Assembly: GCF_038066715.1 (NCBI RefSeq)
Contig: NZ_JBBUKT010000008.1
Coordinates: 186,001-250,000, forward strand
Reading direction: 5' to 3'
Length of the DNA: 64,000 nt
From: Luteolibacter sp. Y139
GTDB lineage: Bacteria; Verrucomicrobiota; Verrucomicrobiia; Verrucomicrobiales; Akkermansiaceae
Under the pieces are notes generated by a model, which worked only from the letters and a program-made list of their open reading frames with translations, searched no databases and was not told the DNA's origin. Shown here in pieces: positions 1-64,000 of the stretch. The position numbers and the translations under genes were made by a program. Numbering within the stretch: position 1 is the first letter of the stretch; each line of letters opens with the position of its first letter.

Positions 1-721
1 TCAGTCCATGCCCCGTGCCGCATTCCTCCACCGTGTGCTCCTGCACCAGCACCCAGCGGTAGCCGGCATCCTTGAGGGTCTTCACGAACTCGTAGCAGAC
101 ATCCGGATGATTCGGCAGCGCCATCTCGGACGGCGAGAAACCGCGCACGCGATTCAGCGCCTCATGACCGAAGAGCGCCGCGAAGTGATTCTGCCACGCC
201 TTCACATGGAGGCGGAAATCCTGCACTGGCGTCGACGGCGCGACCGCATGGCCCCACGGCGCTCCGAGCCACTCGACACAACGGGAGTAAGCCGGATTGC
301 TGGTCAGCGGGCGCAGCAGATCGATCACCTGCGTCGCACCCATCGAGACCAGCCCATCGAAAAGACAGCCGGAATACTCCAGCATGATCCGCGGCTTTTT
401 CCCCTGCGCGACCAGCTGCGGCACGAACTCGCCAATCCGCTTGTAGCACCATTCGAAAACCGGAGCGTTGTGGTTATCGCCGACACCCTGGTTCTCCATC
501 ATCGCCTGGAGATTTCCGATCACCGCTGCCGTGCGAAGGTCACCACCGCCCGCCGGAATCAGCGGCTGGTGCATGTGGAGGGCGCACGCAAAAGCGGCGC
601 GCGCCTTGCCGAAATCGATGTCGCTGTTCGGCAACGCGACCGGGCCGCTGTTGGCCATGGTGGCGGCGACTGCTTCTTCATCGCCGCAGATCGCGGGAAT
701 GTGAGTTTCCAAGGTGGGCAT
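1..721 (-). CDS. GH57-family glycoside hydrolase (partial, runs off left edge)
   Basis: The first 240 residues are present; the rest lies beyond the window. After an N-terminal stretch of about 45 residues comes ALHMHQPLIPAGGG, the HQP signature that opens the GH57 catalytic barrel. Conserved blocks typical of the large GH57 proteins of Verrucomicrobia and cyanobacteria follow: GEGDNHN-like GVGDNHNAPVF, PRIMLEYSG, VEWLGAPWGHAV and GFSPSEMALPNHPD. The nucleophile and acid/base residues would lie off the window. The start is the ATG at 721, with no obvious Shine-Dalgarno sequence. It lies 103 bp after the GT5 glycogen synthase gene on the same strand, so the two probably form an operon for alpha-glucan metabolism. 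The family is clear. The exact activity (branching enzyme, amylase or uncharacterised) cannot be told. Confidence 0.85.
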   Translation of the reverse strand, partial: MPTLETHIPAICGDEEAVAATMANSGPVALPNSDIDFGKARAAFACALHMHQPLIPAGGGDLRTAAVIGNLQAMMENQGVGDNHNAPVFEWCYKRIGEFVPQLVAQGKKPRIMLEYSGCLFDGLVSMGATQVIDLLRPLTSNPAYSRCVEWLGAPWGHAVAPSTPVQDFRLHVKAWQNHFAALFGHEALNRVRGFSPSEMALPNHPDVCYEFVKTLKDAGYRWVLVQEHTVEECGTGHGL

Positions 722-824
722 GGGATTCAAGGGGAAAGGGGTTGGAGAACGACGACCCTAGCCGCTTGGCCGCGGAGGGAAATCCGTTTCGTCGCTGAAG
801 GAGCAAAATCCCGCTGCCAAACGA

Positions 825-2438
825 TCAAGCCGCAGGACGCGAGCGGGACGCCATGCCCGCCGCCGGCATGACAGGCTTCGCGGCAGGCCGCGATTCCGGC
901 TCGGAAAGAATCTCGTCCATCTTCGGCTCGACCAGCGGCCTGCCAATCAGGCGCTCGTAGATCTCGGCATAGCCATTCGTGAAACGGGCTGGGTCGAATT
1001 CACTGCGGCTCTGGCGCATGATGCGGGCGATCTCACGCTCGCGGATTTCCTTCGGGCGGAGGTGGAACCACATCGCCTCGTCGATCGCCCAGCGCAGGCC
1101 GGCAGCGTTCGGATCGTTGAAGGAAAACCCATTGCCGACCGAGTTCTCCGAATCCAAGCGGCGCACGGTATCGCGCAGGCCGCCGGTGTTGTGAACGACC
1201 GGCAGGCAGCCGTAGAGCGGCGCGATCATCTGCGGCAGGCCGCAGGGCTCGAAGAGCGAGGGCATCAGCATGTAGTCCGAGCCAGCAAAGGCCAGCCGCG
1301 CCAGGCGCTCGTCGAAGTCACGGATCGCGACCCGCTGGTGGAGGCGGTGGTGATTGTTGATGTGATGCAGGATGTGCTGGTGCGGACCATCGGCCACGAC
1401 CACCACCTGAAGCTTGCGATCCCAGTAGTCCGAGACGGTGCGCTGGAGAATGTCGCAGAGAAGCTGCGGGCCCTTCTGGATCGGATCGAGACGAGAGGGC
1501 CAGAAGAAGATCGCGGCTTCCGGATCCTCTTCGAGGCCGAGCTCGCGTTGCAGGGCGAGCTTGTTCGCGGCCTTGCCTTGGACGTGGTCGTGATCGGCAT
1601 ACGTCATCTCCAGCGACGGGTCCGACTCCGGGTCATAGGACGGGTCGGGAGAATTCAGCACGCCGGACGCGCGGCCGGAGCCCATCTTCTGGCAGATCTC
1701 GCCACGCAGGAAGGCACCGCCGTGGTGCTTGCCATCCGCCAACTCTTGAAGGAATCCCGGGCTGACGGTGGTGAGGTGGTCGGCGGCATAGACGCCAGTG
1801 CCGAGCATGTGGACCGGCACCGTGGTGCGGCACTGGTGATACTGGCCCGGCGGGCGGAGGAAATAGAGCTGGTTCCAGAAATCGGCCGCGCCGATGCCCG
1901 ACTGCTCCATGCGCTCCAGCGTCACGTCGCGGCTGTGGATATTGTGCAGCGTGAAGAGGCACTTGATCCCGCGGCGCTTCGCCATCGCGGGCACCAGCCC
2001 GGTCATCCAGTCATTGCAGTGGATGATGTCCGGCTGAACCTTCGGGACGATCTGCTGCATCACCTCCCGCTGGAAGACCAGCGCGGTGTTCAGGCACTCG
2101 TGCGGGTTGTGGCTGTAGACCCGGTCGAGATTGTGGAAGGCGAGGTCGTCCGCGAGGTGGATGCGCTGGTCGCGCGGATGAACCGAGGAGTTGATGATTT
2201 CATCCGGCAGCCGGCCGAGATGATCGCGTTGGAAGAGACGTCGGAAATTCGGCACCGCCACATGCACCTCTGCCCCCAGATCGACCAAGCCAGCTACCAG
2301 TGCCGCGGTCGCATCCGCCAGTCCGCCTGCTTTCGCCCGGATCAAGCTGGCACCAGGGCCGAGCGCTGAGGGCAAGTGGGTGATTTCAGGCGTGACGATC
2401 AGGATGCGCGGCGGCTTGGCGGTCAATGAATCAGACAT
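825..2438 (-). CDS. glgA: Glycogen synthase, GT5 family (GlgA-like)
   Basis: This 537-aa protein should elongate alpha-1,4-glucan from ADP-glucose in the cytoplasm. Near the N-terminus it has the KAGGLAD motif, corresponding to the KxGGL nucleotide-sugar binding motif of GlgA. The C-terminal half has FEPCGLPQMIAPLYG followed by a TGGLRDTV segment, which is diagnostic of GT5 rather than GT4. The start is the ATG at 2438 (MSDSLTAKPPRIL); an upstream in-frame ATG would add 29 proline-rich residues unlike the family. The middle section, with LERMEQSGIGAADF, departs from E. coli GlgA and fits the divergent GlgA forms common in this phylum. The tail is Ala/Pro/Ser-rich. It is divergent from a GT4 glycosyltransferase and probably co-transcribed with the GH57 gene downstream. 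Confidence 0.9.
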   Translation of the reverse strand: MSDSLTAKPPRILIVTPEITHLPSALGPGASLIRAKAGGLADATAALVAGLVDLGAEVHVAVPNFRRLFQRDHLGRLPDEIINSSVHPRDQRIHLADDLAFHNLDRVYSHNPHECLNTALVFQREVMQQIVPKVQPDIIHCNDWMTGLVPAMAKRRGIKCLFTLHNIHSRDVTLERMEQSGIGAADFWNQLYFLRPPGQYHQCRTTVPVHMLGTGVYAADHLTTVSPGFLQELADGKHHGGAFLRGEICQKMGSGRASGVLNSPDPSYDPESDPSLEMTYADHDHVQGKAANKLALQRELGLEEDPEAAIFFWPSRLDPIQKGPQLLCDILQRTVSDYWDRKLQVVVVADGPHQHILHHINNHHRLHQRVAIRDFDERLARLAFAGSDYMLMPSLFEPCGLPQMIAPLYGCLPVVHNTGGLRDTVRRLDSENSVGNGFSFNDPNAAGLRWAIDEAMWFHLRPKEIREREIARIMRQSRSEFDPARFTNGYAEIYERLIGRPLVEPKMDEILSEPESRPAAKPVMPAAGMASRSRPAA

Positions 2439-2795
2439 GGGGCGGGGCGACGGAAGAGGCTGGAGGGGTGACGGGAAATGCGCGGCAGGACAATAAGGCG
2501 TTGCTCCGAGGCTCGGGCCACTCAAACACGGTGGCGATATTGTGAATAACCCGAATCAGCAGTCAGCGTGCCGACCTGCCAGCGCTTCCTGCGTAAAATC
2601 TCCCGTAGACGCGAATCGAGATAAATCAACTAACTGTTGGAGTCATTGCGATTCCACGTACGCGAGGCGCATAGGAACCCGGGCCGTCACCCCTGCGTCA
2701 CGGGAAAGATCTCGACTTTGGCCCGGCCATTGCTCACGACGGAACGCGGCCTGTCTGACCTGTGGATGCAGGCACCCATCGGTCTCATACCCTCG
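2439..2795. promoter_or_regulatory. Divergent promoter region between glgA-like and GT4 genes
   Basis: This 357-bp interval separates two divergent glucan genes and should hold both promoters. I see no convincing small gene in it. Positions 2540-2552 carry TTGTGAATAACCC, the reverse complement of the 13-mer at 5477-5489 just beyond the GT4-GH57 pair. Its core, TTATTCACA, matches the DnaA-box consensus TTATNCACA. An AT-richer stretch at about 2610-2650 includes CAAC-TAACT-type inverted bases. I cannot place the -10 and -35 elements with confidence. Confidence 0.4.
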
Positions 2796-4139
2796 ATGAA
2801 TCGCATTCGTGTTCTCAAACTCGGTTGGGAGTTTCCCCCGTTGATCAATGGCGGTTTAGGGGTGGCCTGCCTCGGTCTTTCACAGGCGCTGGCAAAGCAC
2901 GTCGACCTTCAGGTGATCGTGCCACGCTCAGCCCCGGAGGCCGATTTTGAGGACTTCAAGCTCACCGGTCTGAACAACCTGCGGGTGGAAGACCTCCAGA
3001 CGGTGGAGGGAAAATATCACTACGAGAGCTTCGCCGAGATCCAGCGGGTTCCGATTCATCTAGACCCCTATGAGTCGGATGAAACGACCGCTTCAAAGAT
3101 AGTGCGGGAGCCCGGTGGAGAGATTCGCTTTTCCCAGACCACGCGCACCCAGCTCGACCAGTTCAAGAAGGGCGAGCTCTACGGCGCGGATCTCGGCGAC
3201 AAGGTGATCGAGTTCTCCAAGGTGGCCGCCAAAATGGCGATGCTGATGGACTTCGACGTTGTCCATGCCCACGACTGGATGACCTTTCTGGCAGGGGTGG
3301 AAGTGAAGAAGGCGACCGGCAAGCCGCTGGTCATTCACGTCCATGCCTCGCAGTACGACCGCGCCGGGGCTGATGCCCGCGGCTGGATCTACGATCTCGA
3401 AAAGTACGGCATGGAAGAGGCGGACGCCATCATCCCGGTCAGCCGCTACACCGGCCAGATCTGCGCCGGTCACTACAATATCGACCCCGCGAAGATCCAC
3501 CCGGTCCACAATGGCGCCGAGCCGGTGGAAGCCTTCACGACGAAGAAGCCGTTCCCGGAGAAGCTCGTGCTCTTCCTCGGCCGCCTGACCGCACAGAAGG
3601 GCCCGGAGTTCTTCCTGGAGATCGCCGCGAAGGTGCTGGAGAAGACCCGGAACGTCCGCTTCGTCATGGCCGGCACTGGCGAGCGGCTTAAGCCGCTGGC
3701 CGAGAGCACCGCCTTCCGTGGCCTGGGCGGCTACATGCATTTCACCGGCTTCCTGAACAAGGAGAAGGTCAACGAGCTGCTCTCGATGACCGATATCTAC
3801 TGCATGCCCTCCGTCTCCGAGCCCTTCGGCCTGTCCGCGCTGGAGGCCGCCCAGTTCGGCATCCCCGCCGTCATCTCCAAGCAGTCCGGCGTCGCCGAGG
3901 TGCTGAAGGGCGCTCTCAAGGCCGACTACTGGGACGTCGACGTGATGGCACAGCACATCATCGATTTGTTAGAGGACGACGAACTCCGTGCGAGCGTCGT
4001 CAAGCAAGCGGAGCAGGACATCGCCGCCGCCACGTGGGACGCCGCCGCCGAGAAGGTGGTCGCGATCTACAAGGAGCTGGTCGCACGTCCGCCGCGCCCA
4101 CCCGGGACTGCCGACCCGCTGAGCCTTTTCCGGGACTGA
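2796..4139 (+). CDS. Glycosyltransferase family 4 (glycogen synthase-like)
   Basis: This 447-aa protein has the GT-B fold with two Rossmann domains. N-terminal signals are the glycine-rich loop NGGLGVACLGLSQALA and the DVVHAHDWMTFL block. C-terminal signals are FLGRLTAQKGPEFF and the EPFGLSALE motif, the E-x7-E signature of retaining GT4 enzymes. The start is the ATG at 2796 (MNRIRVLKLGWEFPP); upstream in-frame codons do not resemble the family. A GH57 amylase follows 28 bp after the stop. GT4 plus GH57 alpha-amylase pairs are a known arrangement for alpha-glucan (maltodextrin/glycogen) metabolism. Donor and product cannot be read from the sequence, and a GT5-type GlgA also sits next door, so this may make a distinct glucan. 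Confidence 0.87.
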   Translation: MNRIRVLKLGWEFPPLINGGLGVACLGLSQALAKHVDLQVIVPRSAPEADFEDFKLTGLNNLRVEDLQTVEGKYHYESFAEIQRVPIHLDPYESDETTASKIVREPGGEIRFSQTTRTQLDQFKKGELYGADLGDKVIEFSKVAAKMAMLMDFDVVHAHDWMTFLAGVEVKKATGKPLVIHVHASQYDRAGADARGWIYDLEKYGMEEADAIIPVSRYTGQICAGHYNIDPAKIHPVHNGAEPVEAFTTKKPFPEKLVLFLGRLTAQKGPEFFLEIAAKVLEKTRNVRFVMAGTGERLKPLAESTAFRGLGGYMHFTGFLNKEKVNELLSMTDIYCMPSVSEPFGLSALEAAQFGIPAVISKQSGVAEVLKGALKADYWDVDVMAQHIIDLLEDDELRASVVKQAEQDIAAATWDAAAEKVVAIYKELVARPPRPPGTADPLSLFRD

Positions 4140-4167
4140 CGGCACGGTCCCTCTCCCCACCCAAGCC

Positions 4168-5382
4168 ATGCACACCTGCCTCTACTTTCAGGTGCATCAG
4201 CCGAACCGGCTGATCCCGTATGACTTTTTCCGCATCGGCCAGCACGCCTTCTACGAGGACGATGGCCTGAACGCGGAGGTTCTCTCGAAGGTGGCCGAGA
4301 AGTGCTACCTGCCGGCCAATGCCCTTTTCAAAGAGGTCATCGAGAGAACCCACGGCCGCTTCCGCATGACGCTTTCGATCAGCGGCACCGTGATCGAGCA
4401 GATGCAGCACCACCGGCCGGATGTGCTGAAGTCCTTCCAGGATCTCGTCGCCACCGGCAGCGTCGAGCTGCTGGCGGAGACTTACTACCACTCGCTGGCG
4501 ATCCTCCATTCGAAGAAGGAATTCGAGCGCCAGGTCGAACGGCACTTGGAAATCCTCGAGTCGGTCTTCCACGTGCGGCCCCGTGTGTTCCGCAATACCG
4601 AGCTGATCTACAACAACGCCATCGCCGCGCAGGCCGAGACCATGGGCTTCGACGGCATCATGGCGGAGGGCGTGCCATGGGTCCTCAATGGCCAGTCTCC
4701 GAATTACGTCTATCGCGCGCCCTACGTCACCCGGCTCAAGACGCTGCTTCGCAATTCCGCGCTGTCCGATGACCTCGGCTTCCGTTTCTCCGACAAGACT
4801 TGGAATGAGTGGCCGCTTACCCCGGAGAAGTTCGCCACTTGGGTGAAAGGGGCACCCGGCGACGTGGTGAACCTCTTCATGGACTACGAGACCATCGGCG
4901 AGCACCAGTGGAAGGACACCGGCGTCTTCGAGTTCTGGCAGCAACTTCCGGAAGCGATGCTCGATGAGGGCATCCATTGGGTGACCCCGGGCGAGGTCGT
5001 CGATCTCTTCAGCGCCACCCGCGAGTATGATTGCCACTGGCCGACCTCATGGGCGGATGCCGAGCGCGACCTCAGCGCGTGGACCGGCAATGTGATGCAG
5101 CAAGAGGCCATCGCAAAGATCCACCGTCTCGAGGAGGAGGTCCTCGCCGCGAAGGACCCGGACCTCGCGCACGTCTGGGCGAAACTCCAGACCTCGGATC
5201 ACTTCTACTGGATGTCCACCAAGGGCGGCACCGACGGCAGCGTGCACCAGTACTTCTCGCCGTATGGCACGCCCTACGACGCCTACATTTACTTCATGAA
5301 CGCGCTCGGCGATCTTCAGGTACGCCTGCGCCGCATTCGCGAGGAGCGGCATGCTGCTGCTCAAAGGACCGGCGGGCTCTGA
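4168..5382 (+). CDS. GH57 alpha-amylase-type glycoside hydrolase
   Basis: This 404-aa protein has the short GH57 alpha-amylase layout. HQPNRL at residues 10-15 is conserved region 1. FRNTELIYNN contains Glu145, the expected catalytic nucleophile, and FMDYETIGEH contains Asp239, the expected acid/base. The length and the C-terminal SDHFYWMSTK block fit the intracellular bacterial GH57 amylases. There is no signal peptide, so it should act on cytoplasmic glucan. It follows the GT4 gene by 28 bp and is almost certainly co-transcribed with it. Synthesis and trimming or degradation of the same polymer is the likely joint role (inference). Confidence 0.9.
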   Translation: MHTCLYFQVHQPNRLIPYDFFRIGQHAFYEDDGLNAEVLSKVAEKCYLPANALFKEVIERTHGRFRMTLSISGTVIEQMQHHRPDVLKSFQDLVATGSVELLAETYYHSLAILHSKKEFERQVERHLEILESVFHVRPRVFRNTELIYNNAIAAQAETMGFDGIMAEGVPWVLNGQSPNYVYRAPYVTRLKTLLRNSALSDDLGFRFSDKTWNEWPLTPEKFATWVKGAPGDVVNLFMDYETIGEHQWKDTGVFEFWQQLPEAMLDEGIHWVTPGEVVDLFSATREYDCHWPTSWADAERDLSAWTGNVMQQEAIAKIHRLEEEVLAAKDPDLAHVWAKLQTSDHFYWMSTKGGTDGSVHQYFSPYGTPYDAYIYFMNALGDLQVRLRRIREERHAAAQRTGGL

Positions 5383-5476
5383 AAGGGCAGCTTACTGAGA
5401 CTGCATATCGTTTCGCTTGGGATGATATTCCCCATGCTCTGCGCGCGGCCTAACAGAAGCCTGCCCCCCGGTCCGT

Positions 5477-5489
5477 GGGTTATTCACAA
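5477..5489 (+). promoter_or_regulatory. DnaA-box-like 13-mer, inverted copy of 2540-2552
   Basis: GGGTTATTCACAA is present here and in reverse complement at 2540-2552, so the two copies flank the GT4-GH57 gene pair. The 9-mer core TTATTCACA fits TTATNCACA. A related TTCACAAGT occurs at 5484-5492 and again about 24 bp further on. It could be a DnaA or other regulator site, or chance. The remaining spacer between 5383 and 5608 shows no gene. Confidence 0.3.
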
Positions 5490-5608
5490 GTTGCTGGTAA
5501 TGAGTTCACAAGTGGTCGCTTCATTGAAGCGTGGCGAAACCGTTCCAGCGATGCCCGACCCCACACTTGCCGCACCGGCAGCTCGGTTTTAATCACTCGG
5601 TCAGATCT

Positions 5609-5729
5609 GCCGTTCTCGCTCCCGAATTTTTCCGAGACGTCATTGGAAAAGGCCGAAGGGAGCGAAACGGCGGATAAGTTCCCCCCCCAGAACTGATAAA
5701 ACGGCTCTTCGTCTCTCCCCCGACAGAAG
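5609..5729 (+). promoter_or_regulatory. Structured 5' leader of the FG-GAP gene
   Basis: Three hairpins precede the start codon at 5740. (1) 5609-5623 pairs with 5658-5671 (14 bp with one bulged C), and inside it TTTTCC at about 5628 pairs with GGAAAA at about 5645. (2) AGTTC at 5677-5681 pairs with GAACT at 5690-5694, enclosing a loop of seven C and one A. (3) CTTCGTC at 5707-5713 pairs with GACaGAAG at 5722-5729, enclosing TCTCCCCC. The last stem contains GAAGG, the only Shine-Dalgarno-like sequence, so it may hide the ribosome binding site. The C-rich loops recall those of the RNA candidate at 10154-10410. Confidence 0.45.
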
Positions 5730-5739
5730 GCCGCTGGTT

Positions 5740-8544
5740 ATGACCCCGTCCGAACTGCTCCTCCTCTGTCTGTCCCCCCTGTTGCTCGCGCCGGAAACCC
5801 AGGCGCAGTCCCCCGGAGTGCAGTCGGGCGGGAAGCCGGCGGAACTGCGATCCTCGGATTGGCGGGAGATCCGTGCAGCCCGTGAGGCGGCTCGCCATGC
5901 CATCGTGCCAGAGGCGGACAGCGGCTTTCGCGCGCCGAATCCCGGCCAGGAATGGCAGGCGAAGTTCGATGCCTCCGGCTTCACGGTCACCCCGGATCAC
6001 GGCACCTGGACTTGGGGACTGGAGCTTTCGGGGGCGGCTCGCGGCGCCATCGAAGCCAAAGGCGGCAGCATCACTCACCGTCGCGATGACCGGATCACCG
6101 AGTGGTTTGTCAATGACCGACATGGTCTCCAGCAGGGATGGACGATCCGGGAGCCAGCGGCAAAAGGAGCGCTGTGCTTGCAGCTCCGTGTGCGCGGTGG
6201 TCTCAAGCCTCAGCTGGACCCGGACCGGCTCGGCGTCGCTTTCCAGGATGCCCATGGGGAGAATGCGGTCACTTACCGCGGCCTGAAGGCGTGGGATGCG
6301 GATGGCCGCGATCTGCCCGCCAGCTTCACCTTGAAAGGTGCCAGCCAGCTCGTGCTAACCGTGGACGATGCCGGAGCGCGCTATCCGGTCACCATCGATC
6401 CGATCGCCCAGCAGGCCTACGTGAAGGCCTCTAACACCGAGAGCGAGGACGGCTTTGGAACCTCAGTGGCCGTTTCGGGAAACACCGTCGTGGTCGGCGC
6501 TCCCTTGGAGTCGAGCAATGCCACCGGCGTGAATGGCAACGCTTTCAACAACAACGCACCGGCCTCGGGCGCGGCCTACGTTTTTGTTCGCAATGGCGAG
6601 ACGTGGTCCCAGCAAGCCTACCTCAAGGCCTCCAACACCGGTGATGGCGACGGCTTCGGATGGTCCGTCACCATCTCTAACAACACCATCGTGGTCGGCG
6701 CTTACCAGGAGGATAGCAACGCCACCGCGATCAATGGCAGTGGTTCTAACAACAGCGCCTCCGCAGCAGGCGCGGCGTATGTCTTCACCCGCAGCGGCAC
6801 CACCTGGACGCAGCAGGCCTACCTCAAGGCTTCAAACTCCGGGGCAGGGGATCTCTTCGGCTCGGTGGTAGCCTTGGCTGGAGACACCGCGGTCGTCGGC
6901 GCGAACCGTGAGTCGAGCCAGGCGACCGGGATCAATGGCGATGCCTCTAACAACGCGGCCTACGCTTCCGGCGCGGCCTACGTCTTCGTGAGAAGCGGTA
7001 ACACGTGGACCCAGCAGGCCTACGTGAAGGCATCGGACACCGCTGCCGGAGCCGAGTTCGGATCCTCCCTCGGGATTTCGGGGGAGTCGATGGTGGTGGG
7101 TTCTCCCTTGGCGGCGGGTGGGGCAGGGGCTGTCTATGTCTTTGTTCGCAGTGGCACGGTGTGGAGCCAGCAAGCCCGCCTGCAAGCGTCTAACAGCGCG
7201 GCCTCCTCGTGGTTCGGCCAGGCGGTCGGAATCTCCGGCGACACCGTGGTGGCCGGTGCCCCCGGCGAGGCGAGCAACGCCACCGGCGTGAATGGCAACC
7301 AAGCCAACACCTCCGCCCAAGACGCGGGCGCCGCCTATGCCTTCACCCGGACTGGCGTCACATGGACCCAGCAGGCCTATCTGAAGGCCTCCAACACCGC
7401 GGCGAGCGATGGCTTCGGTCGCACGGTTTCGTTGGAAGGCTCCGCCTTGCTCGTCGGCGCGCCCGGAGAGGACAGCGCCGCGACCGGCATGGATGGCAAT
7501 CAGGCGGACAACACCGCCGCCTCATCGGGCGCCGCCTACGCCTTCTCGAGGGTCAATGGCTCGTGGAGCCAGTATTCCTATTTGAAGGCCTCGAACACCG
7601 GGGCAGGGGACGAGTTCGGCAAGTCGCTGGCCATGGCCAATGGCATCGTGGTGGTTGGCGCGGCCCGCGAGTCGAGCAATGCCCTCGGCATCCAAGGTCT
7701 CCAGTCGAATAATTCGGCCTTGTGGTCGGGAGCGGCCTATCTGTTTACCATTCCCGTGCTCGGAGTCCCTGAGATCGCGATGTGGCATCAGACCACCGAG
7801 CTCTTCGACGCCGGGGCCGGCGTTACCTTCGAGCCCGTGATCAGCGGCACCAGTCTCAGTTGCACCCTGAAGATTCGCAACATCGGCAGCGAAACGCTGC
7901 TGCGCGGCACCCCGGTCATCACCGGTCCGGACGCGGCGCGCTTTTCCGTCAATTTCACCGGCTTGCCCACCGACTTCGCCAGCGGTCAGGAGGGCACGCT
8001 GGTGGTGACCTTCACCGCACCGTCGATCGCCACCTATCATGCGACGCTGGAGATCCCGAGCAACGATGCCGACGAGTCGCCGTTCGAGGTTCCCTTCACG
8101 GCCACCATGATGGCCGCCGCCGATCTCTATCCCGCCTGGGCGGCAGGCGAGGGCCTGACCGGGCCCGCGGCGCAATCGACGGCTATTCCTTTCCAAGACA
8201 GCGTGCCGAATCTCCTCAAATACGCCTTCAATCTCGATGGCGACCGTGCCGATACGCGGTGCCTGATACCCGGGACGGGAACCGTGGGACTGCCGGCATT
8301 CCGTCTGGTCGGCAGCGGGGCGCAGGCGGTGCTGCGCGTCGAGTATCTGCGGCGGATCGGCAGTGGCTTGACCTACACCCCGAAGGCCTCGACCTCCGTT
8401 TCTCCCGGATCATTCGTCCCGATGGTGGGGACAGTCACCGTCACTCCCGTCAGCCCCGGTTGGGAGCGCGTGATCATGTCCGAGCCTCGGAATCCGGCGA
8501 TCACGCCGCGGGTCTTTGGCATCGTGGAGGTAACTCTTCCCTGA
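5740..8544 (+). CDS. Secreted FG-GAP/beta-propeller protein with choice-of-anchor D domain
   Basis: This 934-aa protein starts with a signal peptide (MTPSELLLLCLSPLLL, cleavage near AQA-Q). A region of about 200 residues follows, then seven tandem repeats of roughly 66 residues between about 6411 and 7750. Each repeat runs QQAYLKASNT..FG..V....VVVGAP.E......NG...SGAAYVF, the FG-GAP/integrin-alpha pattern, which predicts a seven-bladed propeller. Repeat 4 lacks the NG-rich segment. After it come a choice-of-anchor D (ASPM/SPD-2-Hydin-like) domain (LKIRNIGSETLLRG) and a C-terminal region seen in secreted Verrucomicrobia proteins (FQDSVPNLLKYAFN). It is probably extracellular or on the cell surface, in adhesion or binding. 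No catalytic site was seen. The upstream leader is highly structured. Confidence 0.85.
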   Translation: MTPSELLLLCLSPLLLAPETQAQSPGVQSGGKPAELRSSDWREIRAAREAARHAIVPEADSGFRAPNPGQEWQAKFDASGFTVTPDHGTWTWGLELSGAARGAIEAKGGSITHRRDDRITEWFVNDRHGLQQGWTIREPAAKGALCLQLRVRGGLKPQLDPDRLGVAFQDAHGENAVTYRGLKAWDADGRDLPASFTLKGASQLVLTVDDAGARYPVTIDPIAQQAYVKASNTESEDGFGTSVAVSGNTVVVGAPLESSNATGVNGNAFNNNAPASGAAYVFVRNGETWSQQAYLKASNTGDGDGFGWSVTISNNTIVVGAYQEDSNATAINGSGSNNSASAAGAAYVFTRSGTTWTQQAYLKASNSGAGDLFGSVVALAGDTAVVGANRESSQATGINGDASNNAAYASGAAYVFVRSGNTWTQQAYVKASDTAAGAEFGSSLGISGESMVVGSPLAAGGAGAVYVFVRSGTVWSQQARLQASNSAASSWFGQAVGISGDTVVAGAPGEASNATGVNGNQANTSAQDAGAAYAFTRTGVTWTQQAYLKASNTAASDGFGRTVSLEGSALLVGAPGEDSAATGMDGNQADNTAASSGAAYAFSRVNGSWSQYSYLKASNTGAGDEFGKSLAMANGIVVVGAARESSNALGIQGLQSNNSALWSGAAYLFTIPVLGVPEIAMWHQTTELFDAGAGVTFEPVISGTSLSCTLKIRNIGSETLLRGTPVITGPDAARFSVNFTGLPTDFASGQEGTLVVTFTAPSIATYHATLEIPSNDADESPFEVPFTATMMAAADLYPAWAAGEGLTGPAAQSTAIPFQDSVPNLLKYAFNLDGDRADTRCLIPGTGTVGLPAFRLVGSGAQAVLRVEYLRRIGSGLTYTPKASTSVSPGSFVPMVGTVTVTPVSPGWERVIMSEPRNPAITPRVFGIVEVTLP

Positions 8545-8596
8545 GGTGCCATGCGCGGCACTTGCTCCGCTTGAGGTGGCCACGTAAGGCCTTGCC

Positions 8597-9352
8597 GTGC
8601 CCGATGGTCCCGCTGCCCTAGCCCTCGCCATGCTGGCGGCCTTTTGCATCGGCATGTCGAAGGCTGGCTTCAGCGGCATCTCGTTGATCGCCGTCTTCAT
8701 CATGGCCGAGCTGTATGGGGCTGTCCCATCGACCGGCATCATGCTGCCGCTGCTGATCGCCGCGGACCTCGCGGTCTATCCGGCCTTTCGCAAGCACGCC
8801 TCGTGGAAGCCGGTCTGGAAACTCCTGCCCGCCACACTCGTCGGGCTGGCCATTGGCATCTGGCTGCTGAAAGTGATCCTCACCCAACAGGGATCCGATC
8901 AGATCGCCCGCCGCGTGATCGGCGGCTGCATCATGGGAATGGTCGCCCTGCAGGCATTGCGCGCGTGGAAGCCGGACTTCGCCGAGCGCATGGCGAACTC
9001 GCGGGCCTTCGGCACCGCTGCCGGCGTCACGGGAGGCATCACCACCATGCTTGCGAATGCGGCCGGGCCCGTCATCCAGCTCTACCTGCTTTCCCGCCGC
9101 ATCCCGAAGATGGAGCTGCTTGGCATCGGCGCGCGCTTCTTCCTGCTGGTCAATCTGATCAAGGTCCCGCTCAGCGGCAGCTTCAACCTCATCACCCGGG
9201 CCACCTTGCTGGACAACCTGAAGTGCCTGCCTGCCATCTTCGTCGGGATCTGGGTTGGCAAGTGGCTGGTCCAGCGCGTCTCGCAGCGGATCTTCGAGTG
9301 GATGGTGATCGTCTTCTCGCTCCTCGTCGCCGCCCGCCTGCTGCTGGCGTGA
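8597..9352 (+). CDS. TauE/SafE family sulfite exporter-type permease
   Basis: This 251-aa integral membrane protein has seven or eight hydrophobic segments and the family's typical IGMSKAGFSG near the N-terminus, plus AGVTGGITTMLANAAGPV in the middle. The family moves small anions or sulfonates (sulfite, sulfoacetate and the like) across the inner membrane; the substrate here is unknown. The start is GTG at 8597. The methionines further in lie inside the first membrane segment. It is convergent with the M50 protease gene, leaving only a few bases between the stops. Confidence 0.85.
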   Translation: MPDGPAALALAMLAAFCIGMSKAGFSGISLIAVFIMAELYGAVPSTGIMLPLLIAADLAVYPAFRKHASWKPVWKLLPATLVGLAIGIWLLKVILTQQGSDQIARRVIGGCIMGMVALQALRAWKPDFAERMANSRAFGTAAGVTGGITTMLANAAGPVIQLYLLSRRIPKMELLGIGARFFLLVNLIKVPLSGSFNLITRATLLDNLKCLPAIFVGIWVGKWLVQRVSQRIFEWMVIVFSLLVAARLLLA

Positions 9353-9358
9353 GTCGAA

Positions 9359-10078
9359 TCACTGCCAGTGATACTCCTTCATCGCCTGGTAGTTCTTCCA
9401 GGCGAGGTAGCCGAAAAAGAAGATCGTGTAGGTGGAGTCCCGCCACACGAATCCCAGGATGGCTGCGGCCACCGCCGTCGCCACACTGATTTGGAAGGCC
9501 CGCTTCTGCGGCGTCACGAACAGTTGGGCGATCTGGCCGCCGTCCAGGGGCAGGATCGGCAACAGGTTGAGGATTCCCCACCAGAAGTTGATCCACAGCA
9601 TGCTGTTGAGCAGCGACATCAGCGGCGGGCGGTTCTGAATGAACTCCATCGTTTCCGAGGAGACGGCAGAGTCGGTAATTCCGAATAGCGAGAAACCCGC
9701 GAAGGTGGCGGCGTCGTGAACGCCGAACATGGACACAAGGATCACGAAGATCAGGCCCCCCAGGAGAAAGCCCGCCCCGGGGCCTGCGGCGATCATCCAG
9801 AATCGGCCGCTTCGCGTGAATCGTCCACCATGGTTGGTGGCCAAGCCGCCCAGAGCCCACAGCTGGATCGTCGCGTAGCCACCGCCCAGCCGTCGGCCGG
9901 TCAGGGCGTGACCGAACTCGTGAACCAGGATCGAAATCGTGGCAGCGAGGACGAAGATCAGCACGTACTGCATCGCCTCCGGCGTGGCGCTGAAGAGGCC
10001 TCCGCTGAAGTAGGCGGTGGCGAGCCAGAACCACGGTTGGATTTCAACCGGGACGCCGAAGAGAGTGAAACGGACCAT
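9359..10078 (-). CDS. Site-2 protease family (M50) membrane metalloprotease
   Basis: This 239-aa membrane protein has HEFGHA (HExxH zinc motif) in the second membrane segment and LPLDGGQ, the second-half LDG motif carrying the third ligand Asp. Intramembrane proteases of this type cut membrane-bound regulators such as anti-sigma factors. No PDZ or CBS domain is present, so it belongs to the short rhomboid-like S2P group. The start is the ATG at 10078 (MVRFTLFGVPVEI). Its promoter must lie between it and the terminator at 10154-10180, or it is reached by read-through of that terminator. Confidence 0.85.
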   Translation of the reverse strand: MVRFTLFGVPVEIQPWFWLATAYFSGGLFSATPEAMQYVLIFVLAATISILVHEFGHALTGRRLGGGYATIQLWALGGLATNHGGRFTRSGRFWMIAAGPGAGFLLGGLIFVILVSMFGVHDAATFAGFSLFGITDSAVSSETMEFIQNRPPLMSLLNSMLWINFWWGILNLLPILPLDGGQIAQLFVTPQKRAFQISVATAVAAAILGFVWRDSTYTIFFFGYLAWKNYQAMKEYHWQ

Positions 10079-10153
10079 GGGCGCCGGAGGAAAGACCGGA
10101 TCCCCACCCGGCGCAAGGGCCGCGCCCGCCTCGGCTAAAAAGGTCACCCGGCC

Positions 10154-10180
10154 AAAAAAAGCCGCCCGGCAAAGGGCGGC
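10154..10180 (-). terminator. Rho-independent terminator of the candidate small RNA
   Basis: Read on the minus strand: a perfect 7-bp stem GCCGCCC/GGGCGGC (10180-10174 and 10167-10161) with loop TTTGCC, followed by seven T. This is a textbook intrinsic terminator. No protein gene lies upstream on this strand before topB, which stops at 11031 and has its own hairpin. The terminator therefore implies an unannotated transcript. Confidence 0.8.
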
Positions 10181-10410
10181 TGGATTTTCCGGAGCAGTCC
10201 GCCCGGCGGATCGGGGAGCTGACCCGCCGGGCGGCTGACACGGTCGACACACACACTTCGGGGGGGAAGTCGGCGGCGTGGATCGGGGGGAATCAAGCTG
10301 CCGGGTGTCTCGGAACTTCTCTCGGGATTGGGGGGAATCCGTCGGTCAGTCCATATGTTCCTTCGCGGCGGGCTGGGGGGAACCTTTCGCTCGGGTGTCC
10401 GGTGAGGGAC
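10154..10410 (-). ncRNA. Candidate structured small RNA with four hexa-C hairpin loops
   Basis: Read 5'-3' on the minus strand, the RNA would hold these elements. H1 (10384-10371) is GGTT-C6-AGCC. H2 (10340-10325) is GGATT-C6-AATCC. H3 (10294-10281) is GATT-C6-GATC. H4 (10270-10255) is ACTTC-C6-GAAGT. H5 (10237-10195) is a 14-bp GC-rich stem with one bulge and a loop containing GCTCCCC. A terminator follows at 10180-10154. The four stems differ in sequence yet all pair and all present exactly six C, which is internal covariation support for selection on structure. H1, H2 and H3 start at an exact 45-nt period. Expected length is about 250 nt. C-rich loops in bacterial small RNAs usually target G-rich ribosome binding sites (inference). 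It matches no RNA family that I recognise. Confidence 0.65.
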
Positions 10411-10415
10411 GGGCG

Positions 10416-10445
10416 GAGTAGAGGGGAGAATGGTTTAACTAGCAA
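10416..10445 (-). promoter_or_regulatory. Putative sigma70 promoter for the small RNA
   Basis: On the minus strand, TTGCTA (10445-10440) and TCTACT (10422-10417) are separated by exactly 17 bases. Each matches the sigma70 consensus at four of six positions. Transcription would begin near 10410, about 25 bases before the first C-loop hairpin. The region upstream (10430-10660) is markedly AT-richer than the genome average. Confidence 0.4.
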
Positions 10446-10520
10446 GACGTTTTTGTGAGAGAAAAAGCCTTGCATGGTATATGATGACGGGAGGCCGATA
10501 TTCCCGGGGATGAGGTATTT

Positions 10521-10544
10521 CAAGGCCTTGATTCCACGTGGAAT
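10521..10544. promoter_or_regulatory. Two abutting perfect palindromes (possible operator)
   Basis: CAAGGCCTTG (10521-10530) is a perfect 10-bp palindrome. ATTCCACGTGGAAT (10531-10544) follows with no gap and is a perfect 14-bp palindrome. They lie about 100 bp upstream of the proposed small-RNA promoter in an AT-rich stretch, as a dimeric regulator's binding sites might. The rest of the interval 10545-10950 shows no gene. A GATCACG/CGTGATC hairpin lies at 10724-10744 and a REP unit at 10807. Confidence 0.4.
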
Positions 10545-10806
10545 AAGGGTTTCCGAGTGTTTTATTAAGGTGTGTTAAATGTTAGATTATGTCGACCTGC
10601 TGTAGATGTTTGATTCAAGTGAATCTTATAGAGCCCGTGTGAGGTCCAAAATCGGCGGATTTTGAACGGAAGCGGAGCTCAGGCGTCGTCAGAGCGAAAA
10701 TCGGGCCAACGCCGGAGTCGTTAGATCACGACAATACCGTGATCGCGTAATGCGGAATTCTCCCATTGCCCACCATGTGCTTCGAATCGCGGGGTTCCCG
10801 CAGATG

Positions 10807-10837
10807 GTAGCGGGACGACTGCGTCGTTCCGGCTGGG
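10807..10837 (+). repeat. Solo REP-like unit (same family as 23051-23161)
   Basis: The 31-bp core GTAGCGGGACGACTGCGTCG... matches 23052-23082 with one mismatch, and weaker similarity continues for about 20 bp. It contains the hairpin ACGAC-TGC-GTCGT. No inverted partner is seen nearby, so this is a single unit rather than a pair. Confidence 0.7.
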
Positions 10838-10955
10838 TGCGGACCGCACCGGCAATGTGGGCGGCGATCAAGTGGGGGATTCCTTCCAACTGGAGGGACA
10901 CAATTCTTCGGCTAAAGGAAAACCGAAGGATCTTCAGGGAGGTGCGAATTCCGCT

Positions 10956-10997
10956 ACTCCGCTAATTCCGCCTATAGGCATACCGGATTAGCGGAGT
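10956..10997 (-). terminator. Hairpin downstream of topB
   Basis: ACTCCGCTAATTCCG (10956-10970) pairs with CGGATTAGCGGAGT (10984-10997): 14 bp with one bulged base. It begins 34 bp after the topB stop, in the right place for a transcription end. It lacks a T-tract, so it may be Rho-assisted or an mRNA-stabilising hairpin. Confidence 0.55.
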
Positions 10998-11030
10998 GCT
11001 TCCGCGCGCCATCCGAACGACCGGCCAGGC

Positions 11031-13550
11031 TCAACTTCCCTTCGCCGCCTTCGGCGCACGCGGCGGGAACTCGAAGCCTACCTTGCCGTCGGCCAGGGAG
11101 AAGGTCAGGAAAGCATCGAAGCCGCGCTTGGTCTTGTTCGAGACGAAGCCCTTGATCAGCTCGGTCTTGCCCTCGGCCAGCATCTTGACCACCTGCTCCT
11201 GCGGGACTTCCTTCTGGAGGATGGTCTTGCCGATGCGCACACCTTCGGGGTCCTTCTTGGTCTTCAGCTCGGGAATCAAGTAGGCCTTCTCCGTGCCGTA
11301 GATCTTCACCTGACGGCCATCCGCCAGCGATGCCGTGCCGACGATCATTTCGTCGGTGAGTTCCACATCGGGCTCGTCCTTGTCGCCGAAGACGAAGTTG
11401 ATCTTGAACTTGTCGTCGAGCTCCAGCGCCGCATCGAAGGGCTTGTTGAACTTGCTCTTGAAGCCTTCCAGTGGGCCGACCAGGCGCTTGCTGAAAAGCT
11501 CGCGTGCCTCGTCTTCCGAAATCAGGCGGCCGGCGATGTACTTCTTCGCCTTGAAGCCGCAGTCGGGCGTCCGGCACTCGTAGGATTCGTCGGTCTGCTT
11601 GAGTCCCTCGGTCCCGCACTTCGGGCAGGTGGCCTGGAGGTCGGGGAAGGCGCGATTCTTGATCTCGGCAGCGAGAGACTTGGCACGGACCACGATGTCC
11701 TTCGTGTAGTCCTCGATCTCCTTCATGAACGCGGCGCGCTGGAGTTGGCCGTGTTCCATCTGCCGCAGCTTGTACTCCCACTCGCCGGTCATGGCGGGCG
11801 AGGTCAGGCCGGCGATCTGCATCTCATTCAGGATGTGGATCAGCCGCATGCCGTTCGGCGTGACGTGCAGGTCGCGGGCATCGCGGACGATGTATTTCTG
11901 CGCGATGAGGCCTTCGATGATCGCTGCGCGGGTGGCAGGCGTGCCGAGGCCGCGCTCGGACATGGCTTCGGCCAGCGCCTCGTCATCGACGAGCTTGCCG
12001 GCGCCTTCCATGGCGGAAAGAAGCGTGGATTCCGTGAAGCGGGCGGGCGGCTTGGTCTGCTCGTGCTTCACCTCGATTTCCTTCACCGGGGCTTTCTCAC
12101 CGGCAGCGACCTGGGTGAGCTCGTCCTTGCCGGAAGCGACACCGGGGCGGCGACCGTAGACTTCGAGGTAACCGGGCTTCACCAGCACGCGGCCTTCGGT
12201 TTTGAAAGTGTCCGTGATGTCGCCGGTCGCGATGCGGGTCAGACGGGTGGTTTGCTCGAACTCCGCGCTCGGGAAGAACACGGCGATGAAACGCTTCACG
12301 ATCATGTCGTAGAGCTTCTCCTCGGTGTCGCTGAGCTTCACGAACTTGCCGGTCGGGATGATCGCAAAGTGATCGGAGACTTTCTTCGAATCGAACACGC
12401 GCTTCGACTTGTGGAAACGCGGCCCGCTCTCCTGTTTCCCATCAAGCACGGCCCGGGCGTATTTCGCCACGCCGAGGTCGGAGCTGGCGATGTCGCGCAA
12501 GGTCTCGCGCACGGTGTCCCCGTAGTCCTCCGGCAGGTAGCGGGAGTCGGTACGAGGGTAGGTGATCATCTTGTGCTTCTCGTACAGCGCCTGGGCGATG
12601 GCGAGCGTGCCCTTTGCGGTGAACGGAGCCTCGCGTTGCAGCGTGGTCAGGTCGTAAAGCTGCGGGGAGATCTGTGACTGCGCCTTCTTCTCCTCGGAAA
12701 CGGTGCCGGTCTTCCCATCGCAGCGGGCCTTGACTGCCTCCGCTGCGGTCAGGTCCCAAATCCGCTCCGGGCGGCCGTGTGGGTTGGCTTCGTTCCGCTT
12801 GAAAGCCTCGTCAATCCACTTGCCGAGGTAGTCGCCAGCAGCGACGCCGAAGGTGGCGTGCACTTCATAATAGGCGCTCGGCTTGAAGGCCTGGATCTCG
12901 GCTTCACGGGCGGACAGGATCGCCAGCGTCGGCGTCTGGACCCGGCCGGCGGCGGTGATGTTGAAGCCACCGTGGCGGGAGCGGAAGCAAGTCAGGGCGC
13001 GGGTCGCGTTCAGGCCGACCAGCCAGTCGGACTCGGAGCGGCACTTCGCGGCATCGGCCAGCGGGCGCATTTCCTCGTCGGAGCGGAGTTTTTCCCAGGC
13101 ATCGATGATCGCCTGGTTGGTCATCGACTGCATCCACAGCCGTTTCACCGGCTTCTGGATCCCGCCGATGTCCATGATGTAGCGGAAAATCAGCTCGCCC
13201 TCGCGGCCGGCGTCGCAGGCATTGACGACTTGGTCGACATCCTTGCGCTTGGCCAGCTTGAGCACTTGTTTCAATCGGGCCTCGGAATCCGGGATTGGAT
13301 CGAGCTCGAAACGGTCGGGAATCGCCGGCAAAACCTCGAATTTCCAAGGCAGTTTCTTGCCGTTCGGGCCGGTCGGCATGCGCAATTCGACCAAATGGCC
13401 GACGGCCGAGGTGATGATCGCGTTGTCGTTCTCAAACCACGAATCACGGCCGGATCCCTCCTTCTCGAACTTCCCCAGAGCCTTGGCCAAAGCCTTGCTC
13501 AGGTCGGTCATCACGGAGGGCTTTTCAGCTATGATAAGGATTTTACCCAT
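11031..13550 (-). CDS. topB: DNA topoisomerase III (type IA)
   Basis: This 839-aa protein relaxes or decatenates DNA by single-strand passage. The N-terminal Toprim domain has the opening [11 protein letters not shown] and [12 protein letters not shown] with its acidic metal ligands. The active-site tyrosine is in [25 protein letters not shown] marks the type IA core. After the core is one four-Cys zinc ribbon (CPKCGTEG...CRTPDCG), then two topoisomerase C-terminal repeats ([20 protein letters not shown] and a later partial copy). Overall it resembles bacterial TopB rather than TopA. The start is the ATG at 13550 ([12 protein letters not shown]); codons upstream fall in a duplicated leader. 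It has its own promoter region and a hairpin at 10956-10997. Confidence 0.93.
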
Positions 13551-13581
13551 GAAATTCGGCAGGTCGGTCGACGGCGACGCA

Positions 13582-13656
13582 CTAGACGTGCCGGGGCCAA
13601 CTTGGCAAGGGCATTCCTGAAACCGGCGGCCAATCCCCGTAGGGGATGAAAATTTT
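13582..13656 (-). repeat. Leader repeat A (upstream of topB)
   Basis: About 75 bp is shared, at roughly 80% identity, with 14717-14786. Both contain CAACTTGGCAA, then TTCCTGAAACCGG-like sequence, and a small hairpin (ATCCCC-GTA-GGGGAT here) next to an A/T run. Each copy sits just upstream of a minus-strand start: topB here, a membrane protein gene in the other case. That makes a duplicated promoter/leader likely; on the minus strand TTGCCA is a possible -35. Confidence 0.6.
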
Positions 13657-13677
13657 GCCCGCCGGCATTTCCCCTTA

Positions 13678-14202
13678 TTAATACAGCGGTTTTGCTCCCT
13701 CCGGGCCCGCCAGAAGCTCGTCCCGCCAGCCATTCGCCAATTTCGTCCTCAATCGCATGGAGAACCCCAAAAGGACGAATCCCGACACCGAAAACAAGAT
13801 CCAGAGCAGCGGGAAAGCCGGCTCCCCGGTGAAAAGGGAAATCATGGACAGGACGAAAAACCCCACCGAGACCGCGGCGAGGAGCTGATCGAGGATTTCC
13901 ATGGCCACATAGGCTGGCAGCCGGTGGCCCGGCATCCGGTAGTGGTGGGAACCATTCAGCCACGAGACCGTTGCTACCATCGTATAGCCGATGAGATTTG
14001 TCATGAGGGATGCCCAGAGCCATTTCAAGCTGATGAGCCGTCCTGCCGAGGGCATGGCGATTAGGTAAACCATGCTCGCCATCGTGGCGAAGAGGCCTCC
14101 CAGCCACATGAGCACGCTGGGCAGGCCGAGCAGCATGGTGGCCATGACCCGAATCGCGCGCGGCATCGCGACTGGTGCTTCTATTTCTTCGATCCTGTCC
14201 AT
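13678..14202 (-). CDS. Small four-helix membrane protein (paralogue 3 of 3)
   Basis: This 174-aa protein of unknown function has four predicted membrane segments (around residues 22-50, 62-84, 103-125 and 130-152). It has the block [20 protein letters not shown] between helices 2 and 3, which recurs in the next two genes upstream. It lies 15 bp after its nearest paralogue, so they are co-transcribed. The start is the ATG at 14202, though MPRAIRV 12 residues in is possible. It belongs to a local tandem family downstream of dprA. Confidence 0.7.
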
Positions 14203-14217
14203 CCCGGGCCCTCCTTC

Positions 14218-14697
14218 CTAGCTGCCGGTGCCAATCGGGGAAGTCGATTCCGCGCGCCAGATGCTCCCCTTTGACCGGAGGGTTCGGTGGGTTGTCACCA
14301 GCAAGAGAATCATGATTGCCTCAAATAACGTCCAAACCAAGCAGAGCATCGCTTTTTTGTCCGCAAGCGAGCACATTGCGGCGAGGGCACCGCCCACGAC
14401 TGCGACGGCCAGCAACCCCTCGAGTAGCTCGAGGCCGAGATAGCCGGGGAGCCTCGCACGTGGCATCCGATACCGCTTGCCGCCATTGATCATCTCCACG
14501 GTGGCGACCATGGCGAAGCCGATCGCAGAGCAGACGACTGATCCTGCCAAAAAAATGAGCGCCGGGAGCTGCTCGCCGGGCGGACATTTCACGAGCGCCC
14601 AAGAGGAGAAGAGGCAAGAGACCATCCCGACAATCCACATGAGGCCGCCGGGAATCCCGATGAGGAGGAATGCGATGGCGCGGACAAACGGAGGCAT
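14218..14697 (-). CDS. Small four-helix membrane protein (paralogue 2 of 3)
   Basis: This 159-aa protein of unknown function has four hydrophobic segments. It shares with its neighbours GIPGGLMWIVGMVS near the N-terminus, a central ...TVEMINGGKRYRMP..RLPGYLG motif, and a following LLEGLLA helix. The start is the ATG at 14697, preceded within 20-90 bp by leader repeat B. No catalytic or binding residues were recognised. The basic C-terminal tail is likely cytoplasmic. Confidence 0.7.
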   Translation of the reverse strand: MPPFVRAIAFLLIGIPGGLMWIVGMVSCLFSSWALVKCPPGEQLPALIFLAGSVVCSAIGFAMVATVEMINGGKRYRMPRARLPGYLGLELLEGLLAVAVVGGALAAMCSLADKKAMLCLVWTLFEAIMILLLVTTHRTLRSKGSIWRAESTSPIGTGS

Positions 14698-14716
14698 GGC
14701 GTCTGATGGTAAGGCG

Positions 14717-14786
14717 CTAGGCGGGCCGGGGGCAACTTGGCAACGGCTTCCTGAGACCGGCTAGGATCCCGTAGGGAAAAATTTGC
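14717..14786 (-). repeat. Leader repeat B (upstream of paralogue 2)
   Basis: This is the second copy of the 75-bp sequence at 13582-13656, located between two membrane-protein genes. It retains TTGGCAA, TCCTGAGACCGG and CCCGTAGGG. The pairing in the small hairpin is reduced compared with copy A. Confidence 0.6.
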
Positions 14787-14822
14787 GGAAATGGACCCGG
14801 ATCGCCCGGCAGGTGGGTGGTT

Positions 14823-15302
14823 TCAGAAGCGTTCTTCCTTCTCTTCCGAGACCCATTTTTTTCTGTGGGAACGGTAAAACACGGTAATGGCAATGCAACC
14901 CGAGGCGGCGACGAGGATCATGGCGGCCAGTCGCAAATCAAAGGTTCCGCTGAACAGGTCGACTACTAGGCCAGACAGGCAACCTATGAAGATTCCTCCG
15001 AGCAGAAACGCCGTGAATTGGTAGCCGATGAGTGCGGGAAGTCGTCTGGTGGGAAGGAGTTCGTAGTGCGCCCCGGTGAGAAATCTGCCGGCGTGGAACA
15101 TCAGGAAGCCAACGCAGGAAACCGCCGCCGATGCTCCAATGTGGATTGCTCCGTCAGGCCAAAAGATGTCCAAGCCGACCGACGTGGCAGCGACGCTGCC
15201 GATGAAGGTGACAAAGCCGCAAAGCCAGAGGATCATTCCCGGCCATCCCAAGAAGAGAACAAAGATCGAGCGCCTGAAGAGCGATGACTGCGTCGAATTC
15301 AT
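14823..15302 (-). CDS. Small four-helix membrane protein (paralogue 1 of 3), coupled to dprA
   Basis: This 159-aa membrane protein is related to the two genes downstream by GWPGMILWLCGFVTF and HYELLPTRRLPALIGYQ. Its ATG (15302-15300) overlaps the TGA of dprA (15301-15299) as ATGA, so it is probably translated by coupling to dprA. The C-terminal tail is charged (HRKKWVSEEKEERF). The function is unknown. A role in DNA uptake is only suggested by its place in the operon. Confidence 0.7.
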   Translation of the reverse strand: MNSTQSSLFRRSIFVLFLGWPGMILWLCGFVTFIGSVAATSVGLDIFWPDGAIHIGASAAVSCVGFLMFHAGRFLTGAHYELLPTRRLPALIGYQFTAFLLGGIFIGCLSGLVVDLFSGTFDLRLAAMILVAASGCIAITVFYRSHRKKWVSEEKEERF

Positions 15303-16399
15303 CGCTTCACGTAACGGAACCCCGGCAGCGCCCGGACCAACCTCCGCATCTCCAGCTTCATGAGCGTGGCCGAGACCGTTTGGGCGGGCAGTCCGGTCCG
15401 TTCGATCAAGCGGTCCACGCCCGATTCTCCCTCGCCGAGTGCCGAGAAAACCTTCGCCTCCTCCGGCGGAAGCTCGGGCACGGCTTGGCTGTCGGCTTCC
15501 TTGACGGATGACTGCCGGGCGAAGGGCAGCTCGCCGAGGTCGTCGGCGATGTCGCTGGCGTCCATCACCAGCGTCGCGCCGTCCCGGATCAGCTTGTTGC
15601 AGCCGGTGGAGGTCGGCGCATTGATCGGCCCCGGCACGGCATAGACCGGCCGGCCGTAGTCGCTGGCGAGATTCGCGGTGATCAGCGAGCCGGACCACGC
15701 CGGGCACTCGGTCACCAGCAGCGCCTCCGACCATGCGGCCACGATGCGATTTCGCTGCGGGAAGGTCTGCTTGTCCGGCGCGGTGTGAAGCGGGAACTCG
15801 CTTACCACCGCGCCATGGCCGGAGGCGATCTTCTCGGCAAGCCCGAGGTTTTCGGCGGGGAAGAGCTTGGCCAATCCCGAGCCCAGCACCGCCACCGTGC
15901 GGCCGCCCGCAGCGAGCGCCGCCTCATGCGCCACCGTATCAACACCACGGGCCAGGCCGGACACGATCGTGAACCCGGCGTGCGCGAGTTGATAGGAGAG
16001 CTTCTTAGTCGCCTCGCGGCCGTAGTGAGTGATGCGCCGCGTGCCGACCACGCCGATCGCATGGCGGTCGCGTTCTTCCAACTTCCCCCAGACGTAGAGG
16101 AAAAGAGGCGCATCGTAAGCCTGTCGCAATGCCGGGGGAAACGTGGGATCCGCAGGGGTGACCAGCGAAAGCCCGCGCTGCTTCACTTCTAGCAGCTCCT
16201 TCGAAGGATCGGCGTGATCCTGCCATTTCAGGAGAATGCCCGCTGTTTCCGCTCCGATGCCATCCACCTGCATCAGTTTGTCCTTCGTCGCGCTGAGCAC
16301 GTCCTCGGCGGAATCAAATCGTTCTAACAGACGGCGGACCCGCACCGGTCCGATCTTCGGCAGCAGATTGAGGGCGACGAGGGCTTCGAGGTGGGTCAT
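15299..16399 (-). CDS. dprA: DNA-processing protein DprA
   Basis: This 366-aa protein loads RecA onto incoming single-stranded DNA in natural transformation. An N-terminal helix-hairpin-helix-like region (LLPKIGPVRVRRLLERF) is followed by the extended Rossmann domain with VVGTRR, VSGLARGVDTVAHEAAL, and FPQRNRIVAAWSEALLVTE. The C-terminal 60 residues look like the winged-helix domain (VDRLIERTGLPAQTVSATLMKLEM). The length is normal. The start is the ATG at 16399. Its stop overlaps the start of a small membrane protein. With the prepilin peptidase and PilT-like gene in this window it suggests transformation competence (inference). Confidence 0.93.
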   Translation of the reverse strand: MTHLEALVALNLLPKIGPVRVRRLLERFDSAEDVLSATKDKLMQVDGIGAETAGILLKWQDHADPSKELLEVKQRGLSLVTPADPTFPPALRQAYDAPLFLYVWGKLEERDRHAIGVVGTRRITHYGREATKKLSYQLAHAGFTIVSGLARGVDTVAHEAALAAGGRTVAVLGSGLAKLFPAENLGLAEKIASGHGAVVSEFPLHTAPDKQTFPQRNRIVAAWSEALLVTECPAWSGSLITANLASDYGRPVYAVPGPINAPTSTGCNKLIRDGATLVMDASDIADDLGELPFARQSSVKEADSQAVPELPPEEAKVFSALGEGESGVDRLIERTGLPAQTVSATLMKLEMRRLVRALPGFRYVKR

Positions 16400-16421
16400 G
16401 GGGGAGACAAGGATACCAAAA

Positions 16422-17789
16422 CTAGGATCGCCACTGCCCGAGCTGTTCCGGGAACGGGCAATCGGCGCAATCGCTCGCGTCTTCCAGGCAGAAGTCGCGG
16501 TAAATCTGCAGCAGCGCTTGATGGTGCGCGGCCTTCTTCAGCCACGTCGCCGCGGCGTCCTCGCTGCCGAATAGCCGGATCGCACAACGCCGGACCTTCT
16601 CATTCCGCGCACCGGCGGCGAGCTTCAAGTAGCAGTCGAAAGGTTCGCCTTCATGCAAGGCGAGCGGGAACAAGTGATTCGCCAGCAATTCAACCGCCTG
16701 CGCCTTTCCGAACAAGGCCAGCGGCTGTGCCGTCGCCGCGGACGCCAGCGTGTAGCGCTTCGTCCAGAACGGGTCATCGAGCTTCGACAGGAACTTCACC
16801 AGCGCATCCGCATCGAGCGGCCGTGACGTGGCGAGCTTCCGGAATTTCGGCCACTCGCGGACCACCGCAGCGAGCGCCGCCACACGCCGGTGCGGATGAT
16901 TCGCCGGCCGCTGGCCACCCGCCTTCCACGGGATCGCATGGGTGGACTCCCACTGGCCGCGCGCCTTCCACCAGGTTTCCCATAAGCCGCGCAGGTGCTC
17001 GCGGGTGTCCGCCGGTGCCTTCTCATGGAGATCCGGCGAGAGAAAGCCGGCGGCACCAAACAGCAGCGCCTCGGTGTGCGCAGGATCTTCGCGTAGTGCC
17101 GAGAGCGGCATCCGCTGCGAAAGCAGCCTCATCGCGAGCGCATTCGCGCGATAGCCAAGTGTTTCCGCCACCGCCTGATAGAGTGCGGCATCGCGACCAT
17201 GGGCATCGGCGATCCTTGCGAAACGGGCCGCCTTCCGCGCCGCCCGATGCTCCGCTGCCTCGCGCAATAAATGGGCCACGGCCACCGGTGGCATCGCCGC
17301 CAGCGGATGCACGCAGCGTCCCGGCTTTGCGATCGCCGTCTCGCTCCGCGGATGTTGGAGCGCTTCCTCTAACAAATCCCTGGGAATGATTACCCTCGGC
17401 ACGTCGCGATGGCCGAGCGTGCGGGTGAAGCTCTTCGGTCCGCCGTCGCCGAAAACCACATGCAATACCGTATCTTCGAAAGCCGGATCAGCTCCATGAC
17501 CGTGCGCTTCCCAATCCGCCGGACGCAAGTCCAGCTCGATCGGCCCCTCGCGCCTCTCCCCGGCGATCTCGACCGCCGCGTGCAGGAAATCCGGCCCGGC
17601 CGAACGGTTCCACTCGCCGAATTGTACGATGCGCACCGTATTTCCCGCTGCGTCGCTGAAATCCCGCCCGAAGGCCCCGGCGAACCACAGCGCCTGAAGC
17701 TCCAGCTCCGGAGGTAGTGCAAACGCCGATGGCTCGGCCACGCCGGACCGGTCCCACACGGCAGCGAGCAGTCCCGAGTAGTTCTTCAT
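16422..17789 (-). CDS. DUF2851 family protein
   Basis: This 455-aa protein has the family's hallmarks: QFGEWNRSAGPDFLHAAVEI, then GPIELDLRPADWEAHGHGADPAF and TVLHVVFGD, a jelly-roll-like core with histidines and acids. It ends with a four-Cys-type tail (FCLEDASDCADCPFPEQ). The family has no established function. The start is the ATG at 17789, overlapping the TGA of the TIGR03790 gene as ATGA. That indicates translational coupling, so the two products may act together. There is no signal peptide, so it is cytoplasmic. Confidence 0.8.
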   Translation of the reverse strand: MKNYSGLLAAVWDRSGVAEPSAFALPPELELQALWFAGAFGRDFSDAAGNTVRIVQFGEWNRSAGPDFLHAAVEIAGERREGPIELDLRPADWEAHGHGADPAFEDTVLHVVFGDGGPKSFTRTLGHRDVPRVIIPRDLLEEALQHPRSETAIAKPGRCVHPLAAMPPVAVAHLLREAAEHRAARKAARFARIADAHGRDAALYQAVAETLGYRANALAMRLLSQRMPLSALREDPAHTEALLFGAAGFLSPDLHEKAPADTREHLRGLWETWWKARGQWESTHAIPWKAGGQRPANHPHRRVAALAAVVREWPKFRKLATSRPLDADALVKFLSKLDDPFWTKRYTLASAATAQPLALFGKAQAVELLANHLFPLALHEGEPFDCYLKLAAGARNEKVRRCAIRLFGSEDAAATWLKKAAHHQALLQIYRDFCLEDASDCADCPFPEQLGQWRS

Positions 17790-19345
17790 TTCTGAGGGGG
17801 CTGCGGCTGGGCTGGCGGCGGGGGTGGGGGATCCAGGATATTCAGCCACGAGGTTGCCGCGAGCGACTCCGGGATGTCTGCATACAGGGTGCGCGCGCCG
17901 CGCAGCACCTTGATCGCCTCGGCCTTCTTGCCGGCCTCGCGTTCCATGGCCGCTAGGTGCAGGTCCATCCGCAGCCGGTCCGGCTTGTCCGCGTAGTAGA
18001 GCTTGGCCTTGCGGAACTCCTCGGCCGCTGCCGTCTCCTCCTTCCGGTTCGCGAGTGAAAGGGCCTCCGCTTCTAACAAGACACCGCTTTTCATCCGGTC
18101 CGCCGCTTCCCGCAGCATCGCCTCCAGCTGCTTCGGGTCATCCTTCCAGCGCAGGGCCGCCAGCCGCATCGCGCGGTAGACCCGGTCGGCGTCGGCCTTC
18201 TCGCCGCTGCCATCCAGGTGAATGAAGGGCCGGTAGAGCGGATCGCCGATTACGACGTTCTGCCAGGAAAGAACCGGCACCGCCATGTAGGCGGCCTCCA
18301 CCAGCGTGTAGCCTGCCATCAGGCGGGCATTGAAGATGTCGAAATTGTGGGTCAGCGGCAGATAGGGCTCGTAGACATTGCCGAGCGTGGCGGCAGCACC
18401 CTTCGCCAGCAGCGGGGCGCACCAGTTCTTGGTGGCATCGCGGAGCTGCGTGGCACTGAAGGAGTGCAGATGCACCGCCACCGCACCCTTCTTGAACTTG
18501 AAGTTCGGGTTGGTGAAGGGCCCGTTCACATTCCAGTCATACCATCCGAAATAGAGGGCCGTGTCATGCAGTGGGTAGTTCGTCGGCAGGGTATCGGGAA
18601 AGCGGTCGATGATCACCGGAATGCCAGCATCGCGATGGGCCTTGGCCACCTTCTCCATCGCCGGGTCACCTTCCGGGCTCTCGAGATACTTTTGCGACAG
18701 GTCGACGACGGACATTCCCCACAGGCCGGTCTGCTCCGTCTCGATCGCGTCCTTGATCATCTGCCCGCAGATCTCCTTGGTCGGCCCGTCAATGCGTCCC
18801 ACCAGGGTCATCGGCAATCTCGCCTCGGCGGCGGTCTTCTCCTGCTTGAAGTAGGGGTTGTTCACCATGCCCTCGACGGGCACGCCTTCGTTCCCCAGCA
18901 GGGCCAGCTCCGAATCCACCGCGGCCTGGGTGGTGTCGGTGAAGGGCTGCTTTCCCGGCGGCGGCGGAAGCGCTGGTCCAGTGCCGGCGATCCGGCTCGG
19001 CACGCCCCGCATGCAGACCAGGATGCGGATCTTCGACTGCGTCGGCGACAAGTTCCCCTGGGCATCGCGGCCGCGGACCCACCACTCGCGGCGGTCATAC
19101 TCGCGGATCAGCCGGTTGCGCAGCTTGTCATCGAAATCCTTGCGGGAGATTTCCTCCGCATCCGGAAGTTCCAAGCCCACCAGATGGTCCGCGGGAATGC
19201 CGCGCACCTTGGCATAGAACTCCGCCAGTGCCTTCGAATCCTCGGACGTGGAATTGAACAGCACCGCCACCGACGCGGGCTCGGGAGGTGCGGGCAGGGC
19301 CTGCAAAACCCCGCAAAAACATAACAATAAGCCGAGTCGCCGCAT
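17786..19345 (-). CDS. TIGR03790-family secreted protein
   Basis: This 519-aa protein has a signal peptide (MRRLGLLLCFCGVLQALPAPP). The family opening is present: VAVLFNSTSEDSKALAEFYA, then VRGIPADHLVGLELP. The central region (ILVCMRGVP; LGNVYEPYLPLTHNF; VVIGDPLYRPF) matches proteins known only as TIGR03790, mostly from Verrucomicrobia and Planctomycetes. A TPR-like helical stretch (residues about 430-500) and a proline-rich tail close it. The role is unknown and an enzymatic periplasmic role is possible. The start at 19345 places the signal peptide at the N-terminus. It is divergent from the prepilin peptidase, 83 bp apart. Confidence 0.8.
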   Translation of the reverse strand: MRRLGLLLCFCGVLQALPAPPEPASVAVLFNSTSEDSKALAEFYAKVRGIPADHLVGLELPDAEEISRKDFDDKLRNRLIREYDRREWWVRGRDAQGNLSPTQSKIRILVCMRGVPSRIAGTGPALPPPPGKQPFTDTTQAAVDSELALLGNEGVPVEGMVNNPYFKQEKTAAEARLPMTLVGRIDGPTKEICGQMIKDAIETEQTGLWGMSVVDLSQKYLESPEGDPAMEKVAKAHRDAGIPVIIDRFPDTLPTNYPLHDTALYFGWYDWNVNGPFTNPNFKFKKGAVAVHLHSFSATQLRDATKNWCAPLLAKGAAATLGNVYEPYLPLTHNFDIFNARLMAGYTLVEAAYMAVPVLSWQNVVIGDPLYRPFIHLDGSGEKADADRVYRAMRLAALRWKDDPKQLEAMLREAADRMKSGVLLEAEALSLANRKEETAAAEEFRKAKLYYADKPDRLRMDLHLAAMEREAGKKAEAIKVLRGARTLYADIPESLAATSWLNILDPPPPPPAQPQPPQK

Positions 19346-19428
19346 CACCCGGCGAACAATGCCTGTTGGAGACGGCGAGGCAAGCCCGGGGAGGGGGCCG
19401 GAACCGGCAGAAATTTCGGATTTCCGAA

Positions 19429-20625
19429 ATGCTTTTGTTGCGATTGAATGCCGCCACCTTGATCGAGATTTTCCCATCCTTGGCCCATCCCGTCTGGTAC
19501 GTGCCGGCCTTCCTGATCGGCGCCTGCATCGGGTCGTTCCTGAACGTGGTCATTTATCGCGTGCCCATCGGGTTGTCGGTAAATGAGCCGAAGCGCTCCT
19601 TCTGTCCGAAGTGCAAGGCGGACATCCCGATGCGCCTGAACATCCCGCTGATCAGCTGGCTGTGGCTGCGCGGGAAATGTGCGAACTGCCGGGCTCCGAT
19701 CGCCTTCCGCTACTTTGGGGTGGAACTGCTGACGGCGGTGCTCTTCGCGGCGATCTGGTGGTTTCTCCAGACCTCGGTGCCGCTCGGTCTCTTCCTCAAG
19801 CCGGAGCTCGGCGCACTGCTGCCGCTGTGGATCATGGCCGGCTTGTTCGTGGCGATTGCCTTCATCGATATCGAGCACCTGATCATCCCGACCTCGTTCA
19901 CCACGGCGATTTCGATCGTGGGCTTGGGCGCGGCGGCACTGTGGCCCCGGTTGCCGGATCTCTCCGGCTGGGCCAGCCTCGATCCGTTGTTGGCCGATGG
20001 CTTGAAGCAGTCCGTGCTCGGCTGGATCATCGGCTTCTGCGGCCTTTGGTGCATGGTGCTGTTAGGAAAGCTCGCCTTCGGGAAGAAGAAGATGGAATTC
20101 GCCGAGCCGGTCGCATGGAAGCTGATCGAGCCGGAGAACGACGTGGACCCGATCTTCTTCGAGATGAATGACGAGAAGACCGCATGGTGGGACATCTTTT
20201 ACCGCAAGACCGACCGGCTGATCCTCACCGCGACGGAAGTCATTGCCAATGGCGAGAGCCATGGAGCTGGCGAAGTGACGATCCGGGAACAGAGCGTGGA
20301 ACTGCCCGGGGGAACGGTGATCCCGCTGGATGAGCTGAAGTCGCTGGAAGGAAAGGGAACCCGCGCCGTGATCCCTCGCGAGGCGATGGGAATGGGCGAC
20401 GTGCACCTCATGGGAGCCATCGGCGCCTTCTTCGGTTGGGCCGGTGTTTTCTTCAGCCTCTTCTCGGCGTCCCTCTTTGCGATCGTGGCCGCGGTCTTGG
20501 GTCGGATCGGTTTTGGCAAGCAGCTTCCTTTTGGCCCCTTCCTGATCCTTGGCGCACTGACCTGGATGTTCGGCGGATGGAAGCTCGCCGAATGGTATTT
20601 TAGCAGGTTCACGATCGGCCACTAA
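19429..20625 (+). CDS. Prepilin peptidase (A24) with large cytoplasmic insert
   Basis: This 398-aa inner-membrane aspartic protease cleaves, and may N-methylate, type IV pilin/type II secretion leader peptides. GSFLNVVIYR and the zinc-binding CPKC (C59, C62) and CANC (C84, C87) mark the N-terminal domain. Catalytic aspartates are D147 in AFIDIEH and D324 in MGMGDVHLMG. Between them lies an extra segment of about 100 residues (216-318), including WWDIFYRKTDRL and a beta-rich VELPGGTVIPLDEL block that E. coli-type PilD lacks. The start at 19429 was chosen because upstream codons overlap the divergent promoter. Pseudopilins are abundant in this phylum and are likely substrates. Confidence 0.88.
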   Translation: MLLLRLNAATLIEIFPSLAHPVWYVPAFLIGACIGSFLNVVIYRVPIGLSVNEPKRSFCPKCKADIPMRLNIPLISWLWLRGKCANCRAPIAFRYFGVELLTAVLFAAIWWFLQTSVPLGLFLKPELGALLPLWIMAGLFVAIAFIDIEHLIIPTSFTTAISIVGLGAAALWPRLPDLSGWASLDPLLADGLKQSVLGWIIGFCGLWCMVLLGKLAFGKKKMEFAEPVAWKLIEPENDVDPIFFEMNDEKTAWWDIFYRKTDRLILTATEVIANGESHGAGEVTIREQSVELPGGTVIPLDELKSLEGKGTRAVIPREAMGMGDVHLMGAIGAFFGWAGVFFSLFSASLFAIVAAVLGRIGFGKQLPFGPFLILGALTWMFGGWKLAEWYFSRFTIGH

Positions 20626-20631
20626 AGCCGG

Positions 20632-21330
20632 TCAGTGGCAGCACGATGGCAGTTCCTTTTCCTGCACTACCTCCGGGGTTCGGACCGGAAGCGTATCGTG
20701 CAAGCGCCACGCCAGCACCAGAGCGGTGACCAGGGCCAGTCCGCGCTGGATGCGAGCCATGCCGGTGGGCGTGAGCTTCTTCCGCAGTCGCTGGAATTGA
20801 TGCTGCACCACCCACAGCAGCGGCACCGTGCCGAGGCCGAAGGCGAGCGCCACCTCCGCGCCACGCGCCGCGGATCCCGAGGCAAGCAACGCGAGGAAGA
20901 CCGCATACAGCGGCCCACAGGGAAGGAATGGCGTGAAGAGGCCAGTCAATCCCGCGCCGGCAATCACCGGCAGCTTCATCGTCCTGAAACGCAGCCTCGC
21001 GATGAAGCGCATCAGGAAGGCGGGGCGTGGGATCTTCTTCTCCAAGCCCGTGGCTAACAGCAGCAGCGCTGCCACCAGTGCCCACGGCAGCAGCACCGCC
21101 GGCGAATGGAAGAACCAGCCGAGCGGCTCTTTTCCCAGTGCCCCGCACAATGCGCCAATCGTGCTGTAAGCGAAAAGCCGTCCCGCGTGGTAGGCCGAAG
21201 CCGCGGTCATGCGCTCGCTCTCGCTTTTCGCCATCATGCCGACTCCGCACGCCAGCGGACCGCACATGCCAGCGCAGTGCAAGCTGGTGGCTAGTCCGGC
21301 CACGAGGGCTCCGGCGAGCGTCAAGTCCAT
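20632..21330 (-). CDS. TauE/SafE (UreH/DsbD-type) membrane protein of the cbb3 cluster
   Basis: This 232-aa protein has six membrane segments. The N-terminal SLHCAGMCGPLACGV (HCxGMCGP) and the internal FTPFLPCGPLYAVF are typical of the DsbD-like/UreH_2 subgroup found beside cco genes. It probably handles copper or reducing equivalents for oxidase assembly (inference from family context). It ends in a Cys-Cys-His tail (LPSCCH), possibly metal binding. It is last in the leftward cco cluster, separated from the small gene before it by a repeat element. Confidence 0.8.
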   Translation of the reverse strand: MDLTLAGALVAGLATSLHCAGMCGPLACGVGMMAKSESERMTAASAYHAGRLFAYSTIGALCGALGKEPLGWFFHSPAVLLPWALVAALLLLATGLEKKIPRPAFLMRFIARLRFRTMKLPVIAGAGLTGLFTPFLPCGPLYAVFLALLASGSAARGAEVALAFGLGTVPLLWVVQHQFQRLRKKLTPTGMARIQRGLALVTALVLAWRLHDTLPVRTPEVVQEKELPSCCH

Positions 21331-21338
21331 GGTGTGGG

Positions 21339-21420
21339 GAATGACGAATTCAGAATGTCCGAATGTCGAAGGGCTCCTGTTCAGGGCATTTCATTCGTCA
21401 TTCGGAAATTCGTCATTCGG
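21339..21420. repeat. Inverted-repeat element with GAATGACGAATT ends
   Basis: GAATGACGAATT (21339-21350) is repeated in perfect inversion at 21408-21419, and ATTCGTCATTCGG occurs twice in tandem at 21393-21405 and 21408-21420. GAATGTCCGAATGTCG lies inside. The element spans the gap between two cco genes and overlaps the stop codon of the small gene at 21413. It looks like a small palindromic mobile or REP-type repeat. Confidence 0.55.
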
Positions 21421-21559
21421 CCTTAATTTCGATCTGCTGCGGGGCTTGCTTCACGGCCACGGTGATAAGAGCGGTCCATGCCGTGATCAGCAGCAGAAAG
21501 GCGAAGCAGACGAAGATCCATGGATGGCGGACGAAGAAGGCGGGACGTTCGGAGTTCAT
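21413..21559 (-). CDS. Small single-pass membrane protein, FixH/CcoH-like N-terminus
   Basis: This 48-aa protein starts at ATG 21559, 7 bp after ccoG. MNSERPAFFVRHPWIF leads into one hydrophobic helix (about residues 14-36), followed by VKQAPQQIEIKAE. The HPW...helix...AVKQ pattern is like the N-terminal membrane part of CcoH/FixH, which normally follows ccoG and is about 150 aa. The periplasmic part is absent. The stop codon falls inside a repeat element, so this may be a truncated ccoH or a genuine mini-protein. Confidence 0.55.
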   Translation of the reverse strand: MNSERPAFFVRHPWIFVCFAFLLLITAWTALITVAVKQAPQQIEIKAE

Positions 21560-21565
21560 GATGGG

Positions 21566-22969
21566 TCAGGGTTGAGGAGTGGAAGGCTCGGGGCCGAGGA
21601 AACGCATCTGGTGACGCAGCACCACGTCACCCGGCTCTGCATGGATTTCGATTTCGAGGTCGGCGGCTCCGCGATAAGCTGTCGTGGGAGCCACTACGAT
21701 GGCGGGGCGGGTGATCTCTCCGCCCGGCGGTACCTCGATGGAGGTATCGGCGCCGCTCAGCGTGTAGCCTTCCGGCGCGTTGGAGAGATGCAGCGTGAAA
21801 CGAGCGGGCTGGTTGCGCTTGTTGTAGAAGCGGACCTGGTAGTGGTTTCGCACCGCCGTGGCATCGGTGTAGAAGGGTTGGCCGCGCATGCGGGTGAAGT
21901 CGGCAGTGAAGGGCCGCGCTTGTCTCCAGCCCGCGATCGCGAAGGCGATCAGCCCCAGCGCTCCCAGAATGGTGTAGGCAATCACGCGCGGGCGGATGAG
22001 GCGGCGCTTCTTCCCGGTGAGGCCATTCAACGAATCGTAGCGGACCAGTCCTTTCGGCCGGCCGATCTTCGTCATGATGTCGTCGCATGCGTCGATGCAG
22101 GCGGCGCAGCCGATGCACTCGAGCTGCAGGCCATTGCGGATATCGATGCCGGTCGGACAGACATTCACGCAACGCCGGCAATCGATGCAGTCGCCCGTCA
22201 CCTTGCCCTTGGAACCACGGGGCTCGCCGCGCTTTTCATCGTAACCGACGTTCACCGTGTCGTCATCGGTCAGCGCACTCTGCAAGCGGCCGTAGGGGCA
22301 CATGATCACGCAGAACTGCTCACGGAACCACCCGAAGCAGAACCACAACGATGCGGTGAGGAAGATGACGATGCCAAACGAAGTCGCGTGCGCCAACGGT
22401 CCCTCATGCATGTGCTCGTAGAGCCGCGGGATCGAGACGAAGTAGGAGAGGAAGACGTGGGCGATCAGCGCGGAGCAGATCGCGTAGAGCAGGTGCTTCG
22501 TCCCGCGCCGGGCGATTTTCCCAGCGCTCCACGACGCGGCATCCAGCTTGCGGCGCGCGACCGCATCGCCCTCGGTCCAGCGCTCGATGCGGCGGAAGAC
22601 GTGGTCAAGGAAGACGGTGTAGGGGCAAGCCCAGCCGCACCACAGCCGGCCTAACAATGCAGTCACGAAGAACAGCGTGAAGCCCAGTCCCGTGACGCCG
22701 AAGAACATCACCCACAGGTCCTGCGGGACCAGCGTCAGGCCGAAGACGTGGAAGCGGCGCTGTTCGACATCGAAGAACAGGGCCGGGTTGCCATTGATGG
22801 GAATCCACGGCAGCGCGATGTAGATGGCGATCAAGAAAGCGCCGAAGATCCGCCGCGCGGTGGTCCACTTTCCCGACACGTCCGCAGTGTGCAGGAAAAA
22901 GCGCGATCCATCCTGATTGATCGTGGTGACGGAATCGAGGTTCGGACGCTTCTGGACCGGGGAAGACAT
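21566..22969 (-). CDS. ccoG: Cytochrome c oxidase accessory protein CcoG (FixG/RdxA)
   Basis: This 467-aa membrane ferredoxin-like protein is needed for cbb3 oxidase copper-site maturation. It has an N-terminal cytoplasmic tail and several membrane helices, with WCGWACPYTVFLDHVFRRIE and CVIMCPYGRLQSALTD. Two 4Fe-4S cluster motifs follow, CIDCRRCVNVCPTG and CIGCAACIDACD (about residues 260-295), and a C-terminal immunoglobulin-like domain. The length is typical. It is preceded by a 397-bp gap full of repeats, which separates it from ccoP. Confidence 0.92.
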   Translation of the reverse strand: MSSPVQKRPNLDSVTTINQDGSRFFLHTADVSGKWTTARRIFGAFLIAIYIALPWIPINGNPALFFDVEQRRFHVFGLTLVPQDLWVMFFGVTGLGFTLFFVTALLGRLWCGWACPYTVFLDHVFRRIERWTEGDAVARRKLDAASWSAGKIARRGTKHLLYAICSALIAHVFLSYFVSIPRLYEHMHEGPLAHATSFGIVIFLTASLWFCFGWFREQFCVIMCPYGRLQSALTDDDTVNVGYDEKRGEPRGSKGKVTGDCIDCRRCVNVCPTGIDIRNGLQLECIGCAACIDACDDIMTKIGRPKGLVRYDSLNGLTGKKRRLIRPRVIAYTILGALGLIAFAIAGWRQARPFTADFTRMRGQPFYTDATAVRNHYQVRFYNKRNQPARFTLHLSNAPEGYTLSGADTSIEVPPGGEITRPAIVVAPTTAYRGAADLEIEIHAEPGDVVLRHQMRFLGPEPSTPQP

Positions 22970-23050
22970 GATGGAGCGGACAGGGGAACGGTGGCAGGCC
23001 GGCGGCTCCGTGACTGCGCATCCTCTCGCAGAGAGTCCGCGGATTCCACC

Positions 23051-23161
23051 TGTAGCGGAACGACTGCGTCGTTCCGGCTGGGCACGGGTCGCATCAGCAA
23101 TTCAAGCGGCGCTTCCCCTTCAAGCATCGCCCCGCCGGAAGAGCGCAGCCCTCCCGCTACA
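23051..23161. repeat. REPIN-like element (two inverted REP units)
   Basis: This is a 111-bp element with 8-bp terminal inverted repeats TGTAGCGG...CCGCTACA. The left unit reads TGTAGCGGAACGACTGCGTC and on to GGC, with a GGAACGAC-TGC-GTCGTTCC hairpin. The right unit, read in reverse complement, is TGTAGCGGGAGGGCTGCGCT..TTCCGGC, a diverged copy of the left. The left unit recurs as a solo copy at 10807. The arrangement is that of REPINs, which are usually mobilised by a RAYT transposase encoded elsewhere. Confidence 0.7.
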
Positions 23162-23341
23162 TGGGCTGAGCGCTTCCAGCCGTCTCTTGCAGCTTCGCCA
23201 TTCATCCATCGAACATTCGGTCTTCGAACATTCGAATTCGCAGAGCGCCAAACCATCGGGAACAGGCTGAACAATGGCTTGGAACAGTCGTTCGCGGAAG
23301 CGTGGGTGATCGTGGTGGTGGTCGGTTTCGTTGGTTTTCAT
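23120..23341 (-). CDS. Possible small protein after ccoP (weak)
   Basis: A 73-codon frame starts with ATG 25 bp after ccoP. Its first 30 residues (MKTNETDHHHDHPRFRERLF...) are His-rich and plausible. From about residue 33 it runs into GAACATTCG repeats and the REPIN, so the C-terminal half is surely repeat-derived. It may be the remnant of a cco-linked gene, or no gene at all. Confidence 0.22.
   Translation of the reverse strand: MKTNETDHHHDHPRFRERLFQAIVQPVPDGLALCEFECSKTECSMDEWRSCKRRLEALSPCSGRAALFRRGDA
23206..23240. repeat. GAACATTCG direct repeats
   Basis: GAACATTCG occurs twice, 15 bp apart, ending in the palindrome CGAATTCG. The motif resembles the ATTCG-containing units of the element at 21339-21420 on the other side of ccoG. 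Apart from this, the REPIN and the weak frame described above, I see nothing in the interval 22970-23366. Confidence 0.4.
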
Positions 23342-23366
23342 TTGGGGGGATCGGTAAAGGCAGCAC

Positions 23367-23996
23367 TCAGCCGCCGAAGTCCTTCGGATTCCTCGAAATC
23401 AGGAACGCCGTCAGCTCGGCGATCTGTTTCGGCGTGAGCATCTGTCCCCAGGCCTGCATCTTCGCGCCATTGTTGCCGGGGGAGTCGGCTGGCGTGCCCT
23501 TGTTGATCAGGTTGAAGATGTCCATCGGCTTCGCGCCATACTTCCACTGGCCGTCGGTGAGGGGCAGGCCGGGCAGCGGGATCTTGTTGCCGCCCACGTT
23601 CATGGTAGCGCTCAAGTCGGCGGCGTGGCAGGCGACGCAATTGATCGAGAACGTCGCTTCTCCCGATGTCACGATCGACGGATCGGTGGACCACTTCGAG
23701 ATCAGCGTGGCGTCATCGAGCGATGCTAGCGTGGCAGCAAGCTCCTTGTCCTTCTTTTCCTGAAGCGCGGTGACCTCCGCGATGATGTGCTGCTGGTCCG
23801 TCTTGTAGACAGCCGTGTGGTAGTAGAGCACCCAGTAAGCAACGAACCACACGATGCCACCGTAGAAAGTGAAGAGCCACCAGTTCGGCAGCTTCTGGTC
23901 GAATTCCTGGATGCCGTCGTACTCGTGCTCGCGCAGGATGACCTCGCCCTTCTCCTTGGCGTAGTCGCCGCGTTTGATCTCGTCGTCGGGATTCAT
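23367..23996 (-). CDS. ccoP: cbb3 oxidase subunit III, CcoP, with a single c-type heme
   Basis: This 209-aa membrane cytochrome c has one N-terminal helix (about residues 40-60) and a CVACH heme site at 120-124 with Met candidates at 180 and 186. Canonical CcoP carries two CxxCH motifs and is about 300 aa; only one is present here, so this is the short mono-heme form. Its ATG overlaps the ccoQ stop (ATGA). It would pass electrons toward CcoO/CcoN. Confidence 0.88.
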   Translation of the reverse strand: MNPDDEIKRGDYAKEKGEVILREHEYDGIQEFDQKLPNWWLFTFYGGIVWFVAYWVLYYHTAVYKTDQQHIIAEVTALQEKKDKELAATLASLDDATLISKWSTDPSIVTSGEATFSINCVACHAADLSATMNVGGNKIPLPGLPLTDGQWKYGAKPMDIFNLINKGTPADSPGNNGAKMQAWGQMLTPKQIAELTAFLISRNPKDFGG

Positions 23997-24169
23997 GGAT
24001 CGGAAGGTTTGTCGGAATCGTTCAAGGGAAGGTCGGCCATGCGCTTTTGCTCGTCTGGCTTCAGGCGGATCGCGCGCAGCGTGGTGACGAGGAAGACGGT
24101 AAAGAGGACGCCGAAGGCGATCATCGGGACGATGGTCGCCCAGTCTTCGAGGATGACGCGTTTGAACAT
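23993..24169 (-). CDS. ccoQ: cbb3 oxidase small subunit CcoQ (FixQ)
   Basis: This 58-aa protein has one hydrophobic helix (MIAFGVLFTVFLVTTL) followed by a charged tail, the usual CcoQ shape. It sits between ccoNO and ccoP, 7 bp after the former, with its stop overlapping the ccoP start. The start is the ATG at 24169. It probably stabilises the CcoP-core interaction. Confidence 0.8.
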   Translation of the reverse strand: MFKRVILEDWATIVPMIAFGVLFTVFLVTTLRAIRLKPDEQKRMADLPLNDSDKPSDP

Positions 24170-24176
24170 GGCAGTA

Positions 24177-26714
24177 TCACGGGTTGGCGGAGGTTTCGCC
24201 CTTGCCAAAGGCCTTGGTCTTGTCGGTGACGTTGCGGTAGCTGTCCGGATCGAGCGGCACTGCCGCGGGCGGGCCGTCCTTGTGGATCTCGTGGTAGGTG
24301 CCGAGCTTCTGGACGTAGGCGATCAGCGCGACGACTTGGCTTTCCGAGAAATGGCGGACCAGTTCCTCGGTGCTCGCGCCCTTCATCGGCTCGTAGCCGA
24401 CGGGTGAAGATCCTTCGAAGAGCGAGCGGGCGATGGCCATGCCTTGTTCGCGGGCCTGCTGGTCGATCTCATCCTTCGTCCATGCCGGGAAGGGGACACC
24501 GAGTTGGCGTTGGACGGCGATCTTGTTCGGCAGCGATTTGAAGTCGGTCTTCTGCTCGTAGAGCCATGGGTAAGGGGGCATGTTCGAGTCGTCATTCGCC
24601 CAACGCGGGTTCATGAAGTGGAACCAGTGCCACTTGTTGTCGCGCTTGCCGGAGCGGACCTTGTCCGAGCCCTGGACGAAGTTGCCGCCCTCACGGGCGA
24701 GGTCGGGCCCCGTGCGCTTGGAGCCCCATTGATACGGGTAATCGTAAAGCGACTCGCCGAGGTGCGAGAAGTCGTCCTTCACGCCGGCACGGCCGTAGCG
24801 CATCACATCCGGCATCAGCGTGCGGATCATTTGCGAGTGGCAGTTGTAGCAGCCCTCGCTGACGTAGAGATCGCGGCCGGCGAGCTCGAGTGGTGTGTAG
24901 AGTTCCTGTAAGCGCCCTTCGATGTTCTTCTCGCGGTTTACCAGCAGCGACGGGACGATCTGGACGCTGCCGCCGATGGCCACGGCGATGAAAGTGAGCA
25001 AGGTGAAGGGCAGGTAGTTCCGCAGCAGGCTTTCGTGCCACTGGTCCCAGGCACCGCCCTTGGCCTTGAAGACGCGGACGGCCTTGATCACCAGCAGGAT
25101 CGTGGCTAGCAGCGCGGCCTTGTCGGCATGCGGCGGCAGGAAGAACCACAGGATCATCATCGCGAGCGCGGCCACGCAGTAGGCGACCGGATCGCTGAAG
25201 AGGGCTTCTCCGAAGCGCAGGCGATCGTAGGTCTTCTCCGGCACGGCGACTTCCACCGTGTCATCGGTCGCCTTGCCCGAGCGGGCGGTCATGAAGATAT
25301 TCAGCGCGCAGAAGAAGAAGCCGAGCAGGTAGAGTCCGCCGCCGAAGGAGCGCAGGATGTAGGGGAGCTGGATCGCCTTGAGCGTTTCCACGAACTCATA
25401 CTTCAGCGTGGTGCCGCCTTCTGCGACTTCGCCAAGCATCAGCCCCTGCGTGATGCCGGCCGTCCACATCGCCGTCACGTAGAGCAGGATGCCGACGAGC
25501 CCGACCCAGAAGTGCATGTTGGCGAGCGAACTCGACCACAGTTTGGTTTTCCACAGTCGCGGAGCCAGCCAGTAGAACATGCCGGCGGCCATGAAGCCAT
25601 TCCAGCCGAGCGCACCGGAGTGGACGTGACCGATGCCCCAGTCGGTGTAGTGCGAGAGTGCATTCACCGCGCGGATCGAAAGCAGCGGTCCTTCAAACGT
25701 GGCCATGCCGTAGAAGGTGATCCCGGCGGCGAAAAACTTGATCACCGGATCGGTGCGCAGCTTCGCCCATGCGCCGCGCAAGGTGAGCAGGCCATTCAAC
25801 ATGCCACCCCACGAGGGAGCCCACAGCATCAGCGAGAAGAGCATGCCAAGCATCTGCAGCCAGCGCGGCAGCGAGGTATTCAGCAGGTGGTGAGGCCCGG
25901 CCCAGATGTAGATGAAGACCAGCGACCAGAAGTGAACGATTGAGAGACGATAGCTATAGACCGGCCGGTTCGCTGCCTTTGGCAGGAAGTAATACATGAT
26001 CCCGAGGATCGGGGTCGTCAGGAAGAAGGCGACGGCGTTGTGGCCATACCACCACTGCACCAGGCCATCCTGCAGGCCGCCGAAGATCGGGTATGAGTGG
26101 ATCCACGAAGTCGGGATCGAGAGGTGATTGACGATATAGAGCATCGCGACCGTCACGATGGTGGCGATGTAAAACCACAGCGCGACGTAGAGGCTCGGCT
26201 CATTGCGCTTGGCCAGCGTCCAGAAAAAGTTGATCCCGAAGATCACCCAGACCAGTGCGACCGCGATATTGATCGGCCAGATCAGCTCGGCGTATTCCTT
26301 CCCGCGGGTGAGACCTGCCGGTAGGGTGATCGCTGCCGCCACGATGATGAGCTGCCAGCCCCACATATGGATCTTGGAAAGGAGATCCGAGGCCGTGCGC
26401 GTCTTGCACAATCGCTGGGTGGAATAGTAGATGCCCGCGAAGGCCATGTTGCCGACGAAGGCGAAGATCACCGCATTCGTGTGCAGTGGTCGCAAACGGC
26501 CGAAGGTGATGTATTGCAGGCCCTCGCCTTTGAACAAACCGCCGGTGATGGTCTCGATGAACTTGCCGTTCATCTGCCACCACGAGAGCTGGGTGGCGCA
26601 GATCACGCCGACGAGCATACCCACGATGCCCCACACGATGGAGGCGATCATGAACTGCCGCACCGTGCGGTCGTCGTAGGTGATAGTGGTGGTCTTGGCG
26701 GTCGCGGTGTTCAT
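24177..26714 (-). CDS. ccoNO: Fused cbb3 oxidase subunits I and II (CcoN-CcoO)
   Basis: This 845-aa terminal oxidase core reduces oxygen with high affinity. Residues 1 to about 480 are CcoN with twelve helices. Heme and CuB histidines are visible in RLRPLHTNAV, WWYGHNAVAFF, GPHHLLN and WGIGHVHSGALGWN. A linker and extra helix lead into CcoO, whose CYNCHSQ heme c site is near residue 621, and the region ends with a partly hydrophilic periplasmic tail. The two subunits are separate genes in proteobacteria. Fused CcoNO is known in other phyla including Bacteroidetes and Verrucomicrobia. The start overlaps the ccoS stop by ATGA. Confidence 0.93.
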   Translation of the reverse strand: MNTATAKTTTITYDDRTVRQFMIASIVWGIVGMLVGVICATQLSWWQMNGKFIETITGGLFKGEGLQYITFGRLRPLHTNAVIFAFVGNMAFAGIYYSTQRLCKTRTASDLLSKIHMWGWQLIIVAAAITLPAGLTRGKEYAELIWPINIAVALVWVIFGINFFWTLAKRNEPSLYVALWFYIATIVTVAMLYIVNHLSIPTSWIHSYPIFGGLQDGLVQWWYGHNAVAFFLTTPILGIMYYFLPKAANRPVYSYRLSIVHFWSLVFIYIWAGPHHLLNTSLPRWLQMLGMLFSLMLWAPSWGGMLNGLLTLRGAWAKLRTDPVIKFFAAGITFYGMATFEGPLLSIRAVNALSHYTDWGIGHVHSGALGWNGFMAAGMFYWLAPRLWKTKLWSSSLANMHFWVGLVGILLYVTAMWTAGITQGLMLGEVAEGGTTLKYEFVETLKAIQLPYILRSFGGGLYLLGFFFCALNIFMTARSGKATDDTVEVAVPEKTYDRLRFGEALFSDPVAYCVAALAMMILWFFLPPHADKAALLATILLVIKAVRVFKAKGGAWDQWHESLLRNYLPFTLLTFIAVAIGGSVQIVPSLLVNREKNIEGRLQELYTPLELAGRDLYVSEGCYNCHSQMIRTLMPDVMRYGRAGVKDDFSHLGESLYDYPYQWGSKRTGPDLAREGGNFVQGSDKVRSGKRDNKWHWFHFMNPRWANDDSNMPPYPWLYEQKTDFKSLPNKIAVQRQLGVPFPAWTKDEIDQQAREQGMAIARSLFEGSSPVGYEPMKGASTEELVRHFSESQVVALIAYVQKLGTYHEIHKDGPPAAVPLDPDSYRNVTDKTKAFGKGETSANP

Positions 26715-26863
26715 TTCGAAGTCGGGGTGTCGTCGTCGAGGGGCAGCAGGGAATCGCGTTCGGGCGACGAACGGCGCGAGCGGCGGAACTCGCCGGCGAA
26801 GCAGAAGATGAAGATCCCGGCCAGGCAGGAGCTCACGAGGATGGTCAGGGCGATGACGTTCAT
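26711..26863 (-). CDS. ccoS: cbb3 oxidase assembly protein CcoS
   Basis: This 50-aa protein has an N-terminal helix (MNVIALTILVSSCLAGIFIF) followed by a short charged tail with RR-S-RRSSPERDSLLPLDD, as in CcoS. It is the first gene of the leftward cco operon and overlaps ccoNO by ATGA. CcoS is needed for cofactor insertion into CcoN. The start ATG at 26863 removes an unrelated long upstream frame. Confidence 0.8.
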   Translation of the reverse strand: MNVIALTILVSSCLAGIFIFCFAGEFRRSRRSSPERDSLLPLDDDTPTSK

Positions 26864-26936
26864 GGCATCACGGCCAGTAAAATGCGGCCGCATGAACCCG
26901 TCCCCGCGCCGCTTGCCAGAGAGTGCGCGGATTCTA

Positions 26937-27455
26937 TCAAACCGTGTCCGCCATCTCGCGTGTGGTGCTCCACTCAAGGTAGGTGTCGCCGATGATCGAT
27001 GGCAGCGAGCGGTCGCTGAAAAGCTCCGGCCGCAGGATGAGGTGGAGACCTTTCCCGTCGGCGGGCGCCGGTCCCAAGGAGACGCGGAAGACGTTGGTGA
27101 GATCGACGCATCCCTCGACTGCAAGGAGGCCATCAAGCACCGCATGACCGCGCCGGGCGAGCGCCCCCAGTACCTTGCGGCGGCTGCAGGGGCTGTTCGG
27201 CGGGCAATTCTTGCAGCCGTCGTCCATGCCCAGCAGACTCCGCTGGGTCGGCGTTTCGGAGATGGCTTGGATCAATTCCGGGGCGAAGGCGGTCCATCTG
27301 CCTGCTGCGTCATCGTCAAACTCATTCAAATGTCGGGCAATCGCAGGAGCGAGGCCGGCAGGAAGCTCCGGGAAGCCATGAAGCACCACGCCCGGCGCAG
27401 CGGTCCGGGGAGCGAGGAACCATCGATGGAAGGCGGGTAGATTGCTGGCGAGCAT
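26937..27455 (-). CDS. Hypothetical protein with CxxC...C motif upstream of the cco operon
   Basis: This 172-aa soluble protein is not recognised. The centre reads DDGCKNCPPNSPCSRRKVL, a compact Cys cluster that could bind metal or an iron-sulfur cluster, or form disulfides. Flanking regions are mixed alpha/beta (LHGFPELPAGLAPAIARHL; FRVSLGPAPADGKGLHLIL). It lies 73 bp before ccoS on the same strand, so it may be the first gene of the cco operon or a regulator of it. The start is the ATG at 27455. It is divergent from lpxA. Confidence 0.6.
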   Translation of the reverse strand: MLASNLPAFHRWFLAPRTAAPGVVLHGFPELPAGLAPAIARHLNEFDDDAAGRWTAFAPELIQAISETPTQRSLLGMDDGCKNCPPNSPCSRRKVLGALARRGHAVLDGLLAVEGCVDLTNVFRVSLGPAPADGKGLHLILRPELFSDRSLPSIIGDTYLEWSTTREMADTV

Positions 27456-27558
27456 GACCCGGAGCGTAGGAGTCCGGGCGGGCTTCTGCTGCGCATCCGT
27501 TTCGAAAAGGCGCGCGGATTTTCTGAAATCAGCTAGCGGCGAGGGGGACCGGAAGGCA

Positions 27559-28386
27559 ATGCAGCGCAAAAAACGTTCGCCATCCCGCGCCGGGTCGTTC
27601 GGAATCCCGCCTGTGATCCATCCGACGGCGATCATTTCCCCGGAAGCCAAGCTCGGCGCGAACGTTCGCGTCGGGCCCTACTGCGTCATCGAGGCCGGAG
27701 TCGAACTCGGCGACGGCTGCGTGCTCCACTCCCACGTCGTGCTCGGTGGTCCGTCCCGGATCGGCAAGGACAACGAGTTCTTCCCGTTCGCCGTGATCGG
27801 CGGGAAAACCCAGGACCTCAAGTACGAGGGCGAGCCGACCTACCTCGAAATCGGCGACCGCAATGTTTTCCGCGAGAACACGACCGTTCACCGCGGCACT
27901 CACGCCCATACTCCGACGCGGATCGGCAGCGATAACCTGTTCCTCTGCTACTCGCACGTCGCCCACGACTGCCAGCTGGGGAACCACATCATTCTCTCCA
28001 ACAACGGCACCCTCGCCGGTCACGTGGAAGTGGCAGACCACGCGATCGTCTCCGGTCTCGCGGCCATCCACCAGTTCTGCCGGATCGGTTGCCACTCGAT
28101 CATCGGCGGCTGCGCGAAGATCGTGCAGGACGTGCCGCCCTACATGATCGTCGATGGCAATCCCGGTGCGACCCGCGGGCTCAATCTCGTCGGCCTACAG
28201 CGTCGCGGATTTTCCGAGGACGACATCAAGGCGCTCAAGAAGGCCTACAAGAAGCTCTTCCTCAAGAAGGACGGCAACCTCGCGAACCTGCTCAGCTCGC
28301 TGAAAGCGGATCGCCCCGCGAACTCCGAGCCGGTGAAGCACCTGATCGAGTTCATCGAGCGCTCGCAGCGGGGGATCTCGCGGTAG
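27559..28386 (+). CDS. lpxA: Acyl-ACP--UDP-N-acetylglucosamine O-acyltransferase (LpxA)
   Basis: This 275-aa protein catalyses the first step of lipid A synthesis, so the cell has a lipopolysaccharide outer membrane. The left-handed beta-helix hexapeptide repeats begin at VIHPTAIISPEAKLG. The catalytic His lies in SHVAHDCQLG, followed by HQFCRIGCHSIIGG and the QRRGFSEDDIKAL helical C-terminus. I chose ATG 27559 because GGAAGG stands 3 bases before it. The GTG at 27613, giving 257 aa, fits the usual LpxA N-terminus better and is a real alternative. It stands alone here, away from other lpx genes. Confidence 0.9.
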   Translation: MQRKKRSPSRAGSFGIPPVIHPTAIISPEAKLGANVRVGPYCVIEAGVELGDGCVLHSHVVLGGPSRIGKDNEFFPFAVIGGKTQDLKYEGEPTYLEIGDRNVFRENTTVHRGTHAHTPTRIGSDNLFLCYSHVAHDCQLGNHIILSNNGTLAGHVEVADHAIVSGLAAIHQFCRIGCHSIIGGCAKIVQDVPPYMIVDGNPGATRGLNLVGLQRRGFSEDDIKALKKAYKKLFLKKDGNLANLLSSLKADRPANSEPVKHLIEFIERSQRGISR

Positions 28387-28392
28387 GCGAAC

Positions 28393-28707
28393 TCAGGGCG
28401 TCACCGGAGACCGCTCGGCTCCGTTGACGAGCACCTTTCCTTTGTCCCGAAGATTGACCACGTCGCCCGACTTGAGGGCTCCGTAGTCCTTGCCATCCAC
28501 GGTCAAGGTCTTGCCGTCGGTCTTTGCTTTCACGCTCTCCCCGTTGAATTCGATCCCGCCCGTCCCTGACGAGGAGGATGAAGTTTCGTCGGGGACTTGG
28601 AATGTGATGCCTTGACCCTTCAGTTCCGTCCCGGTCGAGACGACAGCCTTGAACTTGCACGAGCCGAGAACGAGGACGGCGAGCAGGGGCAGAACGGACC
28701 ATTTCAT
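28393..28707 (-). CDS. Small lipoprotein
   Basis: This 104-aa protein starts MKWSVLPLLAVLVLGSC, with the lipobox LGSC giving a lipidated Cys17. The mature part is a short beta-rich domain with repeated short strands (GITFQVPDE; IEFNGESVKAKTDGKTLTVDGKDYG; LKSGDVVNLRDKGKVLVNG). The function is unknown. It is convergent with lpxA (6 bp between the stops) and lies after the HIT gene. Confidence 0.7.
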   Translation of the reverse strand: MKWSVLPLLAVLVLGSCKFKAVVSTGTELKGQGITFQVPDETSSSSSGTGGIEFNGESVKAKTDGKTLTVDGKDYGALKSGDVVNLRDKGKVLVNGAERSPVTP

Positions 28708-28751
28708 CCGGATGAGCCTAGCCTGACTGGCCTTCAAGACAAGCCAGCGGT

Positions 28752-29138
28752 TTAGACCGTCATCTCGCCTGCCTGAGCGGGATTGGCCGGATCGAGTGGA
28801 ACCCCGGAAACCAGATGGATATGCAAGTGTGGCGTGCTCTGATAGCTGCCGCCATTCGTGATGATCTTGTAGTTCGTCTCCGCAAGCCCGCGTTCGCGGA
28901 TGATCGACACCGCGACCTCGAGAAGCTCCGAAAGCAACGTCGAATCGGTCACATCGACCAGCCGCGCGATGTGCTGCTTCGGGATGATCACCACGTGCAT
29001 CTCCCAAGTCGGCCGGGTGTGCTCGAAGGCAAGCACCCGGTCCGTCTCCGCCACCACGGTGACGGGGACACGGCCGCTCAGAACGGAGTCGCAGTAGAAG
29101 TCGCCAGCCACGGCGGAAGGGAAGAAGGAGGAAATCAA
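28752..29138 (-). CDS. HIT-family nucleotide-binding hydrolase
   Basis: This 128-aa protein has the histidine triad HLHIHLV near the C-terminus and TRPTWEMHVVIIPKQHI upstream, as in HIT (Hint-like) phosphoramidase/AMP-lysine hydrolases. The proposed start is TTG at 29138, which overlaps the Uma2 stop (TTGA) and gives MISSFFPS. A GTG further in (about 29111, MAGDFYCD) is an alternative closer to the conserved domain. Confidence 0.82.
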   Translation of the reverse strand: MISSFFPSAVAGDFYCDSVLSGRVPVTVVAETDRVLAFEHTRPTWEMHVVIIPKQHIARLVDVTDSTLLSELLEVAVSIIRERGLAETNYKIITNGGSYQSTPHLHIHLVSGVPLDPANPAQAGEMTV

Positions 29139-29710
29139 CCCTCGATTTCCGCTCGTGCATAGAGTTCGGCCAGCGGCAGCGAGGCTTCGATTTCCGGTAG
29201 GGGAACGGCAGCCTCCAGACCGTCGTAATGCTCTACGGCAAATCCGCCTTCGGAACGGCGGCGGTAGGCTGTGACCGATGCCCCGTCGGGCTCGACGAGA
29301 AGTAGAACCTTGAGTGAGGAGACGGTCAGGTAAGCGTCACGCTTCTCGCCAAGATCAGCGCGGCGAGTCGATTCACTTAGGACTTCGATCACGACTACCG
29401 GTTGGTCTTGGAAGTGGTCGGTTGCCGGGTTGGGGTGGCAGACGACCATCGCGTCAGGATAGTAAAAGCGGGTGTGATCGGGGAACTCGATGCGAACTTT
29501 GGTGTCGCCGTTGAAAGGCTGGCAGGGCTTGCCCCGGAGCTGGACGGCGAGGAGAACAAGGGCATCGGTGGCGATGACATTGTGCCGGTTCGTCGCGCCA
29601 GCCATGGCGTGAACCGTGCCGCCGATATACTCGTGCTTCACATCGCTGACTTCCTCGCCGGCAAGGTAGTCAGCGATTGAAAGAGGCGATGCTTTCGCGA
29701 GAGCGGTCAT
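29135..29710 (-). CDS. Uma2 family restriction-endonuclease-like protein
   Basis: This 191-aa protein of the DUF820/Uma2 family has the PD-(D/E)xK-like core. YYPDAMVVC supplies the acidic residue and PVVVIEVLSEST the E-V-x-S motif of the active site, with KHEYIGGTVHAMAG near the N-terminus. The family is abundant in cyanobacteria and Planctomycetes/Verrucomicrobia and its biological role is unsettled; transposition or DNA defence have been suggested. The start is the ATG at 29710. Confidence 0.82.
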   Translation of the reverse strand: MTALAKASPLSIADYLAGEEVSDVKHEYIGGTVHAMAGATNRHNVIATDALVLLAVQLRGKPCQPFNGDTKVRIEFPDHTRFYYPDAMVVCHPNPATDHFQDQPVVVIEVLSESTRRADLGEKRDAYLTVSSLKVLLLVEPDGASVTAYRRRSEGGFAVEHYDGLEAAVPLPEIEASLPLAELYARAEIEG

Positions 29711-29760
29711 GGTGCGAAACTATAGGATATGCTGTTTGGCGGCAAACCGGGATTTTGGGC

Positions 29761-31389
29761 TCACACGCACACCGGGCACTCGTTGATCTTTTTGAAGAAG
29801 TCGTTGCCCTTGTCATCCACGAGAATGAAGGCGGGGAAGTTCTCCACGCGGATCTTCCACACGGCTTCCATACCGAGCTCGGGATACTCGACGACTTCCT
29901 GGCTCTTGATGTGTTCCTTCGCGAGCAGGGCGGCGGGGCCGCCAGCGGAGCCGAGGTAGAAGCCGCCGTGGGCCTTGCAGGCATCGGTCACGGCCTGCGA
30001 GCGGTTGCCCTTGGCGAGCATCACCTTCGAGCCGCCGTGGCTTTGGAAGAGATCCACGTAGGAGTCCATGCGGCCTGCGGTGGTCGGCCCGAAGGAGCCT
30101 GACGGATAGCCCGCGGGAGTCTTGGCCGGGCCGGCGTAGTAGACCGGGTAGTCCTTGATATAGGCGGGCAAGTCGCCGGTTTCATCGAGGACTTCCTTGA
30201 GCTTCGCGTGGGCGATATCGCGGGCGACGATGATGGTGCCGCTCAGTGAGACCGCGGTGGTGACCGGGTACTTGCTCAGCGTGGCGAGGGTCTTCTCCAT
30301 GCCCTGATCGAGGTCGATCTCCACGCCCTTGAATTTCCAGTCGCGATACTTCTCCGGGATGAAGCGGCCGGGGTTCTTCTCCAGCTTCTCAAGGAAGATC
30401 CCGTCCTTGGTGATCTTCGCTTTCGCCTGGCGGTCGGCGGAGCAGGAGACGCCGATGCCGACCGGACAGGAGGCACCGTGGCGCGGCAGTCGCACCACGC
30501 GGACATCCAGCGCGAAGTATTTCCCGCCGAATTGCGCGCCGATTCCAATCTGCTGTGCCAATCCTAACAGCTCCTTCTCCAGCTCCAGATCGCGGAATGC
30601 CTGGCCTTGGATATTGCCGGAGGTCGGCAGTGCATCATAGTAGCGCGTCGAAGCCATCTTCACCGTTTTCAGGCAGGTCTCCGCCGAAGTGCCACCGATG
30701 ACGATCGCGAGGTGATACGGCGGGCAGGCAGCCGTGCCCAGCGAGCGCATCTTCTCGACGCAGAATTCCTTCAGGCGTTTCGGATTCAGCAGCGCCTTCG
30801 TCTCCTGATAGAGGAAAGTCTTGTTGGCCGAGCCGCCGCCCTTGCTGACGAAGAGGAATTTGTAGGCGTCACCGTCGGAGGCATAGAGGTCGATCTGCGC
30901 CGGCAGGTTCGTCTTGGTATTCGCCTCGTCATACATCGTGAGCGGGGCAGTCTGCGAGTAGCGCAGGTTTTCCTCCTGATACGTCTTGTGAATGCCCTTC
31001 GACAGCCACTCGGCGTCATCACAGCCAGTCCACACCTGCTGGCCCTTCTTGCCGACGACTGTCGCGGTGCCGGTGTCCTGGCAAGCGGGGAGGATGCCCT
31101 TGGCAGCGATCTCTGCATTCTTCAGCAGCATCAGCGCGACCATGCGGTCGTTCTCAGTCGCCTCGGGGTCATCGAGGATCGCGGCGACCTGCGCGAGGTG
31201 ACTCGGACGCAGCGTGAAATTGATCGCCTTCATCGCCTCGTTCGCAAGCAGCGCGAGACCTTCCGGCGCGACCTTCAGGACCGGCTTCCCTTCGAATTCC
31301 GAGACCGACACGTGCTCCGTGGTGAGGCACTCATACTCGGTCGTGTCGGGACCGAGCGGGAAGGGATCCTGATAGACGAATTCGGACAT
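29761..31389 (-). CDS. fumA: Class I (iron-sulfur) fumarate hydratase
   Basis: This 542-aa TCA-cycle enzyme interconverts fumarate and malate. The 4Fe-4S ligands are visible as C103 (LPACQDTGT), C222 ([10 protein letters not shown]) and C316 ([12 protein letters not shown]). The C-terminal half begins about residue 340, with [14 protein letters not shown] and [23 protein letters not shown], as in single-polypeptide FumA/FumB. The length is normal. The start is the ATG at 31389. It appears to be a single-gene transcript between the Uma2 gene and the PEP-CTERM gene's terminator. Confidence 0.93.
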
Positions 31390-31432
31390 GCGGGGGAGCT
31401 TAGGCACGGCCCGCGGGGCGTCCAGTCCCGGG

Positions 31433-31472
31433 AAAAAATTGAATCCCCGCCGGCACGGGGCCGGACGGGGAT
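31433..31472 (-). terminator. Rho-independent terminator of the PEP-CTERM gene
   Basis: On the minus strand an 11-12-bp GC-rich stem (ATCCCCG-CCGGC arm at 31443-31454, partner 31460-31472 with one bulge) is followed by TTTTTT (31438-31433). It lies 19 bp downstream of the stop at 31491. Confidence 0.75.
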
Positions 31473-31490
31473 CCGTTGGGGAGGATGGTT

Positions 31491-32225
31491 TCAGGCGCGG
31501 CGGCGGCGCAGCAGGGCCAGCAGGCCGAAGGCACCGAGCAAGGCGGACGAAGGCTCGGGGACCACGACCCAGAGACGGTCTTGGCCGTTCGGGACGGGGT
31601 CATTCCCGGCATCGACCGGCTTGGCATACTGGAAAGTGAATCCGGGCTGGTAGGTCCAGCCGCCAGCGACACCGGCGAGGAAGGTCTCGGCATTGCTCCG
31701 ACCCAGCGCGATGTCCGGGTCCGCCACCGTGTCGACGCTGAAGTTCCCGCTGTCGAGATTACCCGATGCCGGATCGTGGATGATTTCCCACAAGGCGAGC
31801 TGCATGCCGGCCGAGTAGGCGAGGAGATCATTGTAGCCGCCATACCCGGCGTCCGGCCAATCGCCACCGCTGGCGGAAATCGCGTCGCGCACCATGCCGT
31901 CGAAGACCGGCAGGGTATTGTAGAGCAGGGCGGAGATGTCGTCGGACTGGGCAAGCGTCAGGCTGCCGAAGCCCGAACTCACGTCGTAGTGAGTGCTTTC
32001 GTTGAAGCCCGCGCCGAAGTCGGCACAGAAATCGAAGATCCACGCGCCCCCCGGACCCGTCCGCAGATCCGCTCCGGCATATTGATTCACCGAAGAGGCA
32101 CCGAGCGTGATCAAATACTGCCCGGACTCATAACGCTGCTCCAGATCCGGCTGCAACGTCTGGGCCAACGCAGGCAAGGCCAGCGCGGCAAAAGACAGAA
32201 CGGTCGTGAGCGTGGGGAACCGCAT
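31491..32225 (-). CDS. PEP-CTERM sorted surface protein
   Basis: This 244-aa exported protein has an N-terminal signal peptide ([21 protein letters not shown]) and a C-terminal PEP-CTERM tail ([23 protein letters not shown]: the VPEP box, a helix, an Arg cluster). Such proteins are processed by an exosortase and sent to the cell surface, often with exopolysaccharide. The middle is one beta-rich domain with a WEIIHDP segment like other PEP-CTERM proteins; no enzyme motif was seen. No exosortase is in the window. It is divergent from the pilT-like gene. Confidence 0.85.
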
Positions 32226-32385
32226 CGTTTTGAGGGATGCACCGGCGAACTGGACCGACGGTGCAGCGGAGGTGAGGCGATATTTAAGAAATCCTAAATG
32301 ATCCGCAAGCTTTCATTTCCGCTCGCGGGCGCATCGATTGGAGACGAACCGTGCCCCGAGCGGCATTTGGAAAAGCACGCGCGCC

Positions 32386-33828
32386 ATGGCAGTCATCGAT
32401 ACCTTCCTGAAACTGATGTTAGAGAAGCGCGCCGAGCGCCTAGTTCTGGTCTCGGACGCTGTCCCGTACCTGCTGAAAGGCGGGGAAACGATCGAGCTGT
32501 CGATGCCGGCCCTCAGGGAGGACATGCTGGCGCGGATGGTGAAGGAGATCACCGGCGATGAACTTTCGGCACGGAAGGAAGGGACGTTCCGCGCAGCCGA
32601 TGGAGCCTTTGGCTATGCGGTGCTTCCGTCGGCAGGGGAACTCCGGATCGAAATCCACGCCGCCGGAGCAATGCCGCCAGCCGCGGAAGAGGAGGATCCT
32701 CTCACCAAGGCGGTGGCCGACTTCGCCAAGTCGCACGAGCCTGCCACGCCGAAAAGTCCGCCGCCCGCCCGCTCCGGTCCGGATCTGCTCGCGCTCATCG
32801 ATCAGGCGGCTGCCCTCGACGCTTCCGATCTCTTCCTGTCTTCGGGGAAGCATCCGCGAGTGCGGAGAAATGGCACCCTTTCCTTCCTCGAAGCCGACCC
32901 GCCCGACGCCGCGAAGATCCTGGAGCTGATCCCCGACGATGCAGCCCGTCGCGAGTTCGAGGAAAGCGGCAGTACCGACTTCGCCGCCCGCTGGGAGCTA
33001 TCCGGTGGCAGTCGGCGTTTCCGCATCAATGTCTTTCGCCATCGCGACGGAGTGGCTGCCGCGCTCCGGCCCATTCGTCAAAAGATCCCGCCGCTCACCG
33101 ACCTCGGCTTGCCCGAGGACCTGTTGGATCTCGTCTCCTTCCCCAATGGCCTCGTGCTCGTCACCGGCACCTCGGGCTCGGGGAAATCCACGACACTCGC
33201 CGCACTGGTCGATCACTTGAATCGCACCCGGTCACGGCACGTCATCACGATCGAGGACCCGGTGGAATACGAGCACCGGGATAACCAATGCCTCATCCAC
33301 CAGCGGGAGGTTGGAACAGATGTGGAAAGTTTCAGCACCGGCCTGCGGGCTGCCCTGCGCGAGAATCCGGACGTCATCCTGTTAGGCGAGCTACGGGACC
33401 TCGATACGATCTCTTCGGCGCTCACGGCGGCGGAGACCGGCCACCTGGTCTTCGGCACGCTGCACTCCGGCACTGCGAGTTCGGCGGTGAATCGCGTCGT
33501 CGATGTCTTTCCCGGCTACCAGCAGTCGCACATCCGGACACAGCTCGCCCTGTCCCTCCGCGCCGTGGTCTCGCAACGCCTCGTTCCAACGAAAGCGAAG
33601 AAGTTGGTGCCCGCGATCGAAAAACTCATCGTCACGTCCGCCGTCGCCACCGGCATTCGCGAAGGGCAGGATCACTACGTCCGCACCGCCATGCTGACCG
33701 GGGTGGAGGAGGGGATGGTCACCCTTGAGCGTTCGCTGGCTTCCCTCGTCCGCAAGGGCATCATCGACCGCGAAACGGCTGTCCGTCACGCCATGGACCC
33801 GAAAGCTCTCCAGCACCTGATGGAGTGA
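32386..33828 (+). CDS. PilT-like type IV pilus retraction ATPase with duplicated N-domain
   Basis: This 480-aa hexameric secretion ATPase has Walker A GTSGSGKSTT, an Asp box (TIEDPVEYEH), Walker B DVILLGELRDLDT, and the His box GHLVFGTLHSGTAS. The PilT N-terminal domain begins at about residue 137 (LIDQAAALDASDLFLSSG). Before it lies a further ~100-residue segment (IDTFLKLMLEKRAERLVLV..LKGGE) that looks like a second, degenerate copy of the same domain, joined by a Pro/Ala linker. Ordinary PilT is about 345 aa. The start is the ATG at 32386. Confidence 0.87.
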   Translation: MAVIDTFLKLMLEKRAERLVLVSDAVPYLLKGGETIELSMPALREDMLARMVKEITGDELSARKEGTFRAADGAFGYAVLPSAGELRIEIHAAGAMPPAAEEEDPLTKAVADFAKSHEPATPKSPPPARSGPDLLALIDQAAALDASDLFLSSGKHPRVRRNGTLSFLEADPPDAAKILELIPDDAARREFEESGSTDFAARWELSGGSRRFRINVFRHRDGVAAALRPIRQKIPPLTDLGLPEDLLDLVSFPNGLVLVTGTSGSGKSTTLAALVDHLNRTRSRHVITIEDPVEYEHRDNQCLIHQREVGTDVESFSTGLRAALRENPDVILLGELRDLDTISSALTAAETGHLVFGTLHSGTASSAVNRVVDVFPGYQQSHIRTQLALSLRAVVSQRLVPTKAKKLVPAIEKLIVTSAVATGIREGQDHYVRTAMLTGVEEGMVTLERSLASLVRKGIIDRETAVRHAMDPKALQHLME

Positions 33829-33832
33829 CCTG

Positions 33833-34258
33833 TTAGTGCAGCCTGTCGTCGGCCTCGATGTAGTCCATGAAGGTCACGATGTCGTGGCGATCCTGGAGAC
33901 CGGACTCGGCCTTGCGCTGGATTAGCCTCTCGGCGAGGTCATCCCGGAAGCCGCGGGTCCGCATGAAAGACGTCCACCAGGTGAACTCCGGCGTGCCGCG
34001 GGAAACGCCGTTCTCCTGCGCCCACGCGAGCGCTTCGCTATCCGACTTGCCGGAGAGGATCTGCTCCGCCAGCGCCGGGTATTCCACGCCGAGGAACTGG
34101 CAGGTCCACAGGTCCATGCCCGAGCCGAGGTTGTCGTGATACTTCGGATGCAGCTTGCCGGACGCGTGCAGCCGCACCTTGTCACAAAGCCGCGGAAAGT
34201 AGATCACACCGTCGATTTCATCGCGCGGACTGCGGGGTACTTCGAAGCTCTGGGACAT
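33833..34258 (-). CDS. DUF5069 domain protein
   Basis: This 141-aa soluble protein begins SFEVPRSPRDEIDGVIYFPRLCDKVRLHASGKL, then LGVEYPALAEQILSGKSDSEALAWA. These are the conserved stretches of DUF5069, a family of unknown function common in Verrucomicrobia. The start is the ATG at 34258. It is convergent with the pilT-like gene (stops 4 bp apart) and divergent from the amidase-like gene. Confidence 0.75.
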   Translation of the reverse strand: MSQSFEVPRSPRDEIDGVIYFPRLCDKVRLHASGKLHPKYHDNLGSGMDLWTCQFLGVEYPALAEQILSGKSDSEALAWAQENGVSRGTPEFTWWTSFMRTRGFRDDLAERLIQRKAESGLQDRHDIVTFMDYIEADDRLH

Positions 34259-34396
34259 GGCAGCAGGTTGCAAATTCCTTCTCTCGGCACAAGTCCCGCA
34301 AACTTCGATCGAGTTCCAACGGAATTCCTACAAGAACTGAAATCCCCGCCTCGGGTTCTCGGTATCCGGCCTTCGATACACTTCGGTGTTTCCTCC

Positions 34397-35395
34397 ATGA
34401 AATCCCTGCCGTCCCTTCGTTGGTCTGGTCTCTTGGGCTGCGCTGCCGCCCTGTTCACTTGGTTCCTTCCCGTCATTGCTCACGCCGAGAGGGAATTCGA
34501 ATGGCACCCCCTCAAAATGGAGGGCCGCGACTACCTCTCCGCCGAGGAGATCGGTCGCTTCTACGATCTGAAGCTCCGCCGCGACGGAAAGAAGATCTTC
34601 TTGGAAAAGCTGGCCGACAAGAAGGCTGTCTCCATCAGCATGGAGGTCGGCTCTCCCGAGTGCGTGATGAACGGTCTCAAGTTCATCTTCATCACTCCCG
34701 TGATCGAAGCGGATTCCGTTGTCCAAATCTCCCGGTCGGATCTCAGCCGCGTTCTCGATCCCGTGCTTCGGCCCGAGCTGATCAAAACCAGCGGACACTT
34801 GGAAACCGTGATCCTCGACCCTGACAGCGGCGGTGACGACCGCGGCACCACGGCGGGCGATGCACTGCAGATCGCCAGGATGGCAGCGAGGGACCTCGAA
34901 GCGATGGGTTTCAAGGTCGTGCTGACTCGCGACGAGGCTGGCGCGGTGGCACCGGAGAAGCGTCTTGAGTTGGCAAACGCGGTGGAAGGCGGTGCCGCGT
35001 TCGTCGGGGTCCGATTCGACAGCGGGGAGCATGGAAAGCGCGGCATCAGGACGGCGCCTCTCTCCTTCCACAAGGATGCCCCGGCGGACGACAAGTTGGT
35101 GCAAGGAGACCTGGGTCCCGCGAGCATGGCCCTCGCCTCCGGCGTTCATTCATCGGCGTCCCAAATGCTCAGGATGCCGTCTGAGCAGTCCAAGACCTAC
35201 ATGGTCGATCTCGGTATCCAGCCTTCCTACGATGCCGTCTTTTCCAAGCTGAAGCACCCTGCGATCTTCTTTAGTGTGGGCTGCCTGAGTGATCCCGAGG
35301 ACGCCAAGCTCCTTCGCAATGAGGGTTATCGAGCGACCCTTGCAAAATCGATCAGCAGCGGGATCCGGAGATATCAGGCCGCCACCGGGCGGTAG
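34397..35395 (+). CDS. Secreted Amidase_3-like protein lacking the zinc ligands
   Basis: This 332-aa protein has a signal peptide (MKSLPSLRWSGLLGCAAALF...AHA). Residues 35-125 resemble the copper-amine-oxidase-like N-terminal fold used as a cell-wall-binding module. Residues 135-330 follow the N-acetylmuramoyl-L-alanine amidase (Amidase_3) fold: ETVILDPDSGGDDRG, ...ARDLEAMGFKVVLTRDE, and FVGVRFDSG. In active enzymes these places read DPGHGG and SIHxNA, carrying two zinc histidines; here they are Asp-Ser and Arg-Phe. It is therefore probably a non-catalytic cell-wall protein or regulator. The frame is intact. Confidence 0.72.
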   Translation: MKSLPSLRWSGLLGCAAALFTWFLPVIAHAEREFEWHPLKMEGRDYLSAEEIGRFYDLKLRRDGKKIFLEKLADKKAVSISMEVGSPECVMNGLKFIFITPVIEADSVVQISRSDLSRVLDPVLRPELIKTSGHLETVILDPDSGGDDRGTTAGDALQIARMAARDLEAMGFKVVLTRDEAGAVAPEKRLELANAVEGGAAFVGVRFDSGEHGKRGIRTAPLSFHKDAPADDKLVQGDLGPASMALASGVHSSASQMLRMPSEQSKTYMVDLGIQPSYDAVFSKLKHPAIFFSVGCLSDPEDAKLLRNEGYRATLAKSISSGIRRYQAATGR

Positions 35396-35525
35396 CAGGG
35401 CGAACTCCTTATTCCTCCGCACCCTCTCGAACGTGCCAGTCCCTCCGACGGGGAATTGCCCGTATTGGGACGGTTGAATCGGAATGCTCCTTTGCTTTTT
35501 CTAAGATCTCCGTAGGATGCGCGGA

Positions 35526-36470
35526 ATGAAATTGGCCGTGTTCTCCGCCTTGTTGCTCGCCGTGCTGCCGGTGGCTGCCCAGCACACTGTCACGCCACCG
35601 AGCCCGCCGCGCTTGCCGATGGCGACCGTCTTCAAGGGCGAGGCAAAGTTCCGCGCCATGATCCAGCTCGCGGAAAAGGAGAATTGGCGGCAGCTACCGC
35701 TCGGCGCCCGTACCATCCGCGCCGCCCGCGCGATGGTTGGCACCCCCTACACGAACTACACGCTGGAGGTGGATGACCGCATCGAGTCGCCCGTGGTGAA
35801 CCTCGGCGCGATGGACTGCTGGACCTACTACGAGAACGCCTTGGCCTTCGCCCGCATGCTCCGCTACAAGCCGGGCCCGTACACCCCGCAGGACATGCTC
35901 CACATGGTCGAGGTGGAGCGCTACCGTGGCGGCGTCTGCACCGGCGGCTACCTCAGCCGCATGCACCAGCTCGAGGAGGTGTTCTCGGACAATCAGCGCC
36001 GGGGCTTCGCCAGGAACATCACCCCGAATCTGCCCGGTGCCGTCCGCCTCCAGCGCGAGATCCACGAGATGACCGTGCAGTGGAAGAGCTACCGCTACCT
36101 GCGGAATAATCCTTCGCTGCTCCCGGAAATGGGCCGCATCGAGGCCCGCGTCTCGAATCTCCCGGTCTGGCACATCCCGAAGGGGAAAGTCCGTGCCATC
36201 GAGGGCTACCTGCAGGACGGCGACGTCTGCGCGATCACCTGCAACGACAACAGCAGCTACACCTCCCACGTCGGGATGATCACCAGGATCCAAGGCCGCG
36301 CCTATTTCACCCACGCCACCTCCGACCGCGACAAGGGCCGGATGGTCATCATCGACTGCCCGATCACCGACTACCTGAACCAAGGCTCCAAACACGCCGG
36401 AATCGTGATTTTGAGGCCAAATGACCTGCCTCCGTCGAAGTTCTGGCAGCGCCCGCTGGCGACCCGGTGA
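35526..36470 (+). CDS. DUF1460 secreted N-acetylmuramoyl-L-alanine amidase-like protein
   Basis: This 314-aa protein has a signal peptide (MKLAVFSALLLAVLPVAAQ). NLGAMDCWTYYENALAFAR carries the expected catalytic Cys of the NlpC/P60-like DUF1460 fold, and SSYTSHVGMITR provides the likely His. Members cut peptidoglycan peptides or related amides in the periplasm. I prefer ATG 35526 because GCGGA precedes it; ATG 35517 would add three residues. It follows the degenerate amidase by 130 bp. Confidence 0.8.
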   Translation: MKLAVFSALLLAVLPVAAQHTVTPPSPPRLPMATVFKGEAKFRAMIQLAEKENWRQLPLGARTIRAARAMVGTPYTNYTLEVDDRIESPVVNLGAMDCWTYYENALAFARMLRYKPGPYTPQDMLHMVEVERYRGGVCTGGYLSRMHQLEEVFSDNQRRGFARNITPNLPGAVRLQREIHEMTVQWKSYRYLRNNPSLLPEMGRIEARVSNLPVWHIPKGKVRAIEGYLQDGDVCAITCNDNSSYTSHVGMITRIQGRAYFTHATSDRDKGRMVIIDCPITDYLNQGSKHAGIVILRPNDLPPSKFWQRPLATR

Positions 36471-36545
36471 CGATCCCGTTGCGGAAAAATCCCAAGTTTG
36501 GGCTTGCACCGCCCGGCTGGTGGGGTATTCACCGCGCCCCGAATT

Positions 36546-36815
36546 ATGGCCAAGAAGAGCTGGATCGCCAGAAACGAGCGCAAAGCGCGCACCGTCGCTA
36601 AATTTTCCGACCTCCGTCACAAGTTGAAGGCGGAGAAGGACTATATTGGCCTTACCATGCTGCCGCGCGACGCCAGCCCGACCCGTCTGGTGAACCGCTG
36701 CGAGTTCACCGGCCGCCGCCGCGCTTTCATCCGCCGCTTCCGCCTCTCCCGTATCAGCTTCCGCGAGCTCGCCTCGCACGGCATGATTCCGGGCGTGACG
36801 AAGTCGAGCTGGTAA
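36546..36815 (+). CDS. rpsN: 30S ribosomal protein S14 (zinc-independent)
   Basis: This 89-aa protein starts [20 protein letters not shown], and the C-terminal half [20 protein letters not shown] ... [11 protein letters not shown] is standard S14. It lacks the CxxC pairs of the zinc-binding form. It is away from the main ribosomal operon. It is followed closely by an FmdB-type zinc ribbon gene. The start is the ATG at 36546. Confidence 0.93.
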
Positions 36816-36878
36816 TTCCGGCACGCCGCCCGCTTAGGTTGACGGAAGGCGGTAACTGCCCGTCCTTCCGTCTTATCC

Positions 36879-37139
36879 ATGCCTATCTACGAATACCTTT
36901 CCGAAAACCCCGAGGATCCTGAACGATCTTGCCGCGTCTGCCGCAAGGGGTTTGAACTGAGACGGCCCATTGACCGTCCGGCACTGGACCAGTGCCCGCT
37001 TTGCCGCAAGCCTGTGCGCAAGGTGATTTCCAAGGTGAACACGCCGCGGATCGCGAAACCGCTATCCGTGAGCGACGCCAAATCGGCGGGCTTCACCATC
37101 CTCGAACGCCGCGATCAGGGCGTTTACGAAAAACTCTGA
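36879..37139 (+). CDS. FmdB-family zinc-ribbon protein
   Basis: This 86-aa protein starts MPIYEYLSEN. Cysteines C18, C21, C39 and C42 form two CxxC knuckles, the FmdB putative regulatory zinc ribbon. The remaining 40 residues are basic and unrelated to known domains. The gene ends 6 bp before the CNNM/CBS protein gene and may be co-transcribed with it. Confidence 0.8.
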   Translation: MPIYEYLSENPEDPERSCRVCRKGFELRRPIDRPALDQCPLCRKPVRKVISKVNTPRIAKPLSVSDAKSAGFTILERRDQGVYEKL

Positions 37140-37145
37140 CCGGGG

Positions 37146-38555
37146 ATGAGCGCATTCGACTCCATCCTCCTCCTCGCCAGCGGTTTGCCCGAGGGCCCTG
37201 TGAAATGGGAGTGGCCGACTCCACTGGAGACCATTCTCTACCTCGGCGGCATTGCGTTCTTCCTGCTGCTGAACGCGTTCTTCGTCGCGTCCGAGTTCGC
37301 CATCGTCAAGGTCCGGCCCAGCCAGATCGAGACCGTGGCCAAGGAGAAACCCGTTCAGGCCGCCCGTGCCCAGCGTGTGGTGGATCACTTGGACGGCTAC
37401 CTTTCCGCCAACCAGTTCGGCATCACCATCGCCTCGCTGTTCCTCGGCTTCCTCGGCGAGCCCTTCGTGACGAAGGTGGTGGGCCCGCTGCTGGCGATGA
37501 CCGGCATGTCGGACAATGCGATCAAGTGGATCGCCTACATTTTCGCCATCGGCTCGTTCACCTTCCTGCACGTGGTGTTTGGTGAATTGGTCCCGAAGTC
37601 GATCGCCATCCGCAAGGCGCTCCCCGCCACGCTGGTCCTCGCTGGCCCGCTGCATGTTTTCTACAAGACCTTCAATCTCGCGATCCGCCTGCTCAATGGC
37701 ACCGCGAACGCGATCCTGAAGCATGTCTTCCGCATCGAACCGGTCGGTGAAGGCGAACACGTCCACTCTTCGGATGAGCTCGCGCTGCTGGTCGCTGAGA
37801 GCGAGCGCGCCCAGGAGGTCACCGAGACCGAGCGCGAGATCCTGATCAATGCGCTGGAGCTGAATGAACTCTGGGTCCGCGACGTGATGACGCCGCGCCA
37901 GGAGGTCGTGGTGCTGAATGTCGATGAGCCCTTCGAGAAGGCCCTCGAGATTGCCCGGCGTTCCAAGCATACCCGCTTCCCGCTGGTGAAGGGCGGCCAT
38001 CTCGACAACGCGATCGGCCTGATCCACATCAAGGACATCCTCAAGCTGGTCGGCACGCCCGATCCCGACCTCATGCGCATCAAGCGCGAGCTCAGGATGG
38101 TCCCGGACACCATGCCGCTGGACATGCTGCTCAAGTTCTTCCTCAAGGAGCGCGCCCACCTTGCCATGGCGGTCGATGAGTTCGGCACACCCGTCGGCAT
38201 CGTCTTCCTCGACAACGTCATCGAAGAGCTCGTCGGCGACATCCAGGATGAGTTCGACAACGAGAAGCCCGAGTCGAATTGGATCAACGAAAACGAGTTC
38301 GTGATCGAAGGCTCGATGACCCTCAACGACCTCGCCAGCATGGACGAGGAACTCGAACTCGAAAGCGGCGAAGTCACCACCGTCGGCGGTTACCTCACCC
38401 AGCAGCTCGGACGTTTCCCGGAGATCGGCGAGACCATGGAGATCAATGGTTGGGAAGCCAAGGTCACCAGCACGGATGGCCGTCGCGTGGGGCAAATCTA
38501 CTTCCGCAAGCTGGAGCCCGCCTTCGCCGAAGTCGGCGGGGACGAGGAGGAGTGA
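37146..38555 (+). CDS. CNNM/CorC-type membrane transporter (hemolysin family)
   Basis: This 469-aa protein has an N-terminal DUF21 (CNNM) membrane domain with four helices (NAFFVASEFAIVKVR, GFLGEPFVTKVV, FGELVPKSIAIRKA), then a CBS pair (WVRDVMTPRQEVVVL through FPLVKGGHLDNAIGLIHIKDIL). A CorC/HlyC transporter-associated domain (INENEFVIEGSMTLNDL) forms the C-terminus. The family exports divalent cations such as magnesium. The length is typical. Confidence 0.9.
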   Translation: MSAFDSILLLASGLPEGPVKWEWPTPLETILYLGGIAFFLLLNAFFVASEFAIVKVRPSQIETVAKEKPVQAARAQRVVDHLDGYLSANQFGITIASLFLGFLGEPFVTKVVGPLLAMTGMSDNAIKWIAYIFAIGSFTFLHVVFGELVPKSIAIRKALPATLVLAGPLHVFYKTFNLAIRLLNGTANAILKHVFRIEPVGEGEHVHSSDELALLVAESERAQEVTETEREILINALELNELWVRDVMTPRQEVVVLNVDEPFEKALEIARRSKHTRFPLVKGGHLDNAIGLIHIKDILKLVGTPDPDLMRIKRELRMVPDTMPLDMLLKFFLKERAHLAMAVDEFGTPVGIVFLDNVIEELVGDIQDEFDNEKPESNWINENEFVIEGSMTLNDLASMDEELELESGEVTTVGGYLTQQLGRFPEIGETMEINGWEAKVTSTDGRRVGQIYFRKLEPAFAEVGGDEEE

Positions 38556-38618
38556 CCTTGCGGTTGCGCTTCCGGGTGAGCGTTGCAGACTCGTGGCGCT
38601 CGAAAGGCTCTCCCGCGC

Positions 38619-39239
38619 ATGAGGCTGCTGCTTTGGTTCATTGCCGTTTCCGTCCTGATCCTCGTCAGCTGGTTGCTGTGGGGAGGCTCGTTGGAGAAGA
38701 GCTTCTCCCTTGAGGGCTCGGTGGCATGGCTGGTCAAGGCGGGGCCCTGGGGATGGGCCGCGGGGATTGGCCTGCTGGCGTCGGACGTGGTGCTGCCGGT
38801 TCCGGGCACCGTCGTGATGTCGGCTCTCGGCTACGTCTATGGCCTGGCGATCGGCGGCCTTGTCGCGTCGGCGGGTTGCATCGCCGCGGGAGTGTGCGGC
38901 TACGGCGTCGGTCGCCTGATCGGCGAGAAGGCGGCGCGGCGCTGGCTGGGCGACGCCGATTTTGAAAAAGGCAAGCTGCTCTTCGCCCGGGGTGGCGGCT
39001 GGATGGTCGCGGTGTCTCGGTCACTACCGATCCTTCCGGAGGCGATCTCGTGCACCGCCGGCTTGGTGCGCATGCCGTTCGGTCGCTTCATGGCGTCGCT
39101 GGTGTGTGGCAGCCTGCCGGTCGGCTATCTCTTCGCGTGGATCGGTGTGGCCGGACGCGAGACGCCGGGCTGGGCGCTCGTCTTCAGCCTGCTCGCGCCA
39201 GCCGTGCTATGGCTGGCCGCGAAGAAATGGCTTCGGTGA
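38619..39239 (+). CDS. VTT/TVP38 (DedA-like) membrane protein
   Basis: This 206-aa protein has an N-terminal helix, then the VTT core SDVVLPVPGTVVMSALGYVYG ... GEKAARRWLG ... FEKGKLLFARGGGWMVAVSRSLPILPEAIS. The last block with its arginine is typical of DedA/TVP38 proteins, which act in lipid or small-molecule flux across the inner membrane. The start is the ATG at 38619, not the upstream in-frame codon at 38583. Confidence 0.8.
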   Translation: MRLLLWFIAVSVLILVSWLLWGGSLEKSFSLEGSVAWLVKAGPWGWAAGIGLLASDVVLPVPGTVVMSALGYVYGLAIGGLVASAGCIAAGVCGYGVGRLIGEKAARRWLGDADFEKGKLLFARGGGWMVAVSRSLPILPEAISCTAGLVRMPFGRFMASLVCGSLPVGYLFAWIGVAGRETPGWALVFSLLAPAVLWLAAKKWLR

Positions 39240-39271
39240 CAACGCAAGTTCAGCGCCGGATGCCAGAGATC

Positions 39272-40108
39272 TCACAGATCCAGTTCCACGACCCGGTAGA
39301 AGTACTTTGTGTCAGTTTCGGAGAGAGGGAAATCTTTGGTCAAGGTGCTGCCGGTGCCTTCTTCCTCTCCCTCACTGCTCCAGCACCTGAGGTTGGTGCA
39401 TCCCTCGATCCGGTAGGATTTCCCCAGCACCGTTTTCCAGCTCAGGCGGATTCCCGTCGCGGTCTTTGAGATCGTGGTCGGCACGGTGGGCTGGCTGATC
39501 TGGACGCTTGATGGCGTGATGGAAAAATTGATGGCCGAAGTGCCCGCTTGGACCGTGCCCGTGCCGGATGTCATGGCGCAGACGCTTGTCGTGCTGGTTG
39601 GCAGCGTCAGCACATTGAAGAGAGTGGCCGGAGCGGTGTCGTCGCGGAATTCCAGCTTGAGCGCACGCACGGTTTCGGAGCCAGTCTGGGGGAAGCTTGG
39701 GAATGTTCCACCTCGCGCGGCATCCAGGGTCACCCGGAACCAATCCGGGCTGCCACCCGTGTAATCCCGGCAGGAGGACTCCATCACGTTGGCGGTGTCG
39801 AGGATGGTTGGCAGCTGTCCTGTCCACACCTGGTTCCGGATCTTCACGGTGATTTCCAGATTGGGGGTGCCATAGAACCATGCGGTTCCCGCGAAGCCGT
39901 CTCCGAGCGGGAAGATGCTTTTGGTAACGACCTGGGTGTTTGAATCATAACCCATGCTGATCTCGACCGCGTCTCCCGCCACCACGCCGGTCCCGGTGAG
40001 CACGGTTCCCGTCAGGTTGGAAACCGTTCCGCGGGCGGTCCAGCGAACCTCGGAAGCTGACAAACTCATCATTCCGAGGGCGAATGCAGCGATGGGGGAT
40101 GCTTTCAT
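39272..40108 (-). CDS. Secreted hypothetical protein
   Basis: This 278-aa protein has a short signal peptide (MKASPIAAFALGMMSLSASE). The body is beta-strand-rich with one FRVTLDAA-type repeat. The last 60 residues (LSWKTVLGKSYRIEGCTNLRCWSS) match the C-terminal module found on many secreted Verrucomicrobia proteins, where Y.I..S.dL..W is the common pattern. No function is known. It is a single gene between the VTT and MFS genes. Confidence 0.6.
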   Translation of the reverse strand: MKASPIAAFALGMMSLSASEVRWTARGTVSNLTGTVLTGTGVVAGDAVEISMGYDSNTQVVTKSIFPLGDGFAGTAWFYGTPNLEITVKIRNQVWTGQLPTILDTANVMESSCRDYTGGSPDWFRVTLDAARGGTFPSFPQTGSETVRALKLEFRDDTAPATLFNVLTLPTSTTSVCAMTSGTGTVQAGTSAINFSITPSSVQISQPTVPTTISKTATGIRLSWKTVLGKSYRIEGCTNLRCWSSEGEEEGTGSTLTKDFPLSETDTKYFYRVVELDL

Positions 40109-40187
40109 TGGCGGCGAGATCAAGCCCTTGCGCCCGGGGCTGGCAAGCGCCAAATCATAACGATTCCTCAACTCGCGAAGTCAGGGC

Positions 40188-41678
40188 TTAGTGTCCTTCC
40201 GGCTCCGTCTGGCCATGGCCGCTGACGTTTGCCCCGTCGCTACGCATCAGTGTCAGGAACGTCACCGAACTCGCGACGCTCACCGCGCCTAACAGCATGA
40301 ACGCCTTGTGAAGCGCCGGCACCAGCAGCGCGGGATTCGAGCGGTCGATGCTGCCGAGGAATGCCCCGGTGACCAGCGAGGCGAAGGCGATGCCGAAGCT
40401 GATCGAAAGCTGCTGCGCCGTGCTCGCGATGGTGCTGGCGTCGCTCGCCTCGGCATCGCTGGTGTCGGCGTAGGCCAGTGAATTCATCGCGGTGAATTGC
40501 AGCGCGGACACACAGCCCTGGCACACGCTGAAAAGCAGGATCGCCCACACCGGCGTGCCGGGGCCGACCTGCGAGAATGCCGCGATCAAAATGCCCATCA
40601 GCACCGTGTTCCCCACTAGCACCTGCTTGTGGCCGAAGGCACCGAGAATTCGTTCTGTTAGAAGCTTCATCCCGATCGCCGCGCCCGCCTGCGGCATCAC
40701 CAGCAGGCCCGCTTGCCACGGTGAGAAGCCCATGCCGAGCTGATAGAGCAGCGGCAGCAGGAAGGGCATGCCACTGATGCCCAGTCGCGTGAGGAAGCCA
40801 CCGGCGACCGAGACGCGGAAGGTGCGGATCTTGAAAAGATCCACCGGCAGCAGCGGCTGCGGCGTCCTCTTCGCCCTCCACAAATAAGCGCCGATCAAGG
40901 CCACCGACAACGCCGCCAGTGACGCCACCCACAGCGTGTTCATGGAGTGCTCACCGAAGATCTCCAGCACCCACGACAGCAGCGCCACACCACTGCCGAA
41001 GAGCAGGAAGCCCGGCGTATCCAGCCGGTCGGCCTCGGTCGTCCGGTGATCCGGCATGTGTTGCTTCACCAGCCACAGGCCCAGCAGCCCGATCGGGAGG
41101 TTGATCAGGAAGATCATCCGCCACGGCAGCCAGTGGACGATCAGTCCACCCGTCAGTGGGCCGAGCAGCGGCCCCAACAGCGCCGGGATGATCACGAAAT
41201 TCATCGCCCGCAGGATGCCCGACTTCGGAAACGTCTTCAGCAGCGCGATCCGCCCGACCGGCATCATGAAGGCCGCGCCCACGCCTTGCAGCACCCGCGA
41301 GGCGACCAGCATCGGCAGATTCCGCGATAGCCCGCAGGCCAACGACCCGAGCGTGAAGACCGCCACCGCGAAGCCGAACACCCGCTTGGTCCCGAACCGA
41401 TCCGCCAGCCAGCCGCTCAGCGGAATCAGCACGCCGATCGCGATCGTGTAGCTGGTGAGCACCGATTTGAGGCTCAGGGGTGTCACGCCCAGCGAGACCG
41501 CCATCGTCGGCACCGCGGTGTTCACGATCGTCCCGTCGAGCTGCTGCATGAACAGGGCCACCGCCACCACCCACGGCAGGTAGCGGCGGGTTTTCTCCAG
41601 TTCGGTTTCGACCGCCTCGCCCATCGTCCGCGCCACCATAGCCGGGGGAATTGCCTCTACAACCGGGGATTCCCGCAT
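40188..41678 (-). CDS. DHA2-family MFS efflux transporter (EmrB/QacA type)
   Basis: This 496-aa protein has fourteen predicted helices. Motif A is GWLADRFGTKRVF, motif D1 LDGTIVNTAVPTMA, and motif C-like GPLLGPLTGGLIVHWLPWRMIFLINLPIG is conserved in the DHA2 group. It probably exports drugs or other hydrophobic compounds. The start is uncertain: ATG 41678, 41639 or 41624 are all in frame, and the first leaves only 35 bp to the divergent gene. Confidence 0.87.
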   Translation of the reverse strand: MRESPVVEAIPPAMVARTMGEAVETELEKTRRYLPWVVAVALFMQQLDGTIVNTAVPTMAVSLGVTPLSLKSVLTSYTIAIGVLIPLSGWLADRFGTKRVFGFAVAVFTLGSLACGLSRNLPMLVASRVLQGVGAAFMMPVGRIALLKTFPKSGILRAMNFVIIPALLGPLLGPLTGGLIVHWLPWRMIFLINLPIGLLGLWLVKQHMPDHRTTEADRLDTPGFLLFGSGVALLSWVLEIFGEHSMNTLWVASLAALSVALIGAYLWRAKRTPQPLLPVDLFKIRTFRVSVAGGFLTRLGISGMPFLLPLLYQLGMGFSPWQAGLLVMPQAGAAIGMKLLTERILGAFGHKQVLVGNTVLMGILIAAFSQVGPGTPVWAILLFSVCQGCVSALQFTAMNSLAYADTSDAEASDASTIASTAQQLSISFGIAFASLVTGAFLGSIDRSNPALLVPALHKAFMLLGAVSVASSVTFLTLMRSDGANVSGHGQTEPEGH

Positions 41679-41713
41679 TGCACGCAGCGCTGTCGTCTTT
41701 CAAGCTCCCGCGC

Positions 41714-42277
41714 ATGTCCCAGCCGCGCATCGTCGTCAAAGTCTTCCTCTACCAGATCACGCCGCAGATCTGGCGGCAATTCTCGGTGCCCGCGTCCTTC
41801 AATTTCCTCCAGCTCAATGACTCCATCCAGGACGCCATGGGCTGGGAAAACAAGCACCCGCACGAGTTCCGCCACGGCAAGGGCAAGCGGCTGACCGACG
41901 TGATCGGTCCCGTCGGCCTCGCCGACCAGGTGCCGAAGGGCGGCGAGTTCCAGGACGAACTGAAGGTCACTCTCGCCGATTTCATCGGGAAGAAGCGCCT
42001 GCCGATGCGCCTGCTCTATCGCTACGACTTCGCCGAGGATTGGATCCACGAGGTCGTCCTTGAGAAGAGGGAAGACGGCGAGGAAGCAGGGGCGATCATG
42101 ATCGATGGCGCCCGCGCCTGCCCGCCCGAGGACTTCGGCGGTGCCTTCCAATACATGGAAGCCCTCACCGGTCAGATCGGCTGGTATCGCGGCGAATACG
42201 ATCCCGAAGCCTTCGACATCAAGGAAGTCGTCTTCGGCGGCAAGAAGCGGAACCCGAAGAAGCGGAAACTGCTTTAA
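41714..42277 (+). CDS. pRiA4b ORF-3-like protein (IS1096 TnpR-like family)
   Basis: This 187-aa protein has VFLYQITPQIWRQFSVPASF, then LNDSIQDAMGWENKHPHEF, YRYDFAEDWIHEVVLE and CPPEDFGG, the signature blocks of the plasmid pRiA4b ORF-3 family. Despite the name, most members are chromosomal and of unknown role; no transposon ends are seen here. The C-terminus is basic (GGKKRNPKKRKLL). The start is the ATG at 41714. A palindromic element begins 3 bp after its stop. Confidence 0.8.
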   Translation: MSQPRIVVKVFLYQITPQIWRQFSVPASFNFLQLNDSIQDAMGWENKHPHEFRHGKGKRLTDVIGPVGLADQVPKGGEFQDELKVTLADFIGKKRLPMRLLYRYDFAEDWIHEVVLEKREDGEEAGAIMIDGARACPPEDFGGAFQYMEALTGQIGWYRGEYDPEAFDIKEVVFGGKKRNPKKRKLL

Positions 42278-42280
42278 TAC

Positions 42281-42353
42281 ACTGGGACCGCGGAATTTAT
42301 TCCGCGAGCGCAGGAAGCGAACAGCCGGGCGGAATAAATTCCGCGCTCCCAGT
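42281..42353. repeat. 73-bp inverted-repeat element (palindromic, MITE/REPIN-like)
   Basis: The outer arms of 25 bp, ACTGGGACCGCGGAATTTAT... (42281-42305) and its near-complement at 42329-42353, are inverted, with one or two mismatches. Each arm contains its own palindrome (GCGGAAT-TT-ATTCCGC and GCGGAAT-AA-ATTCCGC). The centre is CGAGCGCAGGAAGCGAACAGCCG. It lies right after the pRiA4b-like stop codon and could also act as a terminator. It is not the family found at 23051. Confidence 0.7.
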
Positions 42354-42410
42354 AGGCCGACGGGCGAAACTCGACAGCATCCGCGAAATCAACTCGCACT
42401 ATCCTCTTCC

Positions 42411-42433
42411 TTGGCGCACTTGGCGTCTTGGCG
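42411..42433 (+). repeat. Triple TTGGCG repeat
   Basis: TTGGCG occurs three times within 23 bp, spaced 9 and 8 bp apart, in CTTGGCGcaCTTGGCGtCTTGGCG. It lies directly upstream of the CvfB-like gene. Similar strings are seen upstream of genes in other environmental genomes (from memory, not checked), so it may be a dispersed repeat. Confidence 0.35.
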
Positions 42434-42449
42434 GTTCATTCCTCTTCTC

Positions 42450-43289
42450 ATGCCTGCCATCGGCCAACGCGCCCAACTGACCATCCTCCGCGAGCAACCC
42501 TTCGGCATCTTCCTCGATGCCGGCGATGAACTCGGCGAGGTGCTATTGCCGCGCCGCGAAATGCCGAAGCATTGGCAGATCGGTGGCATCGTCGATGTCT
42601 TCCTCTACCTCGACTCCGAGGATCGGCCGGTCGCCACGCTGAAATACCCGAAGGTGATGCCCGGTGAGTTCGCTTACCTCGAAGCGCTCTCGATCACCAG
42701 CGTCGGTGCCTTCCTCGACTGGGGTTTGCCAAAGGACCTGCTGCTCCCATTCCGCGAACAGAAGGAGCGGATCGAGCCCGGCAAGTCCTACGTCGTTCAC
42801 GTCCACGTCGATGGGCCGAGCGGCCGCATCGTTGCCACCCGGAGAGTGAGCAAGTTCCTCAACAAGACGCCCGCGGACTACAAGGAAGGCCAGGAGGTCG
42901 AGCTGATGCTCTTCGGTAAGACCGAGCTCGGCTACAAGGCGATCATCGAGGGCAAGCACTCCGGCGTGCTCTTCGCGAATGAAGTCTTCCGCCGTCTCCG
43001 GGCAGGGGAGAAGACCAAGGGCTACATCGTGAAGGTTCATCCCGAGGGCAAGATCGACCTGTCCCTCTATCCTCCCGGCCGCGCCCGCATCAATGACCTC
43101 GAAACGCTCATCGAGGAAGAACTCACCAAGCGCGGCGGCTTTTGGGCAATCAGCGACTCAAGCCCCGCGGAGGAGATCCACAAGGCCCTCGGCGTGAGCA
43201 AGAAGGCCTTCAAGCAGGCGACCGGCGCGCTCTTCAAGAAGCGCAAGATTACCATCGGCGACGATGGGATCCGGTTGGTGAAGGAGTGA
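42450..43289 (+). CDS. S1 RNA-binding protein, CvfB family
   Basis: This 279-aa cytoplasmic protein has N-terminal S1-like strands (GQRAQLTILREQPFGIFLDAG... VLLPRREMP), then a second S1-like domain (LSITSVGAFLDWGLPKDLLLPFREQ), a third (GYKAIIEGKHSGVLFANEVF...), and a C-terminal winged-helix end (EEIHKALGVSKKAFKQATGALFKKRKI). This is the CvfB arrangement. It probably binds RNA and affects expression broadly. The start is the ATG at 42450. Confidence 0.85.
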   Translation: MPAIGQRAQLTILREQPFGIFLDAGDELGEVLLPRREMPKHWQIGGIVDVFLYLDSEDRPVATLKYPKVMPGEFAYLEALSITSVGAFLDWGLPKDLLLPFREQKERIEPGKSYVVHVHVDGPSGRIVATRRVSKFLNKTPADYKEGQEVELMLFGKTELGYKAIIEGKHSGVLFANEVFRRLRAGEKTKGYIVKVHPEGKIDLSLYPPGRARINDLETLIEEELTKRGGFWAISDSSPAEEIHKALGVSKKAFKQATGALFKKRKITIGDDGIRLVKE

Positions 43290-43320
43290 GATCTCCTCCA
43301 CCTGCCGGCGATGCGGGAAG

Positions 43321-44562
43321 TCACTTGAAGGGGTCCGCCAGCGGATTGGGGCTGCTGTCGTTTGTGAAGACCGGAACGTCTTCCCAATCGATTTCCCAGT
43401 CCCTGAAGCCCTTGCCAATGCGGTCGCGGATTTGGTCCGTGATCGGCTCGGTGGTGAAGAGTGGCAGGATGGGGCGGCCCGATTGCGTCTTCTTGTATTC
43501 CTTGCCCTTCTCCTCGATGAGCAGGATGAATCCGACCACTCCGCCTGGCCGCTCGCCGATGCCAAGATCCATCTCAAACTCCTCGCCCTTCTTGACCTGG
43601 ATCCAGTCGCCGAAGACCAGCGTGCCCATCGGCCCCGGGAACTCCTGGTCGGTCTTCGCCGGCTCCCAGCGCTCCTGGACGGTTTTCTGAATCTCCGGAC
43701 GCGCGGCGATCAGGCGCAGCTTGCCTTTCGTTTGGACGCCGATGTAGTCGTCGGCCGATCCCACGAAGCGGAAGGTCATGTCCTTCGGCGCCTTCAGCTT
43801 GCCGCTGTAAATGGCGAACCAACCGGACGGCTTCATCTTGTCCGCCGCGCCGAAGAGGGCGGGGCCTTCCTGAGCCGGCCGGTTCGGGATGGCGAGCTGG
43901 GTCAGGTAGAGCGTGTCGGGAGCCTTGAAGTATTCGCGGAAGGCGATTTCGCGGAAGTGCCTCTTCTGGAGCTCCAGCACCCGCGAGGTGAAGTGCTCAG
44001 GATTTCCGGTGTCATAGTCAGTGACGGGTTTGCCCGCCTTGGTTTGCTTGAAGTCGTAGAGGTGACCCGCCAGGGCATCGAAGCGGGTTTCCTTGCTGCC
44101 GAAGAAGCTCGTGGAAACGAAGCCCTTGCCCACGCCGGGGCCGCTGCCCGGACCCGAGCCAGGCCCGGTGCCGGTTCCCAGACCCGTGCCATGGCCGCCT
44201 CCCGCGCCGCCTCCACTACCCGAGCTGGCATCGCTCATGGCCATCGGCAGCGCCGCATCGGCAAGCTCCGGAGAAGTGTCCGGCAGCGAGAAGGTCGCCG
44301 CGCTTGTCGATGCGATCCGCTTCGAGACCGCGGGGGAGGTCATCATACGCTTCTGCGCCTTGATCTGGCTGGCCTTCTGCCCCTCGTTTCCACCGCCGCC
44401 GCCACCACCCGGAAGGAAATCGAGCTTTTCCTGCGGCGGATCGACCCACTTCACGAAGTAGAAGATCGCGAGCAGCACGAAGATCAGGTGAACGAGCAGC
44501 GAGATGCTGAAGGCTCCTGCGCCGAAGCGTCGCTTGGGTTTGGGTGAATCGGGGTCGCTCAT
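43321..44562 (-). CDS. TonB-like single-pass membrane protein with Gly-rich linker and PA14-like domain
   Basis: This 413-aa protein has a short basic cytoplasmic tail, one helix (AFSISLLVHLIFVLLAIFYF), and a low-complexity Gly/Ser/Thr linker (GGGGGGGNEG; then GSGGGAGGGHGTGLGTGTGP). The layout is that of an energy transducer such as TonB, but the C-terminal domain does not look like TonB. Instead LKAPKDMTFRFVGSADDYIG and the preceding GWFAIYSGK resemble a PA14 beta-barrel. It may be a periplasm-spanning carbohydrate-sensing or binding protein. The start is the ATG at 44562. No exbBD is in the window. Confidence 0.6.
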   Translation of the reverse strand: MSDPDSPKPKRRFGAGAFSISLLVHLIFVLLAIFYFVKWVDPPQEKLDFLPGGGGGGGNEGQKASQIKAQKRMMTSPAVSKRIASTSAATFSLPDTSPELADAALPMAMSDASSGSGGGAGGGHGTGLGTGTGPGSGPGSGPGVGKGFVSTSFFGSKETRFDALAGHLYDFKQTKAGKPVTDYDTGNPEHFTSRVLELQKRHFREIAFREYFKAPDTLYLTQLAIPNRPAQEGPALFGAADKMKPSGWFAIYSGKLKAPKDMTFRFVGSADDYIGVQTKGKLRLIAARPEIQKTVQERWEPAKTDQEFPGPMGTLVFGDWIQVKKGEEFEMDLGIGERPGGVVGFILLIEEKGKEYKKTQSGRPILPLFTTEPITDQIRDRIGKGFRDWEIDWEDVPVFTNDSSPNPLADPFK

Positions 44563-44658
44563 GGGTCTCGCTGTCTCCAACGGCCACCCCCGCGAATCTC
44601 TTGGGAAATTCTATCCTATCACTTCTGCTAGGTCTCGCCCCCCAAGCGCGGCTCCTCG

Positions 44659-45294
44659 TCACGGCGACAGCCGCTCGATCTGCCACGCACCGTCCTTCCG
44701 CTTGTAGAAAAACCGATCGTGCAGGCGTGCCGAGCCGCCTTGCCAAAACTCAATCGTCTCCGGAACCACCCGGTAGCCGCCCCAGAAGGAGGGCAGGGGG
44801 ACCTCGCCATTCGCGAACTTGTCTTTGATCTCCGCCAGCTTCTGCATCAGCAGCTTGCGTGAGGAAATCACCGAACTCTGGTCCGACACCCATGCCCCGA
44901 GTTGCGACTCGCGCGGCCGGGAGCTGAAATACTTCAGCGACTCCGCTGCGGAGATCTTTTCAGCTCGCCCCTGCACGATCACCTGCCGCTCCAGAATCAC
45001 CCACGGGAACAGCAGGGAAACCTGCGGATTGTCCGCGATGTGCTTTGCCTTGCGGCTCTGGTAGTTCGTGAAAAAGACGAAGCCGTTCGTGTCGAAATAT
45101 TTCAGCAGCACCGTGCGCAGCAGCGGCCGGCTGATCTCATCCACCGTCGCCAGGCTCATCGCATTCGGCTCATGCAGCTTCAGCTCCACCGCCTGCTGGA
45201 ACCAGCGCTCGAACTGCACCATCGGATCGGCGGCCAGGTCGTCACGGCGCAGCCCGCGGTCGGAGTATTCCTTGCGGAATTCGGAGAGATCCAT
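44659..45294 (-). CDS. pdxH: Pyridoxamine 5'-phosphate oxidase
   Basis: This 211-aa FMN enzyme makes pyridoxal 5'-phosphate. [64 protein letters not shown] and the C-terminal [13 protein letters not shown] are the family's FMN- and substrate-binding stretches. The length is normal. It probably has its own promoter; the start is the ATG at 45294. Confidence 0.93.
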
Positions 45295-45334
45295 GCCCGG
45301 GACTTAAGGCCGCAGCCCGTGACGGGCAAGACCC

Positions 45335-47515
45335 TTACTTCGCTGGCAATCGCAGGCGAGCGGGCAGCATCCCGGGAGCCTCTGCAATGAGCTCCCACGC
45401 CCCACCTGACTCCCGGGTGCCCGAGGCCGCGGGCAAGGCCAGCTCGCCCTCCAGCTTCCCCCGCTCAATGGATGCACCATCGGCCAGAGCCAAGACCGCC
45501 GCCAGGATCCGCCCGGCCTCTTGGTCGGTGAGCGCCTGGGGTGGCATCGCCATCTCACCCCAATCTCCCGTGCTGCCATTCTTCAAGCGATCGCGCAGAT
45601 AGGTCACGGCATCTTCCCGCTCGCGGAAGCGGAATGAGACATCGAGGAATCGCGGCCCGATCGATGCCTGCTCCACCTGATGGCAGGCGATGCAGGCCTT
45701 CGCGGTGATCAGTTCCTGAATCTCGCCCGGAAGCTGGTGTCCGCCGGCATCGTGCCCGGTGGGTGGAATGTAGCGGCTGCGAACGGCCACAGCTTTCGTG
45801 GCCACGCCTCCGGAGGAGAAGGAAACCCGGAACGCCACCTTTTGCCCGAACGCAAGCGAATCGGGATTCGCTGGTAATGTCAGTTCCAGCGAAGGCTCCG
45901 CAGGACCGGCCTTGAGTGAAAAGCGCTTCACCGTGACCTCGCCCTTGCCATCAGACGCCACGGCGCGCAGTTCGGATGCGGATTTCGATTCCACGGAGAT
46001 GGGCTCCGCGCTGCCGAGATCAGACTCATCCACGCCATCGGTGAGATACCAGTGGAAGTCCACGCGATCTCCATCCGGATCACTTCGCGACTTCACCATG
46101 AACGTGAGCGGACGATCCGGCACGGCCTCCACTAACAGCTCCGGCGCTTCATTCCCCGCCGGACGAATCCCTCGGATGCGACCGTCCCTGTTGAAATACC
46201 AGTTCGTCCCGTATTCCAGCAGCCAGAGTGTGCCATCCGGCGCCATGGCCATGTCCATCGGATGCAGCAGCCGTTCGAGAAGAGGCGTTAGAGTGGTGAT
46301 CTCTTCCTTCTCATTCAGCTTTGCCTGCCACATGCGACCGCGCGCCCAATCGTAGGTGATGAGGCTGCGGCTATCGTCCGGGCCCAGAAGGTTCCACTTG
46401 CGAGTCTCATCGAAGTAGAACACCGGCCCGGCCATCGCATTGCGCGAGCCGCTTCCTAACTCCGGGAAACGCTCGCTGTCGCCATAGGGATACCAGAGGA
46501 ACGCGGGCTGCGCGGGTGGCAGTTCGTGCAGGCCGGTATTGCGGTGGCCGGGATTCACCAGCTTGGCGGGATCGTTCCATTGGCCGTCTTTTCCCTTCGG
46601 CTGCCGGTAGGGCTTGTTGTCTGCGATCACGAATGGCCACCCGAAATTGCCCGCACGCTTTGCCTGATTGATCTCGTCGTAACCCATCGGCCCGCCGTCA
46701 CCATCGCGTTTGCCATCAGGCCCCACTTCGCCCCAGTAGAGCGTCCCCGTTTTCGGATCGATCGAGATGCGGAAAGGATTCCGGCATCCCATCGCATAGA
46801 TCTCCGGCCGGGTCTGCGGCGTACCCTGTGGAAAGAGGTTTCCCGAGGGAATCTCGTAGCCTTCTTCGGTCAGCTTGAGCCGGAGGATCTTGCCACGCAG
46901 GTCGTTGGTATTTCCCGCACTCCGCTGCGCATCGTAGTGCTTCCGGTTCTCGCGATCATCCACTGGTGCCACACCGCCGGAATCATAGACGCTCGTGTTG
47001 TCGCCGGTGCTCAGGTAGAGCAGCCCGTCCGGCCCGAAGGCGAGCGAACCACCCTCATGGGAGACCCGCTTGTCCCGTTCCATCGGGATCTCTAACAGAT
47101 TCTGCTCGGAGGCTGCGTCCACGCGGCCATCGCGGATCGTGAAGCGCGCCAGTCGATTGAGCGGCTTCTTGGGATCGCTGTAATAGAGATACAGTCGCTG
47201 GTTCGTCGCAAAGGCAGGGTCCAGGGCGAGCCCGAGAATTCCGTCCTCACGTGAGACCGGACTATCGGGCGCGGTCGCACGCAAGGCCGCCACCTCCAGC
47301 TTGCCGATCTCAAACACGCCGCCCGTCGAAGGCCGCACCCGCAATACCCGGCCCTCGCGTTCCACTACGTAAAGGTCGCCATTCTCCGAAACCGCGATCT
47401 CCATCGGATCCTGCAGACCCTCCGCGACCGGTGGCGTAAGCTGGAGGTCGGTGGCAGCGCTTGCGGCCAAGGAGGACATCAGTCCACCCACAAGCCCGGT
47501 AAGGAGTCTTTTCAT
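45335..47515 (-). CDS. Secreted PQQ-type sugar dehydrogenase-like protein with C-terminal cytochrome c
   Basis: This 726-aa protein has a signal peptide (MKRLLTGLVGGLMSSLAASA). Residues 30-420 form a glucose/sorbosone dehydrogenase-like beta propeller (DPMEIAVSENGDLYVVEREG; GILGLALDP; YAMGCRNPFRISIDPKTG; GEVGPDG). A CARDB/PKD-like stretch follows, then a cytochrome c domain with CIACH near residue 608 and MAMPPQ as possible Met ligand. It is likely a periplasmic sugar-oxidising protein passing electrons to a c-type heme. The start is the ATG at 47515. It is divergent from the VOC gene. Confidence 0.85.
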   Translation of the reverse strand: MKRLLTGLVGGLMSSLAASAATDLQLTPPVAEGLQDPMEIAVSENGDLYVVEREGRVLRVRPSTGGVFEIGKLEVAALRATAPDSPVSREDGILGLALDPAFATNQRLYLYYSDPKKPLNRLARFTIRDGRVDAASEQNLLEIPMERDKRVSHEGGSLAFGPDGLLYLSTGDNTSVYDSGGVAPVDDRENRKHYDAQRSAGNTNDLRGKILRLKLTEEGYEIPSGNLFPQGTPQTRPEIYAMGCRNPFRISIDPKTGTLYWGEVGPDGKRDGDGGPMGYDEINQAKRAGNFGWPFVIADNKPYRQPKGKDGQWNDPAKLVNPGHRNTGLHELPPAQPAFLWYPYGDSERFPELGSGSRNAMAGPVFYFDETRKWNLLGPDDSRSLITYDWARGRMWQAKLNEKEEITTLTPLLERLLHPMDMAMAPDGTLWLLEYGTNWYFNRDGRIRGIRPAGNEAPELLVEAVPDRPLTFMVKSRSDPDGDRVDFHWYLTDGVDESDLGSAEPISVESKSASELRAVASDGKGEVTVKRFSLKAGPAEPSLELTLPANPDSLAFGQKVAFRVSFSSGGVATKAVAVRSRYIPPTGHDAGGHQLPGEIQELITAKACIACHQVEQASIGPRFLDVSFRFREREDAVTYLRDRLKNGSTGDWGEMAMPPQALTDQEAGRILAAVLALADGASIERGKLEGELALPAASGTRESGGAWELIAEAPGMLPARLRLPAK

Positions 47516-47665
47516 GATGCGAGGGCGCTCGCTGTCCGCAGTGACCGTGAAAATGAGGACGGCGAGGTGCCTTGAATTACCCCACGGGGCGCTTTCCGGT
47601 GACAATCCCCCTCATCGGTTACCAACAAGACCCGGATGGGTCGCAGGAAAGTTTCCAAAACACTC

Positions 47666-47683
47666 CTGACATAGGGTTGTCAG
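47666..47683. promoter_or_regulatory. CTGACA-N6-TGTCAG palindrome (candidate operator)
   Basis: This perfect 6-bp inverted repeat with a 6-bp spacer (TAGGGT) lies 73 bp upstream of the VOC start and about 150 bp upstream of the divergent sugar-dehydrogenase gene. Its size fits a dimeric transcription factor. I believe similar TGACAnnnnnTGTCA sites occur near stress-type VOC/DinB genes with WYL regulators, but no such regulator is visible here. Confidence 0.45.
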
Positions 47684-47755
47684 TTGGGCCTGCTGGAGTG
47701 TGCGTGTCGCCCCGATGCGAGGGCGGAATTCCAAACCACCAACATCACTACCACC

Positions 47756-48130
47756 ATGAAAATCAATTCCCTGAACTGGTTCGAAATCTTCACCAACGAC
47801 CTCGCGAAGGCCACCACCTTCTACAGCACCATCCTCAATACCAAACTGGAATCACCGGACTCCTCGGCTAGCTGCCGCATGGCGATCTTCCCCGGCGATC
47901 ACGACAAGGGCGTCTGCGGCGCGATCTCCCAGATGGACGGCTGCAACCCCGGTGCCGGCGGCACCATGGTCTACCTGAATGTCGAAGGCGACCTCGATGG
48001 CGTCCTTTCCCGCATCCCCGCCGCCGGCGGCAAGGTGCTGAAAGACCGCATGGACATCGCCCCCCACGGCTTCATCGGCGTCTTCCGCGATCCCGAGGGC
48101 AATGTCGTCGGCCTGCACAGCTTGGTCTGA
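47756..48130 (+). CDS. VOC family protein (glyoxalase/dioxygenase fold)
   Basis: This 124-aa protein has one VOC module: NSLNWFEIFTNDLAKATTFYSTIL at the start and GFIGVFRDPEGNVVGLHS at the end. It is close to the small YdeN/PhnB-like members of unknown substrate. His and Glu metal-ligand positions are only partly conserved. The start is the ATG at 47756. It is preceded by a palindromic operator-like sequence. Confidence 0.82.
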   Translation: MKINSLNWFEIFTNDLAKATTFYSTILNTKLESPDSSASCRMAIFPGDHDKGVCGAISQMDGCNPGAGGTMVYLNVEGDLDGVLSRIPAAGGKVLKDRMDIAPHGFIGVFRDPEGNVVGLHSLV

Positions 48131-48272
48131 CCCCCGTTTGTTCCCATTGCCTGCCGTCCCGCGAGGGCGGCAGGCCCCTTTGCATCAACCTCCCAATTTC
48201 CCCCGATCATGACAATCTGTCTGACAACCATGGTCTTGCTCTTCCGTAGGAACTCCTGCTTTGCCTTGTCCT

Positions 48273-49916
48273 ATGGAAACCCGCTTTTTCTCCCCCTGCG
48301 CCGCCTTTTTCGTAATCGCCTCCGCCGCCAGCGCGCAATCGGGCGAGTGGAAGAGCCTCTTCAACGGCAAGGACCTGACAGGCTGGACCGTGACGGTGGA
48401 CAAGCTGCCGGTGGGACAGGATCCCGACCACATCGTGCAGGTCCGCGACGGCGCGATCCACATGTATGCCGACACCGATCCGGCGACGAAGGTGCCCTTC
48501 GGCGTGATCACGAGTGACGCCTCCTACTCGCGCTTTCACCTGGCGCTGGAGTATCGATGGATGGAAAAGAAGTTCGCCCCCCGCAAGGACTCGATCCGCG
48601 ACGCGGGCCTGCTCTATCACGCGTCGAATACGGCAAAGATCTGGCCGCCCTCCGTGGAGTATCAAATTCAGGAGGGAGACAGCGGCGACATCATCTTCAT
48701 TCAGGAGAGCGGCTACAGTTGGGCCCATCCGAATCCCGATCAGGCTCCGGAAGGGCAGGGCGATGCCTCTCTCTTGCCGGAAAATGGCGGCTTCATTCGC
48801 AAGGCGAAGAACCAGACCTACTTCGGTCGCTTTCCCGAATACGATCACCCGGGCTGGAACCGCGCCGAGGTCATCGTGCAGGCCGACGAATCCGCCGAGC
48901 ACATCCTCAACGGTCATACCCGCTCGCGCCTCGAGGGCATGCAGAATCTAACAGGCGGTGCCTTGAAGGAGGGCAAGATCTGCCTGCAATTCGAAGGCGC
49001 CGAGATCCAGTATCGCAAGGTCGAGATCCGAGAACTGGAAGAGCCACTTCGTCCGGACAAGACCCTGCTCAGCATGAGCGCCGTGAAGGACAAGCCCGCG
49101 CGCAGCGGAACCATCATCGTAAAGAATCCGCTCAAGCACTCTTTGCCCGCGGACATCTCGATCACTGGCAAGGACGCCGGTGCCTTCAGCGCCACAGCGG
49201 ACAAGATGTCCCTCGAGCCCGGCGAAAGCATGGAGGTCAGCGTGAATTTCAAGCCGATCCATGGAGCCGACCGCTACAGCGCCGGCCTCCGTATCGGCAC
49301 TCCGGAAAGCGGCACCTTCGTGATTCTCCAAGGCATCGGCCTCGCTGCCTTCGAAGGAAAGAACGAGCCGCCTCTCCAATCCATCGTCCAAGCGCTCGGA
49401 ATGACGATCAACGTGGGCGACACGAACCTAGAGCACGATACCAAGGCTGACACCATCGGCGAAAGTCAGGACGTCCGCTACTTCACGAAGGCAGGCGAGG
49501 GGAAGGTCCGCATCACGCCGCTCGCGCGCTTCTCGCCTCCGGGCGCGACCCCATTCGGGATCGTCGCCAAAGGCACCACTGCCCTCGTCCAGTCAGGCAA
49601 GCTTGCTGACTCCGCGAGCATACCCGATGCCCATCAGTGCCTTCTTCCTCCGCTCGAAGGCGGTGCAAGTTCACTCGAAATCGACACTCCCGCTGAAGGC
49701 TTCGCGTTCTACATGAACGCCCATCAATACGTCTCCTTCACCGATCCCGGCCTCCCGACCGAAGCGAAGATCGCCCGCACCGCACGGGTCTACCCCGCCC
49801 AACGCCTCGCCGGCCGCGACCTCACGAATGCATTCGTCGTCGGCTTCGAGGAAGCCGCCAACGGCGACTACCAAGACGCCGTCTTCCTGATCGAAAACGT
49901 GAAGCCGCTTCCCTAA
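48273..49916 (+). CDS. Secreted DUF1080 protein with choice-of-anchor D domain
   Basis: This 547-aa protein has a signal peptide (METRFFSPCAAFFVIASAASA). Residues 22-265 are the DUF1080 (3-keto-disaccharide hydrolase/LamG-like) domain, with SLFNGKDLTGW, AGLLYHASN and NRAEVIVQADESAEHILNG. An anchor-D-like domain (VKNPLKHSLPADISITGKDAGAF) comes next, then a beta-rich C-terminal part (FYMNAHQYVSFTDPG). DUF1080 proteins act on polysaccharides in Verrucomicrobia and Planctomycetes. The start is ATG at 48273. The 142-bp spacer before it shows no second gene. Confidence 0.82.
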   Translation: METRFFSPCAAFFVIASAASAQSGEWKSLFNGKDLTGWTVTVDKLPVGQDPDHIVQVRDGAIHMYADTDPATKVPFGVITSDASYSRFHLALEYRWMEKKFAPRKDSIRDAGLLYHASNTAKIWPPSVEYQIQEGDSGDIIFIQESGYSWAHPNPDQAPEGQGDASLLPENGGFIRKAKNQTYFGRFPEYDHPGWNRAEVIVQADESAEHILNGHTRSRLEGMQNLTGGALKEGKICLQFEGAEIQYRKVEIRELEEPLRPDKTLLSMSAVKDKPARSGTIIVKNPLKHSLPADISITGKDAGAFSATADKMSLEPGESMEVSVNFKPIHGADRYSAGLRIGTPESGTFVILQGIGLAAFEGKNEPPLQSIVQALGMTINVGDTNLEHDTKADTIGESQDVRYFTKAGEGKVRITPLARFSPPGATPFGIVAKGTTALVQSGKLADSASIPDAHQCLLPPLEGGASSLEIDTPAEGFAFYMNAHQYVSFTDPGLPTEAKIARTARVYPAQRLAGRDLTNAFVVGFEEAANGDYQDAVFLIENVKPLP

Positions 49917-49923
49917 CAGAAGC

Positions 49924-51150
49924 TCACTCCTTCTCCGTCTCCACATCCGGCAAGAAGACCGTCAGTATCCCGATCAGCGGCAAATACGCGCAGATCTGGA
50001 ACACAAAGTTGATCCCCTGGTGGTCCGCCACCTTGCCCAGCACCGCGGAGCCAATCCCCGCAATCCCGAAGGCCAGCCCGAAGAATAGTCCGGCAATCAT
50101 CCCGACCTTCCCCGGCAGCAACTCCTGCGCATAAACCAGAATCGCCGAGAACGCCGAAGCCAGCACCAAACCGATCACCACGCTCAGCGCAGCAGTCATA
50201 CCCAGTCCCACATGCGGCAGCAGCAGCGAGAACGGAGCCACGCCTAGGATTGAAACCCAGATCACCCGCTTGCGCCCGATGCGGTCGCCGATCGGTCCAC
50301 CGGCAATGGTGCCCACCGCCACCGCGGCCAGCAGCAGGAACAGGTAGTACTGCGAGCTCTGCACCGGGATGTGGAAGCGATCGATCAGGTAAAAGGTGTA
50401 GTAGCTGGTCAGCGAGGACAGGTAGACGTACTTCGAGAAAGTCAGCGCCACCAGCACCGCCAGCGCGATCGCCACCGTCTTAGGTGGATAGGCCGAGTGC
50501 TCTCCCGTGGCTTTCGCCTTCGGCTTCATGCGATGGACGTTCTGGCTCTGCCAGCGCCCGATGAAACTCAGGATCACCACGCCTAACAGCGCCACCGCCG
50601 AGAAGGCGATGATCGAGCGCTGACCGTGCGGCACGATGACCAGCGCCGCCAGCAACGGCCCGATCGCACTGCCTGCGTTCCCACCAACCTGGAAGATCGA
50701 CTGCGCCAGACCACGACGCTTGCCCGCCGCCATGAAGGCGATGCGCGAGGCCCCCGGGTGGAAGACCGCGGAACCCGTGCCGATCATCGCCGCCGACATC
50801 AGGATCGTCGGGAAGCTGGTGGAATTCGCCAGTGAGATCAGGCCGATCAGCGTGAAGCCCATTCCAATCGGCAGCGAATAGGGCATCGGCTTTCGATCCG
50901 TGATCCATCCCACCAGCGGCTGCAGCAGCGAAGCCGTGAGCTGGAAAGTGAAGGTGATCAGCCCCAACTGCGTGTAATCCAGCTGATAGGAGTTCCTGAG
51001 AATCGGATAGATCGAAGGCAGCAGCGCTTGAATGGTATCATTCAGCAAGTGCGCCGCGCTGATCCCAAAGATCAGCGCCAGCACCGTATCCGTCTGCGGG
51101 CGTGTCGCGGCCATGGCCGCGGCCTCGTCCTGAGCAGTGGTTTCGTTCAT
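49924..51150 (-). CDS. MFS transporter, fosmidomycin resistance (Fsr) type
   Basis: This 408-aa protein has twelve helices. SAAHLLNDTIQALLPSIYPIL, then QPLVGWITDRKPMPYSLPIG and the central FHPGASRIA motif, identify the Fsr subgroup of the MFS. Such proteins export fosmidomycin or similar small phosphonates and drugs; the native substrate is unknown. The start is the ATG at 51150. It is convergent with the DUF1080 gene. Confidence 0.87.
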   Translation of the reverse strand: MNETTAQDEAAAMAATRPQTDTVLALIFGISAAHLLNDTIQALLPSIYPILRNSYQLDYTQLGLITFTFQLTASLLQPLVGWITDRKPMPYSLPIGMGFTLIGLISLANSTSFPTILMSAAMIGTGSAVFHPGASRIAFMAAGKRRGLAQSIFQVGGNAGSAIGPLLAALVIVPHGQRSIIAFSAVALLGVVILSFIGRWQSQNVHRMKPKAKATGEHSAYPPKTVAIALAVLVALTFSKYVYLSSLTSYYTFYLIDRFHIPVQSSQYYLFLLLAAVAVGTIAGGPIGDRIGRKRVIWVSILGVAPFSLLLPHVGLGMTAALSVVIGLVLASAFSAILVYAQELLPGKVGMIAGLFFGLAFGIAGIGSAVLGKVADHQGINFVFQICAYLPLIGILTVFLPDVETEKE

Positions 51151-51203
51151 GGGCCGGAAAGCGTCGACCCGATCCCCGGCGCGGGCAAATTCTCCGACCG
51201 GGA

Positions 51204-52103
51204 CTAAGCTCCCTCTTTCTGGTATTTTTCTCGGATTTCATCCCGGAACTCCGCCGGAGTCCGATCCTCGTAGCGGCGAAAGAAGCGCCCGAAATACGAC
51301 GGATCCTTGAATCCCAGCTGATAGCCGATCTCCGCCACGCTGAGTTCCGAATAAAGCAGCAACCGCTTCGCATCGAGCAACCGCCGCTGCCGGACATGCT
51401 CACCCGCAGGACGCCCGGTCGCCTCGCTCACCACGTCATTAAGGTGATTCGCGCTGACGCCCAGCTCACGAGCGTAAGGAGTGAGCGCCTGCCAGTCCCT
51501 GTAGTTCCGCTCCACCAGCAGTTGGAAGTCGCGCACCAGACTGGCCGCCCGCTGTGGCGCAGTGGCTTGCTCGTGATCCCTCCAGCGGCTGGCCTTCACC
51601 AAAAGGATGCGCAAGAACGCTCGAATGATCTCCGCCGCTCCGGGTCGTGCTTGGTTGAACTCCTCCTGAATCTCATCAAACAGCGCAGCGGTCGCCTCCC
51701 GCGCTCTGGCCGGCACACTCATCCACGGCGGAAAGTCGGCCGTGTAGTAGAACGGCAGCTCCAGCAGGAACTGCGTCGAACCCGCGGCCCCCGCATCGAA
51801 AAACTCACGCGTGAAGGACAGGATCGTCCCATCGGTCTCCTTGCCCGATTGCACCGCATGAATCTGTCCCGGGCTCAGGAAAAACAGCGTGTCACCCCGG
51901 ACCTTCGTCTCGCGGAAGTCGTGCATCAGCCGTGCCGGACCCCGGATCAACGACATCTGGAAAAAGTCGTGATAGTGCGGGGTGAGCAGGGTGGGGTTCC
52001 ACGCTCGCGATTCCTGATAGGGAACGGCCACGAAGCCCTCTCCCCGCAGCAGGGACTGCCGGTAGTCGCCCAGTGCGACGGCGGGAATGGCTTCGCGCTT
52101 CAT
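51204..52103 (-). CDS. AraC-family transcriptional regulator
   Basis: This 299-aa protein has an N-terminal cupin sensor (LLTPHYHDFFQMSLIRGPARL ... FFLSPGQIHAV) and a C-terminal HTH pair (YARELGVSANHLNDVVSEATG and SVAEIGYQLGFKDPSYFGRFFRRYEDRTPAEFR). The second helix-turn-helix is of AraC/XylS type. The start is the ATG at 52103. It diverges, with 74 bp between, from a DUF1080 gene, which it may control. Confidence 0.9.
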   Translation of the reverse strand: MKREAIPAVALGDYRQSLLRGEGFVAVPYQESRAWNPTLLTPHYHDFFQMSLIRGPARLMHDFRETKVRGDTLFFLSPGQIHAVQSGKETDGTILSFTREFFDAGAAGSTQFLLELPFYYTADFPPWMSVPARAREATAALFDEIQEEFNQARPGAAEIIRAFLRILLVKASRWRDHEQATAPQRAASLVRDFQLLVERNYRDWQALTPYARELGVSANHLNDVVSEATGRPAGEHVRQRRLLDAKRLLLYSELSVAEIGYQLGFKDPSYFGRFFRRYEDRTPAEFRDEIREKYQKEGA

Positions 52104-52177
52104 CGGAGGAAGGCTGCTAGTCTTCTGCCTCTCTTCTTCCTTGGAAAGAGTCTTTCTCCCGCGAGAGTAACCGTCTT

Positions 52178-52945
52178 GTGAAACTTTCCACTCTCGCCGC
52201 TTTCTCACTCCTTTCCGCCTCGTCCCTTCACGCCGGAGTCGGTGTCGGAGCCAAGCCCGTCGAAGGAGCCGAAGTTGTCTTCGACGGATCGCGCGAGATG
52301 CTCGATGCGAAGTGGACCTACTGGCAGGGCCCGCGTTTCGCTTCCTCACTCCCGATCAAGTGGAAGATCGTCGATGACCCGGTCGACAAGGGCACGGTCG
52401 TCATGAGCGATGACCCCGCGGCGGCAGGTGGCCTGTATGGTACTGCCGACATCGTGACCAAGGAGGCCTACAAGGACTTCCGCCTCCACATTGAATTCAA
52501 CATCGCCAAGCCAGGCGGCAATAGCGGCGTCTATCTCCAGAACCGCTACGAGATCCAGGTCCTCGACGGCGACAAGACCAAGCACGGCATGGCCGCGGTC
52601 ATCAACGAGACCGAGTCGCCCTACGAGCAATACCTCGGCGCCGGCAAGTGGAACGCCTACGACATCACCTTCCGCGCCGCCCGCTTCAAGGACGGCAAGC
52701 TCACCGAGAAGGCCATGGTCACGATGTATTTCAACGGCAAGAAGGTGCACGTGAACCAGACCATCAATCAGGTCTGGGGCGGCGCGAATTCCGGCGTGGA
52801 CGGCGGGAATGACGGCGGCAAGGGCATCACCGATACGCCGCAGGGCCTCAAGCTCCAGGCGGAAGGCCACGACGTGCGTTTCCGCAACATCTGGATCAAA
52901 AAGCTCGATCTCGAAAAGCCCGACTCCGACTTCGCAGCCGACTAA
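52178..52945 (+). CDS. Secreted DUF1080 family protein
   Basis: This 255-aa protein has a signal peptide (MKLSTLAAFSLLSASSLHAG). DUF1080 fold: EVVFDGSREMLDAKWTYWQG, DFRLHIEFNIAKPGGNSGVYLQNRYEIQVLD, and NAYDITFRAARF. It is the short single-domain form. The start is GTG at 52178, since no in-frame ATG keeps the signal peptide. It probably binds or cleaves sugars in the periplasm. It lies opposite an AraC regulator. Confidence 0.83.
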   Translation: MKLSTLAAFSLLSASSLHAGVGVGAKPVEGAEVVFDGSREMLDAKWTYWQGPRFASSLPIKWKIVDDPVDKGTVVMSDDPAAAGGLYGTADIVTKEAYKDFRLHIEFNIAKPGGNSGVYLQNRYEIQVLDGDKTKHGMAAVINETESPYEQYLGAGKWNAYDITFRAARFKDGKLTEKAMVTMYFNGKKVHVNQTINQVWGGANSGVDGGNDGGKGITDTPQGLKLQAEGHDVRFRNIWIKKLDLEKPDSDFAAD

Positions 52946-53069
52946 CAGCAGCGGTGCCCCAAGCCGCTGGAGGCCAGTCGCCCCCACGGACGGGTGGCTA
53001 TGCAATTTTATGCATCAAGTTTCTCAGATTTTGATTGTTGTCATACAGGATGCTGCGTAACTGGGATCG

Positions 53070-56000
53070 GTGAACCCAAAAAACCCCTCTGTTCTCCGGT
53101 GCCTTGCTGCGTCGCTATTACTCGCACTGGCGAATTCAGCCCATGGCGCGTGGTCGAAGTTCGAGGACTTCGAAAGCGGCTTTACCGCGAATGCGACCAT
53201 CAATGGCGTGCACGGCTGGGTCGCCGATATCCCCGCCAGCGTCACGGCCGCCGCCGATCCCGCCTCTTCCGGCCGCGGACTGGTGTGCCGTGCCGTGCCC
53301 AGTGCCCGGAACGATATCTACAAAACGCTCGGTTCCCTACAGATTCCCAATGGCGCGACCGGCACCGTGTTCTTCGAGGCATTCATCCCGACCGCCGGGG
53401 CAGGGGATGAAAACATCAGCATCGGCCTGTCGGACATCGCCGCGCCGAATGACTATGCCACCTATGAGCCGCAATTCCGCTGGTTGAACACGGACATCTC
53501 TCCGCGCAATGGGGCAAACTTCACCGACACCGGATACAACCACAAGACCGGCGAATGGATGCAGGTCTGGATGGTGGTAAACAACGCCACGGACACCGTG
53601 GACATGCATGTCCAGTCACCGGTCGGCTCGACGGGCCGTGTGAAAGTCGCCACCGGCTACGGTTTTCGCAACGGCCTTGCCGCAAACGCGCTGGTCAGCT
53701 TCATGCTGATCCAGACCGCCGGCCAGGATGTCTACATCGACAATATCTACGTCGCCAATGGCAGCGAGGATCTGACCTTTCCGCCGATTCCAAGCCTCTT
53801 GCCGACCGTCGTTGCCGATACGATCCAGACCGGCGTCGGCGGTGCGATCGCCTTCGATCCTCTGGCCAATGACACCGGCAGGATCGATCCCGCCTCGCTG
53901 CAGATCGTCACCGGGCCCACCTCCGGCACGGTCGTCATTGAAGGCGGAAAACTTCGCTACCACCACACCGGCGTCACTACCGGCACGGATAGCTTCCGCT
54001 ACCGGATCAAGAGTCCCGAGGGGACCTACCAGTCCGAGGGAAATGTGACGGTGAATATCAGCAGCAATTTCCGCCTCGCCAATGTCACGGCAAACGTGCC
54101 GGCGAATCCGCCCGCTGCCGCCGCCGGAGGCTTGGCGATCATCGATGGCCTGCCGGGTCTCACCTTTCCCGATGCCGTCGCGATGACCTCCGTGCCCGGC
54201 ACGCCGAAGGCACTGCTCGTGGCTTCGGTCAATGGCTCCGTCTGGTATGTGCCGGACTCCACCGCGGCAGCGCCGGTGAAAATCCAGGTGCTCAATGTCG
54301 CATCGCTCTCGAATTTCACCCGCGGTCGCAGCATTTACTCCATCGAGTGCTTCCCGGATTTCGCCACCACCGGACACATCGTGGTGAATTATCAGGGCGA
54401 CTCCTCGCGGCTGCCTGCACCCGGTGCGGGACAAACGGTGCAGGACGTGATGACCGGCCTCGACAAGAACGGCGCGCCCGATTCCGTCATCGAGTGCGAC
54501 CTGCGCGTCTCGCGCTTTACGCTGTCGCCAGCACACATCGCATCGGCGGCGGACGGACTTTCCGCGACCGAGAATTCCGCCGCATTGGCCACCGAGTTGC
54601 CCTACATCAATCTCGCCGAGCAGAACCTCTTCCACAGCATCAACGACGCGAAATTCGGTCCGGACGGCTATCTCTACGTCACCTTCGGCGATGAAGGCGA
54701 CCAAGGGGATCCCCACCGCAACGGCCAGCGTCTGACGAAGGACTTCTACAGCTCGATGATCCGCATCGATCTCGATCCGAACTCAACCAACCCGAAGCCG
54801 AACCCGCACTACGCCATCGCCGTCGGTGCCTTGAATGGCCTTCACAGCCCCAACACTCCCTACACCAGCACCTCGCAGACGCCGAACTTCCGGGTCCCCA
54901 TCGACAATCCCTTCATCCACACCAGCCTCGGTGGCACCTGGGCCGGCAGCTTCGATGGCACCGACTTCTCCAGCCAGCTCACGAAGGTCCGCACCGAAAT
55001 GTGGGCCGTCGGCTTGCGGAATCCCTTCAAGTTCCACCTCGATGCCGAGGATGGCACCGGTGCGACCGAGGCGTGGATCGGTGACGTGGGCAAGGATTCC
55101 CGCGAGGAATTCTCCATCCTGAAGAAAGGCGAGAACGGCGGCTGGTCCTATTACGAAGGGGACATCGTCACTCCCGGGCTGGCATTCGTGCCGCCGCAGC
55201 CCTCCGGCACCACGCCGTGGAAGCAGCCGCTTTTCACCTATCCGCACAGCAATGGCAACAACTCGGCTACCGGCGGCATCTTCTATCGCGATACCGCTCT
55301 GCCCACGCTGACCAATCGCTACATCTGCGGCGACTACGGCTCCGGCCGCATCTGGAGCATCAGCCGCGACGGCTCCTCCGTCATCGAGCTCGCCGACCTG
55401 CGCCTCAGCACCAATCGCATCGTGGACTTCCACGTGGACCCGGTGACGAAGGACATCTTCGTGCTCGAGAATGGCGGCAGCAACCGCGTGATGCGCATCA
55501 CCGTGCAGCCGCCCGGTCCAGAAGACTATCCGACGAAGCTCTCGGACCTCGGCTTGTTTGCGGACCTTTCCAATCTGACGCCGAATCCCGGTGTGGTCCC
55601 GTATTCGCCAAACCTGACCTTCTGGTCGGATGGCGCGGAGAAGAAGCGCTGGTTCGTCATCAAGAACCTCACCGACATCATCGGCTGGTCACAGGATGGA
55701 AACTGGACCTTCCCGAGTGGCATGGTCTGGGTGAAGCACTTCGACTTCGACCTCGACCGCAGCCATCCCGGCACCGTCAAGAAGCGGCTGGAAACCCGTG
55801 TGCTGGTGCGGAACGCCACCGGAGCCTACGGCGTTTCCTATCGTTGGAACGAGGCGGGCACCGAGGCCACACTGTCTCCTAACACCGGCGAGGATTTCCC
55901 CATCAACTACACCGATGCAAATGGAGCGCCCGCCACTCTCGGCTGGCACATCCCATCCCGCGCCGAGTGCCTCAGCTGCCACACCGTCACCGCCGGCCAT

Positions 56001-57236
56001 GCGCTCAGCATGAACACGCGGCAGTTCAATCTCCAGCAGACCATCAACGGCCAGACCGGCAACCTGCTGACGCTGCTCTCTAACAGCGGCTACCTCGCCG
56101 GCTTCACGGGAACTCCCGCGAGCCTGCCCCGCTTCTACAAGCCGGATGATACCAATGCCGGCCTCGAGGAACGCGTCCGCTCCTACCTCGCGGTGAATTG
56201 CTCCTATTGCCACCAGCCCGGCGGCGGCACACCTGAGTCGTGGGATGCCCGTCCTCATCTCACCTTGGAACAGACCCATCTGCTCTACACCCATCCCGTC
56301 AGCGAGGCGACCCCGGACCTGAGCGATCACATCATCCGCCCCGGCGACAAGGCCCACTCGGCGCTCTGGAACAAGATCAACGCCCGCTCCGTGATCAATG
56401 GCACCTTCAACGGCTACTCCCAGATGCCGCCTCTCGCCACGAATGTCTTCGACGAGCAGGGCCTCGCACTCATCGGCGAGTGGATCGATCATCATGCCAA
56501 CGTAGCCCCGTCACCGGCAGCAGGCAGCATCGGCCAGACGAACCTCTCCGAAAACGAATCTGCCGGTCACCTCGTCGGCATGGCCAATGCCGTGGACCCC
56601 GATGTGCGCGAGGGCATCCCCGATCAATCGCTGCTGACCTACACCATCACCGCCGGAAATGATCGCGGCCTGTTTTCCCTCGACCCCGCCACCGGCGAGC
56701 TGCGCTTGAATGGCATCATCGACTTCGAGCGCCAGTCGCAGCACCAGCTCACCGTGGAAGTGGCCGACCACTTCGCACCGAATCCCGGCGTCCTCCACCG
56801 CACGGTCATCGTCGATCTGATCGACGAGACCAGCCCCGACCTCACCGCGGACCTGGATGGAAACGGTCTCTTCGATGCCTGGGAATCGTCCTTCGGCATC
56901 AGCAACCCCGCGGGCGACGATGATCACGATGGAACGAACGCGTTCTTCGAACTGCTGTCCGGCGGGGATCCCAGCGTCGCTGAGTCGCCATCGTCCCTCG
57001 GTCTCACCCACGTCCTCAATGGAGGTCAGGAACTCGGGTGGAACGTCCGCAATGGTTTCATCCTCGGCCAGGACTATCACGTCCAGCTCTCCGACGATCT
57101 CGGCGCGTGGGGCGAGCTGCAGCCGGTGGACTACACCGTCCAGTCCGTCACCCCGGTCAGCCCCGGCGTCTCCCGCGTGGTGATCAAGGTCCCCGCCGCC
57201 GGTCCGAAGCAGTTCCTCCGCCTGAGCGGGCCCTGA
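53070..57236 (+). CDS. Giant secreted sugar-dehydrogenase/di-heme cytochrome/cadherin fusion protein
   Basis: This 1388-aa protein has a GTG start, then a signal peptide (VLRCLAASLLLALANSAHG). Residues 30-230 are LamG-like. Residues 250-340 form a cadherin/Ig-like module (AIAFDPLANDTGRIDPAS; KLRYHHTGVTTGTDSFRYRI). Residues 350-800 are a glucose/sorbosone dehydrogenase propeller (NAKFGPDGYLYVTFGDEGD; MWAVGLRNPFKFHLDAEDG). Residues 820-1160 form a di-heme region with CLSCH near 968 and CSYCH near 1043. Residues 1170-1260 are a cadherin-like repeat and the C-terminus is a Verrucomicrobia-type tail. It likely oxidises extracellular sugars. Confidence 0.85.
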   Translation: MNPKNPSVLRCLAASLLLALANSAHGAWSKFEDFESGFTANATINGVHGWVADIPASVTAAADPASSGRGLVCRAVPSARNDIYKTLGSLQIPNGATGTVFFEAFIPTAGAGDENISIGLSDIAAPNDYATYEPQFRWLNTDISPRNGANFTDTGYNHKTGEWMQVWMVVNNATDTVDMHVQSPVGSTGRVKVATGYGFRNGLAANALVSFMLIQTAGQDVYIDNIYVANGSEDLTFPPIPSLLPTVVADTIQTGVGGAIAFDPLANDTGRIDPASLQIVTGPTSGTVVIEGGKLRYHHTGVTTGTDSFRYRIKSPEGTYQSEGNVTVNISSNFRLANVTANVPANPPAAAAGGLAIIDGLPGLTFPDAVAMTSVPGTPKALLVASVNGSVWYVPDSTAAAPVKIQVLNVASLSNFTRGRSIYSIECFPDFATTGHIVVNYQGDSSRLPAPGAGQTVQDVMTGLDKNGAPDSVIECDLRVSRFTLSPAHIASAADGLSATENSAALATELPYINLAEQNLFHSINDAKFGPDGYLYVTFGDEGDQGDPHRNGQRLTKDFYSSMIRIDLDPNSTNPKPNPHYAIAVGALNGLHSPNTPYTSTSQTPNFRVPIDNPFIHTSLGGTWAGSFDGTDFSSQLTKVRTEMWAVGLRNPFKFHLDAEDGTGATEAWIGDVGKDSREEFSILKKGENGGWSYYEGDIVTPGLAFVPPQPSGTTPWKQPLFTYPHSNGNNSATGGIFYRDTALPTLTNRYICGDYGSGRIWSISRDGSSVIELADLRLSTNRIVDFHVDPVTKDIFVLENGGSNRVMRITVQPPGPEDYPTKLSDLGLFADLSNLTPNPGVVPYSPNLTFWSDGAEKKRWFVIKNLTDIIGWSQDGNWTFPSGMVWVKHFDFDLDRSHPGTVKKRLETRVLVRNATGAYGVSYRWNEAGTEATLSPNTGEDFPINYTDANGAPATLGWHIPSRAECLSCHTVTAGHALSMNTRQFNLQQTINGQTGNLLTLLSNSGYLAGFTGTPASLPRFYKPDDTNAGLEERVRSYLAVNCSYCHQPGGGTPESWDARPHLTLEQTHLLYTHPVSEATPDLSDHIIRPGDKAHSALWNKINARSVINGTFNGYSQMPPLATNVFDEQGLALIGEWIDHHANVAPSPAAGSIGQTNLSENESAGHLVGMANAVDPDVREGIPDQSLLTYTITAGNDRGLFSLDPATGELRLNGIIDFERQSQHQLTVEVADHFAPNPGVLHRTVIVDLIDETSPDLTADLDGNGLFDAWESSFGISNPAGDDDHDGTNAFFELLSGGDPSVAESPSSLGLTHVLNGGQELGWNVRNGFILGQDYHVQLSDDLGAWGELQPVDYTVQSVTPVSPGVSRVVIKVPAAGPKQFLRLSGP

Positions 57237-57287
57237 GACGGAGCTTTTCCTTTCCATCCTGCCGCCCGCCGTGACGAAGTGGGGGAG

Positions 57288-58049
57288 ATGAGTCTCCGCT
57301 GCCACGCCGTCGTCGACACCGCCTACCAGCAGGTGCAGATCTGGAAATCGGAGCGCCAGTGCGAATTCCGGGTCGCCGGGGCGATCCACGCGTGGTGGCA
57401 CGAGCGCCGGTTCCTAACAGGTCTGGCCTGGGACAATATCGCCGCCGCCGCCCTGCTGCGGCCCGCCGGCCCTCCGCGCTCGATCCTGATGCTGGGCCTC
57501 GCCGGCGGCACCGCCATGCGAATCCTCCGCCACCTCCTGCCGGATTGCCGGCTGGTCGCGGTGGACATCGATTCCGAAATCGTCGCCCTCGCCGAGCTGA
57601 ACATGAAACTCGACGACCTCGGCATCGAGATCCACATCGCCGATGCCTACCAGTGGATCGCCGCCTGCAAGGAGAAGTTCGACGTGGTCATCGATGACGT
57701 CTACCTCGCCGGCCGCAGTGACGTCTTCCGGCCCGGCAAGTCCGACAATCGCCAGATTTCCTCCCTGAAGCGCCTGCTCACCCCTGGCGGCCTGCTCGCC
57801 GCCAATCTGGTCAATGGTCCCGGCCACCGAGCCATGCAGATCCGCACCCGCGCGGCCTTCCGCGCGGGCTTCCCGGTGGTCCGCTCGGTCACCACTCCGG
57901 ACAGCATGAATGAGACCTTGGTCGCCGGTAAGGACGTCCTCCCGGTCTCCGCCCTGGGGGATTGGCTACGGGTTTTCCCGGATGCGACCGACCGGAAGCT
58001 CTGGAAGCGCCTGAAAGTCCGCCGTCTAACCCCCGTGGCGTCGCGTTGA
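57288..58049 (+). CDS. Spermidine-synthase-like methyltransferase fold protein
   Basis: This 253-aa protein has a Rossmann core ILMLGLAGGTAMRILRHLLP with the nucleotide-binding GLAGGT loop, then VAVDIDSEIVALAEL and FDVVIDDVYL, as in spermidine-synthase-type SAM enzymes. A classical polyamine active-site motif was not seen, so the substrate is open. A GGGGGAG stretch precedes ATG 57288; the GTG at 57279 would add three residues. Confidence 0.72.
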   Translation: MSLRCHAVVDTAYQQVQIWKSERQCEFRVAGAIHAWWHERRFLTGLAWDNIAAAALLRPAGPPRSILMLGLAGGTAMRILRHLLPDCRLVAVDIDSEIVALAELNMKLDDLGIEIHIADAYQWIAACKEKFDVVIDDVYLAGRSDVFRPGKSDNRQISSLKRLLTPGGLLAANLVNGPGHRAMQIRTRAAFRAGFPVVRSVTTPDSMNETLVAGKDVLPVSALGDWLRVFPDATDRKLWKRLKVRRLTPVASR

Positions 58050-58082
58050 CAAGCCGCCGGGCCCCGCGCAACCTCCGCGCCC

Positions 58083-58748
58083 ATGGATACTTTGAAGATT
58101 CTGCTCGGCGCCACCGTGGCTTTGTTGCTCGGCGCGTTGGGTGTCTCGCTTTATAACCAAAAGGCTCCGGCCCAATCGGCCGACTCGGTGGAGAAGGCGG
58201 AATTGATGCGCCAGATCGAGGAACTCCGCCTTGAGCAGGATCGCCTGCAGATTGAGAAGCAACGGCTCGCGCTCCAACAGGCCGCCGCCCAAGCCCCGCC
58301 AGTGGTCGTCCCGGCCCCGTCTTCCACTCCGGCCGCCGATGTCGCCGCCATGCAGGATCAAATCGCCCAGCTCCAGGCCGACAAGGAAAAGGCCGAGCGC
58401 GATGCCGCGACCGCTGACCGCGAAGCCGCCTTCGTCGGCGGCAGGGAGATCGAGAATCATGACAAGGAAGCCCGCCGCGCCCGCCTGATCAGCCAGGCGC
58501 TGGTCATCGCCCGCGTGAAGGAATGGGTGGAAAGCCCTGATGCCGGCACCTTCGCCACCGTGGACATCGTCATGCCGGAGAATGTCCAGCCCGGCACCAT
58601 CCTCTGCCTGCGCCGCAAGACCGGGATCCTCGGCCGCCTGAAAATCGGCGACGTGAATATCGAGGGCGCCATCGCCAATCCGGTTTCCGCTTTCACCGAA
58701 ACCCGTCCGCAGGCCGGCGACGAGCTCATCCTCGACCCGACCTTCTAA
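58083..58748 (+). CDS. Coiled-coil membrane-anchored hypothetical protein
   Basis: This 221-aa protein has one N-terminal helix (MDTLKILLGATVALLLGALGVSLY), two coiled-coil stretches (residues 36-68 and 90-120) and a C-terminal domain of about 90 residues (TVDIVMPENVQPGTILCLRRKTGILGRLKIG). No match to a known family. It lies 33 bp after the methyltransferase, so is probably co-transcribed. Possible role at the cell envelope. Confidence 0.6.
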   Translation: MDTLKILLGATVALLLGALGVSLYNQKAPAQSADSVEKAELMRQIEELRLEQDRLQIEKQRLALQQAAAQAPPVVVPAPSSTPAADVAAMQDQIAQLQADKEKAERDAATADREAAFVGGREIENHDKEARRARLISQALVIARVKEWVESPDAGTFATVDIVMPENVQPGTILCLRRKTGILGRLKIGDVNIEGAIANPVSAFTETRPQAGDELILDPTF

Positions 58749-58864
58749 GCATCTCGTCGAAAGACGATGACCCAAGGGGCTGCACGTCACGCACGGCAGC
58801 CCTTCATCGCCTCTCACCTCTGGTCTCTGGTTCCTTGTTTCTCGCTTCTTCTCCGATTCGTCCC

Positions 58865-60262
58865 ATGTCCACCACCGTCGGTCTCATCTCTCTCGGCTGC
58901 GCGAAGAACCTCATCGACTCGGAAGTCATGATGGGTCACCTCGCCGAAGCCGGCATGTCGCTCACCTCCGAGGCGGAGCTGGCGGACGTGCTCATCGTGA
59001 ATACCTGTTCGTTCATCGACATGGCGAAGCAGGAGTCGATCGATGCCATCTTCGGTGCGGTCAATGCCCGCAAGGAGGACCCCGACCGCGAACGCCAGAA
59101 GATCATCGTCGCCGGCTGCCTGTCGCAGCGCTTTGCTAAGGACCTGCCGGGCATCATGCCGGAAGTGGACGCCTTCATCGGCCTCGACCAGATCACCAAG
59201 GTTGCGCCGATCATTGAGAACCTCGTCGGCAAGAAACCCGCCCCCGCGCCGAAGGAGGCGAACTCCGCCACCGAGGACCCGCGCGACTACGTCACGCTCA
59301 AGCCGCAGTACGTGCCGGACTACGTCACCCCGCGCTTCCGCCTCACGCCGGAGCACTTCGCCTACGTGAAGATCGCCGAGGGCTGCAATCACACCTGCAC
59401 CTTCTGCATCATCCCGAAGATCCGCGGCATGCACCGCTCGCGCACTCAGGACAGCGTTGTCCGCGAGGTCGAGGCACTCGTGAAGTCCGGCGTGAAGGAA
59501 ATCAACCTCATCTCCCAGGACACCACCTACTTCGGCATGGACAAGTGGGAGGGCCAGCGCCCGAACCCGAACTCGCCGGTCGACTCGTCCCGCGGCGAAT
59601 CGCTCGCCACGCTGCTGCGCGAGATCAACAAGATCGAGGGCGAGTTCTGGGTCCGCCTGCTCTACACCCACCCGGCCCACTGGTCGGACGAGCTCATCAA
59701 GACCATCGCCGAGTGCGACAAGATCGCGAAGTACGTCGATATCCCGCTCCAGCACATCTCCGACCGCATGCTGACGGCGATGAAGCGCAAGACGAATGGC
59801 GACTACATCCGCGACCTGCTCCGCCGCATGCGCGCCGGCATCCCGAATCTCGGCATTCGGACGACGTTCATCGTGGGTTTCCCCGGCGAGACCGAGGAAG
59901 ACTTCACGGAGCTGCTGGAGTTCATCCGCGAGTTCCGCTTCGAGCGAGCCGGCGTTTTCCAGTACTCGAAGGAGGAGGGGACCCCTGCCTACAAGATGAC
60001 CGGCCAGCTTCACCACATGACCCGCAAGGGCCGCTGGAGCCGCGCCATGGCCGAACTGCAAAAGGTCGCCTCCGAGGTGAACCAGGCACAGGTCGGCAAG
60101 CAGGTCCGCGTCCTCGTCGAGGAAAAGGGCGTCGGTCGCACCGAATGGGATGCTCCCGAGATCGACGGCTCCGTGCACGTCGACGAGAACATCCCGGTCG
60201 GCAGCTTCGCCGATGTCACCATCGGTGACTGGCGCGGCTACGATCTCGTGGCCGCACGTTGA
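58865..60262 (+). CDS. rimO: Ribosomal protein S12 methylthiotransferase
   Basis: This 465-aa radical SAM enzyme adds a methylthio group to an aspartate of ribosomal protein S12. The N-terminal cluster ligands are C12, C48 and C85 (SLGCAKNLIDSE, NTCSFI, AGCLSQRF). The radical SAM cluster C174-C178-C181 is in EGCNHTCTFC. A TRAM domain closes the protein. The SLGCAKNLIDSE and GMHRSR blocks favour RimO over MiaB. The start is the ATG at 58865. Confidence 0.93.
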   Translation: MSTTVGLISLGCAKNLIDSEVMMGHLAEAGMSLTSEAELADVLIVNTCSFIDMAKQESIDAIFGAVNARKEDPDRERQKIIVAGCLSQRFAKDLPGIMPEVDAFIGLDQITKVAPIIENLVGKKPAPAPKEANSATEDPRDYVTLKPQYVPDYVTPRFRLTPEHFAYVKIAEGCNHTCTFCIIPKIRGMHRSRTQDSVVREVEALVKSGVKEINLISQDTTYFGMDKWEGQRPNPNSPVDSSRGESLATLLREINKIEGEFWVRLLYTHPAHWSDELIKTIAECDKIAKYVDIPLQHISDRMLTAMKRKTNGDYIRDLLRRMRAGIPNLGIRTTFIVGFPGETEEDFTELLEFIREFRFERAGVFQYSKEEGTPAYKMTGQLHHMTRKGRWSRAMAELQKVASEVNQAQVGKQVRVLVEEKGVGRTEWDAPEIDGSVHVDENIPVGSFADVTIGDWRGYDLVAAR

Positions 60263-60271
60263 TACCGCGGA

Positions 60272-60493
60272 TCATCGCAGCTCCCATCCCGGGGATGGGA
60301 GCTCTGGTAGGCGGAGGCTCTCTTCCCGCAGCTTGGCATCGCTGCTCTCCAGGGCGAGGTCGCGGGCCTCGTCCGGGCTGTGTTCTCGCAGGGTGGGAAT
60401 GACTTGCTTGCTGCCGATGTCCAGCCGCACCGCGGATTTTCCGGGTGATCTTACATCATCTTGGCAGATGGGTAAAATTCGTAGACCTCTCAT
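60272..60493 (-). CDS. Possible small protein or gene relic (weak)
   Basis: This is a 73-codon frame, GC-rich over its last 50 codons (SPDEARDLALESSDAKLREESL). The text reads like real protein, but the start lies in AT-rich sequence and the stop overlaps the hairpin after rimO. It could be the remnant of a gene. The adjacent interval 60440-60708 is AT-rich and shows no other gene; it should hold the promoter of the gene at 60709. Confidence 0.2.
   Translation of the reverse strand: MRGLRILPICQDDVRSPGKSAVRLDIGSKQVIPTLREHSPDEARDLALESSDAKLREESLRLPELPSPGWELR
60279..60303 (+). terminator. Hairpin after rimO
   Basis: AGCTCCCATCC-CGG-GGATGGGAGCT is a perfect 11-bp stem with a three-base loop, 17 bp after the rimO stop. 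It has no T-tract, so the termination role is likely but not certain. Confidence 0.6.
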
Positions 60494-60708
60494 TGCGAAA
60501 TGCCACGAAAGTCAGTTAGTTAGACCATATCCATGTAATTTCTGCAGCCTTTGTAATGCCGCGGATTTTTTGGTTATTAGGGGATAAATAATTGGATCAT
60601 GCAGAGCTTAGATTCGGTTAGAATTACACCATTTTGGTGATTTATGGATGAGGCTGAAGATCACCTCCCGGTGTTCTGAGACAACTGCAACCCCATCCCC
60701 ACTCTGCC

Positions 60709-63405
60709 ATGAATTCCAAAGAGATAAGCCCCGTAAGGAGGCTTGCTTCATACTCCTCCCGCTCTGCTTGCCTGGTATCATTGTTTGCCTGGCAAGTCGC
60801 TTCCGGTGCCGATGTTCCCGTTTCCAAGGGATCAAGTTCCGGCACTGGCGCCTCTATTAACCTGTCGATAGCCAGCTTGATCACCACCAACACGGGCAAT
60901 CTGGGCCAGTCCTCCGGCACTGCTCCCGCGCCCTACTCGGTCTCCAAGTCTGCCGTTCCGCTGAATGTGAACACCGGCGTTCCCCTCGTGCTCGACCTTG
61001 TAGGCGCAAACGGCGCGATCAATTCCTCAGCCTCCTCCAACGTCGACGGCAGTCCCGGCTCCAAGACGACCGCTGCCACCGCACAGGTGGTCAATCTTTC
61101 GCTGGATGTTGCCCAACTTCTGGGTGGGCAACCGCTGGTCTCCGTGGGGGCTCCCACCGTGACGACGAATGTCTCGGTGGCCGGACAGGGAGGATCCTTC
61201 ACTTCCAATTCCAGCGTTTCGCTCACCGGATTGACGCTCAAGGTACTCGGCGCATCCATCGATCTCTCGGGAATCAATCTTTCCAATGTTCCGCCGAATA
61301 CCGGTGTGAACCTCGGCGCGAATGCCGTGGCGGGACTTGCCATCATTCTCAATGAAACCCAGACCACCGGCAACGCCGCTGGCGGCCTCACCACCACCAC
61401 GAATGCCATCCGCATCAAGCTCAATGCGGTAAACCTCGGATTGATCAATGTTTTGAACGGCGACGTCATCATCGGTCACGCCGACGCGGCCGAAGGCTCC
61501 GATCCGGACGGCGATGGCATCTTCTCGGGCACGGACGGTGACAGTGATGGCGATGGAATTCCAGACGCCGTCGAAATCGCCAATGCCGCCGCGGGTGGCG
61601 ACACCGACGGCGACGGCGTGGCCGATTATCTGGATCTCGATAGCGACAATGACGGCATCAACGATGTCATCGAAGCCGGCGGCAAGGACGCCAACGGCGA
61701 CGGACGCCAGGATGCCAGCGGCGACGGCAATCCGGACGAGGATGGCGACGGCATCGTCGATTCGGTCGATCCGAATGACTTGATCACCGGCGGCGGTCAC
61801 GGCGTGGCCCTGACAGTGCCGGATACCGATGGCGACGGTGCCAAGAACTACCTCGACCTCGACTCCGACAATGACGGCATCAGCGACGTGGTCGAATCCG
61901 GCGTGGGATTGAACACGGATACCAATGGCGTTTTCCACACGGGAGATACCGATGGTGATGGCATCGACAATGCCGTCGACGGACTTGCCGGTTACGGCGA
62001 TGCCCCGGGCTCATCGGGTGCACCTCTGGATACCGACAACGACGGCATCCCCAACGCTTACGAAGTCGATAGCGATAACAACGGCACCAAGGATATCGCC
62101 GGCACGCCCTACGCGAGCCTTGATGGCAATGGCGACGGCCGCATCGACAATGGCGCCGATACCGACCACGACGGCGTCCCCAACGTGGCCGATGTCCAAC
62201 CCGGCGTCTTCGGCGGCTTGCCGAACCCAGCCGGCGACAATGACGGCGACGGCATTTCCAACGGAGCCGAAGGTTCCGGCCTGGTGGATACCGATGGTGA
62301 CGGCGTGGCCGACATTGCGGATGGCGACTCGGACGGCGATGGCATTCCCGATCTCGCGGAAGGCCCCGGCGATCTCGATCGCGACGGTGTTCCAAATGCC
62401 CGCGACCTCGATTCCGACAACGATGGCATCAATGATGTGATCGAAGGCGGCGGCAAGGACACCGACGGCAATGGCCTCCAAGATCCCAGCGGCGACGGAA
62501 ATGCCGATGAAGATCACGATGGCATCGTGGACTCGGTCGATTCGAATGACGCAGTCGCCGGTGGTGGCACCGGAGTCGCGCTGACGCTTCCGGACACCGA
62601 TGGCGATGGAGCGAAGAACTTCCTCGATCTCGACAGCGACAACGACACCATCTCCGACCTCGTTGAAAGCGGCCTGGGTGCCGTCGATAGCAACAACGAT
62701 GGCATTGGTGAAGGAGCGGATACGGATCAGGACGGCCTTGTGGCTTCAGTCGACGGACTGCCCGGTGCCCGCGGTGATGCGAACGGCTCTACGCCGATCG
62801 ATACCGATGGCGATGGCATCCCGAACTACATCGACCCGAACAGCGATAACACCGGCTCGCCGGACATCGTCGGTGCGGGCAATGGTGCTCTTGACGCCAA
62901 CCATGATGGCAAGGTCGACAACGCCACCGATTCGGACGGCGACGGCATTCCGGATGTTGCTGATAACGACGACATCAATTCCGGCGGACTGGGCTTCAAC
63001 CTGAAGACCTACGCGCAATGGGTGAACGAGCAATTCAGCTCACCAGCCAATACCAACCCGGCGATTTCGGGTCAGGAAGCGGATCCCGATGGCGATGGTT
63101 TCACCAACGCGGAGGAATTCGCCTTCGGAACCGATCCTGAGGACAACCGGAGCTTCCCGAAGGTCATGACCTCAGGCATCCCCGGTGCGATGGGCGGCGT
63201 CCAAGCTACCGTGACCAAGGATCCTACCGCCTATGCCTTCGTCACCGTCGAGGGTTCCCGCGACCTGGTGATCTGGCTGACCGGCCCCGGAGCGATCTCG
63301 GTCGGCACCGATCAGCCGGCGCTCTTCAGCGCCCAGATCAACAATGCCTTGCCGGGCGGTGAGAAAATGCGCGGCTTCATCCGCTTCCGCGTCATCATTC
63401 CCTGA
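60709..63405 (+). CDS. Giant secreted thrombospondin type 3 repeat protein
   Basis: This 898-aa exported protein has an N-terminal signal segment (SSRSACLVSLFAWQVASGA), then an Ala/Ser/Thr-rich domain of about 220 residues resembling choice-of-anchor P. Residues about 265-780 carry many calcium-binding TSP3 motifs (DxDxDGxxD), such as DTDGDGVADYLDLDSDNDG. A block of about 125 residues from residue 278 recurs at 540 with the same order of motifs, an internal duplication. The last 100 residues look like a folded C-terminal domain. It is probably a surface or matrix calcium-binding protein. A terminator follows. Confidence 0.82.
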   Translation: MNSKEISPVRRLASYSSRSACLVSLFAWQVASGADVPVSKGSSSGTGASINLSIASLITTNTGNLGQSSGTAPAPYSVSKSAVPLNVNTGVPLVLDLVGANGAINSSASSNVDGSPGSKTTAATAQVVNLSLDVAQLLGGQPLVSVGAPTVTTNVSVAGQGGSFTSNSSVSLTGLTLKVLGASIDLSGINLSNVPPNTGVNLGANAVAGLAIILNETQTTGNAAGGLTTTTNAIRIKLNAVNLGLINVLNGDVIIGHADAAEGSDPDGDGIFSGTDGDSDGDGIPDAVEIANAAAGGDTDGDGVADYLDLDSDNDGINDVIEAGGKDANGDGRQDASGDGNPDEDGDGIVDSVDPNDLITGGGHGVALTVPDTDGDGAKNYLDLDSDNDGISDVVESGVGLNTDTNGVFHTGDTDGDGIDNAVDGLAGYGDAPGSSGAPLDTDNDGIPNAYEVDSDNNGTKDIAGTPYASLDGNGDGRIDNGADTDHDGVPNVADVQPGVFGGLPNPAGDNDGDGISNGAEGSGLVDTDGDGVADIADGDSDGDGIPDLAEGPGDLDRDGVPNARDLDSDNDGINDVIEGGGKDTDGNGLQDPSGDGNADEDHDGIVDSVDSNDAVAGGGTGVALTLPDTDGDGAKNFLDLDSDNDTISDLVESGLGAVDSNNDGIGEGADTDQDGLVASVDGLPGARGDANGSTPIDTDGDGIPNYIDPNSDNTGSPDIVGAGNGALDANHDGKVDNATDSDGDGIPDVADNDDINSGGLGFNLKTYAQWVNEQFSSPANTNPAISGQEADPDGDGFTNAEEFAFGTDPEDNRSFPKVMTSGIPGAMGGVQATVTKDPTAYAFVTVEGSRDLVIWLTGPGAISVGTDQPALFSAQINNALPGGEKMRGFIRFRVIIP

Positions 63406-63424
63406 TAGAAACAGGACAGCACAT

Positions 63425-63462
63425 CCCGCCGGTCTCCTTGCGAGGCCGGCGGGCTTTTCGTT
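63425..63462 (+). terminator. Rho-independent terminator after the TSP3 gene
   Basis: CCCGCCGGTCT pairs with AGGCCGGCGGG (11 bp, one G-T wobble) with a 7-base loop, followed by CTTTTCGTTT. It is 19 bp after the stop at 63405. Confidence 0.8.
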
Positions 63463-63470
63463 TCCACGCC

Positions 63471-64000
63471 TCAGCTCCGCTCCGGGAACTTGTGCTTCCA
63501 CACCGTCAGCGCGTCGCGGATGTCCTCCGTCTTCTGCGTCGGACTGAGTTCCCACACGATCGGGCAGCCTTGCGGGAAAAACGGCAGCAGCTCCTGATAC
63601 TCCAGCGTGCCCATGAAGGGCGTGCGGTGATCGCGCGCCGGCCATTGGACATCGTGCAAGTGCCCGCCGATCAGGTGAGGGGAGATGCGCCGCAGCCACT
63701 CGACGTGGTCTAACAGCCCGAGGTTGTGCTTCAGCTGCACGTGGCCGAAGTCGTGCCAATAGCCGACCCACCGGTTGTCCGCGAAGTGCTCCTGCAGGCG
63801 CACCATCTCGCGCTCCGTCGGCATGTCCTCGAAGCGCGAGCGTGATTCCACGGCCAGCTTCACGCCATACTCCGCGGCCTTCTCCGCGATCTGCCCGAGT
63901 GCCTCGATCGCGCGCTGGTAGTAAAGCGGCGCGATCTTCTCCCGCTTCTTCACGAAGGCGATCTTCTCGGCCGCGTAGTCAGCGCCATTGCGGCCCTGCT
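63471..64000 (-). CDS. Sugar phosphate isomerase/epimerase (partial, runs off right edge)
   Basis: About 176 C-terminal residues are present and the frame is open to the window edge. Xylose-isomerase-like TIM barrel: GVKLAVESRSRFEDMPTERE with the metal-binding Glu, then GYWHDFGHVQLKHNLGLLDHVEW (Asp and His ligands), and HLIGGHLHDVQWPARDHRTPFMGTLEY. This is typical of the AP-endonuclease-2 superfamily enzymes that act on sugars and inositols. Substrate unknown. Confidence 0.8.
   Translation of the reverse strand, partial: QGRNGADYAAEKIAFVKKREKIAPLYYQRAIEALGQIAEKAAEYGVKLAVESRSRFEDMPTEREMVRLQEHFADNRWVGYWHDFGHVQLKHNLGLLDHVEWLRRISPHLIGGHLHDVQWPARDHRTPFMGTLEYQELLPFFPQGCPIVWELSPTQKTEDIRDALTVWKHKFPERS

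Follow-up and report, generated by a model that had tools for sequence, protein, structure and literature searches.

The Locus and Its Predicted RNA

The window, the 64,000-nt stretch of Luteolibacter sp. Y139 DNA analyzed here, contains a gap between a topoisomerase IA gene and an M50 metallopeptidase gene in which a small RNA of ~257 nt is predicted on the minus strand, the strand of both flanking genes. The features of the locus, in the direction of transcription, are as follows.

11031..13733, minus strand: topoisomerase IA open reading frame, upstream neighbor (Pfam Topoisom_bac and Toprim)
10440..10445, minus strand: putative −35 element TTGCTA (TTGNCN-like, 17-nt spacing in most type I and type II copies; hexamers picked by eye)
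10417..10422, minus strand: putative −10 element TCTACT (from comparison of copies; absent from a consensus promoter scan)
10154..10410, minus strand: predicted small RNA, ~257 nt (ends placed from promoter and terminator)
10397..10410, minus strand: predicted 5′ hairpin GTCC..GGAC (RNAalifold, 11 type I sequences)
10371..10384, minus strand: predicted hairpin 1, GGTT-C6-AGCC, C6 at 10380-10375 (folding, flank-shuffle and re-dealing tests)
10325..10340, minus strand: predicted hairpin 2, GGATT-C6-AATCC, C6 at 10335-10330 (folding, RNAalifold, re-dealing test)
10281..10294, minus strand: predicted hairpin 3, GATT-C6-GATC, C6 at 10290-10285 (folding; re-dealing not significant, 1332/5000)
10255..10270, minus strand: predicted hairpin 4, ACTT-C7-GAAGT, C7 at 10266-10260 (RNAalifold, re-dealing test)
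10247..10256, minus strand: GUGUGUGUGU linker, (GU)n, overlapping the end of hairpin 4 (alignments of copies)
10199..10235, minus strand: predicted GC-rich 3′ hairpin with C-rich loop CTCCCC (alignment of 23 sequences)
10154..10181, minus strand: predicted intrinsic terminator, 8-bp stem and seven T (sequence and terminator scan)
9359..10078, minus strand: M50 metallopeptidase gene, downstream neighbor (Pfam Peptidase_M50)

The true start of the topoisomerase gene is probably later than that of the open reading frame, since homologs align from about residue 60. With a spacer of 17 nt, the positions of the −35 and −10 elements place the expected RNA start near 10410. The promoter elements proposed in the initial annotation are indeed present, and their 17-nt spacing is kept in most type I and type II copies; because the consensus scan did not list the window promoter, its support is this conservation. 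The 5′ hairpin contains one pair that is C-G in five of the 11 type I sequences and U-A in five. A 76-amino acid open reading frame across the 5′ part of the RNA matches no Pfam family, and RNA homologs differ by many 1- or 2-base insertions and deletions.

The minus strand of the 64 kb holds five runs of at least six C, four of which lie here within 121 nt. Clusters of four such runs within 130 nt occurred in none of 60 second-order Markov sequences. A 281-nt stretch covering the locus folds at −115.7 kcal/mol (z −4.0), and none of 200 shuffles reached an equally low energy. The four hairpins enclosing exactly six C, from which the initial annotation had argued for a small RNA, were all found where it had placed them, except that the fourth tract comprises seven consecutive C and can be read either as ACTT-C7-GAAGT or, as first drawn, as ACTTC-C6-GAAGT. 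The first three tracts do start exactly 45 nt apart, as had been remarked; alignments show this spacing to be incidental and absent as a family feature. The GC-rich stem with its C-rich loop (10235-10199) and the terminator ending in seven T (10181-10154) were likewise recovered. The whole window is free of Rfam matches at cutoff, in line with the earlier statement that no Rfam family with this layout was recognized. The core claim, a new noncoding small RNA with C-rich loops, is supported by this and by the homologs described below. Beyond it, the analysis found an Rfam look-alike, 6C, and, in the Y139 genome itself, a second copy and a third sibling family.

Conservation and Taxonomic Range

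A DNA search returned two copies in the Y139 genome and matches in 14 of 17 further genus members. In 39 genomes from other genera, its only matches were two short ones to the 3′ end, 35 and 30 nt long. R1, a covariance model built on the 3′ core of 23 sequences, matched 17 of 18 genus genomes, the missed genome being 61% complete. Its 26 sense matches in the genus comprise the 23 training sequences and three new ones (G013, G017, and the second copy of G012); an extra match in G003 (E 0.007) lies antisense to a genuine copy. The expectation of the initial annotation that related genomes would hold homologs with conserved C tracts was borne out: the genus homologs keep the C tracts, the promoter spacing, and the terminal hairpin.

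Outside the genus, R1 gave one marginal match among 242 other genomes of the family (G081, E 0.0096), which lacks C6 tracts and was taken as chance. An order-wide R1 search of 386 genomes, in overlapping sets, found nothing further. A pattern scan of GTDB r220 (84,980 species, one genome each) returned 12 DNA stretches, from Haloferula rosea, H. luteola, Haloferula sp. BvORR071, Luteolibacter marinus, and Verrucomicrobia metagenome-assembled genomes (MAGs). The MAG contig CAMCYK010000335.1 (L057), titled Akkermansia muciniphila, carries the RNA, and its public label is probably wrong. The C6-loop RNA is almost certainly a real and conserved small RNA, and it most likely represents a so far unlisted family that occurs in several copies per genome in Haloferula and close relatives. 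All alignments exclude L017 and L018, which are terminator-type matches only; the short versions L013-L016 were dropped from the full-length alignments A1-A3, and L023, at a contig end, from A1-A4.

Type I and Type II Copies at Orthologous Loci

Of the 17 genomes with an R1 match, 12 carry a type I copy, like that of the window, downstream of the topoisomerase IA gene and in the same orientation. In G003, G004, G006, and G015 the RNA and the topoisomerase gene are on different contigs, and in G010 the topoisomerase gene was not found. The topoisomerase 3′ flanks of G003, G004, and G015 do not contain the RNA. Thirteen topoisomerase loci of other genera were read, and the RNA is absent from all 12 that have 3′ flank sequence, over up to 480 nt (one flank extends just 141 nt). 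Type II comprises nine copies, which are divergent from murG in all eight loci read; the ninth, L023, is the one at a contig end. The Pfam domains of murG and of the murC-murB fusion that follows it were checked in the Y139 genome.

In six members (L013-L016, G013, and G017), the version that follows the topoisomerase gene is shorter and begins at most ~100 nt past the stop codon. These short versions keep a hairpin ACACCG(U)n..A(n)CGUGU with UCCCCC in its loop, along with the terminal hairpin; in L016 the loop of the former lacks a C tract. The −35/−10 spacing is 17 in most full-length copies, with L006 and L021 as exceptions (elements picked by eye). The linker is GU-rich in most copies and longest in type II. 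In the GC-rich 3′ hairpin, eight of 15 counted pairs are invariant, and 98.3% of cells across the 23 sequences are paired.

A Third Sibling Family with a C6 Terminator Loop

A three-C-run pattern gave 100 matches in the 18 genus genomes, compared to 11 for a mirrored control (overlaps counted), and 68 compared to 46 in 39 other genomes. It revealed the type III RNAs, which are ~130-160 nt long. They are predicted to carry C6 hairpins and a promoter block of their own, which in many copies reads AAAATCGGACAT, and to end in a terminator that likewise has C6 in its loop. Many type III promoters have a G run immediately before AAAATCGGACAT, ahead of the expected start. One of the 21 type III extractions has a wrong start, and L151, L152, L158, and L159 stand outside the type III alignment. 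The type III covariance model (R2, 20 training sequences) produced 54 matches at E ≤ 0.01 in 13 of 18 genus genomes; 48 of these, in 11 genomes, reach E 1e-6. The Y139 genome carries two R1 matches and three R2 matches, one of the latter partial:

G000:C14:24384-24519, plus strand: type III copy (R2)
G000:C16:46823-46969, plus strand: type III copy (R2)
G000:C13:193213-193295, minus strand: partial type III copy (R2)

G011 has eight R2 matches, six of them in tandem within 1.6 kb (G011:C3:65032-66546, minus strand); tandem type III arrays are also seen at L141, L142, L148, and L153.

Searches with R2 outside the genus, in 57 relatives and 384 class genomes (overlapping), led to G029, G053, G133, and G717. 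The matches in G029 and G133, which belong to one sister genus, look real. They contain four and three C6 tracts, respectively, together with a promoter box of similar form, indicating that the design reaches at least one sister genus. The G717 match is confined to the C6 terminator loop. The match in G053 (L172, G053:C44:1551-1671), from another family of the order, has several C tracts between a TTGACA-type promoter and a C6-loop terminator and is possibly an independent C-loop RNA. Two further short RNAs, L190 (G009:C1:5851744) and L195 (G009:C1:2274363), came up as subthreshold matches of the 6C model; each has a C6 tract followed by a terminator hairpin whose loop is C-rich, and they possibly represent a fourth C6 RNA type.

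A palindrome resembling ACGYGATNRCGT precedes the type II and type III copies and several of type I; counted by eye, it sits ~55 nt ahead of the expected start in type II and ~40 nt ahead of it in type III. The exact box occurs at five sites in 1.14 Mb from three members, all five outside predicted genes. A control with an altered center had no sites, and two other controls had 2 and 12 sites, one outside genes. Two of the five exact sites precede type III RNAs in G009. Because the others are not located before a recognized C6 RNA, the box probably serves a regulator of broader scope. At the corresponding place the window copy has no such box. A related site is found at 10738-10747, ~290 nt upstream of the −35 element, in the gap behind the topoisomerase gene.

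Display of C6 on Changing Stems

Runs of four, five, six, and seven C number 23, 11, 29, and 3 in 11 type I RNAs, 12, 16, 20, and 0 in eight type II RNAs, and 5, 15, 77, and 6 in 20 type III RNAs, the type III peak at six being partly due to selection, because the search pattern behind this set itself required C6 runs. Types I and II were collected through their similarity to the window RNA. On both strands of 338 kb of the Y139 genome, the corresponding counts are 1601, 293, 42, and 10, an approximately sixfold fall per step. For runs of at least five C, the 5′ neighbor is U in 151 of 179 and the 3′ neighbor a purine in 175 of 179. The stems vary among copies and U-CCCCCC-purine stays. Runs of four or more G are found just twice in the 39 RNAs, which would leave the C loops unmasked.

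When flanks were shuffled, a hairpin over the tract was supported (P ≤ 0.05) at 18 of 44 type I, 22 of 36 type II, and 52 of 99 type III tracts. This leaves nearly half of the tracts in type III, and over half in type I, unsupported by this test alone, and some may be single-stranded. We also re-paired hairpin arms between homologs. In a flexible register, the tracts' own arms folded better at nine of 10 positions, although the test is inflated by relatedness among copies and, in type II, by imperfect position matching, as the kth tract from the 3′ end is not always homologous there (e.g., L019, L025, and L026). The numbers of re-dealings as low, of 5000, were 21, 1332, 3, and 6 for type I from the 3′ end, 77, 0, 2, and 73 for type II, and 0 and 1 for type III. 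In a strict register, pairing was significant only at the type III terminator loop (0 of 2000 re-dealings) and marginal at type III H2 (62 of 2000, some rows being a nonhomologous tract). The corresponding numbers for type I were 116 at tract 3 and 954, 625, and 406 at tracts 1, 2, and 4. Hence, the covariation within the molecule that the initial annotation had read from the four stems is upheld only in part: strict 5-bp stems at type I tracts 1, 2, and 4 pair no better than re-dealt ones, and in a flexible register three of the four type I positions do. The covariation score of the R1 alignment was matched by 71 of 500 shuffles; this alignment is without clear covariation because the GC stem hardly varies.

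Search for G-Tract Targets

Runs of at least five G within 60 nt before the start occur in 8 of 251, 11 of 287, and 15 of 265 genes of three members and in 7 of 181 genes of one relative that lacks the RNA; each sample is ~5% of a genome, with gene starts set crudely by a simple script. By this comparison, no excess of G5 or G6 at gene starts was found. Conserved G5+ runs in leaders numbered 0 in 15 and 0 in 32 orthologue pairs. None of six aligned upstream G5+ runs of G008 was conserved, compared to five of 11 C5+ runs, and a depletion of G6 in coding strands was not found in these samples. Action on G-rich ribosome binding sites or on a protein had been put forward in the initial annotation as an inference, and it keeps that standing here.

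The leader of murG offers a lead. Seven of 10 members of the type II/III clade have four to six G at −21 to −23, one has G4 at −13, and G011 and G004 have none. Among six members outside the clade that are without type II near murG, G013 also has G4 there; this genome has no type II or type III matches. The leaders examined (L289-L298) make up a candidate target in which the G tract follows an apparent hairpin in several cases. In the Y139 genome, GGCUGGGGGG in the murG leader is complementary along its whole length to CCCCCCAGCC in hairpin 1 of the window RNA. Ranked by its best duplex with any of four own small RNAs, the murG leader is fifth of 251 in this genome, 55th of 265 in G009, and 85th of 287 in G011. 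We regard murG as a weak lead and no result, suggestive in the Y139 genome only.

A Possible Trans-Acting RNA or Sponge for Protein

Comparison of the predicted genes shows that they form a family with conserved promoters and C6 tracts displayed on changing stems. In the reading that we prefer, the locus would encode a small regulatory RNA of ~257 nt that acts in trans and is transcribed from a sigma-70-type promoter of its own to an intrinsic terminator. Four hairpins and the GC-rich 3′ hairpin of this RNA would present C tracts, mostly as U-CCCCCC-purine. The window RNA would be one of several siblings per genome, of types I, II, and III. Each C6 loop may be a redundant seed for pairing with G-tracts in the leaders of mRNAs, and such pairing would block translation without Hfq. 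Many loops per molecule combined with many gene copies could then give a strong, dosage-dependent response. This statement as a whole, an Hfq-independent antisense RNA acting in trans through C6 loops and leader G-tracts in a dosage-dependent manner, we hold to be about evenly poised between right and wrong. An Hfq domain was found in none of 38 relatives by a search whose positive control was found in five of 14 genomes. Pairing with G-tracts has published precedents in B11/6C and sX13. Either of two C-rich loops of B11 can pair with a run of six G in the eccB4 leader, and repression is regained in compensatory mutants (PMC10470900). According to PMC3771888, sX13 needs its C-rich loops and G-rich mRNA motifs and is Hfq-independent, and compensatory mutants did not restore regulation.

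The main and serious rival is protein titration, in which the C6 loops would be bound by an RNA-binding protein, perhaps one of the C-preferring KH, cold-shock, or Rho type, with the siblings serving as a CsrB-like sponge. Such a sponge would fit the repetition of a single loop motif four to five times in each molecule, the preference for runs of six between a constant 5′ U and 3′ purine, the presence of several siblings in each genome, and the upstream box common to type II, type III, and some type I promoters, as well as the absence of a G-tract target signal from the tests at gene starts and leaders. Against it, a CsrA domain was detected in none of the 38 relatives (the positive control was found in three of 14 genomes), and the known C6-loop RNAs, B11/6C and sX13, act by pairing. 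We consider titration less likely than not.

Far less probable is that the sequence is a cis element, namely a 3′ untranslated or termination region of the topoisomerase gene or a leader of the M50 peptidase gene. The same-strand position behind the topoisomerase gene in most genomes, and the short versions that begin so close to its stop codon, are what such an element would predict. However, the RNA has a predicted promoter of its own, lies apart from the topoisomerase contig in the three genomes whose flank lacks it, occurs as type II at murG and as type III elsewhere, and is separated from the M50 gene by a terminator. That the tracts are instead a C-rich intergenic repeat or mobile element at the DNA level, as the multicopy and partly tandem type III might suggest, is scarcely credible given the orthologous positions at the topoisomerase and murG loci, the fixed order of promoter and terminator, stem changes that preserve pairing, and the asymmetric U and purine neighbors of the C tract.

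We also tentatively propose, at somewhat less than even probability, a genus-wide C6 code. Three scaffold families of sibling RNAs at up to ~ten loci per genome would show the same U-C6-purine loop, even in terminators, and share a palindromic promoter box. They would address one regulon through one six-base seed, or through one C6-reading protein, without Hfq or CsrA.

Relation to Known C-Rich and Multicopy RNAs

The closest Rfam look-alike is 6C (RF01066). Membership was rejected, as the type II copy of the Y139 genome (L002) scored 26.6 bits against a cutoff of 47. At E ≤ 10, the 6C model listed no match for the window copy (L001) or for L140, L165, and L171, and all seven Rfam matches listed at this threshold for five loci are far under their cutoffs. 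Across 57 genomes, the 6C model gave no match over the cutoff, the best being 40.6 bits at another locus of G009; the sensitivity of this search is limited, as the control, Corynebacterium glutamicum, was also recovered only below cutoff. The 6C/B11 RNAs and those described here have in common stem-loops that show about six C. Extra copies of 6C exist in some species (PMC9569102). In mycobacteria no RNA chaperone has been identified, according to PMC10470900, similar to the lack of Hfq in the relatives here. The differences are in scaffold and phylum: 6C has two stem-loops in ~100 nt (PMC4046766), whereas the present RNAs have four to five C tracts in 130-260 nt. C6 stem-loops are present here, but with this larger number of tracts and on another scaffold, and while 6C belongs to Actinobacteria, the named matches here are Haloferula, Luteolibacter, and Verrucomicrobia MAGs.

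sX13 of Xanthomonas, as described in PMC3771888, is abundant and has several stable stems with apical C-rich loops of 4C or 5C. Several apical C-rich loops are likewise a feature of the RNAs here. It differs in being 115 nt long with three loops, and it is not known to have a sibling family. Its targets have G-rich motifs near the start, whereas for the present RNAs there is no general signal and a weak lead at murG. The LhrC1-5 RNAs of Listeria are several siblings under one regulator. Each has redundant C-rich sites of the form UCCC, located within loops and in single-stranded stretches (PMC4132741). Several sibling copies and redundant C-rich sites are present here as well. LhrC1-5 differ in that the motif is UCCC rather than C6 and in that they bind Hfq without needing it. 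CsrB and RsmX/Y/Z also combine a repeated loop motif with several siblings under a common regulator (PMC4132741). Their motif is GGA, in contrast to C6 here, and their partner CsrA/RsmA is absent from 38 of 38 relatives; membership in CsrB/RsmZ was rejected on these two grounds.

Searches of open-access papers listed no report of such RNAs for Verrucomicrobiota and no small-RNA work on Haloferula or Luteolibacter, so that the C6 RNAs would be the first regulatory-RNA family for these two genera. Multiloop C6 siblings in organisms without Hfq or CsrA raise the question of whether one short repeated seed can replace an RNA chaperone. The 6C/B11 parallel in mycobacteria suggests that such a solution may have evolved more than once. 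Should the proposed C6 code be correct, it would stand with 6C/B11 of the Actinobacteria as a convergent case of chaperone-free RNA control.
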